This document shows, piece after piece, positions 1 to 64,000 of a stretch of DNA of 64,000 bases; positions within the stretch are counted from its first letter, which is position 1; the number at the start of each line of letters is the position of its first letter. Location of the stretch: NCBI GenBank assembly GCA_903938815.1, contig CAJAES010000104.1:1-64000 (forward strand), written 5' to 3'. Below the pieces are notes generated by a model. It ran no database searches, was not told the origin of the DNA, and saw only the letters and a list, made by a program, of their open reading frames with translations. Origin of the DNA: an uncultured beta proteobacterium. Its GTDB lineage: Bacteria; Pseudomonadota; Gammaproteobacteria; Burkholderiales; Burkholderiaceae_C. Position numbers and translations under genes: made by a program.

Positions 1-99
1 GCCGACGGCGTCGACCGCCCACAGGATGCTGTTCGATAGTGTCCACGTGTCCACCAAGAGTTGAAGTGGACACGAGCATCCTTTGCGCCTACGCCGGGT
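1..99. other. Left edge with 8-bp inverted repeat
   Basis: No gene is recognised here. The sequence GTGTCCAC (40-47) is repeated directly as TGTCCACC (48-55) and inverted as GTGGACAC (66-73), giving an 8-bp stem with an 18-base loop. It lies just beyond the point where the recombinase fragment loses homology, so it may belong to a second mobile element or be an element end. I could not match it to a known insertion sequence. Confidence 0.3.
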
Positions 100-345
100 T
101 CAAGATGACTTTGCCGGACGCTTACGCTGCAGGGAGTGACGGCCGTCGATGCGCAGGCCACTCTTGCCCTCATCGGCATAGGTCGCGACGATCTCGATGC
201 CGCGTCGGGCAGCGTACTCACGGATCTTGTCGCCCTGGTTCTCGGTCGAATACTGTTGGTGCTCGGTCGACATGCGAACGTACTCGGCAGCACGCATGCG
301 CACCGTTGGCGCAGTTCCATCGCTCGGGTGATCGTCAAGGGCCAT
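100..345 (-). pseudogene. Serine recombinase, N-terminal fragment
   Basis: About 60 residues match the start of a resolvase/invertase-type large serine recombinase. They include the Y-x-R-x-S active-site strand (YVRMSTEHQQYSTENQ), whose Ser is the expected nucleophile, and the ATYADEGKSGLRIDGR segment. After that the frame runs into unrelated residues and stops, giving 81 aa where this family usually exceeds 450. The regulatory, zinc and coiled-coil parts are missing, so it should not recombine DNA by itself. The ATG at 345 was chosen because homology begins shortly after it; the frame is open upstream to 504. The junction with foreign sequence falls near 120-135. It probably followed the zinc-finger-like gene in one transcription unit. 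Confidence 0.75.
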
Positions 346-501
346 GGTGCAGCGCCTCCGTTTCAGTTTGCCGGCGGACGAAGCTAGTTGGAAAGTCAGC
401 CTCAGGCCGTGATGTGCCGGCCAGGCGCGGAATGGGCGCACCAAATGGGGACGACAGGGCCTGAAAAGGTAACAGCGCCACGCCAGGCCGTCTATAGAGT
501 C

Positions 502-662
502 CATCTTTGCAATCGCAAGGTAACTAAGCTAAACCCTTGTCAGGACAGTAATTTCGGCTGTGAACGCGTCCATCTTTGCAACTCCTTCCGGATCTTTGAG
601 CTCCAGGCGGTAAGTACCTGACGGAAATGCGAATGGGGGTGCTGACGCGTTCATCTTTGCAA
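502..662 (-). repeat. Three spaced CATCTTTGCAA repeats
   Basis: The 11-mer CATCTTTGCAA occurs at 502-512, 571-581 and 652-662. The last two share a longer form, ACGCGTYCATCTTTGCAA (564-581 and 645-662). Spacings of 69 and 81 bp are both multiples of three. On the minus strand they translate in one frame as IAKMN, VAKMD and IAKMD. Two copies lie inside the zinc-finger-like gene and the third lies just past its TAG stop. They may be binding or recombination sites for the neighbouring recombinase, or a repeated peptide motif. Confidence 0.6.
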
Positions 663-957
663 TCACAGGGCCTTTGCGTTGAAATGCATTGCGGATCTGT
701 TGCTGGGCGCGATTGCGTTCGACATACTCGGGATGCAACTCACGGTATCGGCTCCAGTAATCGGCATGGGTCTGCGACCACGCTTTCTGAGCCTTCGACT
801 GCTTGTCACGGTAGTCACCATCCAGCTGCCGCCTCTCGCGCTGCCAGAGCTTTCGTCGTTCACGCTGGCACTCGGGGCGTGCGCAGTAGCTCTGGTCAGG
901 AACCCTGCTGCTCAACGGCAGAGCATCTCCACATGCAAGGCATCGTTTGATCGCCAT
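529..957 (-). CDS. Zinc-finger-like companion protein of recombinase
   Basis: A 142-aa protein. It opens with a probable zinc-binding cluster, Cys6-x2-Cys9 and Cys25-x4-Cys30, in the context RCLACGD...QSYCARPECQRERR. A strongly basic, Arg/Gln/Trp-rich middle follows (WQRERRQLDGDYRDKQSKAQKAW and onward). The tail carries two IAKMD-type motifs encoded by the DNA repeats. From memory, proteins of this pattern sit beside serine recombinases in proteobacterial islands; their role is not known. The open frame extends to 1185, but the ATG at 957 directly precedes the Cys motif and is the likely start. After the TAG at 529 the same frame stays open into the recombinase fragment, so the two may once have been longer or coupled. 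Confidence 0.6.
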   Translation of the reverse strand: MAIKRCLACGDALPLSSRVPDQSYCARPECQRERRKLWQRERRQLDGDYRDKQSKAQKAWSQTHADYWSRYRELHPEYVERNRAQQQIRNAFQRKGPVIAKMNASAPPFAFPSGTYRLELKDPEGVAKMDAFTAEITVLTRV

Positions 958-1532
958 AGGGCTTCCTTGGGTCCACGCCGCATTGCACTGGCGGATCAGT
1001 ACGGCCCTATACAACGGAAAGGGAAATGCGGCTGTCACAACGAGAAGGCGCCGGGCGCACCCGCATGCGGGATCGAATCGAGTGCAACAATTGCCCCTTC
1101 CGACTGACCTCCGTCGGAAGTCGCTCAAACGCGACCATCGGGCCCGCCGTAGTAAAAATTGGCTACGCCAATACGAACCGCCCATAACGCGGGGGAGTGC
1201 CCCGTGACATCGCCTGCATTCGAATCACTACACGACAGGCTTTGTTGTTGGCAACGCGATCACCAACTGGCAATCGAACCCCAAGTTTTTGAGCGGCATC
1301 TCCTCCCCGCGCCGAACGAGTTTCAGATCTGCCGGATAGGTGTCGGCTCCCGTGGAGCACAGCAGCGAGCGCACGCTGGCGCATTCGGACCCCGGTTCCC
1401 CGGCCAGCGAACTCTGCAGCCCAGTGCAGTAAGTGGTGCCACCCCTGGGCCACAGTCATCACAGAGTTCGAACCGACATCACGAGCACATCCGATACATT
1501 GAACGGCAGGCACCACTGGCGGGAGGTATGTC
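958..1532. other. Intergenic region, no gene recognised
   Basis: 575 bp between the zinc-finger-like gene and the MbcA/ParS-like gene. Reading frames on both strands translate to low-complexity Arg/Ser-rich or patternless peptides without family resemblance. No tRNA or clear terminator was seen. It presumably holds the promoters of the two divergent flanking genes. Confidence 0.4.
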
Positions 1533-2129
1533 GTGAACCTGAGCTTTGAAGTCGAACTTGAACTAGACCAAGTCCGCGGCCTCACGGACGAGGACCTCAA
1601 CGACGTCCGTCGTCTGATGATCGACGTCATCAGAGCTGCCTTGACCATTCGCGTGGAGCGCCGCGAAGCGAGGCGCCAGCAACTCGTGGACTTTCTCGTA
1701 GGCGACACCGCACTTCGACCTTTGGACATGAGGCGTGCGCGGCTCGACGCTAAGGCTGTACGTGCCATTCAACAGAGCACAGAGTGGCTCACTGCCGCCC
1801 AGATCTCGAGCCTCGTCGATCTGGGCAACGCGAACCCTGTCGCTGCCGTCAGCCGCTGGAAGAGACAGGGGCGAATTTTCGCGCTGCGCCGCGGCGGCAA
1901 AGACTACTACCCCAGATACGCGCTTGGGTCAGATTTTCGTCCGCTGCCCGTGATCAAGGACGTCTTGAATGTGCTGGCAGGCTACGACTCTGAGTTGCTT
2001 GCCGCCTGGTTCGACAGCACCTCCCGCTTTCTCGGCGGTAAGCGCCCACGGGAAGTCATGGCAATGGATCCAGCAAAGGTTTTGGCGAGCGCGCGCCACC
2101 AAATCGAGGTTCAGAGCAACCAAGGCTGA
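1533..2129 (+). CDS. MbcA/ParS/Xre-type (DUF2384-like) protein
   Basis: A 198-aa protein. The N-terminal ~70 residues are charged and helical. The middle (~85-130) reads like a DNA-binding helix pair (WLTAAQISSLVDLGNANPVAAVSRW). The C-terminus (~160-195) matches the antitoxin/toxin-binding domain found in ParS/MbcA antitoxins, including WFDSTSRFLGGKRPREVMAMDP. Such antitoxins normally neutralise a RES-domain NAD-degrading toxin encoded next to them. No RES gene follows here, so the protein looks orphaned or has another role. The start is GTG at 1533, supported by GGGAGG at 1521-1526. An ATG at 1528 is in another frame and ends at once. Confidence 0.65.
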   Translation: MNLSFEVELELDQVRGLTDEDLNDVRRLMIDVIRAALTIRVERREARRQQLVDFLVGDTALRPLDMRRARLDAKAVRAIQQSTEWLTAAQISSLVDLGNANPVAAVSRWKRQGRIFALRRGGKDYYPRYALGSDFRPLPVIKDVLNVLAGYDSELLAAWFDSTSRFLGGKRPREVMAMDPAKVLASARHQIEVQSNQG

Positions 2130-2395
2130 CGCGATTGGTGCCCGGTCTACCCGATCCCAGAGAAGCGCACTGCAGTCTGCATCTAGGTCACTACACCTTT
2201 CGGCGCACGAACGCCTCATCGCATTCGCCAGGCACGACCAATGTCGCTGCCCCACCTCCGTTAGTTGCCTTCCGCGGTGGGATGCAGCACGCCTTCAAGG
2301 TCCAGCGAGATGATTCGGGGGTGTGTCATGAGGCATGAGCCGCAGAATGAGCAACGAGCGCAATCTCGACTTGTCCTCGCCATCGGCGTGCTGCT

Positions 2396-2803
2396 TCAGC
2401 GGGTTAAGTGCCTGTCGCTCTTGAACATAATTTTCCGTAAATGTTCATAAATGCTGCGCATCCATCCATGACAGGATCTCCCTGCGACGTACTCACGAAA
2501 GAGCTCTTTGGACAGTGGATCAGCCGGAACGTCAATGATGACGAGCCAATCGACTCTGCCGTCCGGGTCAACGTGGAACTCGACCCGGTCGCCAACCTCC
2601 ATGTCTCTCGCATTTCGGTACTTGATCGCCTGTCCAAGCAGAAAGATGTACGCCTCGCGTCGACCGTCGACCAGCACATGGCCGAACCCCACATCGGCAT
2701 TGAGTCGGCCTACTGTGCCCCGTAGATGTTTCGTACGGCCGGTAGCCGATAGTGCATCGGGGTGCTTCGTATCCACGTTGCGAGCGATAGACGTTGAGAC
2801 CAA
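2396..2803 (-). CDS. Cold-shock-domain-like protein
   Basis: Up to 135 aa. Residues ~28-92 resemble an OB-fold cold-shock domain: GTVGRLNADVGFGHVLVD, then YIFLLGQAI, then MEVGDRVEFHVDPDGRVDWL. The classical RNP motifs (KGFGFI, VFVHF) are only loosely kept, so nucleic-acid binding is an inference from fold. The C-terminal ~40 residues are unfamiliar. The open frame begins at a TTG (2803), with a GTG at 2776 as alternative; the true start is uncertain. It follows the unknown gene at 2810-3283 on the same strand with a gap of 6 bp or more, so the two probably share the transcript that leaves the double palindrome at 3311. Confidence 0.5.
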   Translation of the reverse strand: MVSTSIARNVDTKHPDALSATGRTKHLRGTVGRLNADVGFGHVLVDGRREAYIFLLGQAIKYRNARDMEVGDRVEFHVDPDGRVDWLVIIDVPADPLSKELFREYVAGRSCHGWMRSIYEHLRKIMFKSDRHLTR

Positions 2804-2809
2804 CCAGCG

Positions 2810-3283
2810 CTATGGGGGCAGTAGGGCTGCACCCTGCGCGTAGACAACCCTGAAATCATTGAGAGCCCGAACGTCGCCCTCAACGGGTGGAATAGCGATG
2901 GCGCCGCCCAGACCCACAAAGATCAAATGCCGTAGCACTGACTGCTCGTCGGGGGTCCTCTCGAGCAGGCAAACCACGCGATGCAGTCCCGTTGTGGAAT
3001 GCCCGTCCCAGCGCGTCGCGATGACATCGACCGCATCGACAAGGTAGTTTGGCGGGGTGCCAATGTTCCGTAGCTGGCCGACCCCTGCCAGGATTTGAAT
3101 CTGCGTTTCGTCCACTCGGGAGGCGTGTCGGAACCGAACCATGACTGCAACGTCGTCCGGACCGACATCGAGACAGAAGATCCTCTGCTCGATTGTTTGC
3201 GGGGCGTGCTCATGACCTTGCACTGAAGGGGCGGTTGCATCAGCGTGTTCGTCAGCTTGGCCGGGAGGCGTTTCGTCGTGCAT
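2810..3283 (-). CDS. Unknown protein divergent from controller gene
   Basis: I do not recognise this 157-aa protein. It is soluble with no signal peptide or membrane span. It has an acidic N-terminus, then alternating hydrophobic and polar stretches suggestive of an alpha/beta fold (IEQRIFCLDVGPDDVAVMVRF, then LVDAVDVIATRWDG, then LRHLIFVGLGGAIAIPP). The ATG at 3283 has a good ribosome site (GAAGG about 7 bases upstream). A second ATG at 3304 sits only 7 bp from the palindromic operator and would give a nearly leaderless message. It is transcribed away from the Xre gene and is the most likely regulatory target of that protein. Confidence 0.5.
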   Translation of the reverse strand: MHDETPPGQADEHADATAPSVQGHEHAPQTIEQRIFCLDVGPDDVAVMVRFRHASRVDETQIQILAGVGQLRNIGTPPNYLVDAVDVIATRWDGHSTTGLHRVVCLLERTPDEQSVLRHLIFVGLGGAIAIPPVEGDVRALNDFRVVYAQGAALLPP

Positions 3284-3310
3284 CGCGTGCCTTCGAGCTT
3301 CCATTTTGCA

Positions 3311-3334
3311 GACTATAGTCTGCTGACTATAGTC
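3311..3334. promoter_or_regulatory. C-box-like double palindrome operator
   Basis: Two perfect 10-bp palindromes, GACTATAGTC at 3311-3320 and again at 3325-3334, are separated by TGCT, giving a 14-bp centre-to-centre spacing. This has the arrangement of the C-boxes bound by controller proteins of restriction-modification systems, whose half-sites are GACT...AGTC. It lies 24 bp from the Xre start and 27 bp from the preferred start of the divergent gene, so one bound protein could control both. Confidence 0.7.
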
Positions 3335-3357
3335 CACACTTCGCACACAGTCACGGG

Positions 3358-3630
3358 ATGTCCCGTGCGCGCAATGAAGCGCTTATCAATGCGTTTGCTG
3401 TAGTGCTGCTCCAAGCGCGTCTACGCCGCGAAATGACGCAGGAGGAGCTCTCGCGACTTGCGGAAATTGACCGAACCTACCTAGGGCTGCTGGAGACCAG
3501 CCGCAGGCAGCCCACACTGAGCGTGATCAGCGCGCTCGAGCAAGCGGTAGGTGAGGCGCCAGGAGGCTTGGTCGCCAAAGCGTTCGCTCTTTGGCAGGGG
3601 ACGAACCTGGGCCATGCGGACCGCCCTTGA
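3358..3630 (+). CDS. Xre/controller-type HTH regulator
   Basis: A 90-aa single-domain helix-turn-helix protein. Residues ~12-66 form a Cro/CI-type HTH: LLQARLRREMTQEELSRLAE, then DRTYLGLLETSRRQPTLSVI. Size and the RTYLGLLE recognition segment resemble controller (C) proteins of restriction-modification systems. The GACTATAGTC pair immediately upstream fits that comparison. No methyltransferase or endonuclease gene is nearby in this window, so either an RM system was lost or this regulator serves the divergent unknown gene. Autoregulation through the double palindrome is the expected behaviour of the family; it is inferred here. Confidence 0.75.
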   Translation: MSRARNEALINAFAVVLLQARLRREMTQEELSRLAEIDRTYLGLLETSRRQPTLSVISALEQAVGEAPGGLVAKAFALWQGTNLGHADRP

Positions 3631-4020
3631 GACTTGAGATCAGCAAAGATCAACGCGGTGTCGAAGTTGAGCGCCGGAGACGCCGCCCCCACAAGGCAGT
3701 CCGATCCCTCCAGGCGGCATCTCTGTTCCACAGACGAAATATGCATCTAGTCGCGTCTTATGAAATCCCGCGAGTCACCTCGGTGGAACTCACTCACACA
3801 CCTCGTCTTTGCCGCGTCGACCTCATATAAGAGTTCGAGTCCCTCCGGGCAGGCCAGCCGGCCAGCCGGCCTGCGGAAGCCGGTCGCCAGGCGATGCCCC
3901 AGGTGTCGGAATTTCTGACATCTCCGCGGCGCAACGTCGCGCCCGCCCCGGTATGCAAGGCTTGGCGCGGAATTTGCGTGCTGTGACCCCCGGTGCCAGG
4001 GCGGCGATCGGTTCATCAGC
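3631..4020. other. Island/core border, no gene
   Basis: 390 bp without a credible gene. GAGTTCGAGTCCCTCCGGGC (starting near 3832) resembles the T-loop and 3' acceptor end of a tRNA, but the 5' half is absent and the T-stem does not pair. It could be an attachment-site remnant where an element joined the chromosome. It is followed by GGCCAGCC in tandem (about 3851-3868). Base composition rises to the chromosomal level from here on. Confidence 0.35.
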
Positions 4021-4722
4021 ATGAGACATTGGCTTGGGTTGTTCGCATGGGTGGCAATGGGCCTGGCCCTGGCCGCGCCCATGGCCGTACCCGAGAGCAC
4101 CGAGCTCGAAGCGGCCTCGTCCGCCGAACCGGCGGAGGCGACTGGGCATCACGTGGATGTCCTGAGCTGGGTGCATCGCGAATCGACGACCACGATGCTG
4201 CAGGACCAGACCGAGCATGACCGGACCGCGCTGCTGCGCGAGGGCTGGCAACTGCGCGCACCCACCTGGATCCAGAGCACGAGCTCGGTCAATCTCGGTG
4301 ACTTCCCGATGCTCGACGATCCGACGGCGCGCGCCGAGCGTGACCTGAAGACCCTGGAATGGGTGATCGAGGAAAACCGGCGTCTGGCCGTCGGCAAGCC
4401 GACACAGGCGGCAGAAGCGGACGCCGAGGTGGAGGCCGCGCAGGTGGACCATTGGCTTCGACGCCTGATACCGCGCGAATGGATCGTCCGCCTGAAGGCC
4501 ACCCGCGAGTGGGTGGCCGCTGGCGGCACCGCGCTGCTCGTGATCGTCTGGGCCACGGCGGCCTTCGCCAGGCGGCCGACCGACGGCCCGGCACCGCCGC
4601 CGCCCGTGGAGCGGACGCGACGCAGGCGACGCAGCCACCGGCACAGCACGCACGCGCCTTCCACCACGGTTTCCGGGACGCTGCCAGCCGGGCTGCCCGA
4701 CACACGCTACTCGCGGCACTGA
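4021..4722 (+). CDS. Membrane-anchored hypothetical protein
   Basis: A 233-aa protein of unknown role. It starts with a signal-like segment (MRHWLGLFAWVAMGLALAAP). A charged, largely helical region follows to ~residue 160. One membrane span lies at ~165-182 (AAGGTALLVIVWATAAFA). The tail is short, Arg-rich and probably cytoplasmic (VERTRRRRRSHRHS). That topology suggests a periplasmic domain tethered to the inner membrane. The final ~25 residues look low-complexity. The stop lies inside a 12-bp tandem repeat. No family was recognised. Confidence 0.6.
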   Translation: MRHWLGLFAWVAMGLALAAPMAVPESTELEAASSAEPAEATGHHVDVLSWVHRESTTTMLQDQTEHDRTALLREGWQLRAPTWIQSTSSVNLGDFPMLDDPTARAERDLKTLEWVIEENRRLAVGKPTQAAEADAEVEAAQVDHWLRRLIPREWIVRLKATREWVAAGGTALLVIVWATAAFARRPTDGPAPPPPVERTRRRRRSHRHSTHAPSTTVSGTLPAGLPDTRYSRH

Positions 4723-4752
4723 CCCCGGCACTGACCCCGGCACTGACGCTGG
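4717..4752. repeat. 12-bp tandem repeat, three copies
   Basis: CACTGACCCCGG at 4717-4728 and 4729-4740 is followed by a diverged third copy, CACTGACGCTGG, at 4741-4752. The first copy contains the stop codon of the upstream gene. The array sits between that gene and the helicase start. Confidence 0.8.
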
Positions 4753-4819
4753 CACAGCCGCTGCGCGCGGCTTGCGCAACGCGGACGGCCGGATGGCTGG
4801 ACGGATGTACAGTGCGGAG

Positions 4820-6874
4820 ATGTCCGTCGCCACCCTTGAACTCGACGCCTTCGCCCACCTGAACGCGGCGCAGCGCAGCGCGGTCGAGCACGACGACAGC
4901 CCGCTCCTCGTGATCGCGGGCGCCGGCTCGGGCAAGACCGGCACCCTGGCTGCCCGCGTCGCCCGGCTGGTGCGGGACGGCGCCGACCCGCAGCGACTGC
5001 TGCTCCTGACGTTCTCCCGCCGCGCCGCGCACGAGATGAGCCGCAGAGCCGGGCTGCTGATGCAGCAGGCCCTGGGCGTGCCCGCTTCGGCCCGGCCGCC
5101 TGCCCTGCCCTGGGCCGGCACCTTCCACGCCATCGGCGCCCGCCTGCTGCGCGACATGGCCCCGGCGCTGGGGCTGGCCCCCGGCTTCACCGTGCTGGAC
5201 CGCCCCGACTCGGAAGACCTGATGGCGCAGGCGAGAGCCGACCTCGGACAGGCCGAGTTGCCGCGCCGGTTTCCCCAGAAGGCCACCTGCCTGGCGATCC
5301 ACTCACGCGCGGTCAACAGCGACCAGCCCCTGGCCGAGGTGCTGCAGCGGGCGTTTCCCTGGTGCAGCCCCTGGGAACCCGAGCTGCGCCGGCTGTTCGC
5401 CGCCTACGCCACTGCCAAGCACCGGCAGGCCGTGCTGGATTACGACGACCTGTTGCTGGCCTGGGCCACGGCGCTGGAGGAACCCGCCGTGGCGCGCGCC
5501 CTGGGGGCTCGCTTCGACCATGTGCTCGTGGACGAGTACCAGGACACCAACCGCCTGCAGGCCGCCATCCTCAGCCGCCTGAAACCCGACGGCCGGGGGC
5601 TCACGGTGGTGGGCGACGACGCGCAGTCCATCTACAGCTTCCGGGCCGCCGAATGGCGCAACATCCTCGATTTTCCGGCGCGCTACGCCGGCACCGGCGT
5701 GATCGCGCTGGAGCAGAACTACCGCTCGACGCCGGCCATTCTGGCGGCGTCCAACGCGTTGATCGCCGAAGCACCTGAGCGGCACGCCAAGACGCTCTGG
5801 AGCGCCGCACCCGAAGGGCCGCGGCCGCGGATCGTGACGGTGGCCGACGAAGGCGCGCAGGCGGCCTGGGTGGCCGATGAAGTGCTGCAGTTGCGCGAGC
5901 AGGGCCTGAAGCTGATGCGGCAGGCCGTGCTGTTTCGAACCGGCACACATGCCGCGGCGCTGGAGATGGAGCTCACGCGCAGGCGCATCCCGTTCGTGAA
6001 GTACGGCGGCCTGCGATTCCTGGAGTCCACCCACGTCAAGGACCTGCTGTCGCTGCTGCGCTGGGCGCAGAACCCGCGCCATGCACTGGCGGCACAGCGC
6101 TGCGCGCTGCTGGTGCCCGGGCTGGGGCCTGCGGGCACGCGGCGCCTGCTGGCGGCGCTGGACACGCCGCAAGACCCCGTTTCGGCCGTGCGCGCCTGGG
6201 TGCCGCCGCCCTCGGCGCGCGCCGAATGGCCCGGGCTGCTGGCGTTGTGGTCGGGCCTGCAAAGCGGCGAGATCGCGTGGCCGCAGGCATTCGACGCCGC
6301 GCTGAAGTGGTACGAGCCGCAACTGCAGCGGCTGCACGAGGACGCTGCGGTTCGCATGGGCGACCTGCGCCAGTTGCGCCAGATCGCCATCGGGCAGGCC
6401 TCGCGCGAACGCTTTCTGGCCGACCTGACGATCGACCCGCCGCAGGCCAGCAGCGACGAGGCCGGCCCGCCGCACCGTGACGAGGACTACCTCATCCTGT
6501 CCACCATCCACTCCGCCAAGGGGCAGGAATGGAGCGCCGTCCATGTGCTCAACGTCGTGGACGGCTGCATGCCCGCCGACATGGCAACCGGCAACGCGGC
6601 AGAGATCGAGGAAGAGCGCCGGCTGCTCTACGTGGCCATGACGCGGGCCCGGCGCCACCTGAACCTGCTGGCGCCGCAGCGCTTCCACGTGACGCAGCAG
6701 GCGCGCTGGGGCGACCGCCACCTGTACGCCGGCCTGAGCCGCTTCCTGAGCCCGGCCGTCCAGGCCTGCTTCGACCTGGAAGGCGGCCCGGCGGTGGCCG
6801 ACAGCGCGGCGGCACTGGGGCTGGCGCCCGACTCGGTGGACCTGGCTGCACGTTTGCTCAAGCGCTGGACCTGA
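4820..6874 (+). CDS. UvrD/Rep-family ATP-dependent DNA helicase
   Basis: A 684-aa superfamily 1A 3'-5' helicase expected to unwind DNA during repair or restart. All core motifs are readable: Walker A AGAGSGKTGTL (~33-43), motif II VDEYQDTN (~237), motif III GDDAQSIYSFRAAEW (~265), motif IV QNYRST (~299), motif V IHSAKGQEW (~561) and motif VI YVAMTRARRHL (~605). It is a little shorter than UvrD or Rep (~670-720) and has a divergent C-terminus, so I do not assign uvrD or rep. The start at 4820 (MSVATLELDAF) follows GCGGAG; in-frame ATGs at 4805 and 4772 are possible. Confidence 0.92.
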   Translation: MSVATLELDAFAHLNAAQRSAVEHDDSPLLVIAGAGSGKTGTLAARVARLVRDGADPQRLLLLTFSRRAAHEMSRRAGLLMQQALGVPASARPPALPWAGTFHAIGARLLRDMAPALGLAPGFTVLDRPDSEDLMAQARADLGQAELPRRFPQKATCLAIHSRAVNSDQPLAEVLQRAFPWCSPWEPELRRLFAAYATAKHRQAVLDYDDLLLAWATALEEPAVARALGARFDHVLVDEYQDTNRLQAAILSRLKPDGRGLTVVGDDAQSIYSFRAAEWRNILDFPARYAGTGVIALEQNYRSTPAILAASNALIAEAPERHAKTLWSAAPEGPRPRIVTVADEGAQAAWVADEVLQLREQGLKLMRQAVLFRTGTHAAALEMELTRRRIPFVKYGGLRFLESTHVKDLLSLLRWAQNPRHALAAQRCALLVPGLGPAGTRRLLAALDTPQDPVSAVRAWVPPPSARAEWPGLLALWSGLQSGEIAWPQAFDAALKWYEPQLQRLHEDAAVRMGDLRQLRQIAIGQASRERFLADLTIDPPQASSDEAGPPHRDEDYLILSTIHSAKGQEWSAVHVLNVVDGCMPADMATGNAAEIEEERRLLYVAMTRARRHLNLLAPQRFHVTQQARWGDRHLYAGLSRFLSPAVQACFDLEGGPAVADSAAALGLAPDSVDLAARLLKRWT

Positions 6875-6894
6875 GGCGGCGCTAGCATGATTGC

Positions 6895-7380
6895 ATGAGC
6901 ACACCCGCCGAACAGAATCTCCGCCAGCAGTCGCTGCGCCGCCTGGGCGGGCTGGCGCACCAGACACGCGCCTCCCTGCGCGCCGCCGACCGCTTCGTCA
7001 CCCAGGGCGGCGCCGAGGACCGCGACACCGCCAGCTGGCTGGTGTGCACCGCGGTCGAGCTGGCGAGCGAGGTGGCATCCGATCTGGACAGCCTGGCCAA
7101 GGGCCTGCGCGAGGCCGGCAGTGATGCCGCACGCCAGCAGGCGCTGGCGCCGTCGCGCAAGATCGCGCACCAGTTGCATGCAGCGTGCCGCGCTGCGGAT
7201 GTCTACCTGGAGCAGGATTCGCGGGACGATCAGGACACCGGCACCTGGCTCGTGGCCAGCGCGCTCGGCCTGGCCGACCGCCTGGCAGGCGCACTGGACG
7301 ACGGTGTCGGCGCGTGGGCGGCATCGGAGCCTGCGAAGCGGGTGGTGCCGGTGGCTGCGCGGGCTGCTGCAGCGGGCTGA
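6895..7380 (+). CDS. Hypothetical protein with internal duplication
   Basis: A 161-aa soluble helical protein with no recognised family. It is built from two similar ~50-residue halves. The first has LAHQTRASLRAADRFVTQ, then DRDTASWLVCTAVELASEVA. The second has IAHQLHAACRAADVYLEQ, then DQDTGTWLVASALGLADRLA. Shared positions include AH-x2-RA, AADxxL/V, D-D/R-DTxxWLVxxAxxLA and the spacing between them, which indicates an ancient tandem duplication. It starts 20 bp after the helicase stop and may be co-transcribed with it. Confidence 0.65.
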   Translation: MSTPAEQNLRQQSLRRLGGLAHQTRASLRAADRFVTQGGAEDRDTASWLVCTAVELASEVASDLDSLAKGLREAGSDAARQQALAPSRKIAHQLHAACRAADVYLEQDSRDDQDTGTWLVASALGLADRLAGALDDGVGAWAASEPAKRVVPVAARAAAAG

Positions 7381-7483
7381 ATGTCGCCAGAGCGGCTGCC
7401 GCTGGCTGATTGACGCCAAGTAGGCGCCGGCTGAGTGGAGGCCACGAGATCCGCAGCGCTCGGCTCCAAGCCGTGGAGAAATA

Positions 7484-7560
7484 TGGTCGGGGTGGAGAGA
7501 TTCGAACTCCCGACCCACTGGTCCCAAACCAGTTGCGCTACCAGGCTGCGCTACACCCCG
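7484..7560 (-). tRNA. tRNA-Pro (anticodon TGG)
   Basis: A 77-nt cloverleaf with an encoded CCA end. Acceptor strand CGGGGTG pairs with CACCCCG. The D-arm contains AGCGCAGCCTGGTAGCGC. The anticodon arm is CTGGT-TTGGGAC-CAG with TGG at 7524-7526, and the T-loop is GTTCGAATC. The C1:G72-type start is typical of bacterial tRNA-Pro. Confidence 0.97.
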
Positions 7561-7566
7561 AGCCCC

Positions 7567-8064
7567 TTATTCTAGCGGTGCGTGCAGCGCGAGCTGCCGG
7601 GCGACTTCGGCGCACTGACGGATGTGCTGTTCGCACACGTAGCGAAGCGCCGAATACGTGAGCGCAGCCGACGCCACCTGGCCGGCCAGCGGCACGTATT
7701 TGGCCGCCTGCTGCGCGGTCAGGCGCACGCCCACCATCTTCAGCAGCCGCAGCACGATCTCGCGTGTGACGAGCTTGCCCACCACCAGCCCGCCGCTGGC
7801 GCTCAGCACCTTGTAGACCACCAGGCGCCGCTCGGGCGAAAGCCGCTCGATCTGCTCGGGCGAGAGCCCGAAGGCCGCGTTGATGCGCGGCAGCAGCTTC
7901 ATCAGGATGCCGATGTCGGTGACCCAGTCCAGGCCCGGCACCGGCACGGCGGCCACGCCGGCGGCCAGCAGCGCACGCTGCGAGACCAGTCGCCGGCAGC
8001 GGCCGGCGACAGCCTCGAGCTCAGGCGGGAGCGGCGGTGACGACGACGCCATCGGCATCCGCAT
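7567..8064 (-). CDS. Hypothetical membrane-associated protein
   Basis: A protein of 161-165 aa with hydrophobic segments at ~30-50 (ALLAAGVAAVPVPGLDWVTD) and ~125-145 (VPLAGQVASAALTYSALRYV), joined by amphipathic helices (RINAAFGLSPEQIERLSPE). The pattern is reminiscent of DUF697/EcsC-like small membrane-associated proteins, but I would not assign it. Starts are possible at 8064, 8058 or 8052. Its 5' end overlaps the rraA-like 3' end by up to 44 bp on the same strand, so it probably rides on the end of that transcript. Confidence 0.55.
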   Translation of the reverse strand: MRMPMASSSPPLPPELEAVAGRCRRLVSQRALLAAGVAAVPVPGLDWVTDIGILMKLLPRINAAFGLSPEQIERLSPERRLVVYKVLSASGGLVVGKLVTREIVLRLLKMVGVRLTAQQAAKYVPLAGQVASAALTYSALRYVCEQHIRQCAEVARQLALHAPLE

Positions 8065-8518
8065 AGAGCCAGTCCCCGGGACGGACCCACACGCCTTCGA
8101 TCTGCAGGGGAATGTCCACCAGGCCAGCCGACTTGCGGTCGCTGGGCATCGGAATCAGGCCCAGCGCCAGCAGGCCGATGTCGGTGGCCGCCATCTCGGC
8201 GGTGTCGCGCACCGCGCCATGCACCACCACGCCCGCCCAGCCGTTCTGCGCAGCCGACGCGGCGATGTTGCCGCCCACCAGGGCGCGCCGGCGTGAACCA
8301 CCGCCGTCGACCACCAGCACCGCGCCATGGCCCGGCGTCTCGAGCACGGCCTTGACGGAGGTGTTGTCCTCGAAGCAGCGCACCGTGCGCACCGGGCCCG
8401 CGAAACGTGCGCGGCCGCCAAAGCTGCGAAAGACCTCGGGCAGCACGCGGAACGCGTCGCCGGTGTCCGACTTGCGCGGGTCGCAGAGGTCGCAGGTGGA
8501 AAACTCGATGGGGTCCAT
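8021..8518 (-). CDS. RraA-family / HMG-type aldolase
   Basis: A 165-aa protein of the RraA fold. The family includes 4-hydroxy-4-methyl-2-oxoglutarate/oxaloacetate aldolases and the RNase E regulator RraA. Signature stretches are ALVGGNIAASAAQNGWAGVV (~79-98), VVHGAVRDTAEM (~98-109) with the conserved Arg-Asp, and LGLIPMPSDRKSAG (~119-132). Its ATG overlaps the TGA of the TPP enzyme by one base, so the two are translationally coupled. In this setting I favour an aldolase or oxaloacetate decarboxylase step that yields pyruvate over RNase regulation, because most RraA proteins in catabolic operons act that way. Confidence 0.85.
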   Translation of the reverse strand: MDPIEFSTCDLCDPRKSDTGDAFRVLPEVFRSFGGRARFAGPVRTVRCFEDNTSVKAVLETPGHGAVLVVDGGGSRRRALVGGNIAASAAQNGWAGVVVHGAVRDTAEMAATDIGLLALGLIPMPSDRKSAGLVDIPLQIEGVWVRPGDWLYADADGVVVTAAPA

Positions 8519-10221
8519 CAGGCTGATCCGGAACGTTGCAGGGCCTGGGCGCGGATGGCGCCCAGGGTTGTACGGGATGTGATGACGTCGGGGTCGAGTT
8601 TCAAGTGCAGCAGCGTCGGCCGGCCGCTGGCCAGGGCCGCCGCAAAGGCAGCTTCGAAGTCCTCGGTGCGGTCGACGCGGGCCGAACGCCAGCCGTAGGC
8701 GGCAGCCAGCGCGGCGAAGTCGGGGTTGTAGAGGTCGCTGCCGCTCACGCGCCCGGGGTACTCGCGCTCCTGGTGCATGCGGATGGTGCCGTAGGTGCCG
8801 TTGTCGACCACGATGCTGATCAGGCGCCCCGCCCCATAGCCCGTGGCGGTGGCCAGTTCCTGGCCCGTCATGAGGAAGTCGCCGTCGCCGGCCACGTTGA
8901 CCACGGTGCGCTGCGGGTACAGCAGCGACGCAGCCACCGCCGCCGGCAGGCCGTAGCCCATGGCTCCGGAGGTCGGCGCCAGCTGGGTGCGGCCGTCGTG
9001 CTGCAGGCCGTGGTAGCGCACATAGCGGTGCAGCCAGCCGCTGTAGTTGCCAGCACCGTTGGTGTAGACGGTATCGGCAGGCGCCAGGCGCTGCACGGTC
9101 TTCATCACGACGGCCAGGTCCATCGGCGCGACGGCCGGCGCCTCGTGGTTGGCTGCGTAGTCGGCGGCGGCGGCGGCTGTCCAGGCGCTCCAGGGAAGCT
9201 CGGTCGGCGCCGCCAGGGATTCGAGCGCGCGCGCGGCGTTGCCCACCGAGGCCTGCAGCAACAGGTCGGCGGCGTAGACGCGGCCGAGTTCCTCCGGGCC
9301 GGCATGGATGTGGATCAGCTTCTGCGCCGGCCTCGGCGCCTGGATCAGGGTGTAGCCGCCGGTGGTCATCTCGCCCAGCCGGATGCCGAGCGCGATGATC
9401 AGGTCGGCGTCGCGCACGCGGGCGGCCAGCCTCGGGTTGATGCCGATGCCCACGTCGCCGGCGTACTGGGGATGCCGGTTGTCGAAGCTGTCCTGGAACC
9501 GGAAGCCGCAGGTCGCGGGGAGCTGCCAGTTCTCGACGAAACGCTGCAGGGCCGCCGCGCCCTCGCCGTCCCAGCCGCTGCCGCCCGCGATCAGCAGCGG
9601 GCGCTCGGCCTCGAGCAGCATGCGGCGCACATCGCGAAGGGCGCCGGGCGCGGGCCAGGCCGTGGCGGGCCTGACGTGCGGCAGCACGGGCACTGCGGTG
9701 GGCTGCGTCAGCATGTCTTCCGGCAGCACCAGCACCACCGGGCCGGGGCGGCCCTGCATCGCGGTATGGAAGGCGCGCGCCACGTACTCGGGCACGCGGT
9801 CGGGGTCGTGCACCTCGCCCACCCACTTGGCCATGCCCAGCGTGCCGGGGCCGAACATCTGCCGGTAGTCGAGTTCCTGGAAGGCCTCGCGGTCACGCTG
9901 GTCACCCGCCACCTGGCCGACGAACAGCACCATGGGCGTGGAATCCTGGAACGCGGTGTGAACGCCGATGCTGGCGTTGGTCGCGCCCGGCCCGCGCGTC
10001 ACGAAGCAGATGCCGGGGCGGCCGGTGAGCTTGCCCTGTGCCTCGGCCATGAAGGCGGCGCCGCCTTCCTGGCGGCAGGCGATGAAGCGGATGGCATCGC
10101 GGTGCTCGTGGAAACCGTCCAGCACCGCCAGGTAGCTCTCGCCCGGAACACCGAACGCAGTGTGGACGCCCTGGGCGATCAGGGCTTCGACCAGGGCATG
10201 GCCGGCGGGTCTGGGTGTCAT
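8518..10221 (-). CDS. TPP-dependent acetolactate-synthase-like enzyme
   Basis: A 567-aa thiamine diphosphate enzyme of the IlvB/benzoylformate decarboxylase superfamily. The N-terminal PYR domain carries the activating Glu (CRQEGGAAFMAEAQG, ~50-64). The central domain is at ~190-330. The C-terminal PP domain carries the TPP/Mg site GDGDFLMTGQELATA ... NGTYG (~430-465). The substrate is unknown. Its pairing with an RraA-type aldolase and a TetR-controlled carboxylate transporter argues against a biosynthetic acetolactate synthase, and no small subunit gene is present. ATG 10221 is the preferred start; a GTG at 10260 is in frame. Confidence 0.85.
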   Translation of the reverse strand: MTPRPAGHALVEALIAQGVHTAFGVPGESYLAVLDGFHEHRDAIRFIACRQEGGAAFMAEAQGKLTGRPGICFVTRGPGATNASIGVHTAFQDSTPMVLFVGQVAGDQRDREAFQELDYRQMFGPGTLGMAKWVGEVHDPDRVPEYVARAFHTAMQGRPGPVVLVLPEDMLTQPTAVPVLPHVRPATAWPAPGALRDVRRMLLEAERPLLIAGGSGWDGEGAAALQRFVENWQLPATCGFRFQDSFDNRHPQYAGDVGIGINPRLAARVRDADLIIALGIRLGEMTTGGYTLIQAPRPAQKLIHIHAGPEELGRVYAADLLLQASVGNAARALESLAAPTELPWSAWTAAAAADYAANHEAPAVAPMDLAVVMKTVQRLAPADTVYTNGAGNYSGWLHRYVRYHGLQHDGRTQLAPTSGAMGYGLPAAVAASLLYPQRTVVNVAGDGDFLMTGQELATATGYGAGRLISIVVDNGTYGTIRMHQEREYPGRVSGSDLYNPDFAALAAAYGWRSARVDRTEDFEAAFAAALASGRPTLLHLKLDPDVITSRTTLGAIRAQALQRSGSA

Positions 10222-10303
10222 CGATTCGCTTTCGTTGGACAGGTCTTTGGCGAGCCCCACATTATCGGCAGGCCGCCCTTGCGGGTTTGTTCCGATCCAC
10301 GCT

Positions 10304-10321
10304 ATTCACCATTTGGTGAAT
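10304..10321. promoter_or_regulatory. TetR operator, copy 1 (perfect palindrome)
   Basis: ATTCACCA-TT-TGGTGAAT is an 18-bp perfect inverted repeat. It lies 9 bp upstream of the tetR start and 83 bp upstream of the divergent TPP-enzyme start. The same sequence, with one arm mismatch, precedes tctC. This arrangement fits autoregulation and control of both catabolic transcripts. Confidence 0.8.
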
Positions 10322-10330
10322 TATCACGAT

Positions 10331-10981
10331 ATGTCACGCCAAGCCTCCGACATCACAGAGCCCCGCCAGCGCGACGCCGACCGCTCGCAGCTGGCCATCC
10401 TGGCGGCCGCGTCCGGCGAGTTCGCCGAGCACGGCCTGGGCGGCGCGCGCATGGACCGCATCGCCGAGCGCGCGGGTGTCGACAAGCGCCTGATCTACTA
10501 CTACTTCAAGAACAAGGACAGCCTCTTCCTCGCCGCACTGGAAGAGGCCTACCGCGGCATCCGGGAGGCGGAGCAGGAGCTGCACCTGACCGACCTGCCG
10601 CCCGAGGCGGCGATCCGCCGACTGACCGAGTTCACCTGGAACTACTACCTGGCGCATCCGGAGTTCCTCACGCTGCTGAACAGCGAGAACCTGCACCGCG
10701 GCCGGCATCTGGAGCAATCGCGCAATGCGCGCGAGATGAACTCGCCGCTGGTGCAGACGCTCGGCGAGATCCTCGAGCGCGGCCGCATCGCGGGCGTCTT
10801 CCGGGGCGGCATCGACCCGGTGCAGCTCTACATCTCCATCGCCGGGCTGTCGTACTTCTACCTGTCGAACAACCACACCCTCTCCGCGATCTTCGGGCGC
10901 GACCTGATGCTGCCGAAGGCCCGCAGCGAGCGCCTGTCCCACATCTGCGACGTGATCCTCGGGTATGTCCTGAGGGACTGA
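10331..10981 (+). CDS. TetR-family transcriptional regulator
   Basis: A 216-aa regulator. The HTH is at ~25-70, with the typical FAEHGLGGARMDRIAERAGVDKRLIYYYF motif spread over that span and the hallmark YYYFKNKDSLFLAALE. The C-terminal ligand domain contains LTEFTWNYYLAHPEFLTLL, as in TetR proteins of the RutR/NemR-like group. The ATG at 10331 was chosen because it sits just before the HTH and just after the operator palindrome. It lies between the divergent TPP/RraA pair and tctCBA, and operator copies stand before both, so it is very likely the local repressor responding to the pathway substrate or an intermediate. Confidence 0.9.
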   Translation: MSRQASDITEPRQRDADRSQLAILAAASGEFAEHGLGGARMDRIAERAGVDKRLIYYYFKNKDSLFLAALEEAYRGIREAEQELHLTDLPPEAAIRRLTEFTWNYYLAHPEFLTLLNSENLHRGRHLEQSRNAREMNSPLVQTLGEILERGRIAGVFRGGIDPVQLYISIAGLSYFYLSNNHTLSAIFGRDLMLPKARSERLSHICDVILGYVLRD

Positions 10982-10994
10982 GCCCGACCGCCGA

Positions 10995-11023
10995 TTGACA
11001 GACGTCACACCCGCTTCAACAAT
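10995..11023 (+). promoter_or_regulatory. Promoter of tctCBA operon
   Basis: TTGACA at 10995-11000 and AACAAT at 11018-11023 are separated by 17 bp, a good sigma-70 match. The second TetR operator overlaps the -10 box, so bound repressor would block the promoter. Confidence 0.7.
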
Positions 11024-11039
11024 TCTCCGTCCGGTGAAT
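11022..11039. promoter_or_regulatory. TetR operator, copy 2
   Basis: ATTCTCCG-TC-CGGTGAAT has arms matching at 7 of 8 positions and is closely related to the perfect operator at 10304-10321. It overlaps the -10 region and start point of the transporter promoter, 18 bp before the tctC start codon. Confidence 0.7.
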
Positions 11040-11057
11040 TAAAACAGGAGACAGAGC

Positions 11058-12056
11058 ATGAATCTGAAATTGAGCGCCATCGCCGCCGCCGCCCTGCTGG
11101 GCACTCTCGCCAGCGCCCACGCACAGTGGCAGCCGAACAAGCCCATCACGATCATCGTGCCCTGGGCCGCCGGTGGCTCCACGGACCAGGTCACCCGCGT
11201 GACGGCCGCGGAACTCGAGAAGCACCTGAACCAGAAGATCGTGGTGCTCAACCAGCCGGGCGCCTCGGGCTCGGTGGGCACCAAGAACGCCCTGGAAGCG
11301 CCGAAGGACGGCTACACCTGGGCCGCGGGCGGCGCCAAGGACCTGGGCACCTACCGCGTGCTGGGCATGGTGGACACGGGCGCCAAGGACTGGAACCTGT
11401 ACATCAACGTGGCCCACATCGCGGTGGTTGGCGTCAATGCCGATGCACCGTACAAGACGATGACCGAACTGCTGGAGGCCATGAAGGCCCGTCCGGGCGC
11501 GATCCCGGTGGCCACCGCCGGCGTCAACTCCAGCGGCCACGCAGCGATCGAGGCCATCGCGCGCGCCACGGGCACGAGCTACAAGCATGTCACCTACGAC
11601 GGCGGCAACCCGGCCGTCATCGCCACGGTGTCCGGCGAGACGCAGGTCACCACGCAACTGGCCGCAGAGCAGACCGACATGATCCGCGCCAAGCGCATCC
11701 GGCCGCTGGCCGTGGTGGGCGACAAGTCACTGGAGATCGAGGGCTACGGCACCATCCCGCCGCTGTCGCAGTTCATTCCAGGCTTCAAGGATCCGATCAA
11801 CTACTTCGGCATCTTCGTTCCGCCGGGCGTGCCGGCCGACGTGACCCGCACGCTCGACCGCATCTGGGCCACCGAAATGGTCAAGAGCGACGCGCTGCGA
11901 AAGTACGCCGCAGGCCGCGGCGCGATGTTCGCCCCGATGGCGGGTGAGGAAGCGCAAAGAGCGGTGTTCCCGGCCATCCAGGCCTACGCCTGGACGCAGC
12001 AGGCCGCCGGCAAGGCCAAGGTGTCTCCCGACACCGTCGGCATTCCCAAGCCCTGA
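11058..12056 (+). CDS. TctC/Bug-type periplasmic solute-binding protein
   Basis: A 332-aa tripartite tricarboxylate transporter receptor. It has a signal peptide with cleavage after SAHA (MNLKLSAIAAAALLGTLASAHA). The Bug-family hallmarks follow: PNKPITIIVPWAAGGSTDQ (~26-44) and QPGASGSVGTKNA (~68-80), which carry the ligand-carboxylate contacts. The C-terminal half has FGIFVPPGVPADV. The family binds carboxylic acids, which is the main clue that the operon's substrate is acidic. AGGAG lies 6-10 bases before the ATG. It heads an operon with tctB and tctA and is controlled by the adjacent TetR operator. Confidence 0.93.
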   Translation: MNLKLSAIAAAALLGTLASAHAQWQPNKPITIIVPWAAGGSTDQVTRVTAAELEKHLNQKIVVLNQPGASGSVGTKNALEAPKDGYTWAAGGAKDLGTYRVLGMVDTGAKDWNLYINVAHIAVVGVNADAPYKTMTELLEAMKARPGAIPVATAGVNSSGHAAIEAIARATGTSYKHVTYDGGNPAVIATVSGETQVTTQLAAEQTDMIRAKRIRPLAVVGDKSLEIEGYGTIPPLSQFIPGFKDPINYFGIFVPPGVPADVTRTLDRIWATEMVKSDALRKYAAGRGAMFAPMAGEEAQRAVFPAIQAYAWTQQAAGKAKVSPDTVGIPKP

Positions 12057-12064
12057 CACCCAGC

Positions 12065-12547
12065 ATGAGCACGGGCGGTGAAACCGCTCGCGCCGACCTC
12101 CGGGGCGGCGTGGGCTGGATGGTCTTCGGCTTCGCGATCCTGGCGCTGTCCTGGCGCATGGACCGTTTCGAGACCATGGGCGGCACGATCTACACCGCTC
12201 CGGGGCTGGTGCCCGGAATCTTCGGGCTGCTGCTGATGTTGATGGGCGGCGCTCTGGCGCTGCGCGGGCGACGCGGGCTGCGCGCGGGCGCTGCCGGCGA
12301 GCCCGGGCCGCTGCTGAACAGCCGCATCGCGCTGATGCTGGTGCTGACCCTGGTCTACGCAGCGCTGCTCGTCGGGCGGGCGCCGTTCCTGCCGGCCACC
12401 ATGGTCTTCGTGGCAGCCTTCACCTGGGCGTATGGGGGCGAGTCTTCCACCAGACGCCGCATCGTTACCGCAGTGCTCTCGGGGCTGATCGCCGCCACCG
12501 TGATCGTGCTCGTCTTCGAGCGCATCTTCCTCGTGCGTTTGCCCTGA
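12065..12547 (+). CDS. TctB-type small membrane subunit
   Basis: A 160-aa inner-membrane protein with about four spans: ~17-30, ~48-66 (APGLVPGIFGLLLMLMGGALAL), ~90-125 and ~135-153. Position between tctC and tctA, length and the GLVPGIF motif identify it as the poorly conserved small subunit of a tripartite tricarboxylate transporter. It starts 8 bp after tctC. Confidence 0.85.
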   Translation: MSTGGETARADLRGGVGWMVFGFAILALSWRMDRFETMGGTIYTAPGLVPGIFGLLLMLMGGALALRGRRGLRAGAAGEPGPLLNSRIALMLVLTLVYAALLVGRAPFLPATMVFVAAFTWAYGGESSTRRRIVTAVLSGLIAATVIVLVFERIFLVRLP

Positions 12548-12550
12548 GCC

Positions 12551-14038
12551 ATGTTCGAGGGACTCTTCGCCTTCGGGCGCTCCATTGCCACGCTGGGCAC
12601 GCCAGAGATCATCGGCCTGGCGCTGCTGTCATCGCTGGTCGGGGTGGTGATCGGCGCCCTGCCCGGCCTCACGGCCACGATGGGCCTGGCGCTGATGACG
12701 ACGCTGACCATCAAGCTGCCGCCCAACCAGGCGCTGCTGATCCTCATCTGCACCTACGTGGGCGCCATCTACGGCGGCTCGCGCTCGGCCATCCTGCTCA
12801 ACATACCGGGTACGCCGGCTTCCGCCGCTTCCTGCCTGGACGGCTATGCGCTCGCCCGCCAAGGGCTGGCCGGGCGTGCGATGGGCATCGCCACCACGGG
12901 CTCCGTGCTGGGCACACTCATCGGCATGGTGTTCCTGGCGGGCTTCACGCCCATCCTCGGCAACCTCGCGCTGAAGTTCGGCGCCTACGAGTTCTTCTGG
13001 CTCGCGCTCTTCGGCGTCATCATCGCCGGCACCCTGACGGGTGACGACCCGCTGAAGGGCTGGATCGCCGGCATTGCCGGGCTCTTCGTGGCCACCATCG
13101 GCCAGGAATCCCAGTACGCCTACGAGCGCTTCGCCTTCGGCGTGCGCGACCTCGCGGGCGGCATCCAGCTGGTGCCCGCATTGGTGGGCGCCTTCGGCTT
13201 TGCCGAGTTGCTGACCGCGATGAAGACGCGCCAGGCGCCGGTGAAGATCAGCGCGTTCGACACCGTCATTCCGCGCATCCGCGACGTGACGAAGTACTGG
13301 CGCACCATCCTGCGCTCGGGCCTCATCGGCACGGGCGTGGGCATCGTGCCGGGTGTGGGCGAGGACGTCGCGGCCTGGTCGTCGTACGCGGCCGCCAAGC
13401 GCGCCAGCAAGGAGCCCGAGCTGTACGGCAAGGGCTCGGTCGAAGGCCTGATGGCCGCCGAGACCGGTGACAACGCCTGCGTGCCCGGGGCGATGATCCC
13501 GGTGCTGACGCTGGCCATACCGGGCTCGGCGCCCGCGGCCATCCTGATGGCGGCGATGATCATCCACGGCATCAAGCCCGGCCCGATGATCATGATCGAG
13601 AACGCGCAGTTCGTGTACGACGTGGTCGCGATGATGCTGTTCGCCACCATCGGCATCCTGATCTACGGCCTGGTGCTGACCAAGGCGCTGGTGCAGGTTC
13701 TGCGCGTGCCGCAGCACATCATCGTGCCGATCATCTTCGTGCTGTGCACGGTGGGCAGCTTCGCGCTCGCGGGCCGGCTGTTCGATGTGTGGGTGATGCT
13801 GGCCTTCGGGCTCATCGGGTTCGGGCTGCGGCACTACGGCTACCCGATGGCGCCGCTGGTGCTCGGCATCGTGCTCGGGGATCTGCTCGAGAAGAACCTG
13901 CGCCGCGCGCTGGTGCTGTCCGACGGTGACCTCGCGCCATTCTTCACGCGGCCCATCTCGGGCTTCTTCGCGGCGCTGATCATCGGCACCATTGCCTGGA
14001 AGCTGTGGAACCTGCGTCGCAGGCGCGTGACGACATGA
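12551..14038 (+). CDS. TctA-type large membrane subunit
   Basis: A 495-aa transporter channel subunit with about 11-12 spans. The family repeat is visible twice: GALPGLTATMGLALM (~37-51) and GIVPGVGEDVAAWSSYAAAKR (~258-278). The conserved YGGSRSAILLNIPGTPAS lies at ~75-92 and PGAMIPVLTLAIPGSAPAA at ~314-332. With tctC and tctB it should drive cation-coupled uptake of a carboxylate. The stop codon overlaps the next ATG by 4 bp (ATGA), tying transport to the catabolic genes. Confidence 0.95.
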   Translation: MFEGLFAFGRSIATLGTPEIIGLALLSSLVGVVIGALPGLTATMGLALMTTLTIKLPPNQALLILICTYVGAIYGGSRSAILLNIPGTPASAASCLDGYALARQGLAGRAMGIATTGSVLGTLIGMVFLAGFTPILGNLALKFGAYEFFWLALFGVIIAGTLTGDDPLKGWIAGIAGLFVATIGQESQYAYERFAFGVRDLAGGIQLVPALVGAFGFAELLTAMKTRQAPVKISAFDTVIPRIRDVTKYWRTILRSGLIGTGVGIVPGVGEDVAAWSSYAAAKRASKEPELYGKGSVEGLMAAETGDNACVPGAMIPVLTLAIPGSAPAAILMAAMIIHGIKPGPMIMIENAQFVYDVVAMMLFATIGILIYGLVLTKALVQVLRVPQHIIVPIIFVLCTVGSFALAGRLFDVWVMLAFGLIGFGLRHYGYPMAPLVLGIVLGDLLEKNLRRALVLSDGDLAPFFTRPISGFFAALIIGTIAWKLWNLRRRRVTT

Positions 14039-14865
14039 GGCTTGCCCTGTGCAACGAGGTGCTTCGCCACCTGCCCTTCGCGCAGCAGTGCGCGGCCGCC
14101 GCGGCCCTGGGCTGCACCGGCCTGGAGCTGGCGCCGTTCACGCTGACGGACGACCCTTCCGGGCTCACTCTGGCCGACGCCGCCCACTTCCGCAACATCG
14201 CCGCCGACCATGGGCTGGCCATTTCGAGCCTGCACTGGCTGCTGGTGCAGCCGGAGGGTCTGTCGCTGTCCACGCCCGACCCGGCGCTGCACGCCCGCAC
14301 GGTGGTCTTCCTGATCCATCTGATCCGGTTCGCGCAGGCCTGCGGCGCCGAAGTGCTGGTGCACGGCTCGCCCCGGCAACGCTCGCCGATGCCCGGACAG
14401 AGCACGGAAGACGCGCTGGCGCGCTGCGAGGCCGGATGGATGCAGCTGGCGGAGGCCGCACGGGCACACGATGTGGTCTATTGCATAGAACCACTGTCTC
14501 GGGTGGAGACACCGGTGCTCAACACCGTGGCAGAAGCGGCCGCACTGGTCGACCGCATCGGCTCGCCCGCGCTGCGCACGATGTTCGACCTGAGCGCGGC
14601 CTCGCAGACCGAGGCGCAACCGGTGGAGCAGGTGCTCGCGCGCCACCTGGCCACCGGCCACGTGGCGCACGTGCAGCTGAACGACCGCAACCGACGCGGC
14701 CCGGGCCAGGGCGACACGCCCGTGGCCCCGGTGCTGCGCGTGCTGAGAGATGCCGGCTACAGCGGCTGGATCGCGCTCGAGCCTTTCGACTACCACCCGG
14801 AGCCGCTGGCCTGCGCAGCGGCCAGCACAGCCTATGTGCGCGGCGCCTGGGAGGCGCTGACATGA
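14035..14865 (+). CDS. Sugar phosphate isomerase/epimerase-like TIM barrel (1)
   Basis: A 276-aa AP-endonuclease-2-type TIM barrel. Typical features are LGCTGLELAPF at the N-terminus, YCIEPLSRVETPVLNT with the metal-binding Glu (~148), MFDLSAAS (~183), HVQLNDRNRRGPGQGDT with the His of the metal site (~208), and GWIALEPFDY (~245) with the last Glu. The family covers IolE, IolI, hydroxypyruvate isomerase and 3-keto-sugar enzymes; the exact reaction is open. It overlaps both tctA and the next gene by ATGA, so it belongs to the same operon. Confidence 0.85.
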   Translation: MRLALCNEVLRHLPFAQQCAAAAALGCTGLELAPFTLTDDPSGLTLADAAHFRNIAADHGLAISSLHWLLVQPEGLSLSTPDPALHARTVVFLIHLIRFAQACGAEVLVHGSPRQRSPMPGQSTEDALARCEAGWMQLAEAARAHDVVYCIEPLSRVETPVLNTVAEAAALVDRIGSPALRTMFDLSAASQTEAQPVEQVLARHLATGHVAHVQLNDRNRRGPGQGDTPVAPVLRVLRDAGYSGWIALEPFDYHPEPLACAAASTAYVRGAWEALT

Positions 14866-16220
14866 GGCGGGCCGTGCCTGTGCGGCTGCGATCGATCGAA
14901 CTGTACGAGCGTCCGGTCACGCTGCGCCTGCCGTTCCGCTTCGGTGCGGCCACCGTCACGCAATGCCCGCAGGCCTTCGTGCGCGTGGTGGTGGAAGCCG
15001 AGGGCCGCAGCTTCGTCGGCGCGAGCGCAGAACTGATGGTGCCGAAGTGGTTCGACAAGAACCCGGCGCTGACGCACGGACAGAATTTCGAGCAGTTGAG
15101 GCACGCACTGCGGACAGCGCGCGGTACCTACCTGGACACACGGGCGAACCTCAGTCCCTGGGCTCTGTCATCGAACGCCGGCGAAGCGGCCATCGCCTCG
15201 GCGGTGGGAACCGGGTTGCCTCGCCTGGCGGCGCAGTTCGGCGCGGCGCAACTGGACAAGGCCGTGGCCGACGCAGCCCTGCGAGCAGCCGGCCTGCCCT
15301 GGGCGCAGGGCGTGCGGGCCGGTGTGCTGGGCGACCCCTGGAGCGCGGTGTTGCCCATGATGGCGCCCGAGAGCGTGGGCCTTCGCCACACCGTTGGCCT
15401 GGCCGACCGCCTTGCCGACGACGAAACCGGCCCGGACCCGAAGGACGGCCTTCCCGCCACGCTGCAGGCGGCCATCGCAGCCTGCGGCCTGAAGTTCTTC
15501 AAGCTCAAGCTATGCGGTGACACCGACCGCGACATCGCGCGCCTGACGGCCATCGCCGCACTGCTCGACGCCGCCGTGCCCGACTACCGCGTCACGCTGG
15601 ATGGCAACGAGACCTTCTCCGACGCTGCCTCGCTCGGCCGGTTCTGGCAGGCGCTGTGCGCCGCCGCGCCGCTGCGCAAGCTGCTCGCGCGCACGCTGCT
15701 GCTGGAGCAGCCCATCGCGCGCAAGCTGGCGCTGTCGGAGTCCATCGCGGGCCTGGGCATCACGCTGCCGGTCATCCTGGACGAATCCGACGACCACGAA
15801 TCGGCGCTGGCGCGCGGCCTGGCGCTGGGCTACCGCGGCATTTCCAGCAAGGCCTGCAAGGGCCTGTACCGCTCGCTGCACAGCGCCGCAGCCGTGGCCG
15901 CGCAGCCCGGCCTCGTGCTGTCGGGCGAGGACCTCACCTGCCAGGCCGGTCTGGGCGTGCAGCAGGACACCCTGCTCGCGGCCAGCCTCGGCGTGAGCCA
16001 CATCGAGCGCAACGGCCACCATTACGTGGACGGATTCGGCATTGCGCCCGCGGCGGAAGCCGAGGCCTTCGCGCTCGCCCACCCGGGCCTGTATGCCCAA
16101 CAGGGCGGCCGCGTCCGCCTGGCCGTGCGGGCCGGCCGCCTCGACCTGCGCAGCCTGCACACCCCCGGTTTCGCCCATGCCGCCGAGCCGCGCTGGGACA
16201 CCCTGACCCCCATCGATTGA
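14862..16220 (+). CDS. Enolase-superfamily (mandelate racemase/MLE-like) enzyme
   Basis: A 452-aa member of the enolase superfamily, which abstracts a proton alpha to a carboxylate. The barrel motifs read in order: FFKLKLCGD (K-x-K, ~210), DGNE (first metal ligand, ~246), LLEQPI (second, ~283), VILDESDD (third, ~305) and SSKACKG (K-x2-K, ~327). The mixed Lys pattern places it nearer the muconate-lactonizing/dipeptide-epimerase side than mandelate racemase. It is longer than most (~370-400), with an N-terminal capping domain and a ~40-residue tail. A sugar-acid dehydratase role would fit the operon but is inference. Confidence 0.8.
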   Translation: MRRAVPVRLRSIELYERPVTLRLPFRFGAATVTQCPQAFVRVVVEAEGRSFVGASAELMVPKWFDKNPALTHGQNFEQLRHALRTARGTYLDTRANLSPWALSSNAGEAAIASAVGTGLPRLAAQFGAAQLDKAVADAALRAAGLPWAQGVRAGVLGDPWSAVLPMMAPESVGLRHTVGLADRLADDETGPDPKDGLPATLQAAIAACGLKFFKLKLCGDTDRDIARLTAIAALLDAAVPDYRVTLDGNETFSDAASLGRFWQALCAAAPLRKLLARTLLLEQPIARKLALSESIAGLGITLPVILDESDDHESALARGLALGYRGISSKACKGLYRSLHSAAAVAAQPGLVLSGEDLTCQAGLGVQQDTLLAASLGVSHIERNGHHYVDGFGIAPAAEAEAFALAHPGLYAQQGGRVRLAVRAGRLDLRSLHTPGFAHAAEPRWDTLTPID

Positions 16221-16233
16221 AGGAGCCTCACCG

Positions 16234-17397
16234 ATGAGCACCCGCCGAATCGGCCTGATCATGCACGGCGTGACCGGGCGCATGGGCATGAACCAGCACC
16301 TGATCCGCTCCATCGTCGCCATCCGGCGGCAGGGCGGCGTGAGCCTTTCCAACGGCGACCGGCTGATGCCCGACCCCATCCTCATCGGGCGCAATGCCGA
16401 CAAGATCCGGGCGCTGGCGCAGGCCCACGGCATCGAACGCTGGGGCACGGATCTCACCGCCGCGCTGGCGAATCCCGAGGACACGGTGTTCTTCGATGCC
16501 GGCACCACGCAGATGCGCCCTACCCTGCTGGCGCAGGCGCTGCGCGCGGGCAAGCACGTCTACTGCGAGAAGCCCATTGCCACCAACCTCGGCGAGGCGG
16601 TGGAGATCGCGCGTGTCGCGCAGGCCTCGGGCCTGAAACACGGCGCCGTGCAGGACAAGCTCTTCCTGCCCGGCCTGAGAAAACTCGACATGCTGCGCCG
16701 CGCCGGCTTCTTCGGGCGCATGCTGAGCGTGCGCATCGAGTTCGGGTACTGGGTGTTCGAAGGCGACCTGCAGCCCATCCAGCGCCCGAGCTGGAATTAC
16801 CGGGCCGAGGACGGCGGCGGCATCATCCTCGACATGATGTGCCACTGGCGCTACGTGCTCGACAACCTCTTCGGCGAGGTTCAGTCGGTCAGCTGCCTGG
16901 GCGCCACGCACATCCCGCAGCGCTGGGACGAATCCGGCCAGGCCTATGTCGCGACCGCGGACGACGCGTCCTACGCGACGCTGCAGCTCAAGGGCCATCA
17001 GGGCGAACCGGTGGTGGCGCAGGTCAACAGCAGCTGGACCACCCGCGTGCGCCGCGACGATCTCGTCACCTTCCACGTCGACGGCACGCACGGCTCGGCG
17101 GTTGCCGGCCTGAGCGACTGCCGCGCGCAGTCGCGCGTGAACACGCCGCGCCCGGTCTGGAACCCGGACGTCAAGCAGACCATACCCTTCTTCGACCAGT
17201 GGCAGGAAGTGCCCGACACCGAACCCTTCGACAACGGTTTCAAGATCCAGTGGGAGGCGTTCCTGCGCCACGTGGCCGAGGACGCGCCGTATCGCTGGAC
17301 GCTGCCCGAGGGCGCCAAGGGCGTGCAGCTCGTCGAGGCCGCGCTGCAGAGCTGGCAGGAGCGCCGCTGGATCGACGTCGCACCGCTGGCCATCTGA
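16234..17397 (+). CDS. Gfo/Idh/MocA-family oxidoreductase
   Basis: A 387-aa NAD(P)-dependent dehydrogenase. The N-terminal Rossmann domain has a shifted glycine motif, IGLIMHGVTGRMGMNQH. The family signature GKHVYCEKPIATN (~107-119) includes the catalytic Lys. The C-terminal sheet domain has EDGGGIILDMMCHWRYVLD (~190-208), where the His is the usual catalytic residue. Members oxidise or epimerise sugars and cyclitols (IolG is the model). AAGGAG lies 9-14 bases before the start. It sits amid TIM-barrel isomerases, which together recall inositol or 3-keto-sugar pathways. Confidence 0.88.
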   Translation: MSTRRIGLIMHGVTGRMGMNQHLIRSIVAIRRQGGVSLSNGDRLMPDPILIGRNADKIRALAQAHGIERWGTDLTAALANPEDTVFFDAGTTQMRPTLLAQALRAGKHVYCEKPIATNLGEAVEIARVAQASGLKHGAVQDKLFLPGLRKLDMLRRAGFFGRMLSVRIEFGYWVFEGDLQPIQRPSWNYRAEDGGGIILDMMCHWRYVLDNLFGEVQSVSCLGATHIPQRWDESGQAYVATADDASYATLQLKGHQGEPVVAQVNSSWTTRVRRDDLVTFHVDGTHGSAVAGLSDCRAQSRVNTPRPVWNPDVKQTIPFFDQWQEVPDTEPFDNGFKIQWEAFLRHVAEDAPYRWTLPEGAKGVQLVEAALQSWQERRWIDVAPLAI

Positions 17398-17404
17398 GGA
17401 CACC

Positions 17405-18571
17405 ATGAAGATCACCCTGCCCCTGGCCGACGGCACGCTGGCGCCCTACACGTTGCGCGGGCCGGGCAACTTCACGCCCGCTGCTCCAGGCACCGCGCTG
17501 AACCGCATCGCGTACTCGGCCGCGCACGTGGTGGCCGACGCGCGGGCCGCCATCGACCCCTGGCTGCAATGCGCCATCGACTGGGACGCCACCATCGCCT
17601 ACCGCCGCCGGCTGTGGTCGATGGGCCTGGGCGTGGCCGAGGCCATGGACACCGCGCAACGCGGCATGGGCCTCGACTGGCCGACCTCGCTGGAACTGAT
17701 CCGCCGCTCGCTGGACGCCGCGAAGGACCACCCCGGTGCGTTTCTGGCCAGCGGCTGCGGCACCGACCATCTGTCGCCTGAATCCGCGCGGGGCGTGGAC
17801 GACGTGATCCGCGCATACGAGGAGCAGATGGCAGCCATCGAGGCGCTGGGCGGCAGGCTCATCGTGATGGCCAGCCGTGCGCTGGCTCGCGTGGCCACCG
17901 GCCCGGCCGACTACGAACGTGTCTACGACCGCGTGCTTTCGCAGGCACGGCAACCCGTGATCCTGCACTGGCTCGGCGACATGTTCGACCCCGCGCTGAA
18001 GGGCTACTGGGGCAGCGGCGACACCGCCCGCGCGATGGACACCGCGCTGGGCGTCATCCAGGCGCACGCCGCCAAGGTCGACGGCATCAAGATCTCGCTG
18101 CTCGACAAGGACCAGGAAATCGAGATGCGCCGGCGCCTGCCGCCCGGCGTGCGCATGTACACCGGCGACGACTTCAACTACGCAGAGCTGATCGCCGGCG
18201 ACGGCGCGCGCCACAGCGACGCGCTGCTGGGCATCTTCGACGCCATCGCGCCAGCCGCGAGCGCGGCGCTGGCCGCCCTGACCGCCGGTGACACGGCGCG
18301 CTTCCATGCCATCCTCGCGCCCACGGTGCCGCTGTCGCGCCACATCTTCCAGGCGCCCACGCGCTTCTACAAGACCGGCGTCGTCTTCATGGCCTGGATC
18401 AACGGGCACCAGGACCACTTCGTGATGGTGGGCGGGCAGCAGAGCACGCGCTCCCTGCCGCACTTCGCCGAGATGTTCCGGCTGGCGGACGCCGCCGGGC
18501 TGATCGAGAAACCCGATCTGGCGCTGCAGCGCATGCGCACGCTGCTGGCCCTGCACGGGGTGGCGGGATGA
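17405..18571 (+). CDS. DUF993 (dihydrodipicolinate-synthase-like) protein
   Basis: A 388-aa protein I recognise as the DUF993 family, a TIM barrel distantly related to DHDPS/KDG aldolases. Stretches include LNRIAYSAAHVVADA, IDWDATIAYRRRLWSMGLGVAEAMD, FLASGCGTDHL, PVILHWLGDMFDPALKGYWG (~180-199) and VDGIKISLLDKDQEI (~215-229). The Lys in DGIKISLLDK is the candidate Schiff-base residue by analogy; that is an inference. The family has no characterised member that I know of, though it recurs beside Gfo/Idh/MocA and sugar isomerase genes. It follows the dehydrogenase by 7 bp and overlaps the next gene by 4 bp. Confidence 0.8.
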   Translation: MKITLPLADGTLAPYTLRGPGNFTPAAPGTALNRIAYSAAHVVADARAAIDPWLQCAIDWDATIAYRRRLWSMGLGVAEAMDTAQRGMGLDWPTSLELIRRSLDAAKDHPGAFLASGCGTDHLSPESARGVDDVIRAYEEQMAAIEALGGRLIVMASRALARVATGPADYERVYDRVLSQARQPVILHWLGDMFDPALKGYWGSGDTARAMDTALGVIQAHAAKVDGIKISLLDKDQEIEMRRRLPPGVRMYTGDDFNYAELIAGDGARHSDALLGIFDAIAPAASAALAALTAGDTARFHAILAPTVPLSRHIFQAPTRFYKTGVVFMAWINGHQDHFVMVGGQQSTRSLPHFAEMFRLADAAGLIEKPDLALQRMRTLLALHGVAG

Positions 18572-19428
18572 GGGACTTCGGCGGCGACCACCGGTGGATG
18601 TCGATCAACACCGCCACGGTGCGCAGGCAGCATGGCCAGGACTGGCCGCTTCTGCAGATCCTGGATGCGTGCGCGGCGCGAGGCGTCCGCGCGGTGTCCC
18701 CTTGGCGCGATCAGGTCCAGACCGCGGGCCTGGCTGAGACGGCGCGCAGCCTGCGCGCGCACGGCATCGAGCTGTCAGGCTACTGCCGCGGCGGCATGTT
18801 CACCAGCGAAGGCGCGCGTGACGACAACCTGCGCGCGCTGGACGAAGCCTGCGAGCTGGGCGCGCCGTGCCTGGTGCTGGTGGTGGGCGGCCTGCCCGGC
18901 GCACTGGCGGGGCACGCGCAGCACAAGGACATCGCCGCAGCCCGGCGCCAGGTGACGGACGGCATCGCGCAGTTGCTGGCGGCCGCGCGCGAACGCGGCA
19001 TGCCGCTCGCCATCGAGCCGCTGCATCCCATGTATGCCGCCGACCGCGCCTGCATCAACACCTTGTCGCAGGCACTCGATGTCTGCGATGCGCTCGACCC
19101 GCAGCGCAGCGGCATGCTCGGCGTGGCCGTGGACATGTACCACGTGTGGTGGGATCCGCAGCTGAAGACGCAGATCGAGCGGGCCGGGCGCGACCGCCTG
19201 CTGGCCTTCCATGTGTGCGACTGGCTGGTGCCGACGACCGACCTGCTGAACGACCGGGGCATGATGGGCGACGGCGTGATCGACATCCGCCAGGCGCGCG
19301 GGTGGGTCGAGGCCCAGGGCTTCGCCGGCTACAGCGAAGTCGAGATCTTCTCCACCGGGAACTGGTGGCGCCGCGACGGCGGCGAGGTTCTCGACACCTG
19401 CATCCAGCGCCACCGCGCCTGCGTCTGA
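18568..19428 (+). CDS. Sugar phosphate isomerase/epimerase-like TIM barrel (2)
   Basis: A 286-aa second TIM barrel of the AP-endonuclease-2 family. Metal-site stretches are MPLAIEPLHPMYAADRAC (~147), VAVDMYHVWWDPQL (~187), LLAFHVCDWLVPT (~211) and GYSEVEIFSTGNWW (~253). It is only distantly similar to the first isomerase at 14035, so they are not recent duplicates and probably act on different intermediates. The ATG overlaps the stop of the DUF993 gene. It is the last gene of the operon and ends 1 bp from the convergent MFS gene. Confidence 0.85.
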   Translation: MRDFGGDHRWMSINTATVRRQHGQDWPLLQILDACAARGVRAVSPWRDQVQTAGLAETARSLRAHGIELSGYCRGGMFTSEGARDDNLRALDEACELGAPCLVLVVGGLPGALAGHAQHKDIAAARRQVTDGIAQLLAAARERGMPLAIEPLHPMYAADRACINTLSQALDVCDALDPQRSGMLGVAVDMYHVWWDPQLKTQIERAGRDRLLAFHVCDWLVPTTDLLNDRGMMGDGVIDIRQARGWVEAQGFAGYSEVEIFSTGNWWRRDGGEVLDTCIQRHRACV

Positions 19429-19429
19429 C

Positions 19430-20692
19430 TCAGGCGTGCGCCGGCACGGCCGTGCGGCGCGCGCGCCCGACGCTGAGCGCGCTGGCGATCAGCACGCCCT
19501 GCAGCAGCGCCAGCGCCAGCCAGACGGTCGAGAAGCGCCCCTGGTCCATCAGGCGCCCGATGACCAGCGGCACCAGGGCCTGCCCGATGTCCAGGCCGGC
19601 GTAGACCACACCGTAGACGCGGCCGGTGGCGTTGTCGGGCGCGGCACGCTTGACGATGAGGTCACGCGAGGGGCCGGCAATGCCCGAGACGAAGCCCATC
19701 ACGCCGAACAGCACGGGCACCGCGAGCGCCGGCACCGTGCCGTAGGCCACTGCCAGTGCCAGCAGGGCAGCCATGCCGAAGGCCGTGCCGACGATGCGCT
19801 CGCAGCGCTCCGGGTCGCGGGCCAGGAAACCGCCCACGACCATGCCGCTGGCGCTGCAGACCATGTAGATGGTCAGGCACATGGCCGCGAGCTGCGTGGG
19901 CACGCCGTGCAGCTGCCGCGCCGCCTCCGGCGCGAAGCTCTGGATCACCGACAGCGCGCCGGCATAGAAGAAGAAGAAACCGAAGCACATCCAGACCGCC
20001 GGGATGCGCAGGAAGTCGAAAGCGCCCTCCGCCGCTGGCTGCCCCGGGCCGGCCGCTGCGGCGGCTGCGGCAACAGCGGCAGAGTCGGGCCTGGCCGCGA
20101 GTTCCACCGTGAGCTCGTCGCGCTTGAACAGCAGCAGTGCGAGCACGGAGAACGCCAGTACCGCGGCGCACACCAGGGCCACGCGCCAGGAGTACGCCAG
20201 CGTCAGCGGCACCAGAAGGGCCGGCGCCAGCGCCCACCCGAGGCTGCCCGACACGCCGTGCACGCTGTAGGCGTGGCCCAGCCGCGCCTTGCCGATCTTG
20301 CGGTTGAGCAGCGTGTAGTCCACCGGGTGGAAGACGCCGTTGCCGATGCCTGCCACCACCGAGAAGGCCGCCAGCATCGCGTAGCTGGTGCTGGCCGCGA
20401 AGCCGAGCGCCGCCACGCCGATCAGCGTCAGGCCGATGAACAGCACCGGCCGCGGGCCGAACCGGTCGACCCAGAAGCCGGCAGCAGCCTGCACCGCGCA
20501 CGACACGACGAAGAAGATGGTCAGCAGGAAGCCGAGCTCGGCGTAGCTCACGCCGAACGCATCTTTCAGCCAGGGAAACAGCGGCGCCAGCAGGAGCTGG
20601 CTGAAGTGGCTGATGCTGTGGGCCACGCCGACGAGACCGATGACGGTGGCGTCACGCTTCCAGGGAACGGACGGCAGGCTGGCGGTATTCAT
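19430..20692 (-). CDS. MFS transporter
   Basis: A 420-aa, 12-span major facilitator. Motif-A-like FWVDRFGPRPVLFIG (~74-88) sits between spans 2 and 3. An Ala/Pro-rich central loop at ~205-228 separates the two six-span halves. The second half includes GFVSGIAGPSRDLIVKRAAPD. The overall look is of the drug/fosmidomycin-resistance or organic-acid group; the substrate is unknown. It is transcribed towards the sugar-acid operon and divergently from an AraC gene that probably regulates it. Confidence 0.85.
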   Translation of the reverse strand: MNTASLPSVPWKRDATVIGLVGVAHSISHFSQLLLAPLFPWLKDAFGVSYAELGFLLTIFFVVSCAVQAAAGFWVDRFGPRPVLFIGLTLIGVAALGFAASTSYAMLAAFSVVAGIGNGVFHPVDYTLLNRKIGKARLGHAYSVHGVSGSLGWALAPALLVPLTLAYSWRVALVCAAVLAFSVLALLLFKRDELTVELAARPDSAAVAAAAAAAGPGQPAAEGAFDFLRIPAVWMCFGFFFFYAGALSVIQSFAPEAARQLHGVPTQLAAMCLTIYMVCSASGMVVGGFLARDPERCERIVGTAFGMAALLALAVAYGTVPALAVPVLFGVMGFVSGIAGPSRDLIVKRAAPDNATGRVYGVVYAGLDIGQALVPLVIGRLMDQGRFSTVWLALALLQGVLIASALSVGRARRTAVPAHA

Positions 20693-20761
20693 GCAGGCAC
20701 TGTAGCGGCGGCGACTGCGGCAGGGTTACGATACTTGGACAAGTTCTGTCGAATTCCCGAC

Positions 20762-21610
20762 ATGGCATCGAGCACCTCGACCGCAAGGACCCTGCTGGCG
20801 CCCCTGGAGCCGGGCCGCTATGCGCCGTCCGTCCACCGGCCGGTGCGCGCCAAGGCCCGCGTGATGGAGCCCGACAGCGAGATCCAGCCGCACCAGCATG
20901 CCTGGGCGCAGGTGGCGATCGCGGTTTCCGGCGCGGCACGCATCACGGCCGAACATGCCACTTACCTGGTGCCCGCGTGGCGGGCCATCTGGATACCGCC
21001 GGGCATCGAGCACGCGGTGACCGTGGTGGAAGCAGCCGAGTTGCGCACGCTGTACATCCACCAGTCAGAAGGCGAGGCCGGGCCGGATGTGCCGGCGCCG
21101 GAGCACTATGCATGGTGCCATTGCCGGGTGCTGGAGGTCTCGCCGCTGCTGCGCGAACTGGTGCTGCAGATGGGCCTTCATGCCGACGGCCCGCCGGCCG
21201 AGGCCGATGCGCTGGCGCGCGAGCGGCGCCTCGGTGAACTGGCGCTGGACGAGCTGCGCCGGGCCGCGCCAGTGCGGCTGGGCATCACGCTGCCGCGCGA
21301 CAAGCGCCTGCGCGCCTTGTGCGAGGCCGTGATCGCCGACCCCACGCGCCATGGCACGCTGGACGGCTGGGCCGCCGAGGCCGGCGCCAGCGCCCGCACG
21401 GTGGCGCGGCTCTTCCGCGAGGAACTCGACACCAGCTTCGGCCCCTGGCGCCAGCAGGTCCTGCTGGGGCGTGCGCTGACCCTGGCCGCGCAGGGCCGCC
21501 CGATGGGCCTGATCGCACAGGAGCTGGGTTATGCCAGCGCCAGCGCCTTCACGGCCATGGTGCGGCGTTCGGTGGGCCTGCCGCCGGGGCGGTTCTTCGG
21601 CCGCCCTTGA
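20762..21610 (+). CDS. AraC-family transcriptional regulator
   Basis: A 282-aa regulator. The N-terminal cupin-like sensor domain has IQPHQHAWAQVAIAVSGAARI and WIPPGIEHAV. The C-terminal two-helix-turn-helix domain (~185-280) has DGWAAEAGASARTVARLFRE as the first HTH and PMGLIAQELGYASASAFTAM as the second, with the closing GLPPGRFF. The start at 20762 gives full domain coverage. It stands 69 bp from the divergent MFS gene, which is its most likely target. Confidence 0.9.
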   Translation: MASSTSTARTLLAPLEPGRYAPSVHRPVRAKARVMEPDSEIQPHQHAWAQVAIAVSGAARITAEHATYLVPAWRAIWIPPGIEHAVTVVEAAELRTLYIHQSEGEAGPDVPAPEHYAWCHCRVLEVSPLLRELVLQMGLHADGPPAEADALARERRLGELALDELRRAAPVRLGITLPRDKRLRALCEAVIADPTRHGTLDGWAAEAGASARTVARLFREELDTSFGPWRQQVLLGRALTLAAQGRPMGLIAQELGYASASAFTAMVRRSVGLPPGRFFGRP

Positions 21611-21640
21611 TGATCGGCGCGGCGCACTAAGATTGGTGCC

Positions 21641-22750
21641 ATGACGACCCAGCAGCTCTACGACTTCACCCGCCAGGACGCCAGTGGCGGCAGTTGCACC
21701 GCCCACGCCTGGGCGAAGGTGCCCGACGCCCTGCCACCGGCCGAGCGCGCCGCCGCCAGGGAGCGCGCCAAGGCGCTGCTCAAGGCGCACGACGCCGTTC
21801 TGGTGGCGCACTACTACGTCGACGGCGACCTGCAGGACCTGGCGCTGGAGACCGGCGGCTGCGTGGCCGACTCGCTGGAGATGGCGCGCTTCGGGCGCGA
21901 GCACCCGGCACGCACGCTGGTCGTGGCCGGGGTGCGCTTCATGGGCGAATCGGCCAAGATCCTGAGCCCCGACAAGCGCGTGCTGATGCCCGACCTCGAG
22001 GCCACCTGCTCGCTCGACCTGGGCTGCCCTCCGGACCAGTTCAACGCCTTCTGCGATGCCCACCCCGACCGCACCGTCGTCGTCTACGCCAACACCAGCG
22101 CCGCCGTGAAGGCGCGCGCGGACTGGATGGTCACGAGCTCATGCGCGCTGGCCATCGTCCGGCACCTGAAGGACGAGGGCCGCAAGATCCTGTGGGCGCC
22201 TGACCGCCACCTGGGCCGCTACATCCAGGAGCAGACCGGCGCCGACATGCTGATGTGGAACGGCGCCTGCATCGTGCACGACGAGTTCAAGGGCCTGGAG
22301 CTCGAACTGCTCAAGCGCGAGCACCCGGGCGCGCAGGTGCTGGTGCACCCGGAGTCGCCGCAGAGCGTGGTGGCGCTGGCCGACGTCGTCGGCTCCACCA
22401 CGCAGATCCTGCAGGCCGTGCTGAAGGGCACCGCCCAGACCTACATCATCGCCACCGACAACGGGCTGATGCACCGCATCCGCCAGCTGGCCCCGGACAA
22501 GACCCTGATCGAGGCGCCCACGGCCGGCAAGAGCGCCACCTGCAAGAGCTGCGCGCACTGCCCCTGGATGGCGATGAACGCGCTGCAGGGGCTGGTGTCC
22601 TGCCTGGAGACCGGCCAGGGCGAGGTTCTCGTGCCCGAGCCCACCCGCACGCAGGCGCTGGGCTGCATCGAGCGCATGCTGGACTTCACGGCACGCAACC
22701 CGGGGGCCCTGGCGCTGCCGGGCCTGGTTCCCAACGTCGGCGCGGCCTGA
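21641..22750 (+). CDS. nadA: Quinolinate synthase
   Basis: A 369-aa [4Fe-4S] enzyme that condenses iminoaspartate with dihydroxyacetone phosphate to quinolinate in de novo NAD synthesis. Family features are [16 protein letters not shown] (~48-63), [20 protein letters not shown] (~97-116), the three-fold repeat architecture, and cluster cysteines in [10 protein letters not shown] (~119-128), VTSSCALAI (~165) and [17 protein letters not shown] (~297-313). nadC follows within 5 bp, and nadB is nearby on the opposite strand. Confidence 0.97.
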
Positions 22751-22755
22751 GACCC

Positions 22756-23622
22756 ATGTTCGAACACAACGAGACGCTGGACGAGGCGCGGCAGCGCAAC
22801 ATCATGGAAGCACTGGCCGAGGACATCGGCCGCGGCGACTGGACCGGGATGCTGGTCCCCGCAGGACAGCGTGTGAAGGCGCGCGTCATCGCGCGCGAGG
22901 CCGCCGTGCTCTGCGGCCGCGACTGGTTCGGCGGGGTCATGCAGCGGCTCGACCCATCAGCGCGCCTGGACTGGCAGCTCGAGGAAGGCGCGTGGATGGC
23001 GCCGGACCAGCCCGTGGTCTTCATCGAGGCGGAGGCCCGCGCCCTGCTGGCCGCCGAACGCCCGGCCCTGAACTTCATCCAGCTGCTGAGCTGGACGGCC
23101 ACCACCACGCGGCGCCACGTGGATGCCGTGGCAGGCGCCAGCCCGAACCCGCGCGGCTGCGCCATCCTGGACACGCGCAAGACCATCCCCGGCCTGCGCC
23201 TGGCGCAGAAGTACGCCGTGCGCGTGGGCGGCGGGCAGAACCAGCGCCTGGCGCTGTATGCCGGCATCCTCATCAAGGAAAACCACATCGCGGCAGCGGG
23301 CGGCATACCGCAGGTGCTGGCGGCCGCCAGTGCGCTCAAGGCCGGGGTCGACATCCAGATCGAGGTCGAGAACCTCGCCCAGTTGCGCGAGGCGCTGGCG
23401 CACGGCGCCACCAGCGTGCTGCTGGACAACTTCGATCTGGCCGCGATGCGCGAGGCCGTCGCCGTCAACGGCGGACGTGCCCTGCTGGAGGTCTCGGGCA
23501 GCGTGCAGCTCTCGCAACTGCGCGACATCGCCGCCACCGGCGTGGACCGCATCTCCATCGGCAAGCTCACGAAGGACGTGCAAGCGGTGGATTTCTCGAT
23601 GCGGGTGCTCGGCGCGGCCTGA
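22756..23622 (+). CDS. nadC: Nicotinate-nucleotide pyrophosphorylase (QPRTase)
   Basis: A 288-aa phosphoribosyltransferase converting quinolinate and PRPP to nicotinate mononucleotide. Conserved elements are EDIGRGDWT (~22-30), LNFIQLLSWTATTTRRHVDAV (~105-125), ILDTRKTIPGLRLAQKYAVRVGGG (active-site Arg/Lys spread over ~136-159), IKENHI (~174), IEVENLAQL (~198) and VLLDNFDL (~220). The start at 22756 is 5 bp after nadA, so they form an operon. Confidence 0.97.
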   Translation: MFEHNETLDEARQRNIMEALAEDIGRGDWTGMLVPAGQRVKARVIAREAAVLCGRDWFGGVMQRLDPSARLDWQLEEGAWMAPDQPVVFIEAEARALLAAERPALNFIQLLSWTATTTRRHVDAVAGASPNPRGCAILDTRKTIPGLRLAQKYAVRVGGGQNQRLALYAGILIKENHIAAAGGIPQVLAAASALKAGVDIQIEVENLAQLREALAHGATSVLLDNFDLAAMREAVAVNGGRALLEVSGSVQLSQLRDIAATGVDRISIGKLTKDVQAVDFSMRVLGAA

Positions 23623-23658
23623 AACTACAGTTCCCGCCGATGCGGCCGAAGAGGTCGC

Positions 23659-23949
23659 ATGAGCATCGACTTCACCTCCATCCGCAACCACAACGAACAG
23701 GGCGTCTTCGACGCGGTGAGCGCCGCGGCGCCAGACCACCCGGGCTTGACCGGGCGTGAAGACCTGCTGGCCGACGTGGCCTGCGTTGCGCTGAACCGGT
23801 TGCAGCCACGCTACATCCGGCACATGGTCGATCTCGCCTTCTACCAGAGCGAGCGCGAGCGCCAGGAGACCGAAAAGGCCGTCACCGACGCCGTCGAATA
23901 CGCCTTCGGCTTCGTGCAGGCCCGCACCGCCATGCGGGCCCGGGGCTGA
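23659..23949 (+). CDS. ComFB-like protein
   Basis: A 96-aa protein matching the ComFB family (late competence development protein). The core VACVALNRLQPRYIRHMVD (~42-60) is the family's most conserved segment. The Cys pair of the Bacillus protein is absent. Some ComFB-type domains have been linked to nucleotide-second-messenger binding in other phyla; whether that applies here is unknown. It follows nadC by 36 bp on the same strand and may be read through from it. Confidence 0.75.
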   Translation: MSIDFTSIRNHNEQGVFDAVSAAAPDHPGLTGREDLLADVACVALNRLQPRYIRHMVDLAFYQSERERQETEKAVTDAVEYAFGFVQARTAMRARG

Positions 23950-23961
23950 CCCGGCGCTCGT

Positions 23962-25587
23962 TCAGCGCGTAAGACTCTTCGCCGGGCGCGTGAGCACCGT
24001 CGGGAAGCTCACCGGCAGGGTGTGCGGGAAGTCCCGGCTGAAGTGAAGCCCACGGCTCTCGTGGCGGCGCAGCGCCGAGCGCACGATGAGTTCCGCATTG
24101 ACGACCAGGTTGCGCAGTTCCAGCAGATCGCGCGTGATGCGGAAATTGGCGTAGTAGTCGTCGATCTCGCCGCGCAGCAGCTTGATGCGGTGCAGCGCGC
24201 GCTCAAGCCGCTTCGTCGTGCGGACGATACCCACGTAGTTCCACATCACGAGCCGCAGCTCGTCCCAGTTGTGCGAGATCACGACCTGTTCATCGGCATC
24301 CTCGACCTGGCTCTCGTCCCAGGCCGGCAGCGCCGTGGCCGGCACGTTGGCATCGACCAGAACGCGCGCGGCGCAGCCCCGGCCCAGCACCACGCACTCC
24401 AGCAGCGAGTTGCTCGCCAGGCGGTTGGCGCCGTGCAGGCCGGTGTAGGTGGTCTCGCCGACGGCATAGAGGCCCGGGAGGTCGGTGCGGCCTTCGAGGT
24501 CGGTGACGACCCCGCCGCAGGTGTAGTGCGCGGCCGGCACCACCGGAATGGGCGCCCGGGCGATGTCGATGCCCAGGGCCAGGCAACGCGCGTGGATGGT
24601 CGGGAAGTGCTCCTTCAGGAACGGTTCGCCGAGGTGGCGGGCGTCGAGCCAGACGTGGTCGACGCCGTGCTTCTTCATCTCGAAGTCGATGGCGCGGGCG
24701 ACGATGTCGCGCGGGGCCAGCTCGGCGCGTTCGTCGTGCGCGGGCATGAAGCGCTCGCCCGGGCCGTCGGCCGTGGGGAGGCGCAGGTGGGCGCCCTCGC
24801 CGCGCAGGGCCTCGGTGATCAGGAAGCTGCGCTCCTGCGGGTGGTACAGGCAGGTCGGGTGGAACTGGATGAATTCCATGTTCGCCACCCGGCACCCGGC
24901 ACGCCAGGCCATGGCGATGCCGTCGCCGGTGGCCGTGTCGGGGTTGCTCGTGTAGCGGTAGACCTTGCCCACGCCGCCGGTGGCCAGCACCACGCCGCTC
25001 GTGGCCAGGGTCTCGACGCGACGGCTCACGATGTCCAGGGCGTACACGCCGTGGCAGCGCTGCTCCCGCTCCCCCTTCAGGTGGCGGGACGTGATCAGGT
25101 CCACCGCCATCCAGCGCTCGCGGAGCTCGATGTTCGGGTGCGCGCGGGCGCGCGCGAGCAGGGCATCGTGGATGGCCTTGCCGGTGGCGTCGGCCGCGTG
25201 CGCGATGCGGCGCACCGCGTGCCCGCCCTCCCGCGTGAGGTGCAGGCCCAGCGGGCCGTCGGGATCGTTGGTGAAGGGCACGCCGGCATCCACCAGCCAG
25301 GCCACGGCTTCGGCACTGTGCTCGGCAACGAAACGTGCCGTGTGTTCGTCGACCAATCCGGCGCCCGCTTCCTGCGTATCCCGGACATGAGACTCGACGC
25401 TGTCGTCTTCCCCGAGCACGCCGACGATGCCGCCTTGTGCCCAGGCCGTGGCGCCTTCCTCGAGCGATCGCTTGGCGAGCACGATCACCCGCCGGTCGGC
25501 CGCGAGCTGCAGCGCCACCGTCAGGCCGGCCAGACCGGCGCCTATCACCACCACCGGCGCCACGGCGTCGGTCCCTTGTCGGTTCAT
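23962..25587 (-). CDS. nadB: L-aspartate oxidase
   Basis: A 541-aa FAD enzyme that oxidises aspartate to iminoaspartate, the substrate of NadA. The FAD dinucleotide motif [15 protein letters not shown] is at ~12-26, followed by [12 protein letters not shown] (~47), [10 protein letters not shown], the capping-domain [11 protein letters not shown] (~240) with catalytic His, [16 protein letters not shown] (~345) and [14 protein letters not shown] (~370). The helical C-terminal domain is complete. ATG 25587 places the FAD motif 12 residues in; a start at 25623 is less likely. Gene order nadA-nadC / nadB is convergent. Confidence 0.96.
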
Positions 25588-25711
25588 TGTCGAAACTTCC
25601 CGTCCGGAGGGACTGTCAGCCATGGATTCTAGAAGTCCCGCGTACCACCCCAGGGGGGATGGTATTGCGCCGTCGCCTGCCTATCATCCGATCAACGTCC
25701 GGAGCGTGCGC

Positions 25712-26989
25712 ATGAGCGAACAGTCCAGTCCCCAGCGGCCTCAACGCCGAGACGACCTGCTGTCTCCGCAGACGCAGATCGTGCCCAACCGCGCCGATTA
25801 CCTGGCCGAGGGCCAGGACGATGTCGGGCAACGCATCGCCGACGACAAGCTCGAGCTGTTCGTCTCCATCGAGCCGGCACAGGCCATGCTGCAGCAGTTC
25901 GCGCAGCTCACCCCGGATTTCATCGTTCTGCACGACGTCGGCGGCAGCAGTTCGCTGCGCCTGCTGAACGCCATCGCGACGGCGCTCAACACCAAGATGC
26001 AGCAGCTGGCCATCCGTCGTGCGGGGCACGGCGTGGCACTGGCCACCCTGCCCTTCGTCGAGCTGCCGGGTCGGGGCTCGCAGAAGCTGCGCGTCTACAC
26101 CACCGACATCGACACCGATTCCACTTCGCGCCGCGCGCTCGCGAGCGTGCTGCTCGGGCACAGCCGGCTCGGGGTGCTGATGGTCGGCGAGCTGCCTTCG
26201 CATGCGCTCGGCAATGCCCTGCAACCCGTGCGAGAGGCCATCATCAAGGGCCCATGGCCCAACCGCGAGTTGCTGCTGGTGCCGCACGGCAACCCCGGCG
26301 CCCTGGCGGCGCAGGCCGCCGCACTGACCGGCCCGCCCGGCATGAACGTGCGCGTGACGCCACAGGCCCACGCCCCGAACGAGGCCTGGGGCTACGTGAC
26401 GGGCGCCTGGAACCGCCTGCGCGAGACCACGCCGCCGGCGCCCGCAGCCGTGCATGCGCCGGCACCCGCGCCCGCGCACGCTCCGGCATACCCGTCCGCC
26501 GCTGCACCCGCTGCCGTCCCGGCTGCCCAGTGGGTCAGCAGGGCCAGCAGGGCCGAGGCCGTCACAGAGCAGATGCCCATGCCGATGCCGCAGGGCACGG
26601 CCTCGGATCTGACCCCCGGCCGCTGGGACGCCTACCTGCAGGCCTGCCTGGCCATCAAGGGCCTCGTGAGCGCCTGCGTGTTCGACTTCCGAACCGTCAA
26701 GGCGCTGGCGCACCGCGGCGCCAGGCCCGACCCCGACCGACTGGTGGCCCAGGGCATGCATCTCTTCGAAGTGCTGGCCGAAAGCAGCCGGGCGCTGGGG
26801 CTGGGGCCGTCCCAGCCGGACGCCGCCATCACGCTGACGGGGCACCACCTGCTGCTGCATCCGCTGCCGGGGCACCCCGGCATCATCCTGCACGCGGTGC
26901 TGGATGCGAGCGCGGCCAACCTCACGCTGGCGCGCATGCAACTGCAGAGGATCGACACCACCTTGCTGGCGGCATCGACCCCATACTGA
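25712..26989 (+). CDS. Hypothetical protein with two globular domains
   Basis: A 425-aa protein of unknown function. The N-terminal domain (~1-230) is an alpha/beta region with LTPDFIVLHDVGGSSSLRLL (~70-89) and LGVLMVGELPSHALGNAL. A Pro/Ala-rich linker lies at ~245-285 (VHAPAPAPAHAPAYPSAAAP). The C-terminal domain (~300-425) has CLAIKGLVSACVFDFRTVKA and HHLLLHPLPGHPGIILHAVLD, which look like the sheets of a roadblock/LC7 or profilin-like fold. That suggests a partner-binding role near small GTPases or polarity systems, but this is speculative. It is divergent from nadB and convergent with clpB. Confidence 0.6.
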   Translation: MSEQSSPQRPQRRDDLLSPQTQIVPNRADYLAEGQDDVGQRIADDKLELFVSIEPAQAMLQQFAQLTPDFIVLHDVGGSSSLRLLNAIATALNTKMQQLAIRRAGHGVALATLPFVELPGRGSQKLRVYTTDIDTDSTSRRALASVLLGHSRLGVLMVGELPSHALGNALQPVREAIIKGPWPNRELLLVPHGNPGALAAQAAALTGPPGMNVRVTPQAHAPNEAWGYVTGAWNRLRETTPPAPAAVHAPAPAPAHAPAYPSAAAPAAVPAAQWVSRASRAEAVTEQMPMPMPQGTASDLTPGRWDAYLQACLAIKGLVSACVFDFRTVKALAHRGARPDPDRLVAQGMHLFEVLAESSRALGLGPSQPDAAITLTGHHLLLHPLPGHPGIILHAVLDASAANLTLARMQLQRIDTTLLAASTPY

Positions 26990-26998
26990 CCCGCGCAC

Positions 26999-27025
26999 CG
27001 GCGCCCGCCATGAGGGCGGGCGCCG
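26999..27025. terminator. Hairpin between convergent genes
   Basis: An 11-bp perfect stem, CGGCGCCCGCC (26999-27009) pairing with GGCGGGCGCCG (27015-27025), with a 5-base loop. It lies 10 bp after the hypothetical gene's stop and 7 bp from clpB's stop. There is no T-tract, so it may aid Rho-dependent ends or protect 3' ends on both strands. Confidence 0.55.
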
Positions 27026-27031
27026 CACCGG

Positions 27032-29626
<2,595 letters not shown>

Positions 29627-29650
29627 GGGAATGTCCTCCGGTTGGTGGGG

Positions 29651-29679
29651 ACATGAGGCTGAACCGGCCCGCTTTCAAG
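29651..29679 (-). promoter_or_regulatory. Sigma-32 (heat-shock) promoter of clpB
   Basis: Reading the minus strand, CTTGAAA (29679-29673), a 14-bp spacer, then CCTCATGT (29658-29651). This fits the RpoH consensus CTTGAA-N13-17-CCCCATNT with one mismatch in the -10. It lies 25 bp upstream of the clpB start codon, as expected for a DnaK-partner chaperone. Confidence 0.75.
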
Positions 29680-29901
29680 TCGCGGCGCCCACTTCGAATC
29701 GCACCCGGCTTGCGCCAGCTCAATCCGGACGCCCGGGCAGCCCGGGCAGCCAGGCCGGCCGCGCCGCCGCAGACCCAGCGTAGGACCGGTCCTACAGGCC
29801 GGCACAGCGCCGGCCGACAGACCCGCCGAGCCCCGCGCCCGATCATGCAGCCACGCGGCGTCCGGTCGCGCAGCCTCCTCGACACCAGCAAGGAAAACAC
29901 C

Positions 29902-30480
29902 ATGTCCAAGCGCACCCGTATCCAGCTGACCGCTATCGCCGGCGCCGCTGCCCTGGCCGTCCTCGGCGTCGCCTACGCGCAGTCAGCGGGGCAGGCCGAC
30001 GCCCCCGCGGAGTTGCAGGCAGCCCCGCAAACCATGGTCGTCCAGACAGAAGCGGCGCCGGGCGCCGAGGCCGCCGCGGCCGCGGCGATGCCGGCACCAC
30101 AGTCGGAGCCGACCGTCCAGGTGCAGCTTCCCCAGCGCATCGAGGTCATCGCCGAGCCGGCGTTCGTTGCGCCGCCCCCTGGCCTGACCGCGCCGCTGGA
30201 CCGCGCCGGCGTGGCGGCCGAGTTCGAAACCATGCGAGCCGCGGATGTCCTGGTGCCATCCGGTGAGGCCGGGGACACCGTGGAAACAGCCGAGCGACGG
30301 AACGCCTTCCACCAGGGGGAAGCCGTGCGGTGGGTGAGCTACCAGGAGAGGCTGGCCGAGGTCCGGCTGGCCAATCAGCGGGCCCGCGAGCAGCAGGTCG
30401 CCCTCGAGCAACAGGTCAATGAAGCCCGCATGCAGGCTGCGCAGCCGGCGCAGACGCCTGGAACCGGCGCCGTCAACTGA
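29902..30480 (+). CDS. Secreted hypothetical protein
   Basis: A 192-aa protein of unknown role. It has a clear signal peptide, MSKRTRIQLTAIAGAAALAVLGVAYAQ, with AYA-Q cleavage. The mature part is Ala/Pro/Gln-rich to ~residue 90. It ends in a charged helical region likely to form a coiled coil (YQERLAEVRLANQRAREQQV, then LEQQVNEARMQAAQ). A good ribosome site (AAGGAA) precedes the ATG at 29902. It is divergent from clpB and convergent with the CoA ligase, whose stop lies 5 bp away. Confidence 0.6.
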   Translation: MSKRTRIQLTAIAGAAALAVLGVAYAQSAGQADAPAELQAAPQTMVVQTEAAPGAEAAAAAAMPAPQSEPTVQVQLPQRIEVIAEPAFVAPPPGLTAPLDRAGVAAEFETMRAADVLVPSGEAGDTVETAERRNAFHQGEAVRWVSYQERLAEVRLANQRAREQQVALEQQVNEARMQAAQPAQTPGTGAVN

Positions 30481-30484
30481 GGAT

Positions 30485-31816
30485 TCAGCCGCTGAGCAGG
30501 GACGCCAGCGCGCTGCGCTGGACCTTGCCCAGCGCCGTCTTCGGAAGGGTCTCGGCCACCACGATGCGGCGGGGGTGCTTGAAGCGCGCGAGCGACCGGT
30601 CGAACAGCTCGCGCAGCGCGGCTTCGTCGATCTGTCGGCCAGCCCTGGGCACCACCACCAGCACGGGCACCTCGCCCCAGCGCGCGTCGGGCAGACCTAG
30701 AACGCAGCACTCGGCGATTTCGTCGTGCTGCATGAGCAGGTTCTCGATCTCGGCGGGGTGGATGTTCTCGCCGCCCGAGATGATCAGTTCCTTGCTGCGC
30801 CCGACGATCTGATAGCTGCCATCGGCGTGCTGCACGGCCAGGTCGCCGGTGTGGAACCAGCCCTCGGCGTCGAACGACGGCACGTCGCTGCGGTGATAGC
30901 CACGCATGAGGTTCGGGGCCCGCAGCAGCACCTCACCATCGGCGGCCAGGCGCACCTGCACGCCCAGTGCCGGCCGGCCGCAATGCCCGACCTGCGACAT
31001 CGCGTCCTGCGGGCGCAGCACGATGGAAACCGGCCCGGTCTCGGTGCCGCCATAGACCTGCGCCACGGGCACGCCGCGTGCGTGGAATGCCTGGATCAAC
31101 GAGGCCGGCACGACCTGCGAACCGCTGTTGACGAAGCGAAGCGAAGACAGGTCGGCGTCGGGCCAGGCGGGGTGTTCGACGATGGCCTTCATGACGGCGG
31201 GCACCAGCAGGCTGGTCGTCGGCCGCCACTCGGCGACGTCGCGCAGCCAGGCCGCGGGCTCGAAGCGGGCCTGCAGTTTCACCCGGCCACCTGCCGCCAG
31301 CGCAGGCAGCACCTGGATGCACAGCCCGCCCACATGGAACATCGGCAGCACGGCCAGGACACGGGTCGGGGCGTCGAAGCCCTGCGCCTCGATGGCGGCG
31401 TCGATGTTGGCCTGCATGCCCGCAGACGTGTGAATGGCTCCCTTGGGCTGCCCGGTCGTGCCCGAGGTGTAGACCAGCATCAGGTCGCCCGGCACGTGCC
31501 CCGGCGCGCGCGGCTGCGGCAGCGTTACCCGCTGCCGCACCTGCTCGGCGAGTGCCGCGTTCGCCGTGTCGTGCAGCAGGTGCTGCAGACCCGCGTGAGT
31601 GGCAATGTAGGCCAGCTCCGCCGGGGCCAGACGCCAGTTCATCGGCACGTAGCGCGCACCGATGCGGCGGCAGGCCTCCAGAAGCGCCAGGGTGCGAAGG
31701 CTGTTGTGCGCGAGCCAGCCCACCGAGTCGCCGGCCTGCACGCCCAGCGCGAGCAAGGCGCCCGCTTCGCCGTCGGCAGCGCGCTCGACGTCCCGGCGGT
31801 CGAACTCCAGTGTCAC
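30485..31816 (-). CDS. AMP-forming acyl/aryl-CoA ligase
   Basis: A 443-aa ANL-superfamily ligase. Motifs are MLVYTSGTTGQPKGAIHTS (P-loop, ~130-148), YGGTETGP (A5, ~265), GWFHTGDLAV (A7, ~325), GRSKELIISGGENIHPAEIE (A8 hinge, ~345-364) and the catalytic Lys in LPKTALGKVQR (A10, ~430). It is shorter than typical members (500-550); the N-terminal ~60 residues usually seen are partly missing. GTG 31816 overlaps the upstream TGA (GTGA), so it is the last gene of a coupled five-gene operon. It probably activates an aromatic or short acid in the pathway. Confidence 0.85.
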   Translation of the reverse strand: MTLEFDRRDVERAADGEAGALLALGVQAGDSVGWLAHNSLRTLALLEACRRIGARYVPMNWRLAPAELAYIATHAGLQHLLHDTANAALAEQVRQRVTLPQPRAPGHVPGDLMLVYTSGTTGQPKGAIHTSAGMQANIDAAIEAQGFDAPTRVLAVLPMFHVGGLCIQVLPALAAGGRVKLQARFEPAAWLRDVAEWRPTTSLLVPAVMKAIVEHPAWPDADLSSLRFVNSGSQVVPASLIQAFHARGVPVAQVYGGTETGPVSIVLRPQDAMSQVGHCGRPALGVQVRLAADGEVLLRAPNLMRGYHRSDVPSFDAEGWFHTGDLAVQHADGSYQIVGRSKELIISGGENIHPAEIENLLMQHDEIAECCVLGLPDARWGEVPVLVVVPRAGRQIDEAALRELFDRSLARFKHPRRIVVAETLPKTALGKVQRSALASLLSG

Positions 31817-33060
31817 GCCACGATCTCTTCGTCGCGCTCGCCGGGTTCGTACAGGCATTCGCGGCCGAGCCGGTCGACGCAGAGCTCGGCCGTCCACGGC
31901 AGCATCAGGCTGCCGCAGCGGCTGTCACGGTAGATGCGCTCCAGCGGCAGCGTCTTCAGCATGCTCTGCCCGCCGCAGGTGCGGATGGCCAGACGCGCGA
32001 TGTCGTTCGAGTTCTCCATGATGGAGTAGTGCGCGGCATACAGGCGCATGCGGGTGTCGCGGTCCGGGTCGACCTGCGCGTCTCGGGCGTTCTGCAGGAA
32101 GATGGCCCGCGTCTGCTCGAGCTTGATGCGCATCTCGGCCGTGGCCACCTGCTTGGTGGGATACATGCGGCGCTTGACGGGCGGCGTGCCGGGCATCTCG
32201 CCGCGAAGGTAGCTCACCGTGAAGTCGTAGGCCGCCTGCGCCAGCCCCATGTAGGTGGGCGACAGCGTGGCGAACATGTGCGGGAACCGGCTGGCCGCCT
32301 GGAAGTACAGGCCTTCCGGGATCATGCGGGCTTCGTCGGGCACGAAGACCGACTTGAAGTCGAGGTTGCGCGACACGGTGCCGCGCATGCCCAGAGGGTC
32401 CCAGGCGCCGCTCACGGTGACGCCTTCCGCGTCCGATGGCACCGCCAGATAGAGCGAGTCCCGCATCGTCGCGCCGGGCTTGTCGAGCGTGCACAGCACG
32501 CCGTAGTAGTCGGCCGCGCCCGAGAGCGAGGCGAAGATCTTGCGGCCGCTGACCAGGTAGCCGCCATCGACGCGCTGCGCCACCGTGCCCCACGGCGACT
32601 TGCCCGCGGCGGCGCTTCCGCCCTCCGAGAACGGCTGCGCGTAGACCTTGCCCTCCTCCACCACGCGGCGGAAGTGGATGGCGCGGCAGCGTTCGTGGTC
32701 GGCGCGCTGCTCGGCAGTCATGTCGAGCGCGTCGGCGATGAAGCCCGCCCACATCGCGGAACACACATGCATGTTCCAGGTCAGCGCCGTGGCGCCGCAA
32801 TAGCGCCCGATCTCGGCCGCGACCATCACGTAGGTGGCGAAGTCGGCGCCCAGGCCGCCGTGCTCGCGCGGCACGCAGATCTTCAGCAGGCCGGCCGCCC
32901 GCATGTCGGCGTAGTTGTCGAACGGGAAGACCGCGTCGCGGTCGATCTGCGCCGCGCGGGGCGCGAACTTCTCGCGCCCCAGCGTGCCGGCGAGTTCGAT
33001 GAGCTCGCGCTGCTGCGCGGTCAGCTTGGCCGGGTTGCCGGCGATGTGGCCTGGCGTCAT
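31813..33060 (-). CDS. Acyl-CoA-dehydrogenase-like flavoprotein
   Basis: A 415-aa protein of the ACAD fold, with an N-terminal helical domain (~1-130), a middle beta domain (~135-245: GYLVSGRKIFASLSGAADYYG, then GVTVSGAWDPLGMRGTVSRN) and a C-terminal helical domain (~250-400: RTCGGQSMLKTLPLERIYRDS). The same fold is used by flavin-dependent monooxygenases that take reduced flavin from a separate reductase, and a flavin reductase is encoded in this operon. A hydroxylase role is therefore as likely as a dehydrogenase. It is coupled to both neighbours by 4-bp overlaps. Confidence 0.85.
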   Translation of the reverse strand: MTPGHIAGNPAKLTAQQRELIELAGTLGREKFAPRAAQIDRDAVFPFDNYADMRAAGLLKICVPREHGGLGADFATYVMVAAEIGRYCGATALTWNMHVCSAMWAGFIADALDMTAEQRADHERCRAIHFRRVVEEGKVYAQPFSEGGSAAAGKSPWGTVAQRVDGGYLVSGRKIFASLSGAADYYGVLCTLDKPGATMRDSLYLAVPSDAEGVTVSGAWDPLGMRGTVSRNLDFKSVFVPDEARMIPEGLYFQAASRFPHMFATLSPTYMGLAQAAYDFTVSYLRGEMPGTPPVKRRMYPTKQVATAEMRIKLEQTRAIFLQNARDAQVDPDRDTRMRLYAAHYSIMENSNDIARLAIRTCGGQSMLKTLPLERIYRDSRCGSLMLPWTAELCVDRLGRECLYEPGERDEEIVA

Positions 33061-33833
33061 GGGGTGGTCTCCTGCAGGAATCGGATCAGCTCGGCATGGA
33101 AGGCCGCGGGCTGCTCGACGTTGGCGATGTGCCCCGCCCCGGCAATGCTCGCGTAGCGCGCGCCGGCAATGCGGTCCGCCATGCGCCGCATCACTTCGGG
33201 CGGAGCGGTGCGGTCCAGTTCGCCTGCCAGGCAAAGCGTGGGCACGGCAATGGCGGGCAGCGCCGCCCGGCCGTCGAAGGCGACGATGGCGGCCAGCACG
33301 CGGCGGTAGGTGGCCTCGGGCACGGCGCCCATGACACTGCGCGCCAGCGCAACACCGTCGGGATCGGCCTTGGGGCCAACCATCGGCGGCACCAGCCGTG
33401 CGGCGAGTTCAGGCATGCCGAGGCCGGCGTCCAGCGGCGCCAGACGCTCGGCCACGAAACGGGCCTGCCAGTCGCCGTCGGGCTTGCCGAAGGCAGGCGA
33501 CGTGCAGGCCAGCACCAGCGAATGCAGACGCTGCGGCGCCGAGGCCGCCAGGGCCTGCGCGACCATGCCGCCCATGCTGTGCCCGACGACAGCGGCCTGC
33601 GGCAGCGCGAGATGGTCCATGAGCGCGACGACGGCGGCGGCCATGGCGTCGACGCCGCCGGGCGTCAGGCTGGCGGAATCGCCGTAGCCCGGAAGGTCGA
33701 CCGCGATGGCGTCGAACCCAGCGGCCGCCAGCGCGGCCAGCGTGCCGCGCCAGATCGCGCGCCCGCCGCCGATGCCGTGCAGCATCACGACGGGCCGGCC
33801 CGCAGGGCCTTCGCGGTCGAAGGCGAGCGTCAT
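33057..33833 (-). CDS. Alpha/beta-fold hydrolase
   Basis: A 258-aa hydrolase. The oxyanion strand VVMLHGIGGG is at ~16-25, the nucleophile elbow VVGHSMGGMVAQ at ~82-93 (Ser86), the acid in LAGELDRTAPPE (~203-214) and the catalytic His in IAGAGHIANVEQP (~228-240). In the nicotinate pathway the equivalent slot next to NicX is filled by NicD, an alpha/beta-hydrolase deformylase, so N-formyl-amide hydrolysis after ring cleavage is a plausible job. Lactonase or esterase activity cannot be excluded. ATGA overlaps join it to the dioxygenase and the ACAD-like gene. Confidence 0.85.
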   Translation of the reverse strand: MTLAFDREGPAGRPVVMLHGIGGGRAIWRGTLAALAAAGFDAIAVDLPGYGDSASLTPGGVDAMAAAVVALMDHLALPQAAVVGHSMGGMVAQALAASAPQRLHSLVLACTSPAFGKPDGDWQARFVAERLAPLDAGLGMPELAARLVPPMVGPKADPDGVALARSVMGAVPEATYRRVLAAIVAFDGRAALPAIAVPTLCLAGELDRTAPPEVMRRMADRIAGARYASIAGAGHIANVEQPAAFHAELIRFLQETTP

Positions 33834-34855
33834 GCGAGCACGCCTTCGGTCACCACGGGCTGGTCGTCCAGCGTGACCGTGCAGCGCCGCAGCGGCAGGT
33901 CGAAGTGGCCCAGTGTGTGACGCCCCGCGACCTCGTTGGCGCCGGTGGAATACAGGAAGTTGCCGGCAAAGGCGCGCAACTCGGTGCCGTTGAAGTCGGC
34001 CTTGTCGTGGAACATCATCGAATCCCAGCGAGCGCGCCGGTTCAGGCCCCAGCCCACGTGCGAGACGGCATATGCGGCGCGGTCGCCCCAGGCCTCGAAG
34101 TAGCCGCGCATCAGGTCGGCATCGACATTGCTGCCCTCGATGGCGACCACATGGTCATGCTCGATCACCAGACGGACGGGGTCCTGCAGGTAGCGCTTGA
34201 AGGTGAGGTTCACGTCGCCCCGGTCCAGCACCAGCGTGCCGTGCACGCTGCCGGCCGCCGGGAAGGCCAGCACCAGGCCGCCGGGCCAGTGCGACAGGGT
34301 GCCGGGCCTGGCCGAGAACCCCCAGACGCCGCCGACGCGCGCATCGGCGAGCGAGATGGCGAGCTCGGTGCCGGCGCCGGAGCGCACGTGCATCTGCCGC
34401 GCCGCCTTCAGCCGCCGCATCGCTTCGCGCACGGGAGCTTCGTCCTCGGCACGGGGCGCGGTGCGCTCCAGGATCTCGGGGTGTTCGTTGCTGATGGCCA
34501 GCACGCGCGCCCCGCCCTTCAGGATCTGCGGCAGTTCGGCCGCGTGCTGCAGGCCCTCCACCGTGCAGTCAGCGATGAACACGCTGCCTGCCAGCGCCTG
34601 CACCACCGGGCCCAGGCCGCCGATGGCGTCGGACGCCCCGGTGGAGCGCACCGGCACCGGCGCTGTCTGCCGCGGCGTCGGCAGCACCACATGGAACCAG
34701 CGCGCTCCCAGGCGGGCCAGAGCCAGCTCGCTGAGCTGCACCAGTGCGGCGCGCGATTGCGTCTCGGACAGGATGGCGCAGGCGTCGCCGGGCTTGACGC
34801 CGCACAGCGTGAAGACCTCCGCGAAGGTGTCGATCCACTTCGGGTCGAGCCTCAC
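33830..34855 (-). CDS. NicX-like 2,5-dihydroxypyridine dioxygenase
   Basis: A 341-aa protein closely resembling NicX, the Fe(II) extradiol-type enzyme that opens 2,5-dihydroxypyridine (family length ~350). Matching regions are MHVRSGAGTEL (~155-165), GTLVLDRGDV (~206-215), VSHVGWGLNRRARW (~264-277), RAFAGNFLYSTG (~294-305) and GHFDLPLRRC (~316-325). His266 and His317-x-Asp319 line up with the iron ligands I recall for NicX (His265, His318, Asp320). GTG 34855 overlaps the reductase stop (GTGA). The family is also annotated as M29 aminopeptidase-like, but the ligand set favours a dioxygenase. Confidence 0.82.
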   Translation of the reverse strand: MRLDPKWIDTFAEVFTLCGVKPGDACAILSETQSRAALVQLSELALARLGARWFHVVLPTPRQTAPVPVRSTGASDAIGGLGPVVQALAGSVFIADCTVEGLQHAAELPQILKGGARVLAISNEHPEILERTAPRAEDEAPVREAMRRLKAARQMHVRSGAGTELAISLADARVGGVWGFSARPGTLSHWPGGLVLAFPAAGSVHGTLVLDRGDVNLTFKRYLQDPVRLVIEHDHVVAIEGSNVDADLMRGYFEAWGDRAAYAVSHVGWGLNRRARWDSMMFHDKADFNGTELRAFAGNFLYSTGANEVAGRHTLGHFDLPLRRCTVTLDDQPVVTEGVLA

Positions 34856-35343
34856 AGGACCTCTCCCAGCAGGTGGTAATGGCCGCCGTGGAACAGCAGC
34901 GGGGGCGTGGCGAGATCGGCCAGCTTCAGGACCCGGCCGATGAAGAGCACGTGGTCTCCGGCGGTCTGCTCGACGGTGCGCTCGCATTCCAGCACGGCCG
35001 CCGAACCCGAAAGTACCGGTGCGCCGCCCGCGCCTTCGCTCCACAGGCCTTCGGCGAACTTGTCGGTCACGCCCGAGGCGAACCGGCGCGACAGATCGAC
35101 CTGCGACTCCGCGAGGATGTTGATGGCGAAGTGCGTGGCCGCGCGAAACGCGCCGAGGCTGGGGCTGACCTGGCGCAAGGACCACAGCACCAGCGGCGGG
35201 TCCAGCGACAGGGCGCTGAACGAATTGGCGGTCAGGCCGATGCGCTCACCGGCCTCATCGACGCAGGTGATGATGGTGACGCCGGTCGCGAAGCGGCCCA
35301 GCACGGTGCGCAGGGCGCGGGGATCGACTGCAGGGCTGTTCAT
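34852..35343 (-). CDS. Flavin reductase (NAD(P)H:flavin oxidoreductase)
   Basis: A 163-aa protein of the HpaC/split-barrel flavin reductase family. Its features are LGRFATGVTIITC (~12-24), GLTANSFSALSLDPPLVLWS (~34-53), HFAINILAESQ (~70-80) and the C-terminal DHVLFIGRV ... PLLFHGGHYH. It would supply FMNH2 or FADH2 to a partner monooxygenase; the ACAD-like flavoprotein of the same operon is the obvious candidate. It is the first gene of the five-gene operon and is divergent from the MarR gene 71 bp away. Confidence 0.9.
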   Translation of the reverse strand: MNSPAVDPRALRTVLGRFATGVTIITCVDEAGERIGLTANSFSALSLDPPLVLWSLRQVSPSLGAFRAATHFAINILAESQVDLSRRFASGVTDKFAEGLWSEGAGGAPVLSGSAAVLECERTVEQTAGDHVLFIGRVLKLADLATPPLLFHGGHYHLLGEVL

Positions 35344-35414
35344 CACGGCTCGAATATATGAAAATTCATTGATAGGGCGCAAGCCCTCATTGGAAACGAA
35401 GCGCGAAGGCATCG
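35344..35414. promoter_or_regulatory. Divergent promoter region with MarR-site candidate
   Basis: The 71-bp gap between the catabolic operon and the marR gene is AT-rich compared with its surroundings. It contains ATGAA-AA-TTCAT (35358-35369), a 5-bp-arm inverted repeat inside AATATATGAAAATTCATTG. This is the best candidate for the MarR operator; both promoters must lie here. Confidence 0.5.
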
Positions 35415-35858
35415 ATGAGCGAAAGATTCGTCCACCGCCACCTGCCCTACCTGCTGGCGCGGGCCAGCCATGCGCTGTGGCGAGGCTTCGAGCCGCAGGT
35501 GCGGGCGGCCGGGCTGAACTCGCTGGAGTGGCGGGTTCTCGCAACCCTGTCCGACAGCGAACCGGTCACGGTGGGGCAATTGGCGCTGGAGGTTCTGGCA
35601 AAGCAGCCGACGGTGACGAAGTCGCTCGACCGCCTGAGTGCCCAGGGCTGGGTGGAGCGGCTTGCCGACGCCACCGACGCGCGCCGTGCGCGTGTGCGCC
35701 TCACGGCCGAAGGCCGCCGCAAGACCGCGCCCCTGCTGGCCGCCGCCGATGCCCACCAGCGGCTTCGCTTGCAGGCGTTGGGGCTGCAGGGCGAACGGGA
35801 CGAGGAAAGCCTGCGCGACGCACTGCTGGCGCTGGTCACGCACGCCGAGCGGGCCTAG
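35415..35858 (+). CDS. MarR-family transcriptional regulator
   Basis: A 147-aa winged-helix regulator. The core is LNSLEWRVLATLSD (~34-47), VTVGQLALEVLAKQPTVTKSLDRLSAQGWVERL as HTH and wing (~51-83), and the basic wing tip DATDARRARVRLTAEGR. The nicotinate-pathway regulator NicR is also MarR-type. Being divergent from the NicX-like operon, it is very likely the operon's repressor. Its end overlaps the 3' end of moaE by 4 bp (convergent). Confidence 0.9.
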   Translation: MSERFVHRHLPYLLARASHALWRGFEPQVRAAGLNSLEWRVLATLSDSEPVTVGQLALEVLAKQPTVTKSLDRLSAQGWVERLADATDARRARVRLTAEGRRKTAPLLAAADAHQRLRLQALGLQGERDEESLRDALLALVTHAERA

Positions 35859-36328
35859 CCGGCGTTGCCGGCGGCGATGCCCCAGCGCGCCAGCGCGGCG
35901 TCGTCCGCCACGCGGGCATCGACCCAGCGCGCGCCCTCGGGCGTGGATTCCTTCTTCCAGAACGGCGCCTGCGTCTTCAGGTAGTCCATCAGGAACTCGC
36001 AGGCCTGGAAGGCCTGGCCGCGGTGCGCCGAACTGACGGCCACCAGCACGATCTGGTCCTGGGGCAGCAACGGGCCGACCCGGTGCACGACGCGCGCGCC
36101 ACGGATGTCGAAGCGCGCGAAGGCGGCATCTATCATCTGCTCGATGGCACGCTCGGTCATGCCGGGGTAGTGCTCGAGCTCCATCGCGCTGACACCGCTG
36201 CCGTCGCTGCGGTCGCGCACGGTGCCGATGAAGCTGGCGACGGCGCCGACGCCGGCATCACCCGCGCGCAGCGCCGAGACCTCGGCGGCCAGGTCGAAAT
36301 CCTCGGTCTGGATGGATACGCGGGCCAT
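35855..36328 (-). CDS. moaE: Molybdopterin synthase catalytic subunit
   Basis: A 157-aa large subunit of molybdopterin synthase, which puts the dithiolene sulfurs into precursor Z. Conserved segments are GAVASFIGTVRD (~28-39), LELEHYPGMTERAI-like MELEHYPGMTERAIEQ (~48-63), VVHRVGPLLPQDQIVLVAVSSAHR (~80-103) and YLKTQAPFWKKE (~116-127) with the catalytic Lys. It directly abuts moaD upstream. It is the last gene of the alaA-hom-thrC-moeA-moaD-moaE operon. Confidence 0.95.
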   Translation of the reverse strand: MARVSIQTEDFDLAAEVSALRAGDAGVGAVASFIGTVRDRSDGSGVSAMELEHYPGMTERAIEQMIDAAFARFDIRGARVVHRVGPLLPQDQIVLVAVSSAHRGQAFQACEFLMDYLKTQAPFWKKESTPEGARWVDARVADDAALARWGIAAGNAG

Positions 36329-36580
36329 TCAACCCCCGGTCACGGGCGGAAAGAAGGCGACTTCGGCGCCTACCTCGATGACGGCGGAATCGTCGGCCAT
36401 GGTCTGGTTCAGCGCGCAGCGCACCGGACGCGCACCGCCCAGCATCTCCGCATGGCGGCCTCCGCGCTGCACGAGGTGCTCGCGCAGCCCGCCGACCGTC
36501 AGGCCGGACGGGAGATCGCACTCTTCGGAGGCGCCCAGGGCCTCGCGCAGGGAGGCGAAGTAACGGATGCGGATCTTCAT
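36329..36580 (-). CDS. moaD: Molybdopterin synthase sulfur carrier subunit
   Basis: An 83-aa ubiquitin-like protein ending in the required Gly-Gly (FFPPVTGG), the site that is thiocarboxylated to carry sulfur to MoaE. It begins MKIRIRYFASLREALG, the usual MoaD start. It overlaps the moeA stop by 4 bp and its own stop directly abuts the moaE start. Confidence 0.95.
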   Translation of the reverse strand: MKIRIRYFASLREALGASEECDLPSGLTVGGLREHLVQRGGRHAEMLGGARPVRCALNQTMADDSAVIEVGAEVAFFPPVTGG

Positions 36581-37827
36581 CGCGTGATCAGGCTGTCGAG
36601 GGGCAGGAAGCGTACCGTGTCGCCGCGCGCGATGGCCTGGGAGGCGGGGTTGTCCACCAGGCCGTCGGCCCAGACCGTGGAGGTCAGCACGCCGGAACTC
36701 TGGTTGGGGAACAGGTCGAGGCCGCCCGCGGCGTTGAGCCTGACACGCAGGAACTCGCGGCGGCGGTCGGGCCTGGGCCAGTCGAAATTGGCGCGCAGCG
36801 CCAGCGGCGCCGGCCCGGAACCTTCGGCGCCCTGCAGGACGCGCAGCACGGGCGCCACCGCCAGCAGGAAGGTCACGAAGCTGGACACCGGGTTGCCCGG
36901 CAGGCCCATGAAGAGCGCCTGCCCCACGCGCCCGAAGGCCAGCGGCTTGCCGGGCTTCATCGCGATCTGCCAGAGGTCGAGTTCGCCTTCGGCCAGCACG
37001 GCAGGCCTGAGGTGGTCTTCCTCGCCGACCGAGACACCGCCGGAGGTGAGGATCAGGTCGCTGCCCTCGGCGGCGCGGCGGAGCGCCTCGCGGGTGGCGT
37101 CGAGGCGGTCGGGCACGATGCCGAGATCCAGCACCTCGCAACCGGCGGCCTGCAGGAGGCCGCGCAGCATGAAGCGGTTGGAGTTGTAGATGGCGCCGGG
37201 CTTGAGCGGCTCGCCGGGCATCACGAGTTCGTCGCCGGTGGAGAACACGGCCACGCGCGGTCGGCGCAGCACGGTCAGGGTCGCGGCGCCCACGGAAGCC
37301 GCGAGGCCCAGGGCCTGCGGCGTCAGGCGCGCTCCGGCACGCAGCACGATGTCGCCCCGGGACACGTCCTCGCCGCGTCGGCGCACCCATTGCCCGGCGG
37401 CCGGCACGACGTTCACCTGCACGGCGCCCAGCCCGTCGCCGACCACGGCTTCGCACTGCTCCTGCATCACCACGGCATCGGCACCTGGCGGCACCTGCGC
37501 GCCGGTGAAGATGCGCGCCGCGGTGCCGGGCTGCAGCGGCTGCCCCACCACGCCGGCCGGGATGCGCTGGCTGACGGGCAGCCGTGCGCCGGCCACGGCG
37601 ACATCGGCGGCGCGCAGCGCGTAGCCGTCCATCGAGGTGTTGTCGGCGGGCGGCACGTCGAGCAGCGAGCGCACCTCGAGGGCCAGCACCCGGCCCAGGG
37701 CGTCGAAGGTCGACACGTCTTCGGTCTGCGTGAGGCGGTGCGCGTGCGCGCCAGCCGACAGGCGCGCCAGGGCCTCGTCCAGACTCAGCAGCGGCGCACG
37801 CGGTTCAGCCACAGTGCGCCTCGACAT
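36577..37827 (-). CDS. moeA: Molybdopterin molybdenumtransferase
   Basis: A 416-aa protein that inserts molybdate into adenylylated molybdopterin. Features are PPADNTSMDGYALRAADV (~59-76), RIFTGAQVPPGADAVVMQE (~104-122), VAVFSTGDELVMPGE (~191), YNSNRFML, ILTSGGVSVGEEDH (~262-275) and FGLPGNPVSSFV-like MGLPGNPVSSFV (~312). Start ATG 37827 lies inside the end of thrC (23-bp overlap). The molybdenum genes moaA (49064) and moaE-moaD-moeA are thus split between two loci. Confidence 0.96.
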   Translation of the reverse strand: MSRRTVAEPRAPLLSLDEALARLSAGAHAHRLTQTEDVSTFDALGRVLALEVRSLLDVPPADNTSMDGYALRAADVAVAGARLPVSQRIPAGVVGQPLQPGTAARIFTGAQVPPGADAVVMQEQCEAVVGDGLGAVQVNVVPAAGQWVRRRGEDVSRGDIVLRAGARLTPQALGLAASVGAATLTVLRRPRVAVFSTGDELVMPGEPLKPGAIYNSNRFMLRGLLQAAGCEVLDLGIVPDRLDATREALRRAAEGSDLILTSGGVSVGEEDHLRPAVLAEGELDLWQIAMKPGKPLAFGRVGQALFMGLPGNPVSSFVTFLLAVAPVLRVLQGAEGSGPAPLALRANFDWPRPDRRREFLRVRLNAAGGLDLFPNQSSGVLTSTVWADGLVDNPASQAIARGDTVRFLPLDSLITR

Positions 37828-39210
37828 AGGCCTTCACCTTCGCCGTGTCGGGCGGCATCAGCGTGAAGCGCTTGGGCAGGGCCTCGATGCCCTCGAGGGC
37901 CGCAGGCCGCTCGGGCTCGCGGCCCAGCGCCTCGCGGATGGTCTCGGCGAACTTGGCGGGCAGCGCGGTCTCCAGCACGATCATCGGCACGCCCGGCTGC
38001 AGATGCTCGCGCGCCACCTTCAGGCCGTCGGCCGTGTGGGTGTCGAGCATGGTCCCGCAACGCTGCCAGGCATCGCGGATGGTGGCCAGGCGGTCGGCGT
38101 GCGTGCTGCGGCCCGAGACGAAGCCATAGGACGCCGCCCGCGCGAAGTCCTCGGGCGGCAGCGTGAAGCCGCCTTCCTTCGCGATGGCCGGGCCGAACAA
38201 GGCCGCGATGCGGGCGCCGTCGCGGCCGAGCAGGTCGAACACGAAGCGCTCGAAGTTGCTGGCCTTGCTGATGTCCATCGACGGGCTGGAGGTCTCGTGC
38301 GTCTCGGCCGTGGCGCGCACGCGGTAGGTGCCGGTGCGGAAGAACTCGTCGAGCACGTCGTTCTCGTTCGTGGCCACCACCAGCTGCGCGATCGGCAGGC
38401 CCATCATGCGCGCCACATGGCCGGCGCAGACGTTGCCGAAGTTGCCCGAAGGCACCGCGAAGCTGACCTTCTGGTCGTTGGCGCAGGTGGCCTGGAAGTA
38501 CCCGGCGAAGTAGTACACCACCTGGGCCAGCAGCCGCGCCCAGTTGATCGAGTTGACGGTGCCGATCTTGTGCCGGCGCTTGAACTCGAGGTCGTTGCTG
38601 ACGGCCTTGACGATGTCCTGGCAGTCGTCGAACACGCCTTCGACGGTGATGTTGTGGATGTTCTCGTCCTGCAGGCTGAACATCTGCGCCTGCTGGAAGG
38701 CGCTCATGCGGCCGTGCGGGCTGAGCATGAAGACGCGCACGCCCTGCTTGCCGCGCATGGCGTACTCGGCGGCGCTGCCGGTATCGCCGCTGGTGGCGCC
38801 CAGGATGTTGAGCTGCTCGCCGCGCCGGGCCAGTTCGTACTCGAACAGGTTGCCCAGCAGCTGCATGGCCATGTCCTTGAAGGCCAGCGTCGGGCCGTTG
38901 GACAGGGCCTCGATCCAGACGCCGTCCTCCAGGCGCCGCAGCGGGACGATGGCCGCGCTGCCGAACACCGCCTCGGTGTAGGTGGCCTGCACCAGGCGCT
39001 TCAGGTCGGCGGCCGGGATGTCGTCGATGTAGAGCGACAGGATCTCGAACGCCAGGTCGGCATACGACAGGCCGCGCCAGCGCGCGAGCGTGGCGTCATC
39101 GACCTTGGGGTAGTGCGTGGGCAGGTACAGCCCGCCGTCGGGGGCCAGGCCTTCGAGCAGGATGTCGGAGAAGCCGCGAGGCGTGGCGTCGCCGCGGGTG
39201 CTCAGGTACT

Positions 39211-39214
<4 letters not shown>
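37805..39214 (-). CDS. thrC: Threonine synthase
   Basis: A 469-aa PLP enzyme making threonine from O-phosphohomoserine. It starts KYLSTRGDATPRGFSDILLEGLAPDGGLY, typical of the long bacterial form. The PLP Lys is in TLAFKDMAMQLLG (~110-122), with GATSGDTGSAAEYA (~145-158) and SGNFGNVCAGHVA (~249-261). The start codon is TTG (39214), overlapping the hom stop as TTGA and preceded by GAGGAA; no suitable ATG lies nearby. It sits between hom and moeA in one coupled operon. Confidence 0.96.
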
Positions 39215-40517
<1,303 letters not shown>

Positions 40518-40521
<4 letters not shown>

Positions 40522-41744
40522 ACGGAGTGACGCTTTCGGTAATTCGAGAGAAATCGTTCGATGCGGCCGATGGCTTCGGTCAGATCGTCGACGTTGGGCA
40601 GGAAGACGAGACGGAAATGGTCGGGCGTGGGCCAGTTGAAGCCCGTGCCCTGCACGATCAGGACCTTCTCCTCGGCCAGCAGTTCGTAGGCGAACTGCTG
40701 GTCGTCCGCGATCGGGTACATCTTCGGGTCGAGGCGCGGGAACATGTACAGCGCCGCCTTCGGCTTGACCACGCTGACGCCGGGAATGGCGCTCAGCAAC
40801 TCGTAGGCGCGGTCGCGCTGGCGGCACAGCCGGCCCGTGGGCGCGACCAGGTCCTTGATGCTCTGGTAGCCGCCCAGCGCGGTCTGGATCGCGAGCTGCC
40901 CGGGGGTGTTGGCACACAGGCGCATCGAGGCCAGCATGTTCAGCCCCTCGATGTAGTCCCTGGCGTGGCGCTTGTCGCCCGACACGATCATCCAACCGGC
41001 GCGGTAGCCGCAGGAGCGGTAGTTCTTGCTCAGGCCGTTGAAGGTGACCGTCAGCACGTCGTCCGAGAGCGCTGCCAGGCTGGTGTGCGTCTCGCCGTCG
41101 TAGAGGGTCTTGTCGTAGATCTCGTCGGCGAAGACGATGAGCTGGTGCTGGCGGGCGATCTCGACGATCTCGCGCAGGAGTTCGGGCGGGTACAGCGCGC
41201 CGGTGGGGTTGTTCGGGTTGATGACGACGATGCCGCGCGTGCGCGGCGTGATCTTGCGGCGGATGTCGTCCAGGTCGGGGAGCCATCCGCTGCCTTCGTC
41301 GCAGAGGTAGTGCACCGGGGTGCCGCCGGAAAGCGAGACAGCTGCCGTCCAGAGCGGGTAGTCGGGCGCGGGCACGAGGATCTGGTCGCCGTCGTCGAGC
41401 AGCGCATTGAGCGCCATCACGATGAGTTCCGACGCGCCGTTACCGAGGTAGACGTCGTCTACCGTGACGCCCGCGATGCCCTTTTCCTGCGAGTAGTGCA
41501 CCACCGACTTGCGCGGCGCGAACAGGCCCTTGCTGTCGGTGTAGCCCGCCGCGGACGGCAGGTTGCGGATCATGTCCTGCACGATCTCGTCGGGCGGCTC
41601 GAGCCCGAACACGGCGAGGTTGCCGATGTTGAGCTTGATGATCTTGTGGCCTTCTTCCTCCATCTGGCGGGCCTTGTCCAGGACCGGGCCGCGGATGTCG
41701 TAGCAGACGTTGGCGAGCTTGCTGGATTTGACGATGGGCTTCAT
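40518..41744 (-). CDS. alaA: Alanine transaminase-type aminotransferase
   Basis: A 408-aa fold-type I PLP aminotransferase with extensive resemblance to E. coli AlaA: SSKLANVCYDIRGPVLDKA at the N-terminus, LNIGNLAVFGLEPPDEI, PAPDYPLWTAAVSLSGG (~127), INPNNPTGALY (~175), VFADEIYDKTLYDG (~202) and the PLP Lys in FNGLSKNYRSCGYRAGWM (~237). It would make alanine from pyruvate and glutamate. It is first in the alaA-hom-thrC-moeA-moaD-moaE operon. It is divergent from the Mth938-like gene. Confidence 0.9.
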
Positions 41745-41785
41745 GGCTCGGGGGGTAAGGCAGGCGAAACTAGAATTATCGCTGT

Positions 41786-42169
41786 ATGAAGTTCGAGCCC
41801 GATACGCTAAGCGGCGTCAATGTCCTCTCCCGCCACGAGCCGGGCCGTGTCTGGGTGAACGGCACCGCCTGGACGCGCAGCGTGGTCGTGCCCGCCCGCG
41901 GCACCGTCACGGCCTGGGAGCCCGGAAGTTTCAGCGCGCTGCAGGCCGCCCACTTCGACGCACTGGCCGTGCACGGGCCTGCGGTGGTGATCTTCGGCAG
42001 CGGCTCCCGGCTGCGCTTTCCGCCCGCCGCGTTGCTGCGCGGGCTGATGGAAAGGCGCATCGGAATCGAGACCATGGATGTCGCTGCGGCGTGCCGCACG
42101 TACAACGTTCTGGCGGCCGAAGGACGTGCTGTCGTGGCCGCGTTGCTGCTCGAAGTCGGGCCGGCTTGA
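41786..42169 (+). CDS. Mth938-like domain protein
   Basis: A 127-aa single-domain protein of the Mth938/NDUFAF3 (DUF498) family. Recognisable parts are VNGTAWTRSVVVPARGTVTAW (~24-44), VVIFGSGSRLRFP (~66-78) and IGIETMDVAAACRTYNVLAAEGRAVVAALL (~92-121). The eukaryotic relative is a complex I assembly factor; the bacterial role is not established. A TAGAAT -10-like box lies 11 bp before the start. Confidence 0.85.
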   Translation: MKFEPDTLSGVNVLSRHEPGRVWVNGTAWTRSVVVPARGTVTAWEPGSFSALQAAHFDALAVHGPAVVIFGSGSRLRFPPAALLRGLMERRIGIETMDVAAACRTYNVLAAEGRAVVAALLLEVGPA

Positions 42170-42220
42170 CAGTGGATTTATAATGTTGGATTAAGCCCAA
42201 CGCGGCGCACGCCCAAACTC

Positions 42221-42700
42221 ATGGTCATGACCCCAGTTGTCAACAAAGCCCTTCCCGACTTTGAAGCGCAAGCCACCAATGGCATGACCTTCACGCCGCA
42301 ATCCTGCGTCGGCAAGGCAGTGGTTCTGTACTTCTACCCGAAGGACGCCACACCCGGTTGTACCACCGAGGCGATGCAGTTCAGAGACAGACACAAGGAC
42401 TTCCTCAAGGCCGGCGCGGTGATCTTTGGCGTATCGCGCGACAACATGGCGTCGCACGAGAAGTTCAAGGCCAACCTCGAGTTGCCCTTCGAACTCATCG
42501 CGGACACGGAAGAAAAGCTCTGCCACATGTTCGGCGTGGTCAAGAACAAGATCATGTACGGCAAGAAGGTGAAGGGCATCGAGCGCAGCACCTTCCTGAT
42601 CGACACCGACGGCATCATGCGCGCCGAGTGGCGCGGCATCAAGGTGGCTGGGCACGTCGATGAAGTTCTCAAGGCCGTCAAGGACCTGAAGAAAGCCTGA
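42221..42700 (+). CDS. bcp: Peroxiredoxin, Bcp/PrxQ type
   Basis: A 159-aa thiol peroxidase. The active site FYPKDATPGCTTEAMQFRD places the peroxidatic Cys at 47. The resolving Cys found five residues later in E. coli Bcp is absent here (Met52), so it may work as a 1-Cys enzyme or use another residue (Cys103 is the only later one seen). VIFGVSRDN and KGIERSTFLID are also typical. A perfect TATAAT lies at 42179-42184, upstream of the start. Confidence 0.9.
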   Translation: MVMTPVVNKALPDFEAQATNGMTFTPQSCVGKAVVLYFYPKDATPGCTTEAMQFRDRHKDFLKAGAVIFGVSRDNMASHEKFKANLELPFELIADTEEKLCHMFGVVKNKIMYGKKVKGIERSTFLIDTDGIMRAEWRGIKVAGHVDEVLKAVKDLKKA

Positions 42701-42762
42701 CACACGGCATCCGGCATAATGAATTCATGCCCGTGAGCCGATCAGCACCGCGCAGCACCCCG

Positions 42763-42797
42763 AAAGCCGCACAGACGTCTGTGCGGCTTTTTTGTTT
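42763..42797 (+). terminator. Rho-independent terminator after bcp
   Basis: A perfect 28-base palindrome: the arm AAAGCCGCACAGAC (42763-42776) is followed directly by its complement (42777-42790), then a run of T (42788-42793, continuing with GTTTTT). It lies 63 bp after the bcp stop and 29 bp before phoH, so it ends bcp and could also act as an attenuator for phoH. Confidence 0.85.
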
Positions 42798-42825
42798 TTC
42801 GATCCAGACGGAGTGATCCGCCCCC

Positions 42826-44544
42826 ATGCCCCTTCCCAAGCCGCCCGCCCGCAAGGCAGACCTCCTTTCCGCCACCGAATTCGAAGCGAAGGCCGCGACG
42901 AAGGCAGAACGCCGTAGCGCACCGACCCGGGAGCCGCGTGCCAGCGCCGCGGCTGCCCCGGTAGCGGCCCAGCAGGCCAAGCCCGCCAGCGTGACCGCCG
43001 CCGCGCAAGTTGCGGCACCGGTCGCCGCAGCGGTTGCCGCTCCCACGCGAGCGGCCGCGCCCCCAGTGGCACCCCGTGCCCCGGTAGCCGCCGCCGCACC
43101 TGCGCCACAGGCACCGGCGCAACCGCAGTCGCGCTCGCGAAAGCCGCGCAACGGCGGGCCGGCCAAGCTGTTCGTGCTGGACACGAACGTGCTGATGCAC
43201 GACCCGATGAGCCTGTTCCGCTTCGAGGAGCACGACGTCTTCCTGCCGATGATCACGCTGGAAGAACTCGACGGCCACAAGAAGGGCATGAGCGAAGTGG
43301 CGCGCAATGCGCGCCAGGTGAGCCGCGAACTCGACGCGCTGGCCACGGAAGGCAGCCTGGACCCGAAGTCCGGCATCCCGCTGGCCAAGACCGGCCATCG
43401 CGAAGCGGGCGGCAAGCTGTTCTTCCAGACCATGCTGCTGGAATACAAGCTGCCCGCCGGCCTGCCGCAGGGCAAGGCAGACAACCAGATCCTGGGCGTG
43501 GTGCAGAGCCTGCGCGAGCAGAACCTGGGGCGTGACGTGGTCCTGGTGTCCAAGGACATCAACATGCGGGTCAAGGCTCGCGCGCTGGGCCTGCCGGCCG
43601 AGGACTACTTCAACGACAAGACGCTGGAAGACGGCGACCTGATGTACACCGGCGTGCTTCCGCTGCCGGCGGACTTCTGGGAGCGCCACGGCAAGACCAT
43701 GGAAAGCTGGCAGCAGGGCGGCCACACCTTCTACCGCATCAGCGGCCCGCTTGTGCCCGCGCTGCTCATCAACCAGTTCGTCTACCTCGAGACCCCGGGG
43801 GCCGCCCCGCTGTATGCGCGCGTGGCCGAGATCACCGGCAAGACTGCGGTGCTGAAGACGCTGCGCGAGTACACCCACGCCAAGAACGCCGTCTGGGGCG
43901 TGACCGCGCGCAACCGCGAACAGAACTTCGCACTGAACCTGCTGATGGACCCGGAGTGCGACTTCGTCACGCTGGCCGGCACGGCCGGCACCGGCAAGAC
44001 GCTGATGACGCTGGCCGCAGGCCTGAGCCAGGTGCTGGACGAGCGCCGCTACAGCGAGATCATCGTCACCCGCGTCACGGTGCCCGTGGGCGAGGACATC
44101 GGCTTCCTGCCCGGCGACGAGCAGGAGAAGATGGGCCCCTGGATGGGCGCGCTCGACGACAACCTCGTGGTGCTGGCGCGCAGCGACAGCGGCGCCGGCG
44201 AGTGGGGCCGCGCGGCCACCAACGACCTGGTGCGTGCCAAGATCAAGATCAAGAGCCTGAACTTCATGCGCGGGCGCACGTTCCTGAACAAGTACGTGCT
44301 GATCGACGAGGCGCAGAACCTGACGCCCAAGCAGATGAAGACGCTGATCACCCGGGCCGGGCCGGGCACGCAGATCGTCTGCCTGGGCAACCTCGCGCAG
44401 ATCGACACGCCCTACCTGACCGAGGGGAGTTCAGGCCTGACCTATGCCGTCGACCGCTTCAAGGGCTGGCCTCACGGTGGCCATGTGACGCTGGCGCGCG
44501 GCGAACGCTCGCGCCTCGCGGACTACGCGAGCGACGTGCTCTGA
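42826..44544 (+). CDS. PhoH-family ATPase with PIN domain (YlaK-like)
   Basis: A 572-aa protein. An Ala/Pro-rich disordered N-terminus (~1-110) precedes a PIN ribonuclease domain (~113-250: KLFVLDTNVLMHDPMSLFRF with the first acidic residues, then MITLEELDGHKKG). The C-terminal PhoH ATPase domain has Walker A GTAGTGKT (~385-392), Walker B YVLIDEAQNLTPKQMKTLITR (~487) and CLGNLAQIDTPYL. PIN-PhoH fusions are predicted RNA helicase/nucleases. The Ala-rich leader is unusually long. It lies downstream of the bcp terminator with a GGAG 13 bases from its ATG. Confidence 0.92.
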   Translation: MPLPKPPARKADLLSATEFEAKAATKAERRSAPTREPRASAAAAPVAAQQAKPASVTAAAQVAAPVAAAVAAPTRAAAPPVAPRAPVAAAAPAPQAPAQPQSRSRKPRNGGPAKLFVLDTNVLMHDPMSLFRFEEHDVFLPMITLEELDGHKKGMSEVARNARQVSRELDALATEGSLDPKSGIPLAKTGHREAGGKLFFQTMLLEYKLPAGLPQGKADNQILGVVQSLREQNLGRDVVLVSKDINMRVKARALGLPAEDYFNDKTLEDGDLMYTGVLPLPADFWERHGKTMESWQQGGHTFYRISGPLVPALLINQFVYLETPGAAPLYARVAEITGKTAVLKTLREYTHAKNAVWGVTARNREQNFALNLLMDPECDFVTLAGTAGTGKTLMTLAAGLSQVLDERRYSEIIVTRVTVPVGEDIGFLPGDEQEKMGPWMGALDDNLVVLARSDSGAGEWGRAATNDLVRAKIKIKSLNFMRGRTFLNKYVLIDEAQNLTPKQMKTLITRAGPGTQIVCLGNLAQIDTPYLTEGSSGLTYAVDRFKGWPHGGHVTLARGERSRLADYASDVL

Positions 44545-44547
44545 CGC

Positions 44548-45393
44548 TCAGCCATCCTCCCGCACACGCAGGAAGCTGGCGAAGCGCGGCAGCCCGGATT
44601 CAGTGACCCCGCGATAGGTGTAGGTGACCACGCTGCCCGGCAGCGGGGGCCGCTCTCGCTGGGCGTCACTGAAGCCCGTGCCCAGCAGGAAACGCCGGCC
44701 GTCCGGCGCACGCACTCGCAACGCTCCCAGCCGCCCCGCGTGCCTGCCCTGCCCTGGCTCGTGCGCTTCCACGACGGCCTCGGCGTCCTGCACCGGCTTG
44801 AGCTTGACCAGCGCGTCGCTGCGGCCCGCCACGCGCAGTGCGTCGGCCCGGTGCAGCATCAGGCCCTCGCCGCCCTCCCGCACCACGGCGGCTAGCCTGT
44901 GCCGCAAGGCCGCGGCATCGGGCAACTCGAACTGCTCCACGGCCTCCAGCGCCGGCCATGCGGCCTGCTGCACGATGTGCCGCAGCAGCGCCGCCCGCCG
45001 CAGGAAGGGGCCGGAGGCCTCGGGAAGATCGAAGACCTGGTAGCGCACCTCGCGCCACGCATCGTCCGAGGGTTGCTCGCGCCGCACGGTGCCCGAGAGT
45101 TGCTCGAAGCGCCCTCGCCCGCCCCAGAGTTCGCCGTCGAGCGGCACCTGCGGCAGGGCCGCCGTGAACCATGCCGGCGCCGTGATGGCGCGGCCGCTGC
45201 GAAAGCGCAGGCGTTCACCATCCCAGAGCGCGCGCACGCCGTCGAGCTTCTCGCTGACGAGCCAGCCGCGCGGGTCCATGTCGGGACGGGCGTCACGCGC
45301 CAGCAGCACCGGTACAGGCGCCCCGATGACCGGCATGGGGGACCAGCCCGCAGCGGCGAGGCTGCCAAGGAACAGGCGACGTGTGGGGCTCAT
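44548..45393 (-). CDS. Secreted ATP-dependent DNA ligase (LigE-like)
   Basis: A 281-aa minimal ATP-dependent DNA ligase. An N-terminal signal-like segment (MSPTRRLFLGSLAAAGWSPM, twin-Arg-like TRRLFLG) precedes motif I SEKLDGVRALW with the adenylated Lys49. Further motifs are LDGELWGG (~86), VRYQVFDLPE (~117), EGLMLHR (~175) and LVKLKPVQDAEAVV (~197). An OB-fold follows. This is the size and layout of periplasmic Lig E enzymes of Proteobacteria, thought to seal DNA outside the cytoplasm. No LigD partner domains are present. It is convergent with phoH (3-bp gap). Confidence 0.85.
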   Translation of the reverse strand: MSPTRRLFLGSLAAAGWSPMPVIGAPVPVLLARDARPDMDPRGWLVSEKLDGVRALWDGERLRFRSGRAITAPAWFTAALPQVPLDGELWGGRGRFEQLSGTVRREQPSDDAWREVRYQVFDLPEASGPFLRRAALLRHIVQQAAWPALEAVEQFELPDAAALRHRLAAVVREGGEGLMLHRADALRVAGRSDALVKLKPVQDAEAVVEAHEPGQGRHAGRLGALRVRAPDGRRFLLGTGFSDAQRERPPLPGSVVTYTYRGVTESGLPRFASFLRVREDG

Positions 45394-45438
45394 GTGCGGC
45401 TTCCGTGATTCGGGAAGCCGCAGTGTCGGCAGGCACCA

Positions 45439-45481
45439 GCCCGGGCGCCATCGCCCGGGCGGATTCCCCCGCCCGGGGGAA
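45439..45481. terminator. Two adjacent GC hairpins
   Basis: GCCCGGGCG-ccat-CGCCCGGGC (45439-45460, 9-bp perfect stem) is followed by TTCCCCC-gccc-GGGGGAA (45464-45481, 7-bp stem). They lie just after the prpE stop and upstream of the ligase gene on the minus strand. The second is followed by CCCC, not T, so factor-independent termination is unsure. Confidence 0.5.
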
Positions 45482-45485
45482 CCCC

Positions 45486-47378
45486 TCAGCCGTTGACCAG
45501 TTCCTTGATCTGCTGAAGCGCAGTCGGGTCTTCGATGGTGGTCAGGTCGCCCGGGTCGCGGCCCTCGCAGACGGCCTGCAGGGCGCGCCGCAGCAACTTG
45601 CCCGAGCGTGTCTTGGGCAGCACGGTGACGAAGCGCACGCGCGAGGGGCGTGCCACGGCGCCGAGTTGCCCGTCGACCACCTTCATGATCTCGCCCTCGA
45701 GCTTCAGCGCATCGGCGGGCGTGGCAGCCAGCGAGGGATCCTTCAGGACGGCGAAGGCCATCGCGACCTGCCCCTTGAGGTTGTCGGCCACGCCGACCAC
45801 CGCGACCTCGGCCACGTTCGGGTGGCTGGAGATGCTCTCCTCGATTTCGCGCGTGCCCAGGCGGTGGCCCGCGACGTTGATCACGTCGTCGGTGCGGCCC
45901 AGGATGAAGAAGTAGCCGTCTTCATCGCGAATGCCCCAGTCGAAGGTGCTGTAGACCTGCCGACCCGGAATGCTGCTCCAGTAGGTCTTCACGAAGCGGG
46001 CATCGTCGCGCCAGACGGTCTGCATGCAGCCGGGGGGCAACGGGCCCTCGATGGCGACCACACCCTTCTGGTTGGCGCCGGTCAGCTCTTCGCCGGTGTT
46101 CTCGTCGAGCAGCTTGACGTCGTAGCCGTAGACAGCCTTGCCGGGCGAGCCGAACTTGCTGTTGGCAGGCTCGATGCCGTTGCACAGGCTCAGGATCGGC
46201 CAGCCGGTCTCGGTCTGCCAGTAGTTGTCGATGATGGGGCGGCCCAGCGCTTCGGAGATCCAGGAGGCGGTGGGTTCGTCCAGCGGCTCGCCGGCCAGGA
46301 ACAGCGCACGCAGGCTCGACAGGTCGTGCCGCTTGAGCGCGGCCGGGTCCTGCTTCTTCAGCACCCGGACAGCGGTGGGTGCGCTGAACATCGAGGTGAC
46401 CTTGTACTTCTCGACCAGGCTCCACCAGACGGCGGCATCCGGCCGGGTGGGCAGGCCTTCGTACATGATGGTGGCCATGCCGGCGATCAGCGGGCCGTAG
46501 ACGATGTAGCTGTGGCCGACGACCCAGCCGATGTCGCTGGTGCTGAAGTACGTCTCGCCGGGCTGACCGAGGAAGATGTTCTTCATGCTCGAGGCCAGCG
46601 CGACGGCGTAGCCGCCGGTATCCCGCTGCACGCCCTTCGGCTTGCCGGTGGTGCCGCTGGTGTACAGGGTGTAGCTCGGGTGCGTTGCGTCCACCCAGGT
46701 GCAGGGCACGCGATCGTTCAGGTGCTTGTCGCGGAGCGCGGCGTAGTCCTGGTCGCGTCCGGGCGTCATGGGCATCGGGGCCAGGCCGCGATTGACCATC
46801 AGCACCTGGGCGGGCTTGTGCGCGGCCAGCTGGATCGCTTCGTCGAGCAGGCCCTTGTAGGGCACGACCTTGCCACCGCGGCTGCCGGCATCCGCGCTGA
46901 CGATGACCACAGGTTCGGCGTCGTCGATGCGGCTGGCCAGGCTGTGGCTGGCGAAGCCGCCGAAGACCACCGAATGCAGGGCGCCGATGCGCACACAGGC
47001 CAGCATCGCGAAGGCGGCCTCAGGAATCATCGGCATATAGATCAGCACACGGTCGCCGAGCTTCACGCCCATGTCCAGCAGCATCGCGGCCATGCGCTCG
47101 ACTTCGGCCTGCAGCTGCCCGAAGCTGTAGATCTTTTCTTCCGACGTCTCGGTGGAGACCCAGATCAGCGCGTTGCGGTCGGGGTGCGTGGCGGCATGGC
47201 GGTCCACCGCGTTGTGGCACAGATTCGTCTGGCCCCCGACGAACCAGCGCGCGAACGGCGGGTTGCTGTAGTCGCAGACCTGCTCGAAGGGCTTGTGCCA
47301 GTCGATCAGCGCGGCCTGCTCGGTCCAGAAGGCGTCGCGATCGGTGATGGAACGGCGGTAGAAATCAGCGTAGGCCAT
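45486..47378 (-). CDS. prpE: Propionate--CoA ligase
   Basis: A 630-aa AMP-forming short-chain acyl-CoA synthetase. It begins MAYADFYRRSITDRDAFW, which matches PrpE more than Acs. Motifs are YTSGTTGKPKGVQRDTGG (~242-259), YWQTETGWPI (~385), GRTDDVINVAGHRLGTREIE (~510-529) and the catalytic Lys in LPKTRSGKLLRR (~590). The QRDTGG after the P-loop is characteristic of propionyl-CoA synthetases. It lies 82 bp downstream of acuI on the same strand, suggesting a shared C3-acid function. Confidence 0.93.
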   Translation of the reverse strand: MAYADFYRRSITDRDAFWTEQAALIDWHKPFEQVCDYSNPPFARWFVGGQTNLCHNAVDRHAATHPDRNALIWVSTETSEEKIYSFGQLQAEVERMAAMLLDMGVKLGDRVLIYMPMIPEAAFAMLACVRIGALHSVVFGGFASHSLASRIDDAEPVVIVSADAGSRGGKVVPYKGLLDEAIQLAAHKPAQVLMVNRGLAPMPMTPGRDQDYAALRDKHLNDRVPCTWVDATHPSYTLYTSGTTGKPKGVQRDTGGYAVALASSMKNIFLGQPGETYFSTSDIGWVVGHSYIVYGPLIAGMATIMYEGLPTRPDAAVWWSLVEKYKVTSMFSAPTAVRVLKKQDPAALKRHDLSSLRALFLAGEPLDEPTASWISEALGRPIIDNYWQTETGWPILSLCNGIEPANSKFGSPGKAVYGYDVKLLDENTGEELTGANQKGVVAIEGPLPPGCMQTVWRDDARFVKTYWSSIPGRQVYSTFDWGIRDEDGYFFILGRTDDVINVAGHRLGTREIEESISSHPNVAEVAVVGVADNLKGQVAMAFAVLKDPSLAATPADALKLEGEIMKVVDGQLGAVARPSRVRFVTVLPKTRSGKLLRRALQAVCEGRDPGDLTTIEDPTALQQIKELVNG

Positions 47379-47460
47379 GCGTGTCTCCTGGTTCGGCCCG
47401 TCTGCGGAGCCTTGCCGTGCATTGTCCGCCCGGCCCTTGCGCCGCCCTGACGGGAGCCCC

Positions 47461-48447
<987 letters not shown>

Positions 48448-48492
48448 GAGTTTCCTTTCGGTCGTTGACAGACTCCGATAACGGCGGCTATT

Positions 48493-49041
48493 GTGCGCGT
48501 CGTGCCGAAAACCCGCGTTCCATCGTTGATCGCCCTGCTGCTGTGCGCCACTTCCGTGTGCGCGCAGCCTGCCGACGACCCGGTGCTGGATCTGCTGAAG
48601 TCCCGGGGCCTGGCGCCGCATGCGGCCATCGAGTCGGTCGTCGCACCCATGCGAACCGCCGCCGCCGATCTCGTGATGTCGGCCATGAACTACCTGGACA
48701 CCCGTTACCGCCGCGGCGGCAACAGCGCCGAAGAGGGCTTCGACTGCAGCGGCTTCACCCGCCATGTGTTCGACAGCGTCCTGGGCCTGCAACTGCCGCG
48801 CCGCTCGGCCGAGCAGGCACAGCAGGCCGGGCTCGCCTCCGTTGCGCGCACCGAACTGCAACCTGGCGATCTGGTCTTCTTCAACACCCTGAAGCGCACC
48901 TTCTCGCACGTCGGCATCTACATCGGCGACGGCAAGTTCATCCATTCGCCCCGCACCGGGCAGCAGGTCCGCATCGAAAGCATGCAGGAAAGCTACTGGG
49001 CGCGCCGCTTCGACGGCGCCCGCCGCGCAACGGGGCTTTAG
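48493..49041 (+). CDS. NlpC/P60 (C40) cell-wall peptidase
   Basis: A 182-aa secreted endopeptidase. The signal peptide is [17 protein letters not shown]. The NlpC/P60 domain has the catalytic Cys in [12 protein letters not shown] (~Cys84), [31 protein letters not shown] (~122-152) with the catalytic His, and a third polar residue after it. The predicted action is cleavage of peptide cross-bridges in peptidoglycan. The start is GTG at 48493 (another GTG at 48502). It is divergent from acuI with 45 bp between. Confidence 0.9.
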
Positions 49042-49063
49042 TTCGCCGAGGCACAATCGCCGG

Positions 49064-50188
49064 ATGGGTGAGAGTGTCATTCCGCTGGTGGACCAGCGAG
49101 TCGCGTCTTCGGTGCCGCGCATACCGCAGCTTCTCGCTGCGCCAGACGGTCTCCTGGCCGATACGCTGGGCCGCCCGCTGCATGATCTGCGCATCTCGGT
49201 CACGGACCGCTGCAACTTCCGCTGCAGCTACTGCATGCCGAAGGAAGTCTTCGACAAGACCTACCAGTTCCTGCCGCAGCCCTCGCTGCTGAGCTTCGAG
49301 GAGATCACGCGGCTGGCCCGGCTGTTCGTTCCGCACGGCGTGCACAAGCTGCGTCTCACGGGGGGCGAACCGCTGCTGCGCAAGGGCCTTGAAACGCTGA
49401 TCGCCATGCTGGCCGAACTGCGGACGCCTGCCGGCAACCCGCTGGACATCACGCTCACGACCAACGGTTCGCTGCTGGAGCGCAAGGCCGCGGCGCTGAA
49501 GTCAGCCGGGCTGAAGCGCGTGACCGTCAGCCTGGACGCGCTGGACGACGGCATCTTCCGCGCGATGAACGACGTCGATTTCCCCGTCTCGGACGTCCTG
49601 CGCGGCATCGAGGCAGCGCAGCGCGCGGGCCTGGCCCCCATCAAGATCAACATGGTCGTCAAGCGCGGCACCAACGACCACGAGATCGTGCCGCTGGCCC
49701 GCCACGTGCGCGAGCGGTTCGGCACGGGTGTGGTGCTGCGGTTCATCGAGTTCATGGATGTCGGCGCCACGAACGGCTGGCGCATGGACGCGGTGCTGCC
49801 GTCGGCCGACGTCGTGCAGCGCCTGGGCGAGGCATTTCCGCTGGAGCCGATGGACGCGACCGCACCGGGCGAGACAGCGCAGCGCTGGCGCTATGTCGAC
49901 GGGGGCGGCGAGATCGGCGTGATCTCGAGCGTCACGCAGGCCTTCTGCCGGGACTGCAACCGGGCGCGCCTGTCCACCGAAGGCAAGCTCTTCCTGTGCC
50001 TGTTCGCTTCGCGCGGACACGATCTCCGGGCCCTGCTGCGAGGCGATGCCAGCGATGCCCAGATCTCCGCCGTCATCGGCGACATCTGGGGCGGCCGCAA
50101 CGACCGCTACTCCGAACTCCGCAGCGGCCAGCAGGCGGACCCGGGCTCGGGCGAGCGCCGGGTCGAGATGCACTACATCGGCGGCTAG
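49064..50188 (+). CDS. moaA: GTP 3',8-cyclase (molybdenum cofactor step 1)
   Basis: A 374-aa radical-SAM enzyme. The N-terminal cluster motif is [16 protein letters not shown] (~47-62) and the SAM motif [16 protein letters not shown] (~94-109). The C-terminal second [4Fe-4S] cluster is [21 protein letters not shown] (~296-316). It ends in the functional GG (HYIGG). With MoaC (not in this window) it makes cyclic pyranopterin. The N-terminus is ~30 residues longer than E. coli MoaA. It follows the NlpC/P60 gene by 22 bp and is convergent with the RND gene, leaving 1 bp. Confidence 0.97.
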
Positions 50189-50189
50189 A

Positions 50190-53100
50190 TCAGGCGGCGC
50201 CCTGCACGCGGGGCTCGCCGGGCCCACCGTGCCCCGGGTTTGCCACATCGCTCTCGGGCGTGGTGATTTCGCCCGGAATGCTCTTGCGGGCCAGCAGCGT
50301 GTACATCGTCGGCACGACGAAGATCGTCAGAAAGGTGCCCAGCGACATGCCGCCCACGATGACCCAGCCGATCTGCTGCCGGCTCTCGGCGCCGGCGCCC
50401 GTGGCCAGGGCCAGGGGCAAGGCCCCCAGGACCATGGCGCCGGTGGTCATAAGGATCGGGCGCAGCCGCATCGCGGACGCCTCGAGAACGGCCTCCATCA
50501 CGGGCTTGCCCTCCTGCCGCATCTGATTGCTGAACTCCACGATCAGGATGCCGTGCTTGCTGATCAGGCCGACGAGCGTGATGAGGCCGATCTGTGAATA
50601 CACGTTCAGCGTGCCTCCGGCGAGGTTCAGGGCCAGCAGCGCACCCACCATCGTCAGCGGCACCGCGATCAGGATCACGAAGGGGTCGATGAAGCTCTCG
50701 AACTGTGCGGCCAGCACCAGGAAGATGAACATCAGGGCCAGCACGAACACGACGCCGAGGGCGCCCGAGGATGAACGGAACTCGCGGCTCACGCCGTTCA
50801 GCTCGGTCACGTACCCCTGCGGAAGGATCCGGGCGGCTGTCTGGTCCATGAAGGTCAGGGCCTCGCCCAGCGAGTAGCCGGGCGCCAGGTTGGCGGTGAT
50901 GCTGACCGAGCGGCGCTGGTTGAAGTGGTTCAGCTCGCGCGGGCTCACGGCCTCGCGCACCTTCACCAGTGAACCCAGTGGCACCATGGTGTCGTTCCGG
51001 CCACGGACGAACAGACGCTCGATATCCTCGGGCGTGGTCCGGCCACGGCTCTCGGTCTGGACGATCACGTCGTACTGGTCGGCGTCGCGCTTGTAGCGTG
51101 TCACGGCGCGCCCACCGAGCATGGTCTCGACGGTCCGGGCCACGGCGTCGACACTGACCCCCATGTCGGCAGCGCGGTTGCGGTCCACCTCGACAAAGAT
51201 TTCAGGCTTGTTGAGCTGCAGGTCGATGTCGGGCTGGACGATGCCGGGGTTCTTGGCCATCTCGGCCAGCATCTGCTGCGCCACGCGCGCCAGGTTGGCG
51301 TAGCTGTCGCTCGTCTGCACGACGAACTCCACCGGACGCGAGCGGAAGCCCTGCCCTAGGCTCGGTGGCGTGATGGGGAAGGCGTTGACCCCCGGCAGGG
51401 AGCTCATCTTCGGCAGCAGGTCGCGGGCGAGCTGCTGCGTGGTGCGCGTGCGCTCGGACCAGTCGACCGTGCGAAAGAGCGCCGTTCCCTGGGACACCTG
51501 CCCGCCGCCCATGAACATGAAACGGCGGTCGAACTCCGGGTAGGAGACGCCGATGGCGTCGATGGCGTCGAGGTAGCGGGCGGTGAACTCCAGCGTGGCG
51601 CCATCGGGCGCGCGCACCGGCATGATGATCACGCCCCGGTCTTCCATCGGCGCCAGCTCGGCCTTGGTGTTGGTGAACAGCCACCAGCTCGCGCCGGCCG
51701 AGACAGCCATCACGATCAGGACCACCCAACGCTGGTGCAGCACCCACGACAAGGCCGTGCGGTAGCCGTTGGTCAGCGACACCAGCACAGCCTCCATGCC
51801 GCGGTCGAACCGGTTCGGCGTGGGGTTGTGGCGCAGCAGCTTGCTGCACATCATGGGCGTGAGTGTCAGGGCCACGAAGCCCGACACCACCACCGCGCCG
51901 GCCAGCGTCAGCGCGAATTCGCCGAACAGGCGCCCCGTGCGGCCGGGCGTGAACGCGAGCGGCGCGAACACGGCCACGAGCGTCAGCGTCATCGCGACGA
52001 CAGCGAAGCTGATCTCCCGGATGCCCTTGAGTGCGGCCTGGAACGGCGTGAGACCTTCCTCGATATGGCGGAAGATATTCTCGAGCACGACGATCGCGTC
52101 GTCCACCACCAGGCCGATGGCCAGCACCAGCGCCAGCAGCGTCAGCGTGTTGATGGTGAAGCCGGCGGCGGCGATCAGCGCGAAGGAGCCGATGAGACTG
52201 ATCGGGATCGTGACCAGCGGGATGATGGAAGCGCGCACGGTGCGCAGGAAGACGAAGACCACCAGCGCCACCAGCACCACCGCCTCGGCGACGGTGGTGT
52301 AGACCGACTTGATGGAACGGTCGATGAAGACGGAGTTGTCGTTGGCCGGAACGACCGTGACGGACGCCGGCAGGTCCCGCTGGATCTGCGGCATCATGGC
52401 CCGCACGCCCGCCGAGACTTCGAGCGGGTTGGCCGTGGCGTTGCGGATGACACCGGTCGAGATGGACGGCACGCCGTTCAGGCGCACGCGGGAGCGCTCG
52501 TTGGCCGCCGCTTCCTGCACCCTGGCAACGTCCCGGAGCCGGACCGTGTAGCCGTTGGCCGTCCGGAGCGCGATCTCCTTGAACTGCGCCACCGTGTTGA
52601 GGTCGGTGCGGGCGGTGACGTTGAATTCGCGCTGCTGGCTCTCGATCCGGCCGGCCGGAACTTCGAGGTTCTGGCGCCGCAACGCGTCCTCGACGTCCTG
52701 CACGGTGAGCCGGAAGGCCGCCATCTTGTCGGCATCGAGCCAGATGCGCATCGCGTAGGCGCGGTCGCCACCCACCTGGATGTCGGCGACACCGGGAACC
52801 GTCTGCAGGCGCGGCTTGACGATGCGGTTGATGAGGTCGGTGATCTCCAGCGGCGACAGCGTCTCGCTGGTGTAGGCCAGCCAGATGGTGGGCGTGGCAT
52901 CGGCCTCGACCTTGGCGATGACGGGTTCGTCCACGGCGTCGGGCAGCCGGCCACGCACGCGGGACACGCGGTCGCGCACGTCGGCGGCGGCGTTGTCCGG
53001 GTCCTTCTCGAGCTTGAAGCGCACCGTGATCTGGCTCTGCTCGGCACGCGAGATGGACGTGATGATGTCGACGCCCTCGATGCCCGCGATGGAGTCCTCG

Positions 53101-53300
53101 AGCGGCTTCGTCACCTGTGACTCGATGACCTCCGAGGACGCACCGGTGAGCCGGGTGGTGACGTTGACCACGGGCTCGTCGATACGCGGGTACTCGCGCA
53201 GCGTCAGGCGGTCGAAGGAGACCAGGCCGACCAGCAGCACCAGCAGCGACAGCACGGTGGCGAAGACCGGGCGGCGGATGGAGAGTTCCGAGATGCGCAT
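50190..53300 (-). CDS. RND efflux pump inner-membrane permease
   Basis: A 1036-aa, 12-span proton antiporter of the HAE1/AcrB superfamily. It begins MRISELSIRRPVFATVLSLLV. TM4 keeps the paired proton-relay Asp residues in LAIGLVVDDAIVVLENIFRHIEEG (~405-428). A large periplasmic loop precedes TM2, and a second is at ~560-870. The GGDRAYAMRIWLDADKMAAF and VPAGRIES stretches are seen in the MdtB/MexF-like branch. It lies 16 bp after the adaptor gene, in one operon; no outer-membrane TolC-type gene follows. Confidence 0.95.
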   Translation of the reverse strand: MRISELSIRRPVFATVLSLLVLLVGLVSFDRLTLREYPRIDEPVVNVTTRLTGASSEVIESQVTKPLEDSIAGIEGVDIITSISRAEQSQITVRFKLEKDPDNAAADVRDRVSRVRGRLPDAVDEPVIAKVEADATPTIWLAYTSETLSPLEITDLINRIVKPRLQTVPGVADIQVGGDRAYAMRIWLDADKMAAFRLTVQDVEDALRRQNLEVPAGRIESQQREFNVTARTDLNTVAQFKEIALRTANGYTVRLRDVARVQEAAANERSRVRLNGVPSISTGVIRNATANPLEVSAGVRAMMPQIQRDLPASVTVVPANDNSVFIDRSIKSVYTTVAEAVVLVALVVFVFLRTVRASIIPLVTIPISLIGSFALIAAAGFTINTLTLLALVLAIGLVVDDAIVVLENIFRHIEEGLTPFQAALKGIREISFAVVAMTLTLVAVFAPLAFTPGRTGRLFGEFALTLAGAVVVSGFVALTLTPMMCSKLLRHNPTPNRFDRGMEAVLVSLTNGYRTALSWVLHQRWVVLIVMAVSAGASWWLFTNTKAELAPMEDRGVIIMPVRAPDGATLEFTARYLDAIDAIGVSYPEFDRRFMFMGGGQVSQGTALFRTVDWSERTRTTQQLARDLLPKMSSLPGVNAFPITPPSLGQGFRSRPVEFVVQTSDSYANLARVAQQMLAEMAKNPGIVQPDIDLQLNKPEIFVEVDRNRAADMGVSVDAVARTVETMLGGRAVTRYKRDADQYDVIVQTESRGRTTPEDIERLFVRGRNDTMVPLGSLVKVREAVSPRELNHFNQRRSVSITANLAPGYSLGEALTFMDQTAARILPQGYVTELNGVSREFRSSSGALGVVFVLALMFIFLVLAAQFESFIDPFVILIAVPLTMVGALLALNLAGGTLNVYSQIGLITLVGLISKHGILIVEFSNQMRQEGKPVMEAVLEASAMRLRPILMTTGAMVLGALPLALATGAGAESRQQIGWVIVGGMSLGTFLTIFVVPTMYTLLARKSIPGEITTPESDVANPGHGGPGEPRVQGAA

Positions 53301-53316
53301 GTCGTGTCCTTGGGGT

Positions 53317-54564
53317 TCAGGCCGGCGGACGAGCTGCGCCGTTGGCGGCACCACTGGCAGCACCACTGGCAGCTCCGCTCGCCGGGCGGGCCGGCGCACG
53401 GCCTGCCGAGGCGAGATCGACCACGCGCACCGGCAAGGCGTCGCCGCGCATCAGGCGGGCCTGTCCGGCCGTCACGAGGACATCGCCTTCCTTCAGGCCC
53501 TGCAGGACTTCGACGCGGCCGAGCACGCGCATGCCCAGCTTGGCCTCGATCCGCTGGGACACCTTGCCCCCCGGACCGTCGACCACCTTGATGATGTACT
53601 GCTTGCCGCCCTGAGGAACCAGAGACTCCTCCGGCACGACGAGCGCGTTCTCGCGCGCACCCAGCACCGTGCGGGCGCGGGCGAACATGCCCGGGCGCAG
53701 GACCCCGTCGCGGTTGTCCAGGCGGGCACGCACGAGCAGCGAACGCCCGTTGGCATCGACCTGCGAATCCAGCGCCTCGATGCGGGCGTTGAAGCGCTGT
53801 CCTGGCAGCGCATCGACCAGCACCTCCACCGGCAGACCGGGCTTCACGCGGGCGAGGTCGCGCTCGGGCAGGCGGTAGTCCACCCACACCTGGGATGTGT
53901 CTTCGAGATTGACGAGGTCGGCGCCGTCCTTGACGTAGTCGCCCAGGCTGACCAGCAGGATGCCCGACTGCCCGTCGAACGGGGCCAGCACCCGCATGCG
54001 GGCCAGCTGGGCCTGAGCCAGAGCCACCTGGGCCTGCGCCACCTCCATCGATGCGGCGCTCTGGTCGACGGCGCTCTGGCTGACGAAGTTCTGCGCCACG
54101 AGCTCGCGGTTGCGCTGCAATTGCGTGCGCGCGATCGAAGCCTGCGCCTCGGCCTGCTGCAGCTGCGCCCGCTGCAGGGTGTCGTCAAGCTGGACCAGCA
54201 ACTGACCGCGCTTGACGCGCTGCCCCTCGTTGAAACCGATCTTGGCGATGCGGCCGCTGACCTCCGGCCTGAGCGTCACGCCCTGGCGCGAGCGCAGGGT
54301 ACCGACAGCTTCCGTCTCGTCGACGAGCCGCATCATCTTCACGGTACCGACTTCCACCGCCACCGGCCCACCCCCGCCGCCGCCGCCAGGCCCGCCCGGG
54401 CCGCTCGGTCCACCTCGTGCAGGGCCGGCGCCGCCACCGGGCGCGCCGCCTTGGGCGGAGGGCGCCGAGGCACCGGGCTTGGGCGACTTCTGCACCCACC
54501 AGGCAACGGCGCCAGCGCCCAGCAGGCCGACGATGGCGACCGCAACGGTGATTTTCTTGTTCAT
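53317..54564 (-). CDS. RND efflux periplasmic adaptor (MFP)
   Basis: A 415-aa membrane-fusion protein. It has an N-terminal anchor (ITVAVAIVGLLGAGAVAWWV) and a striking Gly/Pro-rich segment (~40-70). The lipoyl/hairpin domains are at ~75-210 (LRPEVSGRIAKIGFNEGQRVKRGQLLVQLDD) with a short alpha-hairpin rich in Ala/Gln. The beta-barrel is at ~215-370. The C-terminus ends in tandem GAAS repeats (~395-411). It bridges the RND pump to an outer-membrane channel. The Gly-rich and Ala/Ser-repeat ends are low complexity and likely flexible. Confidence 0.93.
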   Translation of the reverse strand: MNKKITVAVAIVGLLGAGAVAWWVQKSPKPGASAPSAQGGAPGGGAGPARGGPSGPGGPGGGGGGGPVAVEVGTVKMMRLVDETEAVGTLRSRQGVTLRPEVSGRIAKIGFNEGQRVKRGQLLVQLDDTLQRAQLQQAEAQASIARTQLQRNRELVAQNFVSQSAVDQSAASMEVAQAQVALAQAQLARMRVLAPFDGQSGILLVSLGDYVKDGADLVNLEDTSQVWVDYRLPERDLARVKPGLPVEVLVDALPGQRFNARIEALDSQVDANGRSLLVRARLDNRDGVLRPGMFARARTVLGARENALVVPEESLVPQGGKQYIIKVVDGPGGKVSQRIEAKLGMRVLGRVEVLQGLKEGDVLVTAGQARLMRGDALPVRVVDLASAGRAPARPASGAASGAASGAANGAARPPA

Positions 54565-54634
54565 CAGGGATCCTGAGGGAATGCGGCAATGTAGCGGCTG
54601 TCAGCAGTTCTTGCTTCGACCCGGCCAAGCCGTC

Positions 54635-55078
54635 TCAGCGGGTGACGCGTATCTCCGCCGCGCCGCGGTTGGCGAGCTGGTCGGCCCGCTCGTTGCCCGG
54701 GTCACCGTTGTGGCCGCGCACCCAGCGCCAATCCACGTGATGCCGGGTCCGCAGCTCATCGAGCTGCTGCCACAGGTCGATGTTCTTGACCGGCTTGCGG
54801 TCGGCCGTCGTCCAGCCTCGTGCCTTCCAGCCGTGGATCCACGTCGTGATGCCGTCCTTCACGTAGGAGCTGTCGGTGTGCAGGACGACGTGGCTGCCCT
54901 GCTTGAGCACCGAGAGCGCCTGGATGACGGCGGTGAGCTCCATCCGGTTGTTCGTGGTCAGCGGCTCGCCGCCCCACAGTTCCTTCTCGTGCGGCCCCGA
55001 GCGCAGCCAGGCCCCCCAGCCACCCGGGCCGGGGTTGCCCTTGCAGGCGCCATCGGTATAGATCTCGACTTCGGTCAT
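54635..55078 (-). CDS. rnhA: Ribonuclease HI
   Basis: A 147-aa enzyme degrading RNA of RNA:DNA hybrids. Catalytic acids are visible: Asp9 ([17 protein letters not shown]), Glu47 (NNRMELTAV), Asp69 ([11 protein letters not shown]) and the last Asp in [15 protein letters not shown] (~133). The basic handle helix region [15 protein letters not shown] is present. The start ATG overlaps the methyltransferase stop by ATGA. Confidence 0.97.
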
Positions 55079-55920
55079 CCGTGCTCCATCTCGTCAGTTT
55101 CGCGTCGTCGCTGTGCGACGACGGCTTGCGCCTTGGGTCGGGCGCGCAGGTCGCGCTTGGCCAGGCCCACCAGCCGCATTCCTCGCACCCGCTTCACGGC
55201 CTCGACGACATAGACCGCGCCGAGCACCGGCCACCAGCGGTCGCCCAGCGGCTCCATCCAGGCGAAGCGCTGCAGCCAGCGTTCGCTCTCGCAGGGGGGG
55301 CGCCAGCAGCCGAAGCGCGCCGTCTCGACCTCGAAACCCAGCAGGCGCAGCCAGTCGCGCAGCCGCCAGTAGCCCAGAAAGTCGCCGGCACGCGGCAGGA
55401 ACAGCCCCTCGTCGCGGCCCAGACCCAGCCGCTGCCGTCCGTGGCCGACACGCTGTCGAAGGCCCCAGAGGCTGGCCGGGTTGAAGCCGACGATCAGGAC
55501 ACGGCCCTCGGGCACCAGCACGCGCTCGACCTCGCGAAGCGTCAGGTGCGGGTCGCGCGCCAGTTCGAGCGAGTGGGGCAGCACCACCAGATCCAGGCTC
55601 GTGTTCGGGAAGGGCAGCGCGTCGAACTCGCAGTGCAGGTGGATCCGCTGGCCCTCGACCTGCGTGGTCGAGATGCCGTCCGGTGCAGGCAGGTCCGGCA
55701 GCGGTTCGGGCACGATCAGGGAGTCGCTGGCCACCCAACGGTGCGGCATGCGGTTGGCACGCAGGCCGTCGAGTTCCGGCAACCCCAGCTGCAGCGCGTG
55801 GAAGCCGAAGGCGTCGGATACGCCATGATCGAGCCGGTCCTGTTCCCAGGCGAGCAGGTATCGTCCCGGCGCGGTCCGCAGCCAGGACCCCAACTCTATA
55901 ATCGACTCATCTCTCGTCAT
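55075..55920 (-). CDS. SAM-dependent methyltransferase-like protein
   Basis: A 281-aa class I methyltransferase-like protein, lying between rnhA and gloB. Features are [22 protein letters not shown] at the N-terminus, a Rossmann-type core with [25 protein letters not shown] (motif II/post-I region, ~100-124), [29 protein letters not shown] (motif III, ~129-157), and a C-terminal half with [19 protein letters not shown]. The glycine-rich SAM motif I is not clear. The substrate is unknown. Its start codon (55920-55918) overlaps the divergent gloB start codon by two bases. Confidence 0.8.
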
Positions 55921-56689
55921 GAACCTCGTAGCGCTGCCCGCATTCGCCGACAACTACATCTGGATGCTGCACGACGGCCGCGATGCCGTCGTCGTGGACC
56001 CGGGCGATGCGGCACCCGTGCTCGCCGCGCTTGACTCGATGTCGTTGCGGCTCGTCGGCATTCTAGTGACGCACCACCACGCGGATCACGTCGGCGGTGT
56101 CGACGCCCTGAGAAGCCGCCTGGAAGGCCCGGTCTACGCCCCTGCCGCAGAGGTCACGCCCGAGCCGCACGTGCCCGTTTGCGGCGGCGACGTGGTCGAA
56201 CTGCTGGCGCGGCGCTTCACGGTCATCGATGTGCCGGGCCACACGGCAGGCCACATCGCCTACCTGCAGCTGGATGGCGGCGACACGCCGCTGCTCTTCT
56301 GCGGGGACACGCTCTTTTCGGGCGGCTGCGGGCGGCTCTTCGAGGGCACACCGGCCCAGATGCACGACTCGCTGTCACGCCTGGCTTCCCTGCCGGGCGG
56401 CACGCAGGTATGCTGCACGCACGAGTACACGTTGTCGAATCTGCGTTTTGCTGCGGCCGTCGAGCCTCGCAACGCGGAACTTCTGGCGCATACGGCGCTC
56501 TGCCAGACAGAGCGCGCGGCTGGGCGCCCCACCCTGCCCAGCCGGATCGCGCTCGAACGACAGATCAATCCATTCCTGCGCTGCGCCGAACCCACCGTGA
56601 TGGAGGCGTCGCTGGCCCAGGGTGCCTCGGGCCGAAGCGGGCCCGAGGTCTTCGCAGCGCTGCGGCGCTGGAAAGACAACTTCCGATGA
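55919..56689 (+). CDS. gloB: Hydroxyacylglutathione hydrolase (glyoxalase II)
   Basis: A 256-aa metallo-beta-lactamase-fold enzyme splitting S-lactoylglutathione, the second step of methylglyoxal detoxification. The dinuclear metal motif THHHADHVGG is at ~51-60, with VIDVPGHTAGHIAYL (~102-116), FCGDTLFSGGCGRLFEG (~128-144) and CCTHEYTLSNLRFA (~163-176). It starts [17 protein letters not shown], the normal N-terminus. The stop overlaps the mltD start (ATGA). Confidence 0.97.
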   Translation: MNLVALPAFADNYIWMLHDGRDAVVVDPGDAAPVLAALDSMSLRLVGILVTHHHADHVGGVDALRSRLEGPVYAPAAEVTPEPHVPVCGGDVVELLARRFTVIDVPGHTAGHIAYLQLDGGDTPLLFCGDTLFSGGCGRLFEGTPAQMHDSLSRLASLPGGTQVCCTHEYTLSNLRFAAAVEPRNAELLAHTALCQTERAAGRPTLPSRIALERQINPFLRCAEPTVMEASLAQGASGRSGPEVFAALRRWKDNFR

Positions 56690-58224
56690 TCCGATTCCCA
56701 GCGGGCCTGCTCGCCGTCGCGCTGCTGTTCACAGGCTGCGCGGCCGTCCAGCCAACGACCATCGAGCCGGCCGCTCCGACGAACTACGAACTCACCGCAG
56801 TCTCGCCGGCGCCTGCAGTACCAGCCCCCGCCGCCACGACGACGACGCCCCTGGCCGATGCGCCCTCGGCTGTGCTGGACCCCAACCGCGCCGACGTCTG
56901 GCGCACCCGCGAGCGTCTGGCACTGGAAGACGAGATCGCCCGCACCGACCTCTGGGTTCGTGTACGCACCGGCTTCGCCACTCCCGATCTCGACGACGAG
57001 GTCGTGCGCAAGTGGGAGCAGTACTACGCCGGCAAGCCCGACTATGTGGCCCGCATGATGGACCGCGGCGGGCGCTACCTGTTTCACATCGTCGAGGAGG
57101 TCAGCGCCCGCGGCATGCCCATGGAACTGGCGCTGCTGCCCTTCATCGAGAGCGCGTTCAACCCGCAGGCCATGTCGTCCGCGCGGGCTGCGGGCATGTG
57201 GCAGTTCATTCCGTCCACCGGACGCGACTTCGACCTGAAGCAGAACCTGTTCCGGGACGACAGGCGCGACGTGATCGCCTCGACGCGGGCCGCGCTCGAT
57301 TACCTGAAGATGCTGCACGGCATGTTCGGGGACTGGCACCACGCGCTGGCGGCCTACAACTGGGGCCAGGGCAGCGTGCAGCGCGCCCTGAAGCGCAATC
57401 AGGCGGCCGGCCTGCCGACGAACTACGAGGCCCTGCGCATGCCGGCGGAGACACGCAACTACGTGCCCAAGCTGCAGGCCATCAAGAACATCGTCATGCG
57501 TCCGGGCAGCTTCGGCCTGACGCTGCCGCCGCTGGAGAACCACCCGTTCTTCCTTGCCGTTCCAATCGAGCGAGACCTCGACGTCACCCTGGCCGCGCGG
57601 CTCGCGGGACTGAGCCTGGATGAGTTCCAACAGTTCAACCCGCAGATGAACAAGCCGGTGATCCTGGCTGCGGGCACCCCACAGGTCCTGCTGCCCTACG
57701 AGAACGCCAACCGGTTCCTGCGCGCGCTCGGCGAGCACCGCGGGCCGCTCGCCACCTGGACCGCCTGGGTGGCGCCGCGCACCCTGAAGGTCGCGGATGC
57801 GGCAAAGCTCGTCGGCACCACCGAGTCGCAGCTTCGCGAGATCAACCGCATCCCACCGCGCATGCTCGTGAACGCGGGATCCACCCTGCTGGTGCCGCGC
57901 TCGGCGCAGACACTGCACGACGTCGCCCTGCACCTGGCGGACAACGCGTCGATGTCACTGGCGCCCGAGGCGCCCAAGCTGCGCCGCGTGTCGTTCAAGG
58001 CGGGCAAGAAGGGCGACAGCGTGGCGGCGGTGGCCAAGCGCTATGGTGTTCCCGCAGCGGATGTCGCCCGCTGGAACGAGGTCGGCATGCAGGCCCGGTT
58101 CAAGGCTGGAACGGCGATCGTCGTGATGGTGCCGAACCAGAAGAAGAAGACCCGTGTCGCCGCCGGTGGCGGGAGCAGCATGGTGCACAAGCCGACCACC
58201 CGGGCGGCCAAGTCGCCCCGATGA
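56686..58224 (+). CDS. mltD: Membrane-bound lytic murein transglycosylase D
   Basis: A 512-aa lipoprotein. The lipobox LLFTGC has Cys at ~18. The SLT domain (~100-290) has the catalytic Glu in LALLPFIESAFNPQAMSSARAAGMWQFIP (~Glu155) and ALAAYNWGQGSVQRAL. Two C-terminal LysM-like modules follow at ~355-405 (LKVADAAKLVGTTESQLREINR) and ~430-485 (DSVAAVAKRYGVPAADVARWNE). The enzyme cleaves glycan strands to anhydromuropeptides. It is translationally coupled to gloB. Confidence 0.93.
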   Translation: MIRFPAGLLAVALLFTGCAAVQPTTIEPAAPTNYELTAVSPAPAVPAPAATTTTPLADAPSAVLDPNRADVWRTRERLALEDEIARTDLWVRVRTGFATPDLDDEVVRKWEQYYAGKPDYVARMMDRGGRYLFHIVEEVSARGMPMELALLPFIESAFNPQAMSSARAAGMWQFIPSTGRDFDLKQNLFRDDRRDVIASTRAALDYLKMLHGMFGDWHHALAAYNWGQGSVQRALKRNQAAGLPTNYEALRMPAETRNYVPKLQAIKNIVMRPGSFGLTLPPLENHPFFLAVPIERDLDVTLAARLAGLSLDEFQQFNPQMNKPVILAAGTPQVLLPYENANRFLRALGEHRGPLATWTAWVAPRTLKVADAAKLVGTTESQLREINRIPPRMLVNAGSTLLVPRSAQTLHDVALHLADNASMSLAPEAPKLRRVSFKAGKKGDSVAAVAKRYGVPAADVARWNEVGMQARFKAGTAIVVMVPNQKKKTRVAAGGGSSMVHKPTTRAAKSPR

Positions 58225-58225
58225 T

Positions 58226-58600
58226 TCAGGCGCTGTCGACGATCGCGTAGGTCTTCGTCAGCGCTTCCAGCACCTCGAAGGAACCTTCGAAGCCCGCCGG
58301 CAGCACGATGGCCTCGCCGGGGCCGGCCTCGATGAAGCTGCCGTCAGGGGTGTGGATGCGGCAGCGGCCTGCAAGCACGGTGAAGAGTTCGTGCTCGTGC
58401 GGTCCCATCGCGATGCGCCAGCGCCCGGGCTCACAGCGCCAGACCCCTGCGTACAGCCGGCCCGGCGGCAATGCCGTATCCACCACGTTCCAGGTCTCGC
58501 GCCGAGGGTTGCCGGATTCGAGCCGCTCGGGGCGCGGACGGTCGACGTCCGGCTCACCCGGCATCGCGGGCGTCAGCTTCAACGGCATCGGCTTGTTCAT
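58226..58600 (-). CDS. Cupin-domain protein
   Basis: A 124-aa small beta-barrel. Typical of the EutQ/ethanolamine-type cupin group are [38 protein letters not shown] (~69-88) and [26 protein letters not shown] (~95-120). Of the usual metal His residues, HEHE keeps two. The function is unknown. It overlaps recR by 4 bp and is the last gene of dnaX-ebfC-recR-cupin. It is convergent with mltD, 1 bp apart. Confidence 0.75.
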
Positions 58601-59184
58601 CGGCGGTCCACCAGAGCGTGAGCGATGGTGCCCAGATCCACGTATTCCAGTTCGCTGCCTGCGGGAACGCCGCGCGCGAGGCGGGTGACCCGCAGCCCGC
58701 GGGCTCGCATCGCCTCGCCCAACGCGTGCGCGGTGGCCTCGCCCTCGGCGGTGAAGCTGGTGGCGAGGATTACCTCCTCGACCTGACCATCGGCAGCGCG
58801 GTCCAGCAGCTGGCGCGCCTCGAGCGCGTCGACACCGATGCCGTCCAGCGGCGACAGACGCCCCATCAGCACGAAGTACTGGCCTTTGTAGCTGCCGCTG
58901 CGCTCGAGCGCCGCCTGATCGGCGGGCGTCTCGACCACGCACAGCAGGCGCGGGTCACGACCCGGATCGCTGCAGGTGGCGCAGATCTCGGCCTCGGTGA
59001 AGGTGTGGCAGCGCCGGCAGTGCCGCATCGAGCCGACAGCGTGGTGCAAGGCGCGGGCCAGCGCCTCGGCGCCGCTGCGGTCGTGCTGCAGCAGATGAAA
59101 AGCCATGCGCTGCGCCGACTTCTGCCCGACGCCGGGCAGGCGCCTGAGCGCATCGATCAGACCGGCGAGCGCGGGTTCGGACAT
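58597..59184 (-). CDS. recR: Recombination mediator protein RecR
   Basis: A 195-aa RecFOR-pathway protein. It has the N-terminal HhH ([20 protein letters not shown], ~12-31), the C4 zinc finger [16 protein letters not shown] (~56-71) and the Toprim domain with [17 protein letters not shown] (~79-95) and [17 protein letters not shown] (~139-155). It lies 4 bp after ebfC. The order dnaX-ebfC-recR is the usual bacterial arrangement. Confidence 0.97.
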
Positions 59185-59188
59185 CGGG

Positions 59189-59515
59189 TCAGAACGGGAA
59201 CTTCATGCCGGGGGGCAGCGGCATCCCGGCGGTGAGCTTGCCCATCTTCTCGGCGCTGGTCTCCTCGGCGCGGCGCAGGCCGTCGTTGAAGGCGGCGGCC
59301 ACGAGATCCTCGAGCATGTCCTTGTCCTCGGCCAGCAGGCTGGGGTCGATGCTGACACGGCGCACGTCGTGCTTGCAGGTCATCACGATCTTCACGAGGC
59401 CGGCGCCGGACTGGCCCTCGACCTCGATGGTCGCGAGTTCGTCCTGGGCCTTCTTGAGGTTGTCCTGCATGGCCTGGGCTTGCTTCATCAGGCCGGCGAG
59501 CTGGTTCTTCATCAT
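59189..59515 (-). CDS. ebfC: YbaB/EbfC nucleoid-associated protein
   Basis: A 108-aa DNA-binding dimer. It begins with a coiled-coil helix ([25 protein letters not shown]), then the beta domain [28 protein letters not shown] (~30-57), and ends with [11 protein letters not shown]. The start has two consecutive ATGs (59515 and 59512). It is encoded between dnaX (19-bp gap) and recR. Confidence 0.95.
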
Positions 59516-59534
59516 GGCGTGGGGTCCTTGGTGT

Positions 59535-61367
59535 TCAAAGGGGTTTGATCGATCCGGGCACGATCTGAGCGCCCTGGAACTGGGAGAGCAGTTCGCGCAC
59601 CAGCGGGTCGGCCTGGATGGCGCTTTCGGCGGCGCGTTGGCGGCGCGCACGTTCCGCCGCCTCGCGCAGGGCCGGCGAGTCGGACGGAACGCCGACTTCC
59701 AGCACCACCTCGACGGGCACTGCCAGGGCATCGGTGAGCGCCGCCGCCAGACGGTCGACCAGCGGCTGTGCGCGCAGGGTCTCGCGCTCGACGCGCAGGC
59801 ACCACTGGTGGCCGTCGATGCGAACGAGGCCGGCCTGCCAGGCGAGCTCGCGCGTCAGTGCCGACACGGCGCCAGCCTGCACGAGGCCGGTGACGACCAG
59901 GTTCCAGCGATCGGCCAGGGCGGGTTCGATGTCCGACCAGGCATCCGCCGCGGTAGCCACCTGCCGCAACTCGACTGGGGCACTCGAAGGCACAGCCTTC
60001 GGCAGTCGATGTGACGGGACGGCTTGTACGGGGGCTTGTGCGGGGGCTTGTGCCGGAGCTTGTGCAGGTACGTGTGGGGGGGGCCGTTCGCCGGACTCTG
60101 CGGCCGTGGGGGCGCCGCTCCGTGTGCGGACTTGCGCAGCCGCCGGCACCGGATCGGGCACGTCCCAAGGCGGCGCCGTCTCCTGCGGCGCCTTGACGGC
60201 GAGCGCGGGCGGGGCGGGAGCGCGCAGGGGTTGGGGTCGCGCCGGGCGCGTGGCGGGCGCCGGCACGCCGGCTGCCGGAAATGCGAACAGCCGCAGCAGC
60301 ACCATCGTCAGCGCACCGTACTCGTCGCTCATCAGCGCCAGTTCCGGGCGGCCGTGCAGCACGATGCTGTAGAGAAGCTGGAGCTCGTCGGCGGGCATCC
60401 GGGCCGCCAGCGCACGTGCCGTGAGGGTCTCCAGGTCTGCCTCGTCGAGCGCGCCGGGCACGGCCTGCTCCACGGCGGCCTGCTGCAGCACGCCGGCGAT
60501 GGATTCGAGCGTCGCGGCGGCAGACAAACCCTCGCGACGCAGCGCATCGACGCCCGCGAGCAGCGCCGCGCCGTCGCGGCTGGCCAGCGCGTCCAGCAGG
60601 CCGGCTGCATGGCTGCGGTCGACGCTGCCCAGCATGCCGCGGACCACGGCTTCATCCACCCGCCCCGCGCCGTAGGCGATGGCCTGGTCGGTGAGCGAGA
60701 GCGCGTCTCGCATGGAACCCCGGGCCGCCCGCCCCAGCACACGCAGCGCTCCGGCCTCGAAGGGCACCTGCTCGGCGTCCAGCACGTGGGCGAGGTGCGC
60801 CTCGACCGTCTCGGGGGCCATCGGCCGCAGGTTGAACTGCAGGCACCGGCTCAGCACCGTCGGCAGCATCTTCTCCGGGTCGGTCGTGGCCAGCACGAAC
60901 TTCAGGTACTCCGGGGGCTCCTCCAGCGTCTTCAGCAGCGCATTGAAGGCGTCCTTGGTGAGCTGGTGCGCCTCGTCGATCATGAAGACCTTGAAGCGGC
61001 CGACGCTGGGCTTGTAGGCCGCGCGCTCGATCAGTTCCCGGATCTCGTCGATGCTGCGGTTGCTGGCGGCATCGAGCTCGATGTAATCGACGAAACGGTC
61101 GGCGTCGATGGCCGTGCAGGCAGGGCAGACGCCGCAGGGGTGGGCCGTGATGCCGCCCTGCCCGTCCGCGCCGGTGCAGTTGAGGCTCTTGGCCAGGATG
61201 CGCGACACGGTGGTCTTGCCGATGCCGCGCGTGCCGGTGAACAGGTAGGCGTGGTGAAGACGCTGCTGCTCCAGGGCATTGCCCAGCGCCTGAACGACGT
61301 GCGGCTGCCCGACCATCTCGGTGAAGCTGCGCGGCCGGTACTTGCGGGCCAGGACGACATAACTCAT
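59535..61367 (-). CDS. dnaX: DNA polymerase III subunit tau/gamma
   Basis: A 610-aa clamp-loader ATPase. It starts [21 protein letters not shown]. Walker A is [16 protein letters not shown] (~45-60), the zinc module has CGVCPAC (~79), Walker [25 protein letters not shown] (~127-150), then SRC (~169). A Pro/Ala-rich linker (~375-470) includes a four-fold PAQA repeat. The tau C-terminal domain (~475-605) is present. No A- or T-rich slippery site was seen, so a separate gamma by frameshift is not evident. An upstream ATG at 61376 is also possible. Confidence 0.96.
60021..60068. repeat. 12-bp tandem repeat in dnaX linker
   Basis: Four copies of a 12-bp unit, GGCTTGTGCGGG and variants (60021-60032, 60033-60044, 60045-60056, 60057-60068). 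On the minus strand they encode consecutive PAQA units in the flexible linker of tau. The unit is a multiple of three, so copy-number change would keep the frame. Confidence 0.85.
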
Positions 61368-61410
61368 GCGCTTCATTCTACGGGCGGGGCCCCGGCGATA
61401 ATCCCGCCCC

Positions 61411-62532
61411 ATGACCGCCGAGAACTCACCCACCACCCCGCTCACCTACGAACAGTCCGGCGTGGTCTACGACCTGATCGACCCGCTGAAAGTGGCCGCG
61501 CAGCGCGCTGCGGCATCCACCGCCCCGCTGCTGGCCGCGCACGGCTTCAGCGAGGTGGCCGCGTCGCGCGGCGAATCCGCCTACGTGGTCGACGTCGGTC
61601 CGTTCTATCTGGCCAGCATCGTCGAATGCCTGGGCAGCAAGGCCCTGGTGGCCGACGAGATGCAGCGCCTCACGGGCCGCAGCTTCTATGCCGGGATCGC
61701 CCAGGACACCATCGCGATGGCGGTCAACGACCTCATCACGGTCGGCGCCACGCCCCTGGTGGTGCAGGCCTACTGGGCTGCGGGAGGCAGCGACTGGTTC
61801 AGCGACGCCGAGCGTGCGCAGGCCCTGGTGGCCGGCTGGAAGCAGGCCTGCGAGGTCTGCGGCGTGGCCTGGGGGGGCGGCGAGACGCCCGCCCTGGCAG
61901 GCATCGTCGAGGCGGGGCGGATCGATCTGGCGGCTTCGTGCACCGGACTCGTGAACCCGAAATCCAGGCTGACACTCGGCGACCGACTGTCCGAAGGCGA
62001 CGCCATCGTCCTGCTGGCGTCCAGCGGCATCCATGCCAACGGCCTCAGCCTGGCCCGCAAGCTCGTGGAGCGCCTGCCGCAGGGCTACCTCACGCCCATC
62101 GAAGGCGGCCAGACCTACGGCGAGGCGCTGCTCGCGCCCACCTCGCTGTACTCCCCGGTGACCGAAGCGCTGGCTGCGGCCGGCATCTTGCCGCACTACG
62201 CCGCCAACATCACGGGCCACGGCTGGCGCAAGCTGCTGAGGCACCCCGGCACCTTCACCTATCGCATCCACACGGTGCCTCCGGTGCCGCCGGTGCTGGC
62301 GTTCATCCAGCAGCAGGCCCAGCAGGACAACGAGGAAGCCTACGGCACCCTCAACATGGGCGCGGGATTCGCGCTGTACGTGCCCGCCGCAGACGCCGAG
62401 CGCACGGTGGCGATCGCCCGCGGCCTGGGAATCGACGCCTGGGTGGCAGGAGCGGTCGAGGCCGGGCCGAAACAACTGCTGATCGAACCCTTGGGCTTGA
62501 GCTGGAATGCCGACGCGCTGCAACTGCGCTGA
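61411..62532 (+). CDS. PurM/AIR-synthase-like protein
   Basis: A 373-aa protein of the AIR synthase (PurM) superfamily. It opens LTYEQSGVVYDLIDPLKVAAQRA, with DTIAMAVNDLITVGATPLVVQAYWAAGG (~92-119), WGGGETPALAGI (~151-162), IVLLASSGIHANGLSLARKLVE (~197-218) and NMGAGFALYVP (~314-324). True PurM has more canonical start and GGETAEMPGMY motifs, so this looks like a paralogue whose substrate may differ. It is divergent from dnaX (43 bp) and is followed by the SRP RNA gene. Confidence 0.75.
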   Translation: MTAENSPTTPLTYEQSGVVYDLIDPLKVAAQRAAASTAPLLAAHGFSEVAASRGESAYVVDVGPFYLASIVECLGSKALVADEMQRLTGRSFYAGIAQDTIAMAVNDLITVGATPLVVQAYWAAGGSDWFSDAERAQALVAGWKQACEVCGVAWGGGETPALAGIVEAGRIDLAASCTGLVNPKSRLTLGDRLSEGDAIVLLASSGIHANGLSLARKLVERLPQGYLTPIEGGQTYGEALLAPTSLYSPVTEALAAAGILPHYAANITGHGWRKLLRHPGTFTYRIHTVPPVPPVLAFIQQQAQQDNEEAYGTLNMGAGFALYVPAADAERTVAIARGLGIDAWVAGAVEAGPKQLLIEPLGLSWNADALQLR

Positions 62533-62542
62533 GCCGACCCGC

Positions 62543-62548
62543 TACAAT
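62543..62548 (+). promoter_or_regulatory. -10 box of ffs
   Basis: TACAAT at 62543-62548 ends 7 bp before the first paired base of the SRP RNA. A clear -35 could not be chosen; it would lie in the last codons of the PurM-like gene. Confidence 0.55.
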
Positions 62549-62555
62549 TCGTCTC

Positions 62556-62651
62556 GCCGGGCCTCCCCGCATGGAAGCGCGCCCAACCGGGTCAGGTGGG
62601 GAACCAAGCAGCCCTTAGCGTTGCAACCAGTGCCGGGGTAAGGCTCGGCAC
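62556..62651 (+). ncRNA. ffs: Signal recognition particle 4.5S RNA
   Basis: About 96 nt. The conserved apical domain GGGTCAGGTGGGGAACCAAG-CAGCC matches the bacterial small SRP RNA tetraloop and symmetric-loop region. The 5' end GCCGGGCC (62556-62563) pairs with the 3' end GGCTCGGC (62642-62649, one G-U). A T5 run at 62653-62657 can serve as terminator. Its place next to dnaX-recR is common in betaproteobacteria. It binds Ffh for co-translational targeting to the membrane. Confidence 0.92.
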
Positions 62652-62716
62652 CTTTTTCCGGGGTCCCGATCCTCCGACCGCCGTCCCACTGGCGGGCAAG
62701 GCTTCCAAAGCCGCTC

Positions 62717-64000
62717 TCAGCGGTTGTCGAGTTGCCGGAACGCCATGACGGCCTGGTTGCGCAGCGTGCGCATCAGCGACAGTTCCTTCTCGCCCACCTC
62801 GATGCCACCCGCGCGTGCCTTGTCGGCATAGATGAGCGCGAAGGTGGCCCCCTTCATCGCCAATGGCAGCAGCAGGAAGGTCGGAGCGCCGACCTGCTGC
62901 CTGAACCAGGCCGGAAGCCGGGACTGCATCTGTTCGGTGGTCGCGTCCGCGATCAGGATGTCCATGCCCTTGCCGCAGATGGCGGTGAACAGGTCGGGCG
63001 TCCCCGTGCCTGCCTTCAATGGAATGCGGAAGGCCGGCGCGAGCTTGTCGACCCCTTCGCCGAGGCCGAATCGACCCGTCAGCGTTTCCGTCTTCGGGTC
63101 GCGCAGGCAGAACACCACGCGCCGGAAGCCCAGCCCCCGGAACATGGTCTCCAGCACCATGCGCAGGATCTCGTTGAGCTTGAAGTTGTCGGCCACCATG
63201 CTGTTGGTGATGTCCTGCACGCCGGAGGCCAGCACTTCGGCTGCCGGCGGGCCCGCGGCGTCCAGCAGAACAGTCTCCATGTCCTGCGGCGCCTGCATCG
63301 TCGCTGCCAGCTGGTGCGGCGCGAGCGTGTCCTCCTGTGAGGTGGCCACAGTGGCCAGCAGCCGGTTCGCCGGAGCGTCGGGCGTCACACGGATTCCCAG
63401 CGCATCGGCCAATGCGACCATGCGCGTCCGGGCAGCCTCGGCAGCCTTCAGCACGGCCCGGGGTTGCAGGCCGAGGGACGGCGCGTGGGCCTCGGCGACG
63501 CGGCCGATCCTCAGCTCGATCGGCTCCCGACTGTCGCTGAGCATCTGTTCGGTCACCTCGTTGGCGACCCGGCCGACCCAGCGCTGACGCTCCAGCCCCT
63601 TCTCGAGCGGCTTGGTGGGCGGCTCGCCGTCGGGCTGCTGCATCATGCGCTGCAGGCTTTCAGGGAGCCCCCAGCTCTTCGCGACGCCGACACCCAGATC
63701 CTGGAAGGTCAGCCCGAGGACCTGCACCGCGGCTCTGTCCAGCGCGGCCGCACCGGCCTTTCGCGTCTGCTGACGGATCTGCTGCGCCTCCTCCGGGAAG
63801 TAGTACTCCGTCAGCATGCGCCCCAGGTTCTGGAACATCGAGCCGATGAAGGACTCCTCGGCCTCGCGCGGCGACGGGGTCAGCTCGGCCGCCAGCGTGC
63901 CCGCCATCAGTGAGCGCAGGAACTCTTCCTTGATCTGCGCCGCCTGCCCCTTGTCCTGCATGTGCTCCAGCAGGACCACGGACAGTGCCATGTTGCGGAT
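62717..64000 (-). CDS. HDOD-domain protein, 5' end outside window
   Basis: At least 427 codons are present and the frame runs off the right edge (IRNMALSVVL continues upstream). The visible N-terminal part is the second half of an HDOD domain (EEFLRSLMAGTLAAEL, then ESFIGSMFQNLGRMLTEYYFPEEA), a degenerate HD-type signalling module. After a helical linker (~165-245) comes a GAF-like domain (~265-420: NEILRMVLETMFRGLGFRRVVFCLRD, then LLLPLAMKGATFALIYADKA). From memory, Burkholderiales proteins of this kind can carry a kinase domain further upstream; that part cannot be seen here. Confidence 0.8.
   Translation of the reverse strand: MRNMALSVVLLEHMQDKGQAAQIKEEFLRSLMAGTLAAELTPSPREAEESFIGSMFQNLGRMLTEYYFPEEAQQIRQQTRKAGAAALDRAAVQVLGLTFQDLGVGVAKSWGLPESLQRMMQQPDGEPPTKPLEKGLERQRWVGRVANEVTEQMLSDSREPIELRIGRVAEAHAPSLGLQPRAVLKAAEAARTRMVALADALGIRVTPDAPANRLLATVATSQEDTLAPHQLAATMQAPQDMETVLLDAAGPPAAEVLASGVQDITNSMVADNFKLNEILRMVLETMFRGLGFRRVVFCLRDPKTETLTGRFGLGEGVDKLAPAFRIPLKAGTGTPDLFTAICGKGMDILIADATTEQMQSRLPAWFRQQVGAPTFLLLPLAMKGATFALIYADKARAGGIEVGEKELSLMRTLRNQAVMAFRQLDNR

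Follow-up and report, generated by a model that had tools for sequence, protein, structure and literature searches.

A compact cluster of five genes on the minus strand of the 64,000-nucleotide stretch of DNA analysed here (the window), which comes from an uncultured beta proteobacterium, raises the question of what kind of compound its products degrade. The initial annotation had read the genes as one overlapping operon beside a divergent MarR gene, and had proposed that a NicX-like dioxygenase and its partners act on a pyridine or a related heteroaromatic acid. The coordinates and junctions bear out the operon, whose four gene junctions are 4-base overlaps (GTGA, ATGA, ATGA, and GTGA). The features of the locus are as follows.

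34852..35343, minus strand: RED, flavin reductase of a two-component system (163 aa, ATG start)
33830..34855, minus strand: NICX, predicted NicX-fold Fe(II) ring-cleaving dioxygenase with an altered substrate pocket (341 aa, GTG start)
33057..33833, minus strand: HYD, alpha/beta hydrolase, proposed N-formyl (NicD-like) hydrolase (258 aa, ATG start)
31813..33060, minus strand: ACAD, flavoprotein of acyl-CoA-dehydrogenase fold, proposed oxygenase of a two-component hydroxylase (415 aa, ATG start)
30485..31816, minus strand: LIG, AMP-forming acyl/aryl-CoA ligase (443 aa, GTG start)
35415..35858, plus strand: MarR-family regulator, divergent from the operon (PF12802, 53 bits)
35357..35370, no strand: palindrome TATGAA-NN-TTCATA, proposed MarR operator (11/12 match, about 14 bases from the RED start)

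The same five-gene set, which had been suggested as something to look for in other genomes, is widespread in bacteria. Loci fetched with the NICX protein comprised at least 592 pattern matches, at least 552 of them confirmed, and the best 80 were analysed. NICX, HYD, ACAD, and LIG are collinear in 59 of these best 80 loci and all five genes are present in 49 (with the reductase within 6 kb of NICX), so the arrangement is more than chance; several loci end at a contig edge. ACAD is present in 69 and LIG in 65 of the best 80, a reductase lies within 6 kb of the NICX gene in 58, and a MarR gene is near the operon in 30. The five-gene carriers among them are mostly Burkholderiales, judged by title, and related loci in Alphaproteobacteria, Pseudomonadales, and Acidimicrobiia hold partial sets. 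HYD is absent between the remaining operon genes in L004, L040, L046, L125, L127, and L130, and NICX occurs without any partner gene in L030 and L034. The gene set is apparently undescribed in the open-licence papers searched, in line with the view that it is a new variant.

NicX of Pseudomonas putida KT2440 (PDB 7cn3) is an iron dioxygenase with its own fold and metal site, and 2,5-dihydroxypyridine is the sole substrate reported for it in PMC7910607. NICX resembles this enzyme closely in fold and metal site. While no Pfam or NCBIfam model matches it at E 0.001, its sequence aligns with that of 7cn3 at E 7e-57, and its AlphaFold model (pLDDT 88) reaches a TM score of 0.90 to the same structure. 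The Fe(II) ligands of NicX, namely His265, Ser302, His318, and Asp320 (PMC7910607), align with His266, Ser303, His317, and Asp319 of NICX, which include the His266/His317-x-Asp319 set noticed earlier. By alignment, the four ligands are kept in the window protein and in 80/80 of the best loci, as are His105, His189, and Arg293 (NicX numbering). Outside the best 80, His189 is replaced by Tyr in L116, L117, and L119 and by Ser in L123.

Unlike NicX, NICX lacks Glu177, carries Gly-Gly-Val/Gly at positions 175–177 followed by Trp178, and falls in a clade of its own. In NicX, Glu177 contacts N1 and O1 of 2,5-dihydroxypyridine, and the Glu177-to-Ala mutant retains 2.7% of the activity (PMC7910607). 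This residue is found in 0/80 of the best loci, where position 177 is Val in 48, Gly in 26, Ser in 4, Ile in 1, and Asn in 1, and the alignment of the window protein is ungapped around the site. Position 175 is Gly in 78/80 and position 176 is Gly in 76/80. The four NicX enzymes with nic gene context (L083, L084, L085, and L118) all keep Glu177, and Gln takes its place in other NicX homologs of unassigned role (L087, L090, and L110_2). In the tree, 55 of 64 rows, the operon-type proteins and their near relatives, share one side of a branch with support 100/99, so that NICX appears as its own clade with the nic-operon NicX outside. Two proteins, L110_2 and L090, form long branches in this tree. 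Comparison of structure and phylogeny, which had been proposed as a check, thus upheld the NicX fold and separated NICX from the nic-operon enzymes. A similar loss of NicX Glu308 was considered, as one MAFFT column was suggestive, but an adjacent one-residue deletion leaves Glu308 in the window protein. Taken from alignment and model, the predicted substrate pocket of NICX is rebuilt and the iron site is retained. The loss of Glu177 together with the glycines at 175 and 176 would fit a bulkier ring that lacks the 2-oxo group, and with the pocket so rebuilt the substrate is probably no pyridine.

ACAD matches PF02771, PF02770, and PF08028. The earlier view that an ACAD-type flavoprotein stands where nic operons have NicC, and that a CoA ligase has been added, is supported. 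Its nearest solved sequences are 5gj7 and 5z8t (E 1e-38), the latter titled 'Flavin-containing monooxygenase'. XiaF, which hydroxylates indole at C3 (PMC5481743), shares with HsaA and IacA the combination of an ACAD fold and a separate flavin reductase, a group D feature that is also seen here in the 58 reductase-linked loci. The conserved His of that group appears to be missing from the near-invariant ACAD motif RDSRCG-S/A-LMLP. Leu385 of this motif is invariant in 29 aligned rows and aligns with His374 of 5gj7. In XiaF, the conserved group D C-terminal His over the flavin is His371; Leu387 in RDSRCGSLMLPW presumably occupies the catalytic-Glu site of the dehydrogenase YEGT region (aligned by eye). 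By these motifs, ACAD seems to lack both the catalytic Glu of dehydrogenases and the His of group D monooxygenases. The reductase RED matches PF01613 with 134 bits and scores below the cut-offs of NCBIfam models NF045919 (182 bits) and the HsaB-type NF045630 (141 bits). In L116 and L119, a PF01494 aromatic hydroxylase replaces ACAD beside NICX and the hydrolase, so the core of hydroxylase, dioxygenase, and hydrolase is kept there, in favor of the route proposed below.

HYD matches PF00561 (118 bits), carries GHSMGG, Asp, and GAGH motifs, and is 39% identical to the NicD of a nic operon across 102 residues; its best-scoring NCBIfam models are those of PcaD. LIG matches PF00501 (210 bits) and PF13193 (73 bits), and its nearest solved sequence is the feruloyl-CoA synthetase 8wev (E 6e-73). 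As in the nicC-nicE-nicD-nicX-nicF operon, the dioxygenase is thus partnered with a hydroxylase and an alpha/beta hydrolase. Unlike that operon, ACAD and a reductase stand for NicC, a CoA ligase is extra, and NicE and NicF are missing. Profile searches of the locus found none of NicC, NicE, and NicF among the operon genes, and neither maleamate amidase nor maleate isomerase is encoded among the five, as had been stated from the initial inspection. The sole match to the nic-operon maleate isomerase in the window's genome is partial (30%) and on a different contig.

Collectively, we put at about one in two the probability that the operon serves to open the ring of an N-heteroaromatic compound aerobically, under MarR control, by a logic like that of NicC, NicX, and NicD. 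ACAD, fed by RED, would hydroxylate the ring at the position adjoining a CH-NH unit, and NICX would use Fe(II) to split the C(OH)=CH-N bond into a carboxylate and an N-formyl group, a reaction modeled on that of NicX, to which the predicted fold and metal site point. HYD would then release formate and LIG would convert the resulting acid to a CoA thioester. The preferred substrate is of the indole type, which would pass through indoxyl, N-formylanthranilate, and anthranilate to anthraniloyl-CoA. This choice of substrate is made with low confidence; it is favored because the operon is linked to a 2-aminobenzoyl-CoA monooxygenase-like gene in Burkholderiales and, in Pandoraea, to genes of kynurenine metabolism.

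The first linkage concerns NF006101, a model that is matched by 2-aminobenzoyl-CoA monooxygenase/reductase-like proteins. In a sample of the order, it was found in 8/10 genomes with operon-type NICX compared to 28/240 others (Fisher p 3e-6, kinship ignored), and the NICX and NF006101 genes are within 16 kb of each other in 4 of these 8 (G002, G094, G166, and G217). The two also share a stretch in L040, L041, L043, and L053, the only 4 of the best 80 loci stretches in which NF006101 is visible; L040 and G094 are apparently one assembly. LIG is the sole CoA ligase called near the NF006101 gene in the stretches of L108, L043, and L110. In G324, a ligase 7 kb from NICX-HYD resembles a 2-aminobenzoyl-CoA cluster ligase (61% to that of L121). 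A 1355-bit NF006101 match is present in the window's genome too, though not on the contig of the operon. As for the kynurenine genes, kynA-kynU-kynB adjoin the operon in 10/10 Pandoraea loci (families confirmed for L057); these 10 of the best 80 stretches, all of one genus, are those in which kyn genes are visible.

Carriers without the anthraniloyl-CoA enzyme, a control with canonical NicX, and the operons without a hydrolase hold down confidence both in the general chemistry and in the indole-type substrate, for which it is low. The loci with NICX alone, the atypical ACAD motif, the PcaD-like scores of HYD, and the His189 replacements also count against the proposed route. In a sample of the class, likewise uncorrected for kinship, NF006101 was found in 4/9 carriers, which are the window's genome, G324, G325, and G418. 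In G324 and G325, NICX-HYD is seen but neither ACAD nor LIG was called; G418 holds a glutamine-synthetase-type relative without the full operon. In the five LIG-bearing carriers of this sample besides the window's genome (L122, L125, L127, L128, and L130), NF006101 was found in none. Moreover, 4/5 genomes of the order with only canonical-like NicX also have NF006101, and in one of the canonical-like NicX genomes, G220, the two genes are 5 kb apart; part of the co-occurrence of NICX and NF006101 may therefore reflect catabolically rich genomes. Anthranilate dioxygenase was considered as an alternative outlet and rejected, as 0/12 carriers tested have it above the cut-off, with two matches below. 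Tryptophan dioxygenase (KynA) was rejected as a constant partner of the operon, with matches in 6/18 genomes, 5 of them above the cut-off. The glutamine-synthetase-type relatives on plasmids failed to pin down the substrate.

Other readings of the operon place the chemistry elsewhere. If LIG activated an aromatic acid and ACAD, of a fold that in classical members binds acyl-CoA, oxygenated the ester before ring cleavage, the operon would act as TdaE does. TdaE is an ACAD-like oxygenase with a CoA-ester substrate, and its conserved residues occur in neither dehydrogenases nor group D monooxygenases (PMC8283759). The frequency of LIG and ACAD among the best 80 loci favors such an order of steps, as does the apparent position of ACAD, like TdaE, outside both the dehydrogenases and group D. 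However, TdaE works without a separate reductase, which is linked here in most of the best 80 loci; no CoA ligase is annotated beside ACAD in the Ensifer and Aminobacter relatives, for which the gene table is incomplete; and NicX takes a small free heterocycle into a deep pocket. We consider this order unlikely, and the handling of a CoA ester, which the initial annotation had suggested, may apply to the product and not to the ring. Slightly less likely still is a carbocyclic pathway of the HsaABCD type, with RED and ACAD hydroxylating a phenol, NICX acting as an extradiol-like or hydroquinone-type enzyme, and HYD as a C-C hydrolase. RED resembles the HsaB and HPAH reductases, HYD sits among PcaD-like hydrolases, and the nitrogen-binding Glu of NicX is lost, but no NicX-family enzyme is known to cleave a carbocycle, and the few telling neighbours indicate anthranilate and kynurenine metabolism.

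A nicotinate-like pathway, in which ACAD takes the part of NicC and the substrate is a pyridine carboxylic acid or a related small pyridine, would account for the NicX fold and metal site, the reductase, and the NicD-like hydrolase. The uniform loss of a Glu177 that all four nic-context enzymes keep, the separate clade, and an operon without maleamate amidase and maleate isomerase make it improbable. Thus, of the earlier N-heterocycle proposal, the undescribed variant stands and the pyridine carboxylate is weakened by the Glu177 loss, the clade, and neighbours seen in a minority of loci. A peptidase reading, with NICX as an aminopeptidase of family M29 in an operon unrelated to ring cleavage, draws on the 'peptidase M29' annotation that NICX homologs on plasmids carry in databases and on a lesser structural similarity to PepS, AmpT, and AmpS. 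It was rejected and is given almost no weight, since the TM scores to these peptidases are 0.54–0.62 compared to 0.90 to NicX, and PF02073, the M29 peptidase model, had 0 matches in the window's genome and was detected in 4/14 control genomes. The initial preference for a dioxygenase was well placed.

The indole-type substrate also invites comparison with known routes. The iif/ind route of Acinetobacter and Cupriavidus (PMC6221969) likewise employs a two-component flavin oxygenase and leads from indole to anthranilate, as the operon would. Unlike the present case, ring opening there is by the cofactor-independent oxygenase IifA, and the excerpts of PMC6221969 mention neither a NicX-type enzyme nor an N-formyl step nor a CoA ligase; IifC-type indole monooxygenases belong to group E (PMC13101512). 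Among the described clusters for indole and skatole, iif and ska, as excerpted in these two papers, use different enzymes and were rejected as identities, as was the iac cluster, compared in part through PMC5481743. A protein like the monooxygenase/reductase of the Azoarcus evansii 2-aminobenzoyl-CoA pathway (PMC4539516) neighbours the operon in several Burkholderiales, and LIG could supply the substrate of this enzyme. The five genes themselves lie outside that pathway, and five LIG-bearing carriers beyond the order are without it. It is a doubtful prospect, a shade less likely than the substrate assignment itself, that bacteria have in this operon a second, so far unrecognised way of turning indole or a simple derivative into anthranilate. 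NICX would then split the C2-C3 bond of indoxyl to give N-formylanthranilate, and anthraniloyl-CoA would enter an Azoarcus-type pathway.

For regulation, the palindrome at 35357–35370 is probably the operator of the MarR protein, which scores 54 bits, below the cut-off, with an HpaR-like model. The palindrome is found at 11/12 or better in 31/79 upstream regions compared to 0/1580 shuffles, and a longer form of the pattern has one exact match genome-wide, at this operon. A search for a regulon or missing pathway genes gave no further exact match in the window's genome, where the lone one-mismatch site (contig C29) is inside an unrecognised called reading frame, and no operator was found at kyn genes in the fetched loci. 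An 11/12 site lies 81 bases upstream of an NF006101-like gene in L133 (genome G418). It may be a chance occurrence, because among the 42 sites of 11 or 12 matches in the fetched loci, some of them overlapping copies, only this one and that of L080 stray from the operon upstream region.

These results place NICX in a large sister family of NicX, with at least 552 confirmed members, whose members usually have a hydroxylase, a CoA ligase, and a hydrolase as genomic partners. Through the family, the range of NicX-type cleavage can be tested directly, genes now labeled 'peptidase M29' or 'acyl-CoA dehydrogenase' gain a suggested function, and the probable operator would ease the finding of the inducer. 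If the proposed pathway is true, the reach of NicX chemistry would grow beyond pyridine to include a fused five-membered ring, and NicX-type enzymes would be seen to cut the enol-amine unit HO-C=CH-NH.

The five-gene operon of the window is a conserved module, and its genes and divergent regulator are arranged as follows.

30485-35343, minus strand: five-gene operon, in the order RED, NICX, HYD, ACAD, LIG
First operon gene, minus strand: RED, flavin reductase
Second operon gene, minus strand: NICX, NicX-like protein
Third operon gene, minus strand: HYD, alpha/beta hydrolase
Fourth operon gene, minus strand: ACAD, acyl-CoA-dehydrogenase-fold flavoprotein
Fifth operon gene, minus strand: LIG, AMP-forming CoA ligase
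35415-35858, divergent from the operon: MarR gene

The initial annotation had described four consecutive 4-bp overlaps beside a divergent MarR gene, and this layout was borne out, with GTGA, ATGA, ATGA and GTGA at the gene junctions in transcription order. Searching GTDB contigs with NICX yielded at least 592 pattern hits and at least 552 confirmed relatives, of which the best 80 were retained. Within 6 kb of NICX in these loci, several of which are cut off by contig edges, tblastn found HYD in 72, ACAD in 69, LIG in 65, RED in 58 and MarR in 30. NICX, HYD, ACAD and LIG are collinear in 59 of the 80, and the complete five-gene set recurs in 49, mostly Burkholderiales by record title. Reduced versions occur: RED and LIG are missing from Minwuia and Kordiimonadales relatives, RED from those of Pseudomonadales, and RED and ACAD from those of Acidimicrobiia. 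Three loci (L004, L040, L046) have the operon without HYD, and two (L030, L034) have NICX with zero partners.

NICX is very likely, by prediction, an Fe(II) ring-cleaving dioxygenase. Pfam and NCBIfam models had zero matches to it, and the sole match in a PDB sequence search was NicX (7cn3). An AlphaFold model made with 22 relatives as input (pLDDT 88) showed the NicX fold, with a TM-score of 0.90 to 7cn3 compared to 0.54-0.62 to M29 peptidases. According to PMC7910607, the iron ligands of NicX are His265, Ser302, His318 and Asp320, and Glu177 bonds pyridine N1 and O1, the E177A mutant having 2.7% of activity left. The iron set recognized initially (His266/His317-x-Asp319) holds up in the alignment: the NicX ligands, together with His105, His189 and Arg293, are conserved in 80 of the best 80 loci. 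Glu177 is missing from all 80 (V 48, G 26, S 4, I 1, N 1), in a pocket stretch with Gly175 in 78, Gly176 in 76 and Trp178 in 80; it is kept in all four NicX proteins of nic gene context (L083, L084, L085, L118). Farther relatives have Gln at position 177 (L087, L090, L110_2) or replace His189 by Tyr (L116, L117, L119) or Ser (L123). In a 64-row tree, where Rubrivivax albus provides the closest named relative of the window's NICX (88% identity), operon-type NICX and near relatives (55 rows) split from canonical NicX with support of 100/99, while the long branches L110_2 and L090 leave the root region unsure. Because the NicX fold and iron site are conserved, Glu177 is lost and the tree branch is separate, NICX appears to be an Fe(II) dioxygenase with probably another substrate, and is probably not a 2,5-dihydroxypyridine enzyme. 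These losses weaken the pyridine substrate proposed in the initial annotation; its suggestion of an undescribed variant stands. No description of the five-gene set was found among the titles and abstract openings listed from openly licensed literature, and subscription papers may contain one.

Three NicX homologs occur in genome G166 (L110 and L119): the operon type, a second accompanied by a PF01494 hydroxylase, and a very divergent third that has an NF006101 gene at a distance of about 1 kb. NICX relatives in Ensifer, Aminobacter, Shinella, Sinorhizobium and two further genomes (L081, L082, L088, L089, L126, L129; 52-55% identity, Thr177-Pro178) form one supported tree group. Annotated neighbours in Ensifer and Aminobacter are ACAD, a longer hydrolase, an APC permease and a gene resembling glutamine synthetase; an incomplete gene table has no CoA ligase annotated beside ACAD. 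Across the group the hydrolase, where seen, exceeds HYD in length (400-664 aa in L081, L082, L126 and L129).

The best evidence that ACAD is a hydroxylase, as first proposed, is replacement. HYD and NICX of L116 stand next to an aromatic hydroxylase of PF01494 (252 bits), a different PF01494 protein (78 bits) sits between NICX and HYD in L119, and no operon-type ACAD was called in the examined stretches of either. L117 has a gene matching the PF01494 hydroxylase gene in size and place alone. The closest solved sequences to ACAD are 5gj7 and 5z8t, the latter titled "Flavin-containing monooxygenase". On the other side, the near-invariant ACAD motif RDSRCG-S/A-LMLP (29 rows) has Leu385 aligned with a His of 5gj7, and presumably has neither the Glu of dehydrogenases nor the His of group D; the direct evidence by itself thus hints weakly at a hydroxylase. 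TdaE is a precedent, as an ACAD-like oxygenase outside dehydrogenases and group D alike (PMC8283759). A further hydroxylase swap is seen on a Rhizobium daejeonense plasmid (L087), where the Gln177 NicX homolog shares its gene row with two amidases, a flavin reductase and a hydroxylase of HpaB type. HYD shows the pattern of a serine-hydrolase triad, 39% identity to a NicD across 102 residues, and PcaD as its top-scoring family models. The closest solved sequence to LIG is feruloyl-CoA synthetase.

The intergenic gap that separates MarR from the operon contains a palindrome. Scored against TATGAA-NN-TTCATA, a motif picked after some of the scored loci had been seen, it matched at 11 or 12 of 12 positions in 31 of 79 upstream regions compared to 0 of 1580 block shuffles. 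Among 42 sites of at least 11 in 2.1 Mb of loci (overlapping copies included), 40 are upstream of the operon; the exceptions are single sites in L080 and L133. In the window's genome the only exact match to TATATGAANNTTCATN is the one in this gap; a single further site, on contig C29, differs at one position. MarR therefore looks like a local, dedicated regulator, judging from site distribution. The C29 near-match (L135, near 47767) has no recognised pathway gene there. The L133 site (genome G418, 6367-6380, 11 of 12) lies 81 bases before an NF006101-like gene and may be there by chance.

We give a probability of about 0.5 to a generic chemistry in which the operon would hydroxylate, cleave, deformylate and activate an N-heteroaromatic ring. 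NicX splits the C5(OH)-C6(H) bond beside N, yielding N-formyl and carboxylate groups (PMC7910607). On chemical grounds indoxyl, having this C(OH)-C(H)-N unit, would give N-formylanthranilate, on a route from indole to anthraniloyl-CoA. Part of the gene neighbourhood agrees with this. An NF006101-type protein (database name "salicylyl-CoA 5-hydroxylase/oxidoreductase") is near the operon in L040, L041, L043, L053, L108 (G002), L109 (G094, apparently the same assembly as L040) and L110 (G166), by family scan for L040 and L108 and by similarity or genome search for the others. Both its size and its two-part build agree with the Azoarcus evansii 2-aminobenzoyl-CoA monooxygenase/reductase, a homodimer of 170 kDa (PMC4539516). 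In the examined stretches of the 80 scan loci, NF006101 occurs in only 4 and kyn genes in only 10; kynA, kynU and kynB adjoin the operon in all 10 Pandoraea loci (families scanned for L057), probably a single event since all are in one genus. In the window's genome, contig C11 (L115, 20000-39500) carries a cluster in which NF006101 is accompanied by an indolepyruvate oxidoreductase alpha-like protein, a PF04199 cyclase of the isatin hydrolase/KynB type, a protein with a class V aminotransferase domain and transporter genes that by eye seem TRAP-like, as well as genes resembling SDR, enoyl-CoA hydratase and GcdH (assigned by eye or by similarity). The set has the appearance of a 2-aminobenzoyl-CoA pathway that isatinate may feed.

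In a sample of 250 order genomes, 10 had operon-type NICX (scores above 450 bits), 36 had NF006101 (at an E-value of 1e-200 or better) and 8 had both (Fisher p 3e-6, or 2e-5 with the window's genome left out; kinship ignored), the two being at most 16 kb apart in G002, G094, G166 and G217. Catabolic richness may explain part of this signal, since four of five further order genomes with canonical-like matches only (275-284 bits) also have NF006101; in one, G220 (L118), the two are 5 kb apart. NF006101 members of this sample score 902 to 1426 bits, and those of six of the eight operon carriers fall in a narrow low band (about 1098-1122 bits) that may represent a separate subtype. Among 362 genomes of the class, a sample overlapping the first in some genomes, the counts were 9, 14 and 4 (p 2e-4, or 2e-3 with the window's genome left out; kinship ignored). 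Besides the window's genome, the carriers with NF006101 are G324 and G325, in which NICX and HYD were seen (the G325 locus is at the edge of a contig), and G418, whose NICX is a glutamine-synthetase-type relative. Five others (G296, G327, G437, G506, G591) have NICX-ACAD-LIG but no NF006101, matching its second domain alone; HYD is also absent from the gene row in three (L125, L127, L130). Doubt on the indole route arises because no LIG-bearing carrier outside the order in the class sample had NF006101, none of 12 carriers gave an anthranilate dioxygenase (TIGR03228) match that passed the cut-off (two fell below it), and KynA matched in 6 of 18 (5 above cut-off). Carriers differ either in substrate or in product outlet. 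This recount lowered our estimate for the generic chemistry from 0.55, and that for an indole-type substrate from tentative to unlikely. The operon represents a genuine and widespread variation on the ring-opening pathways of NicX type, and its substrate probably differs from the known NicX substrate.
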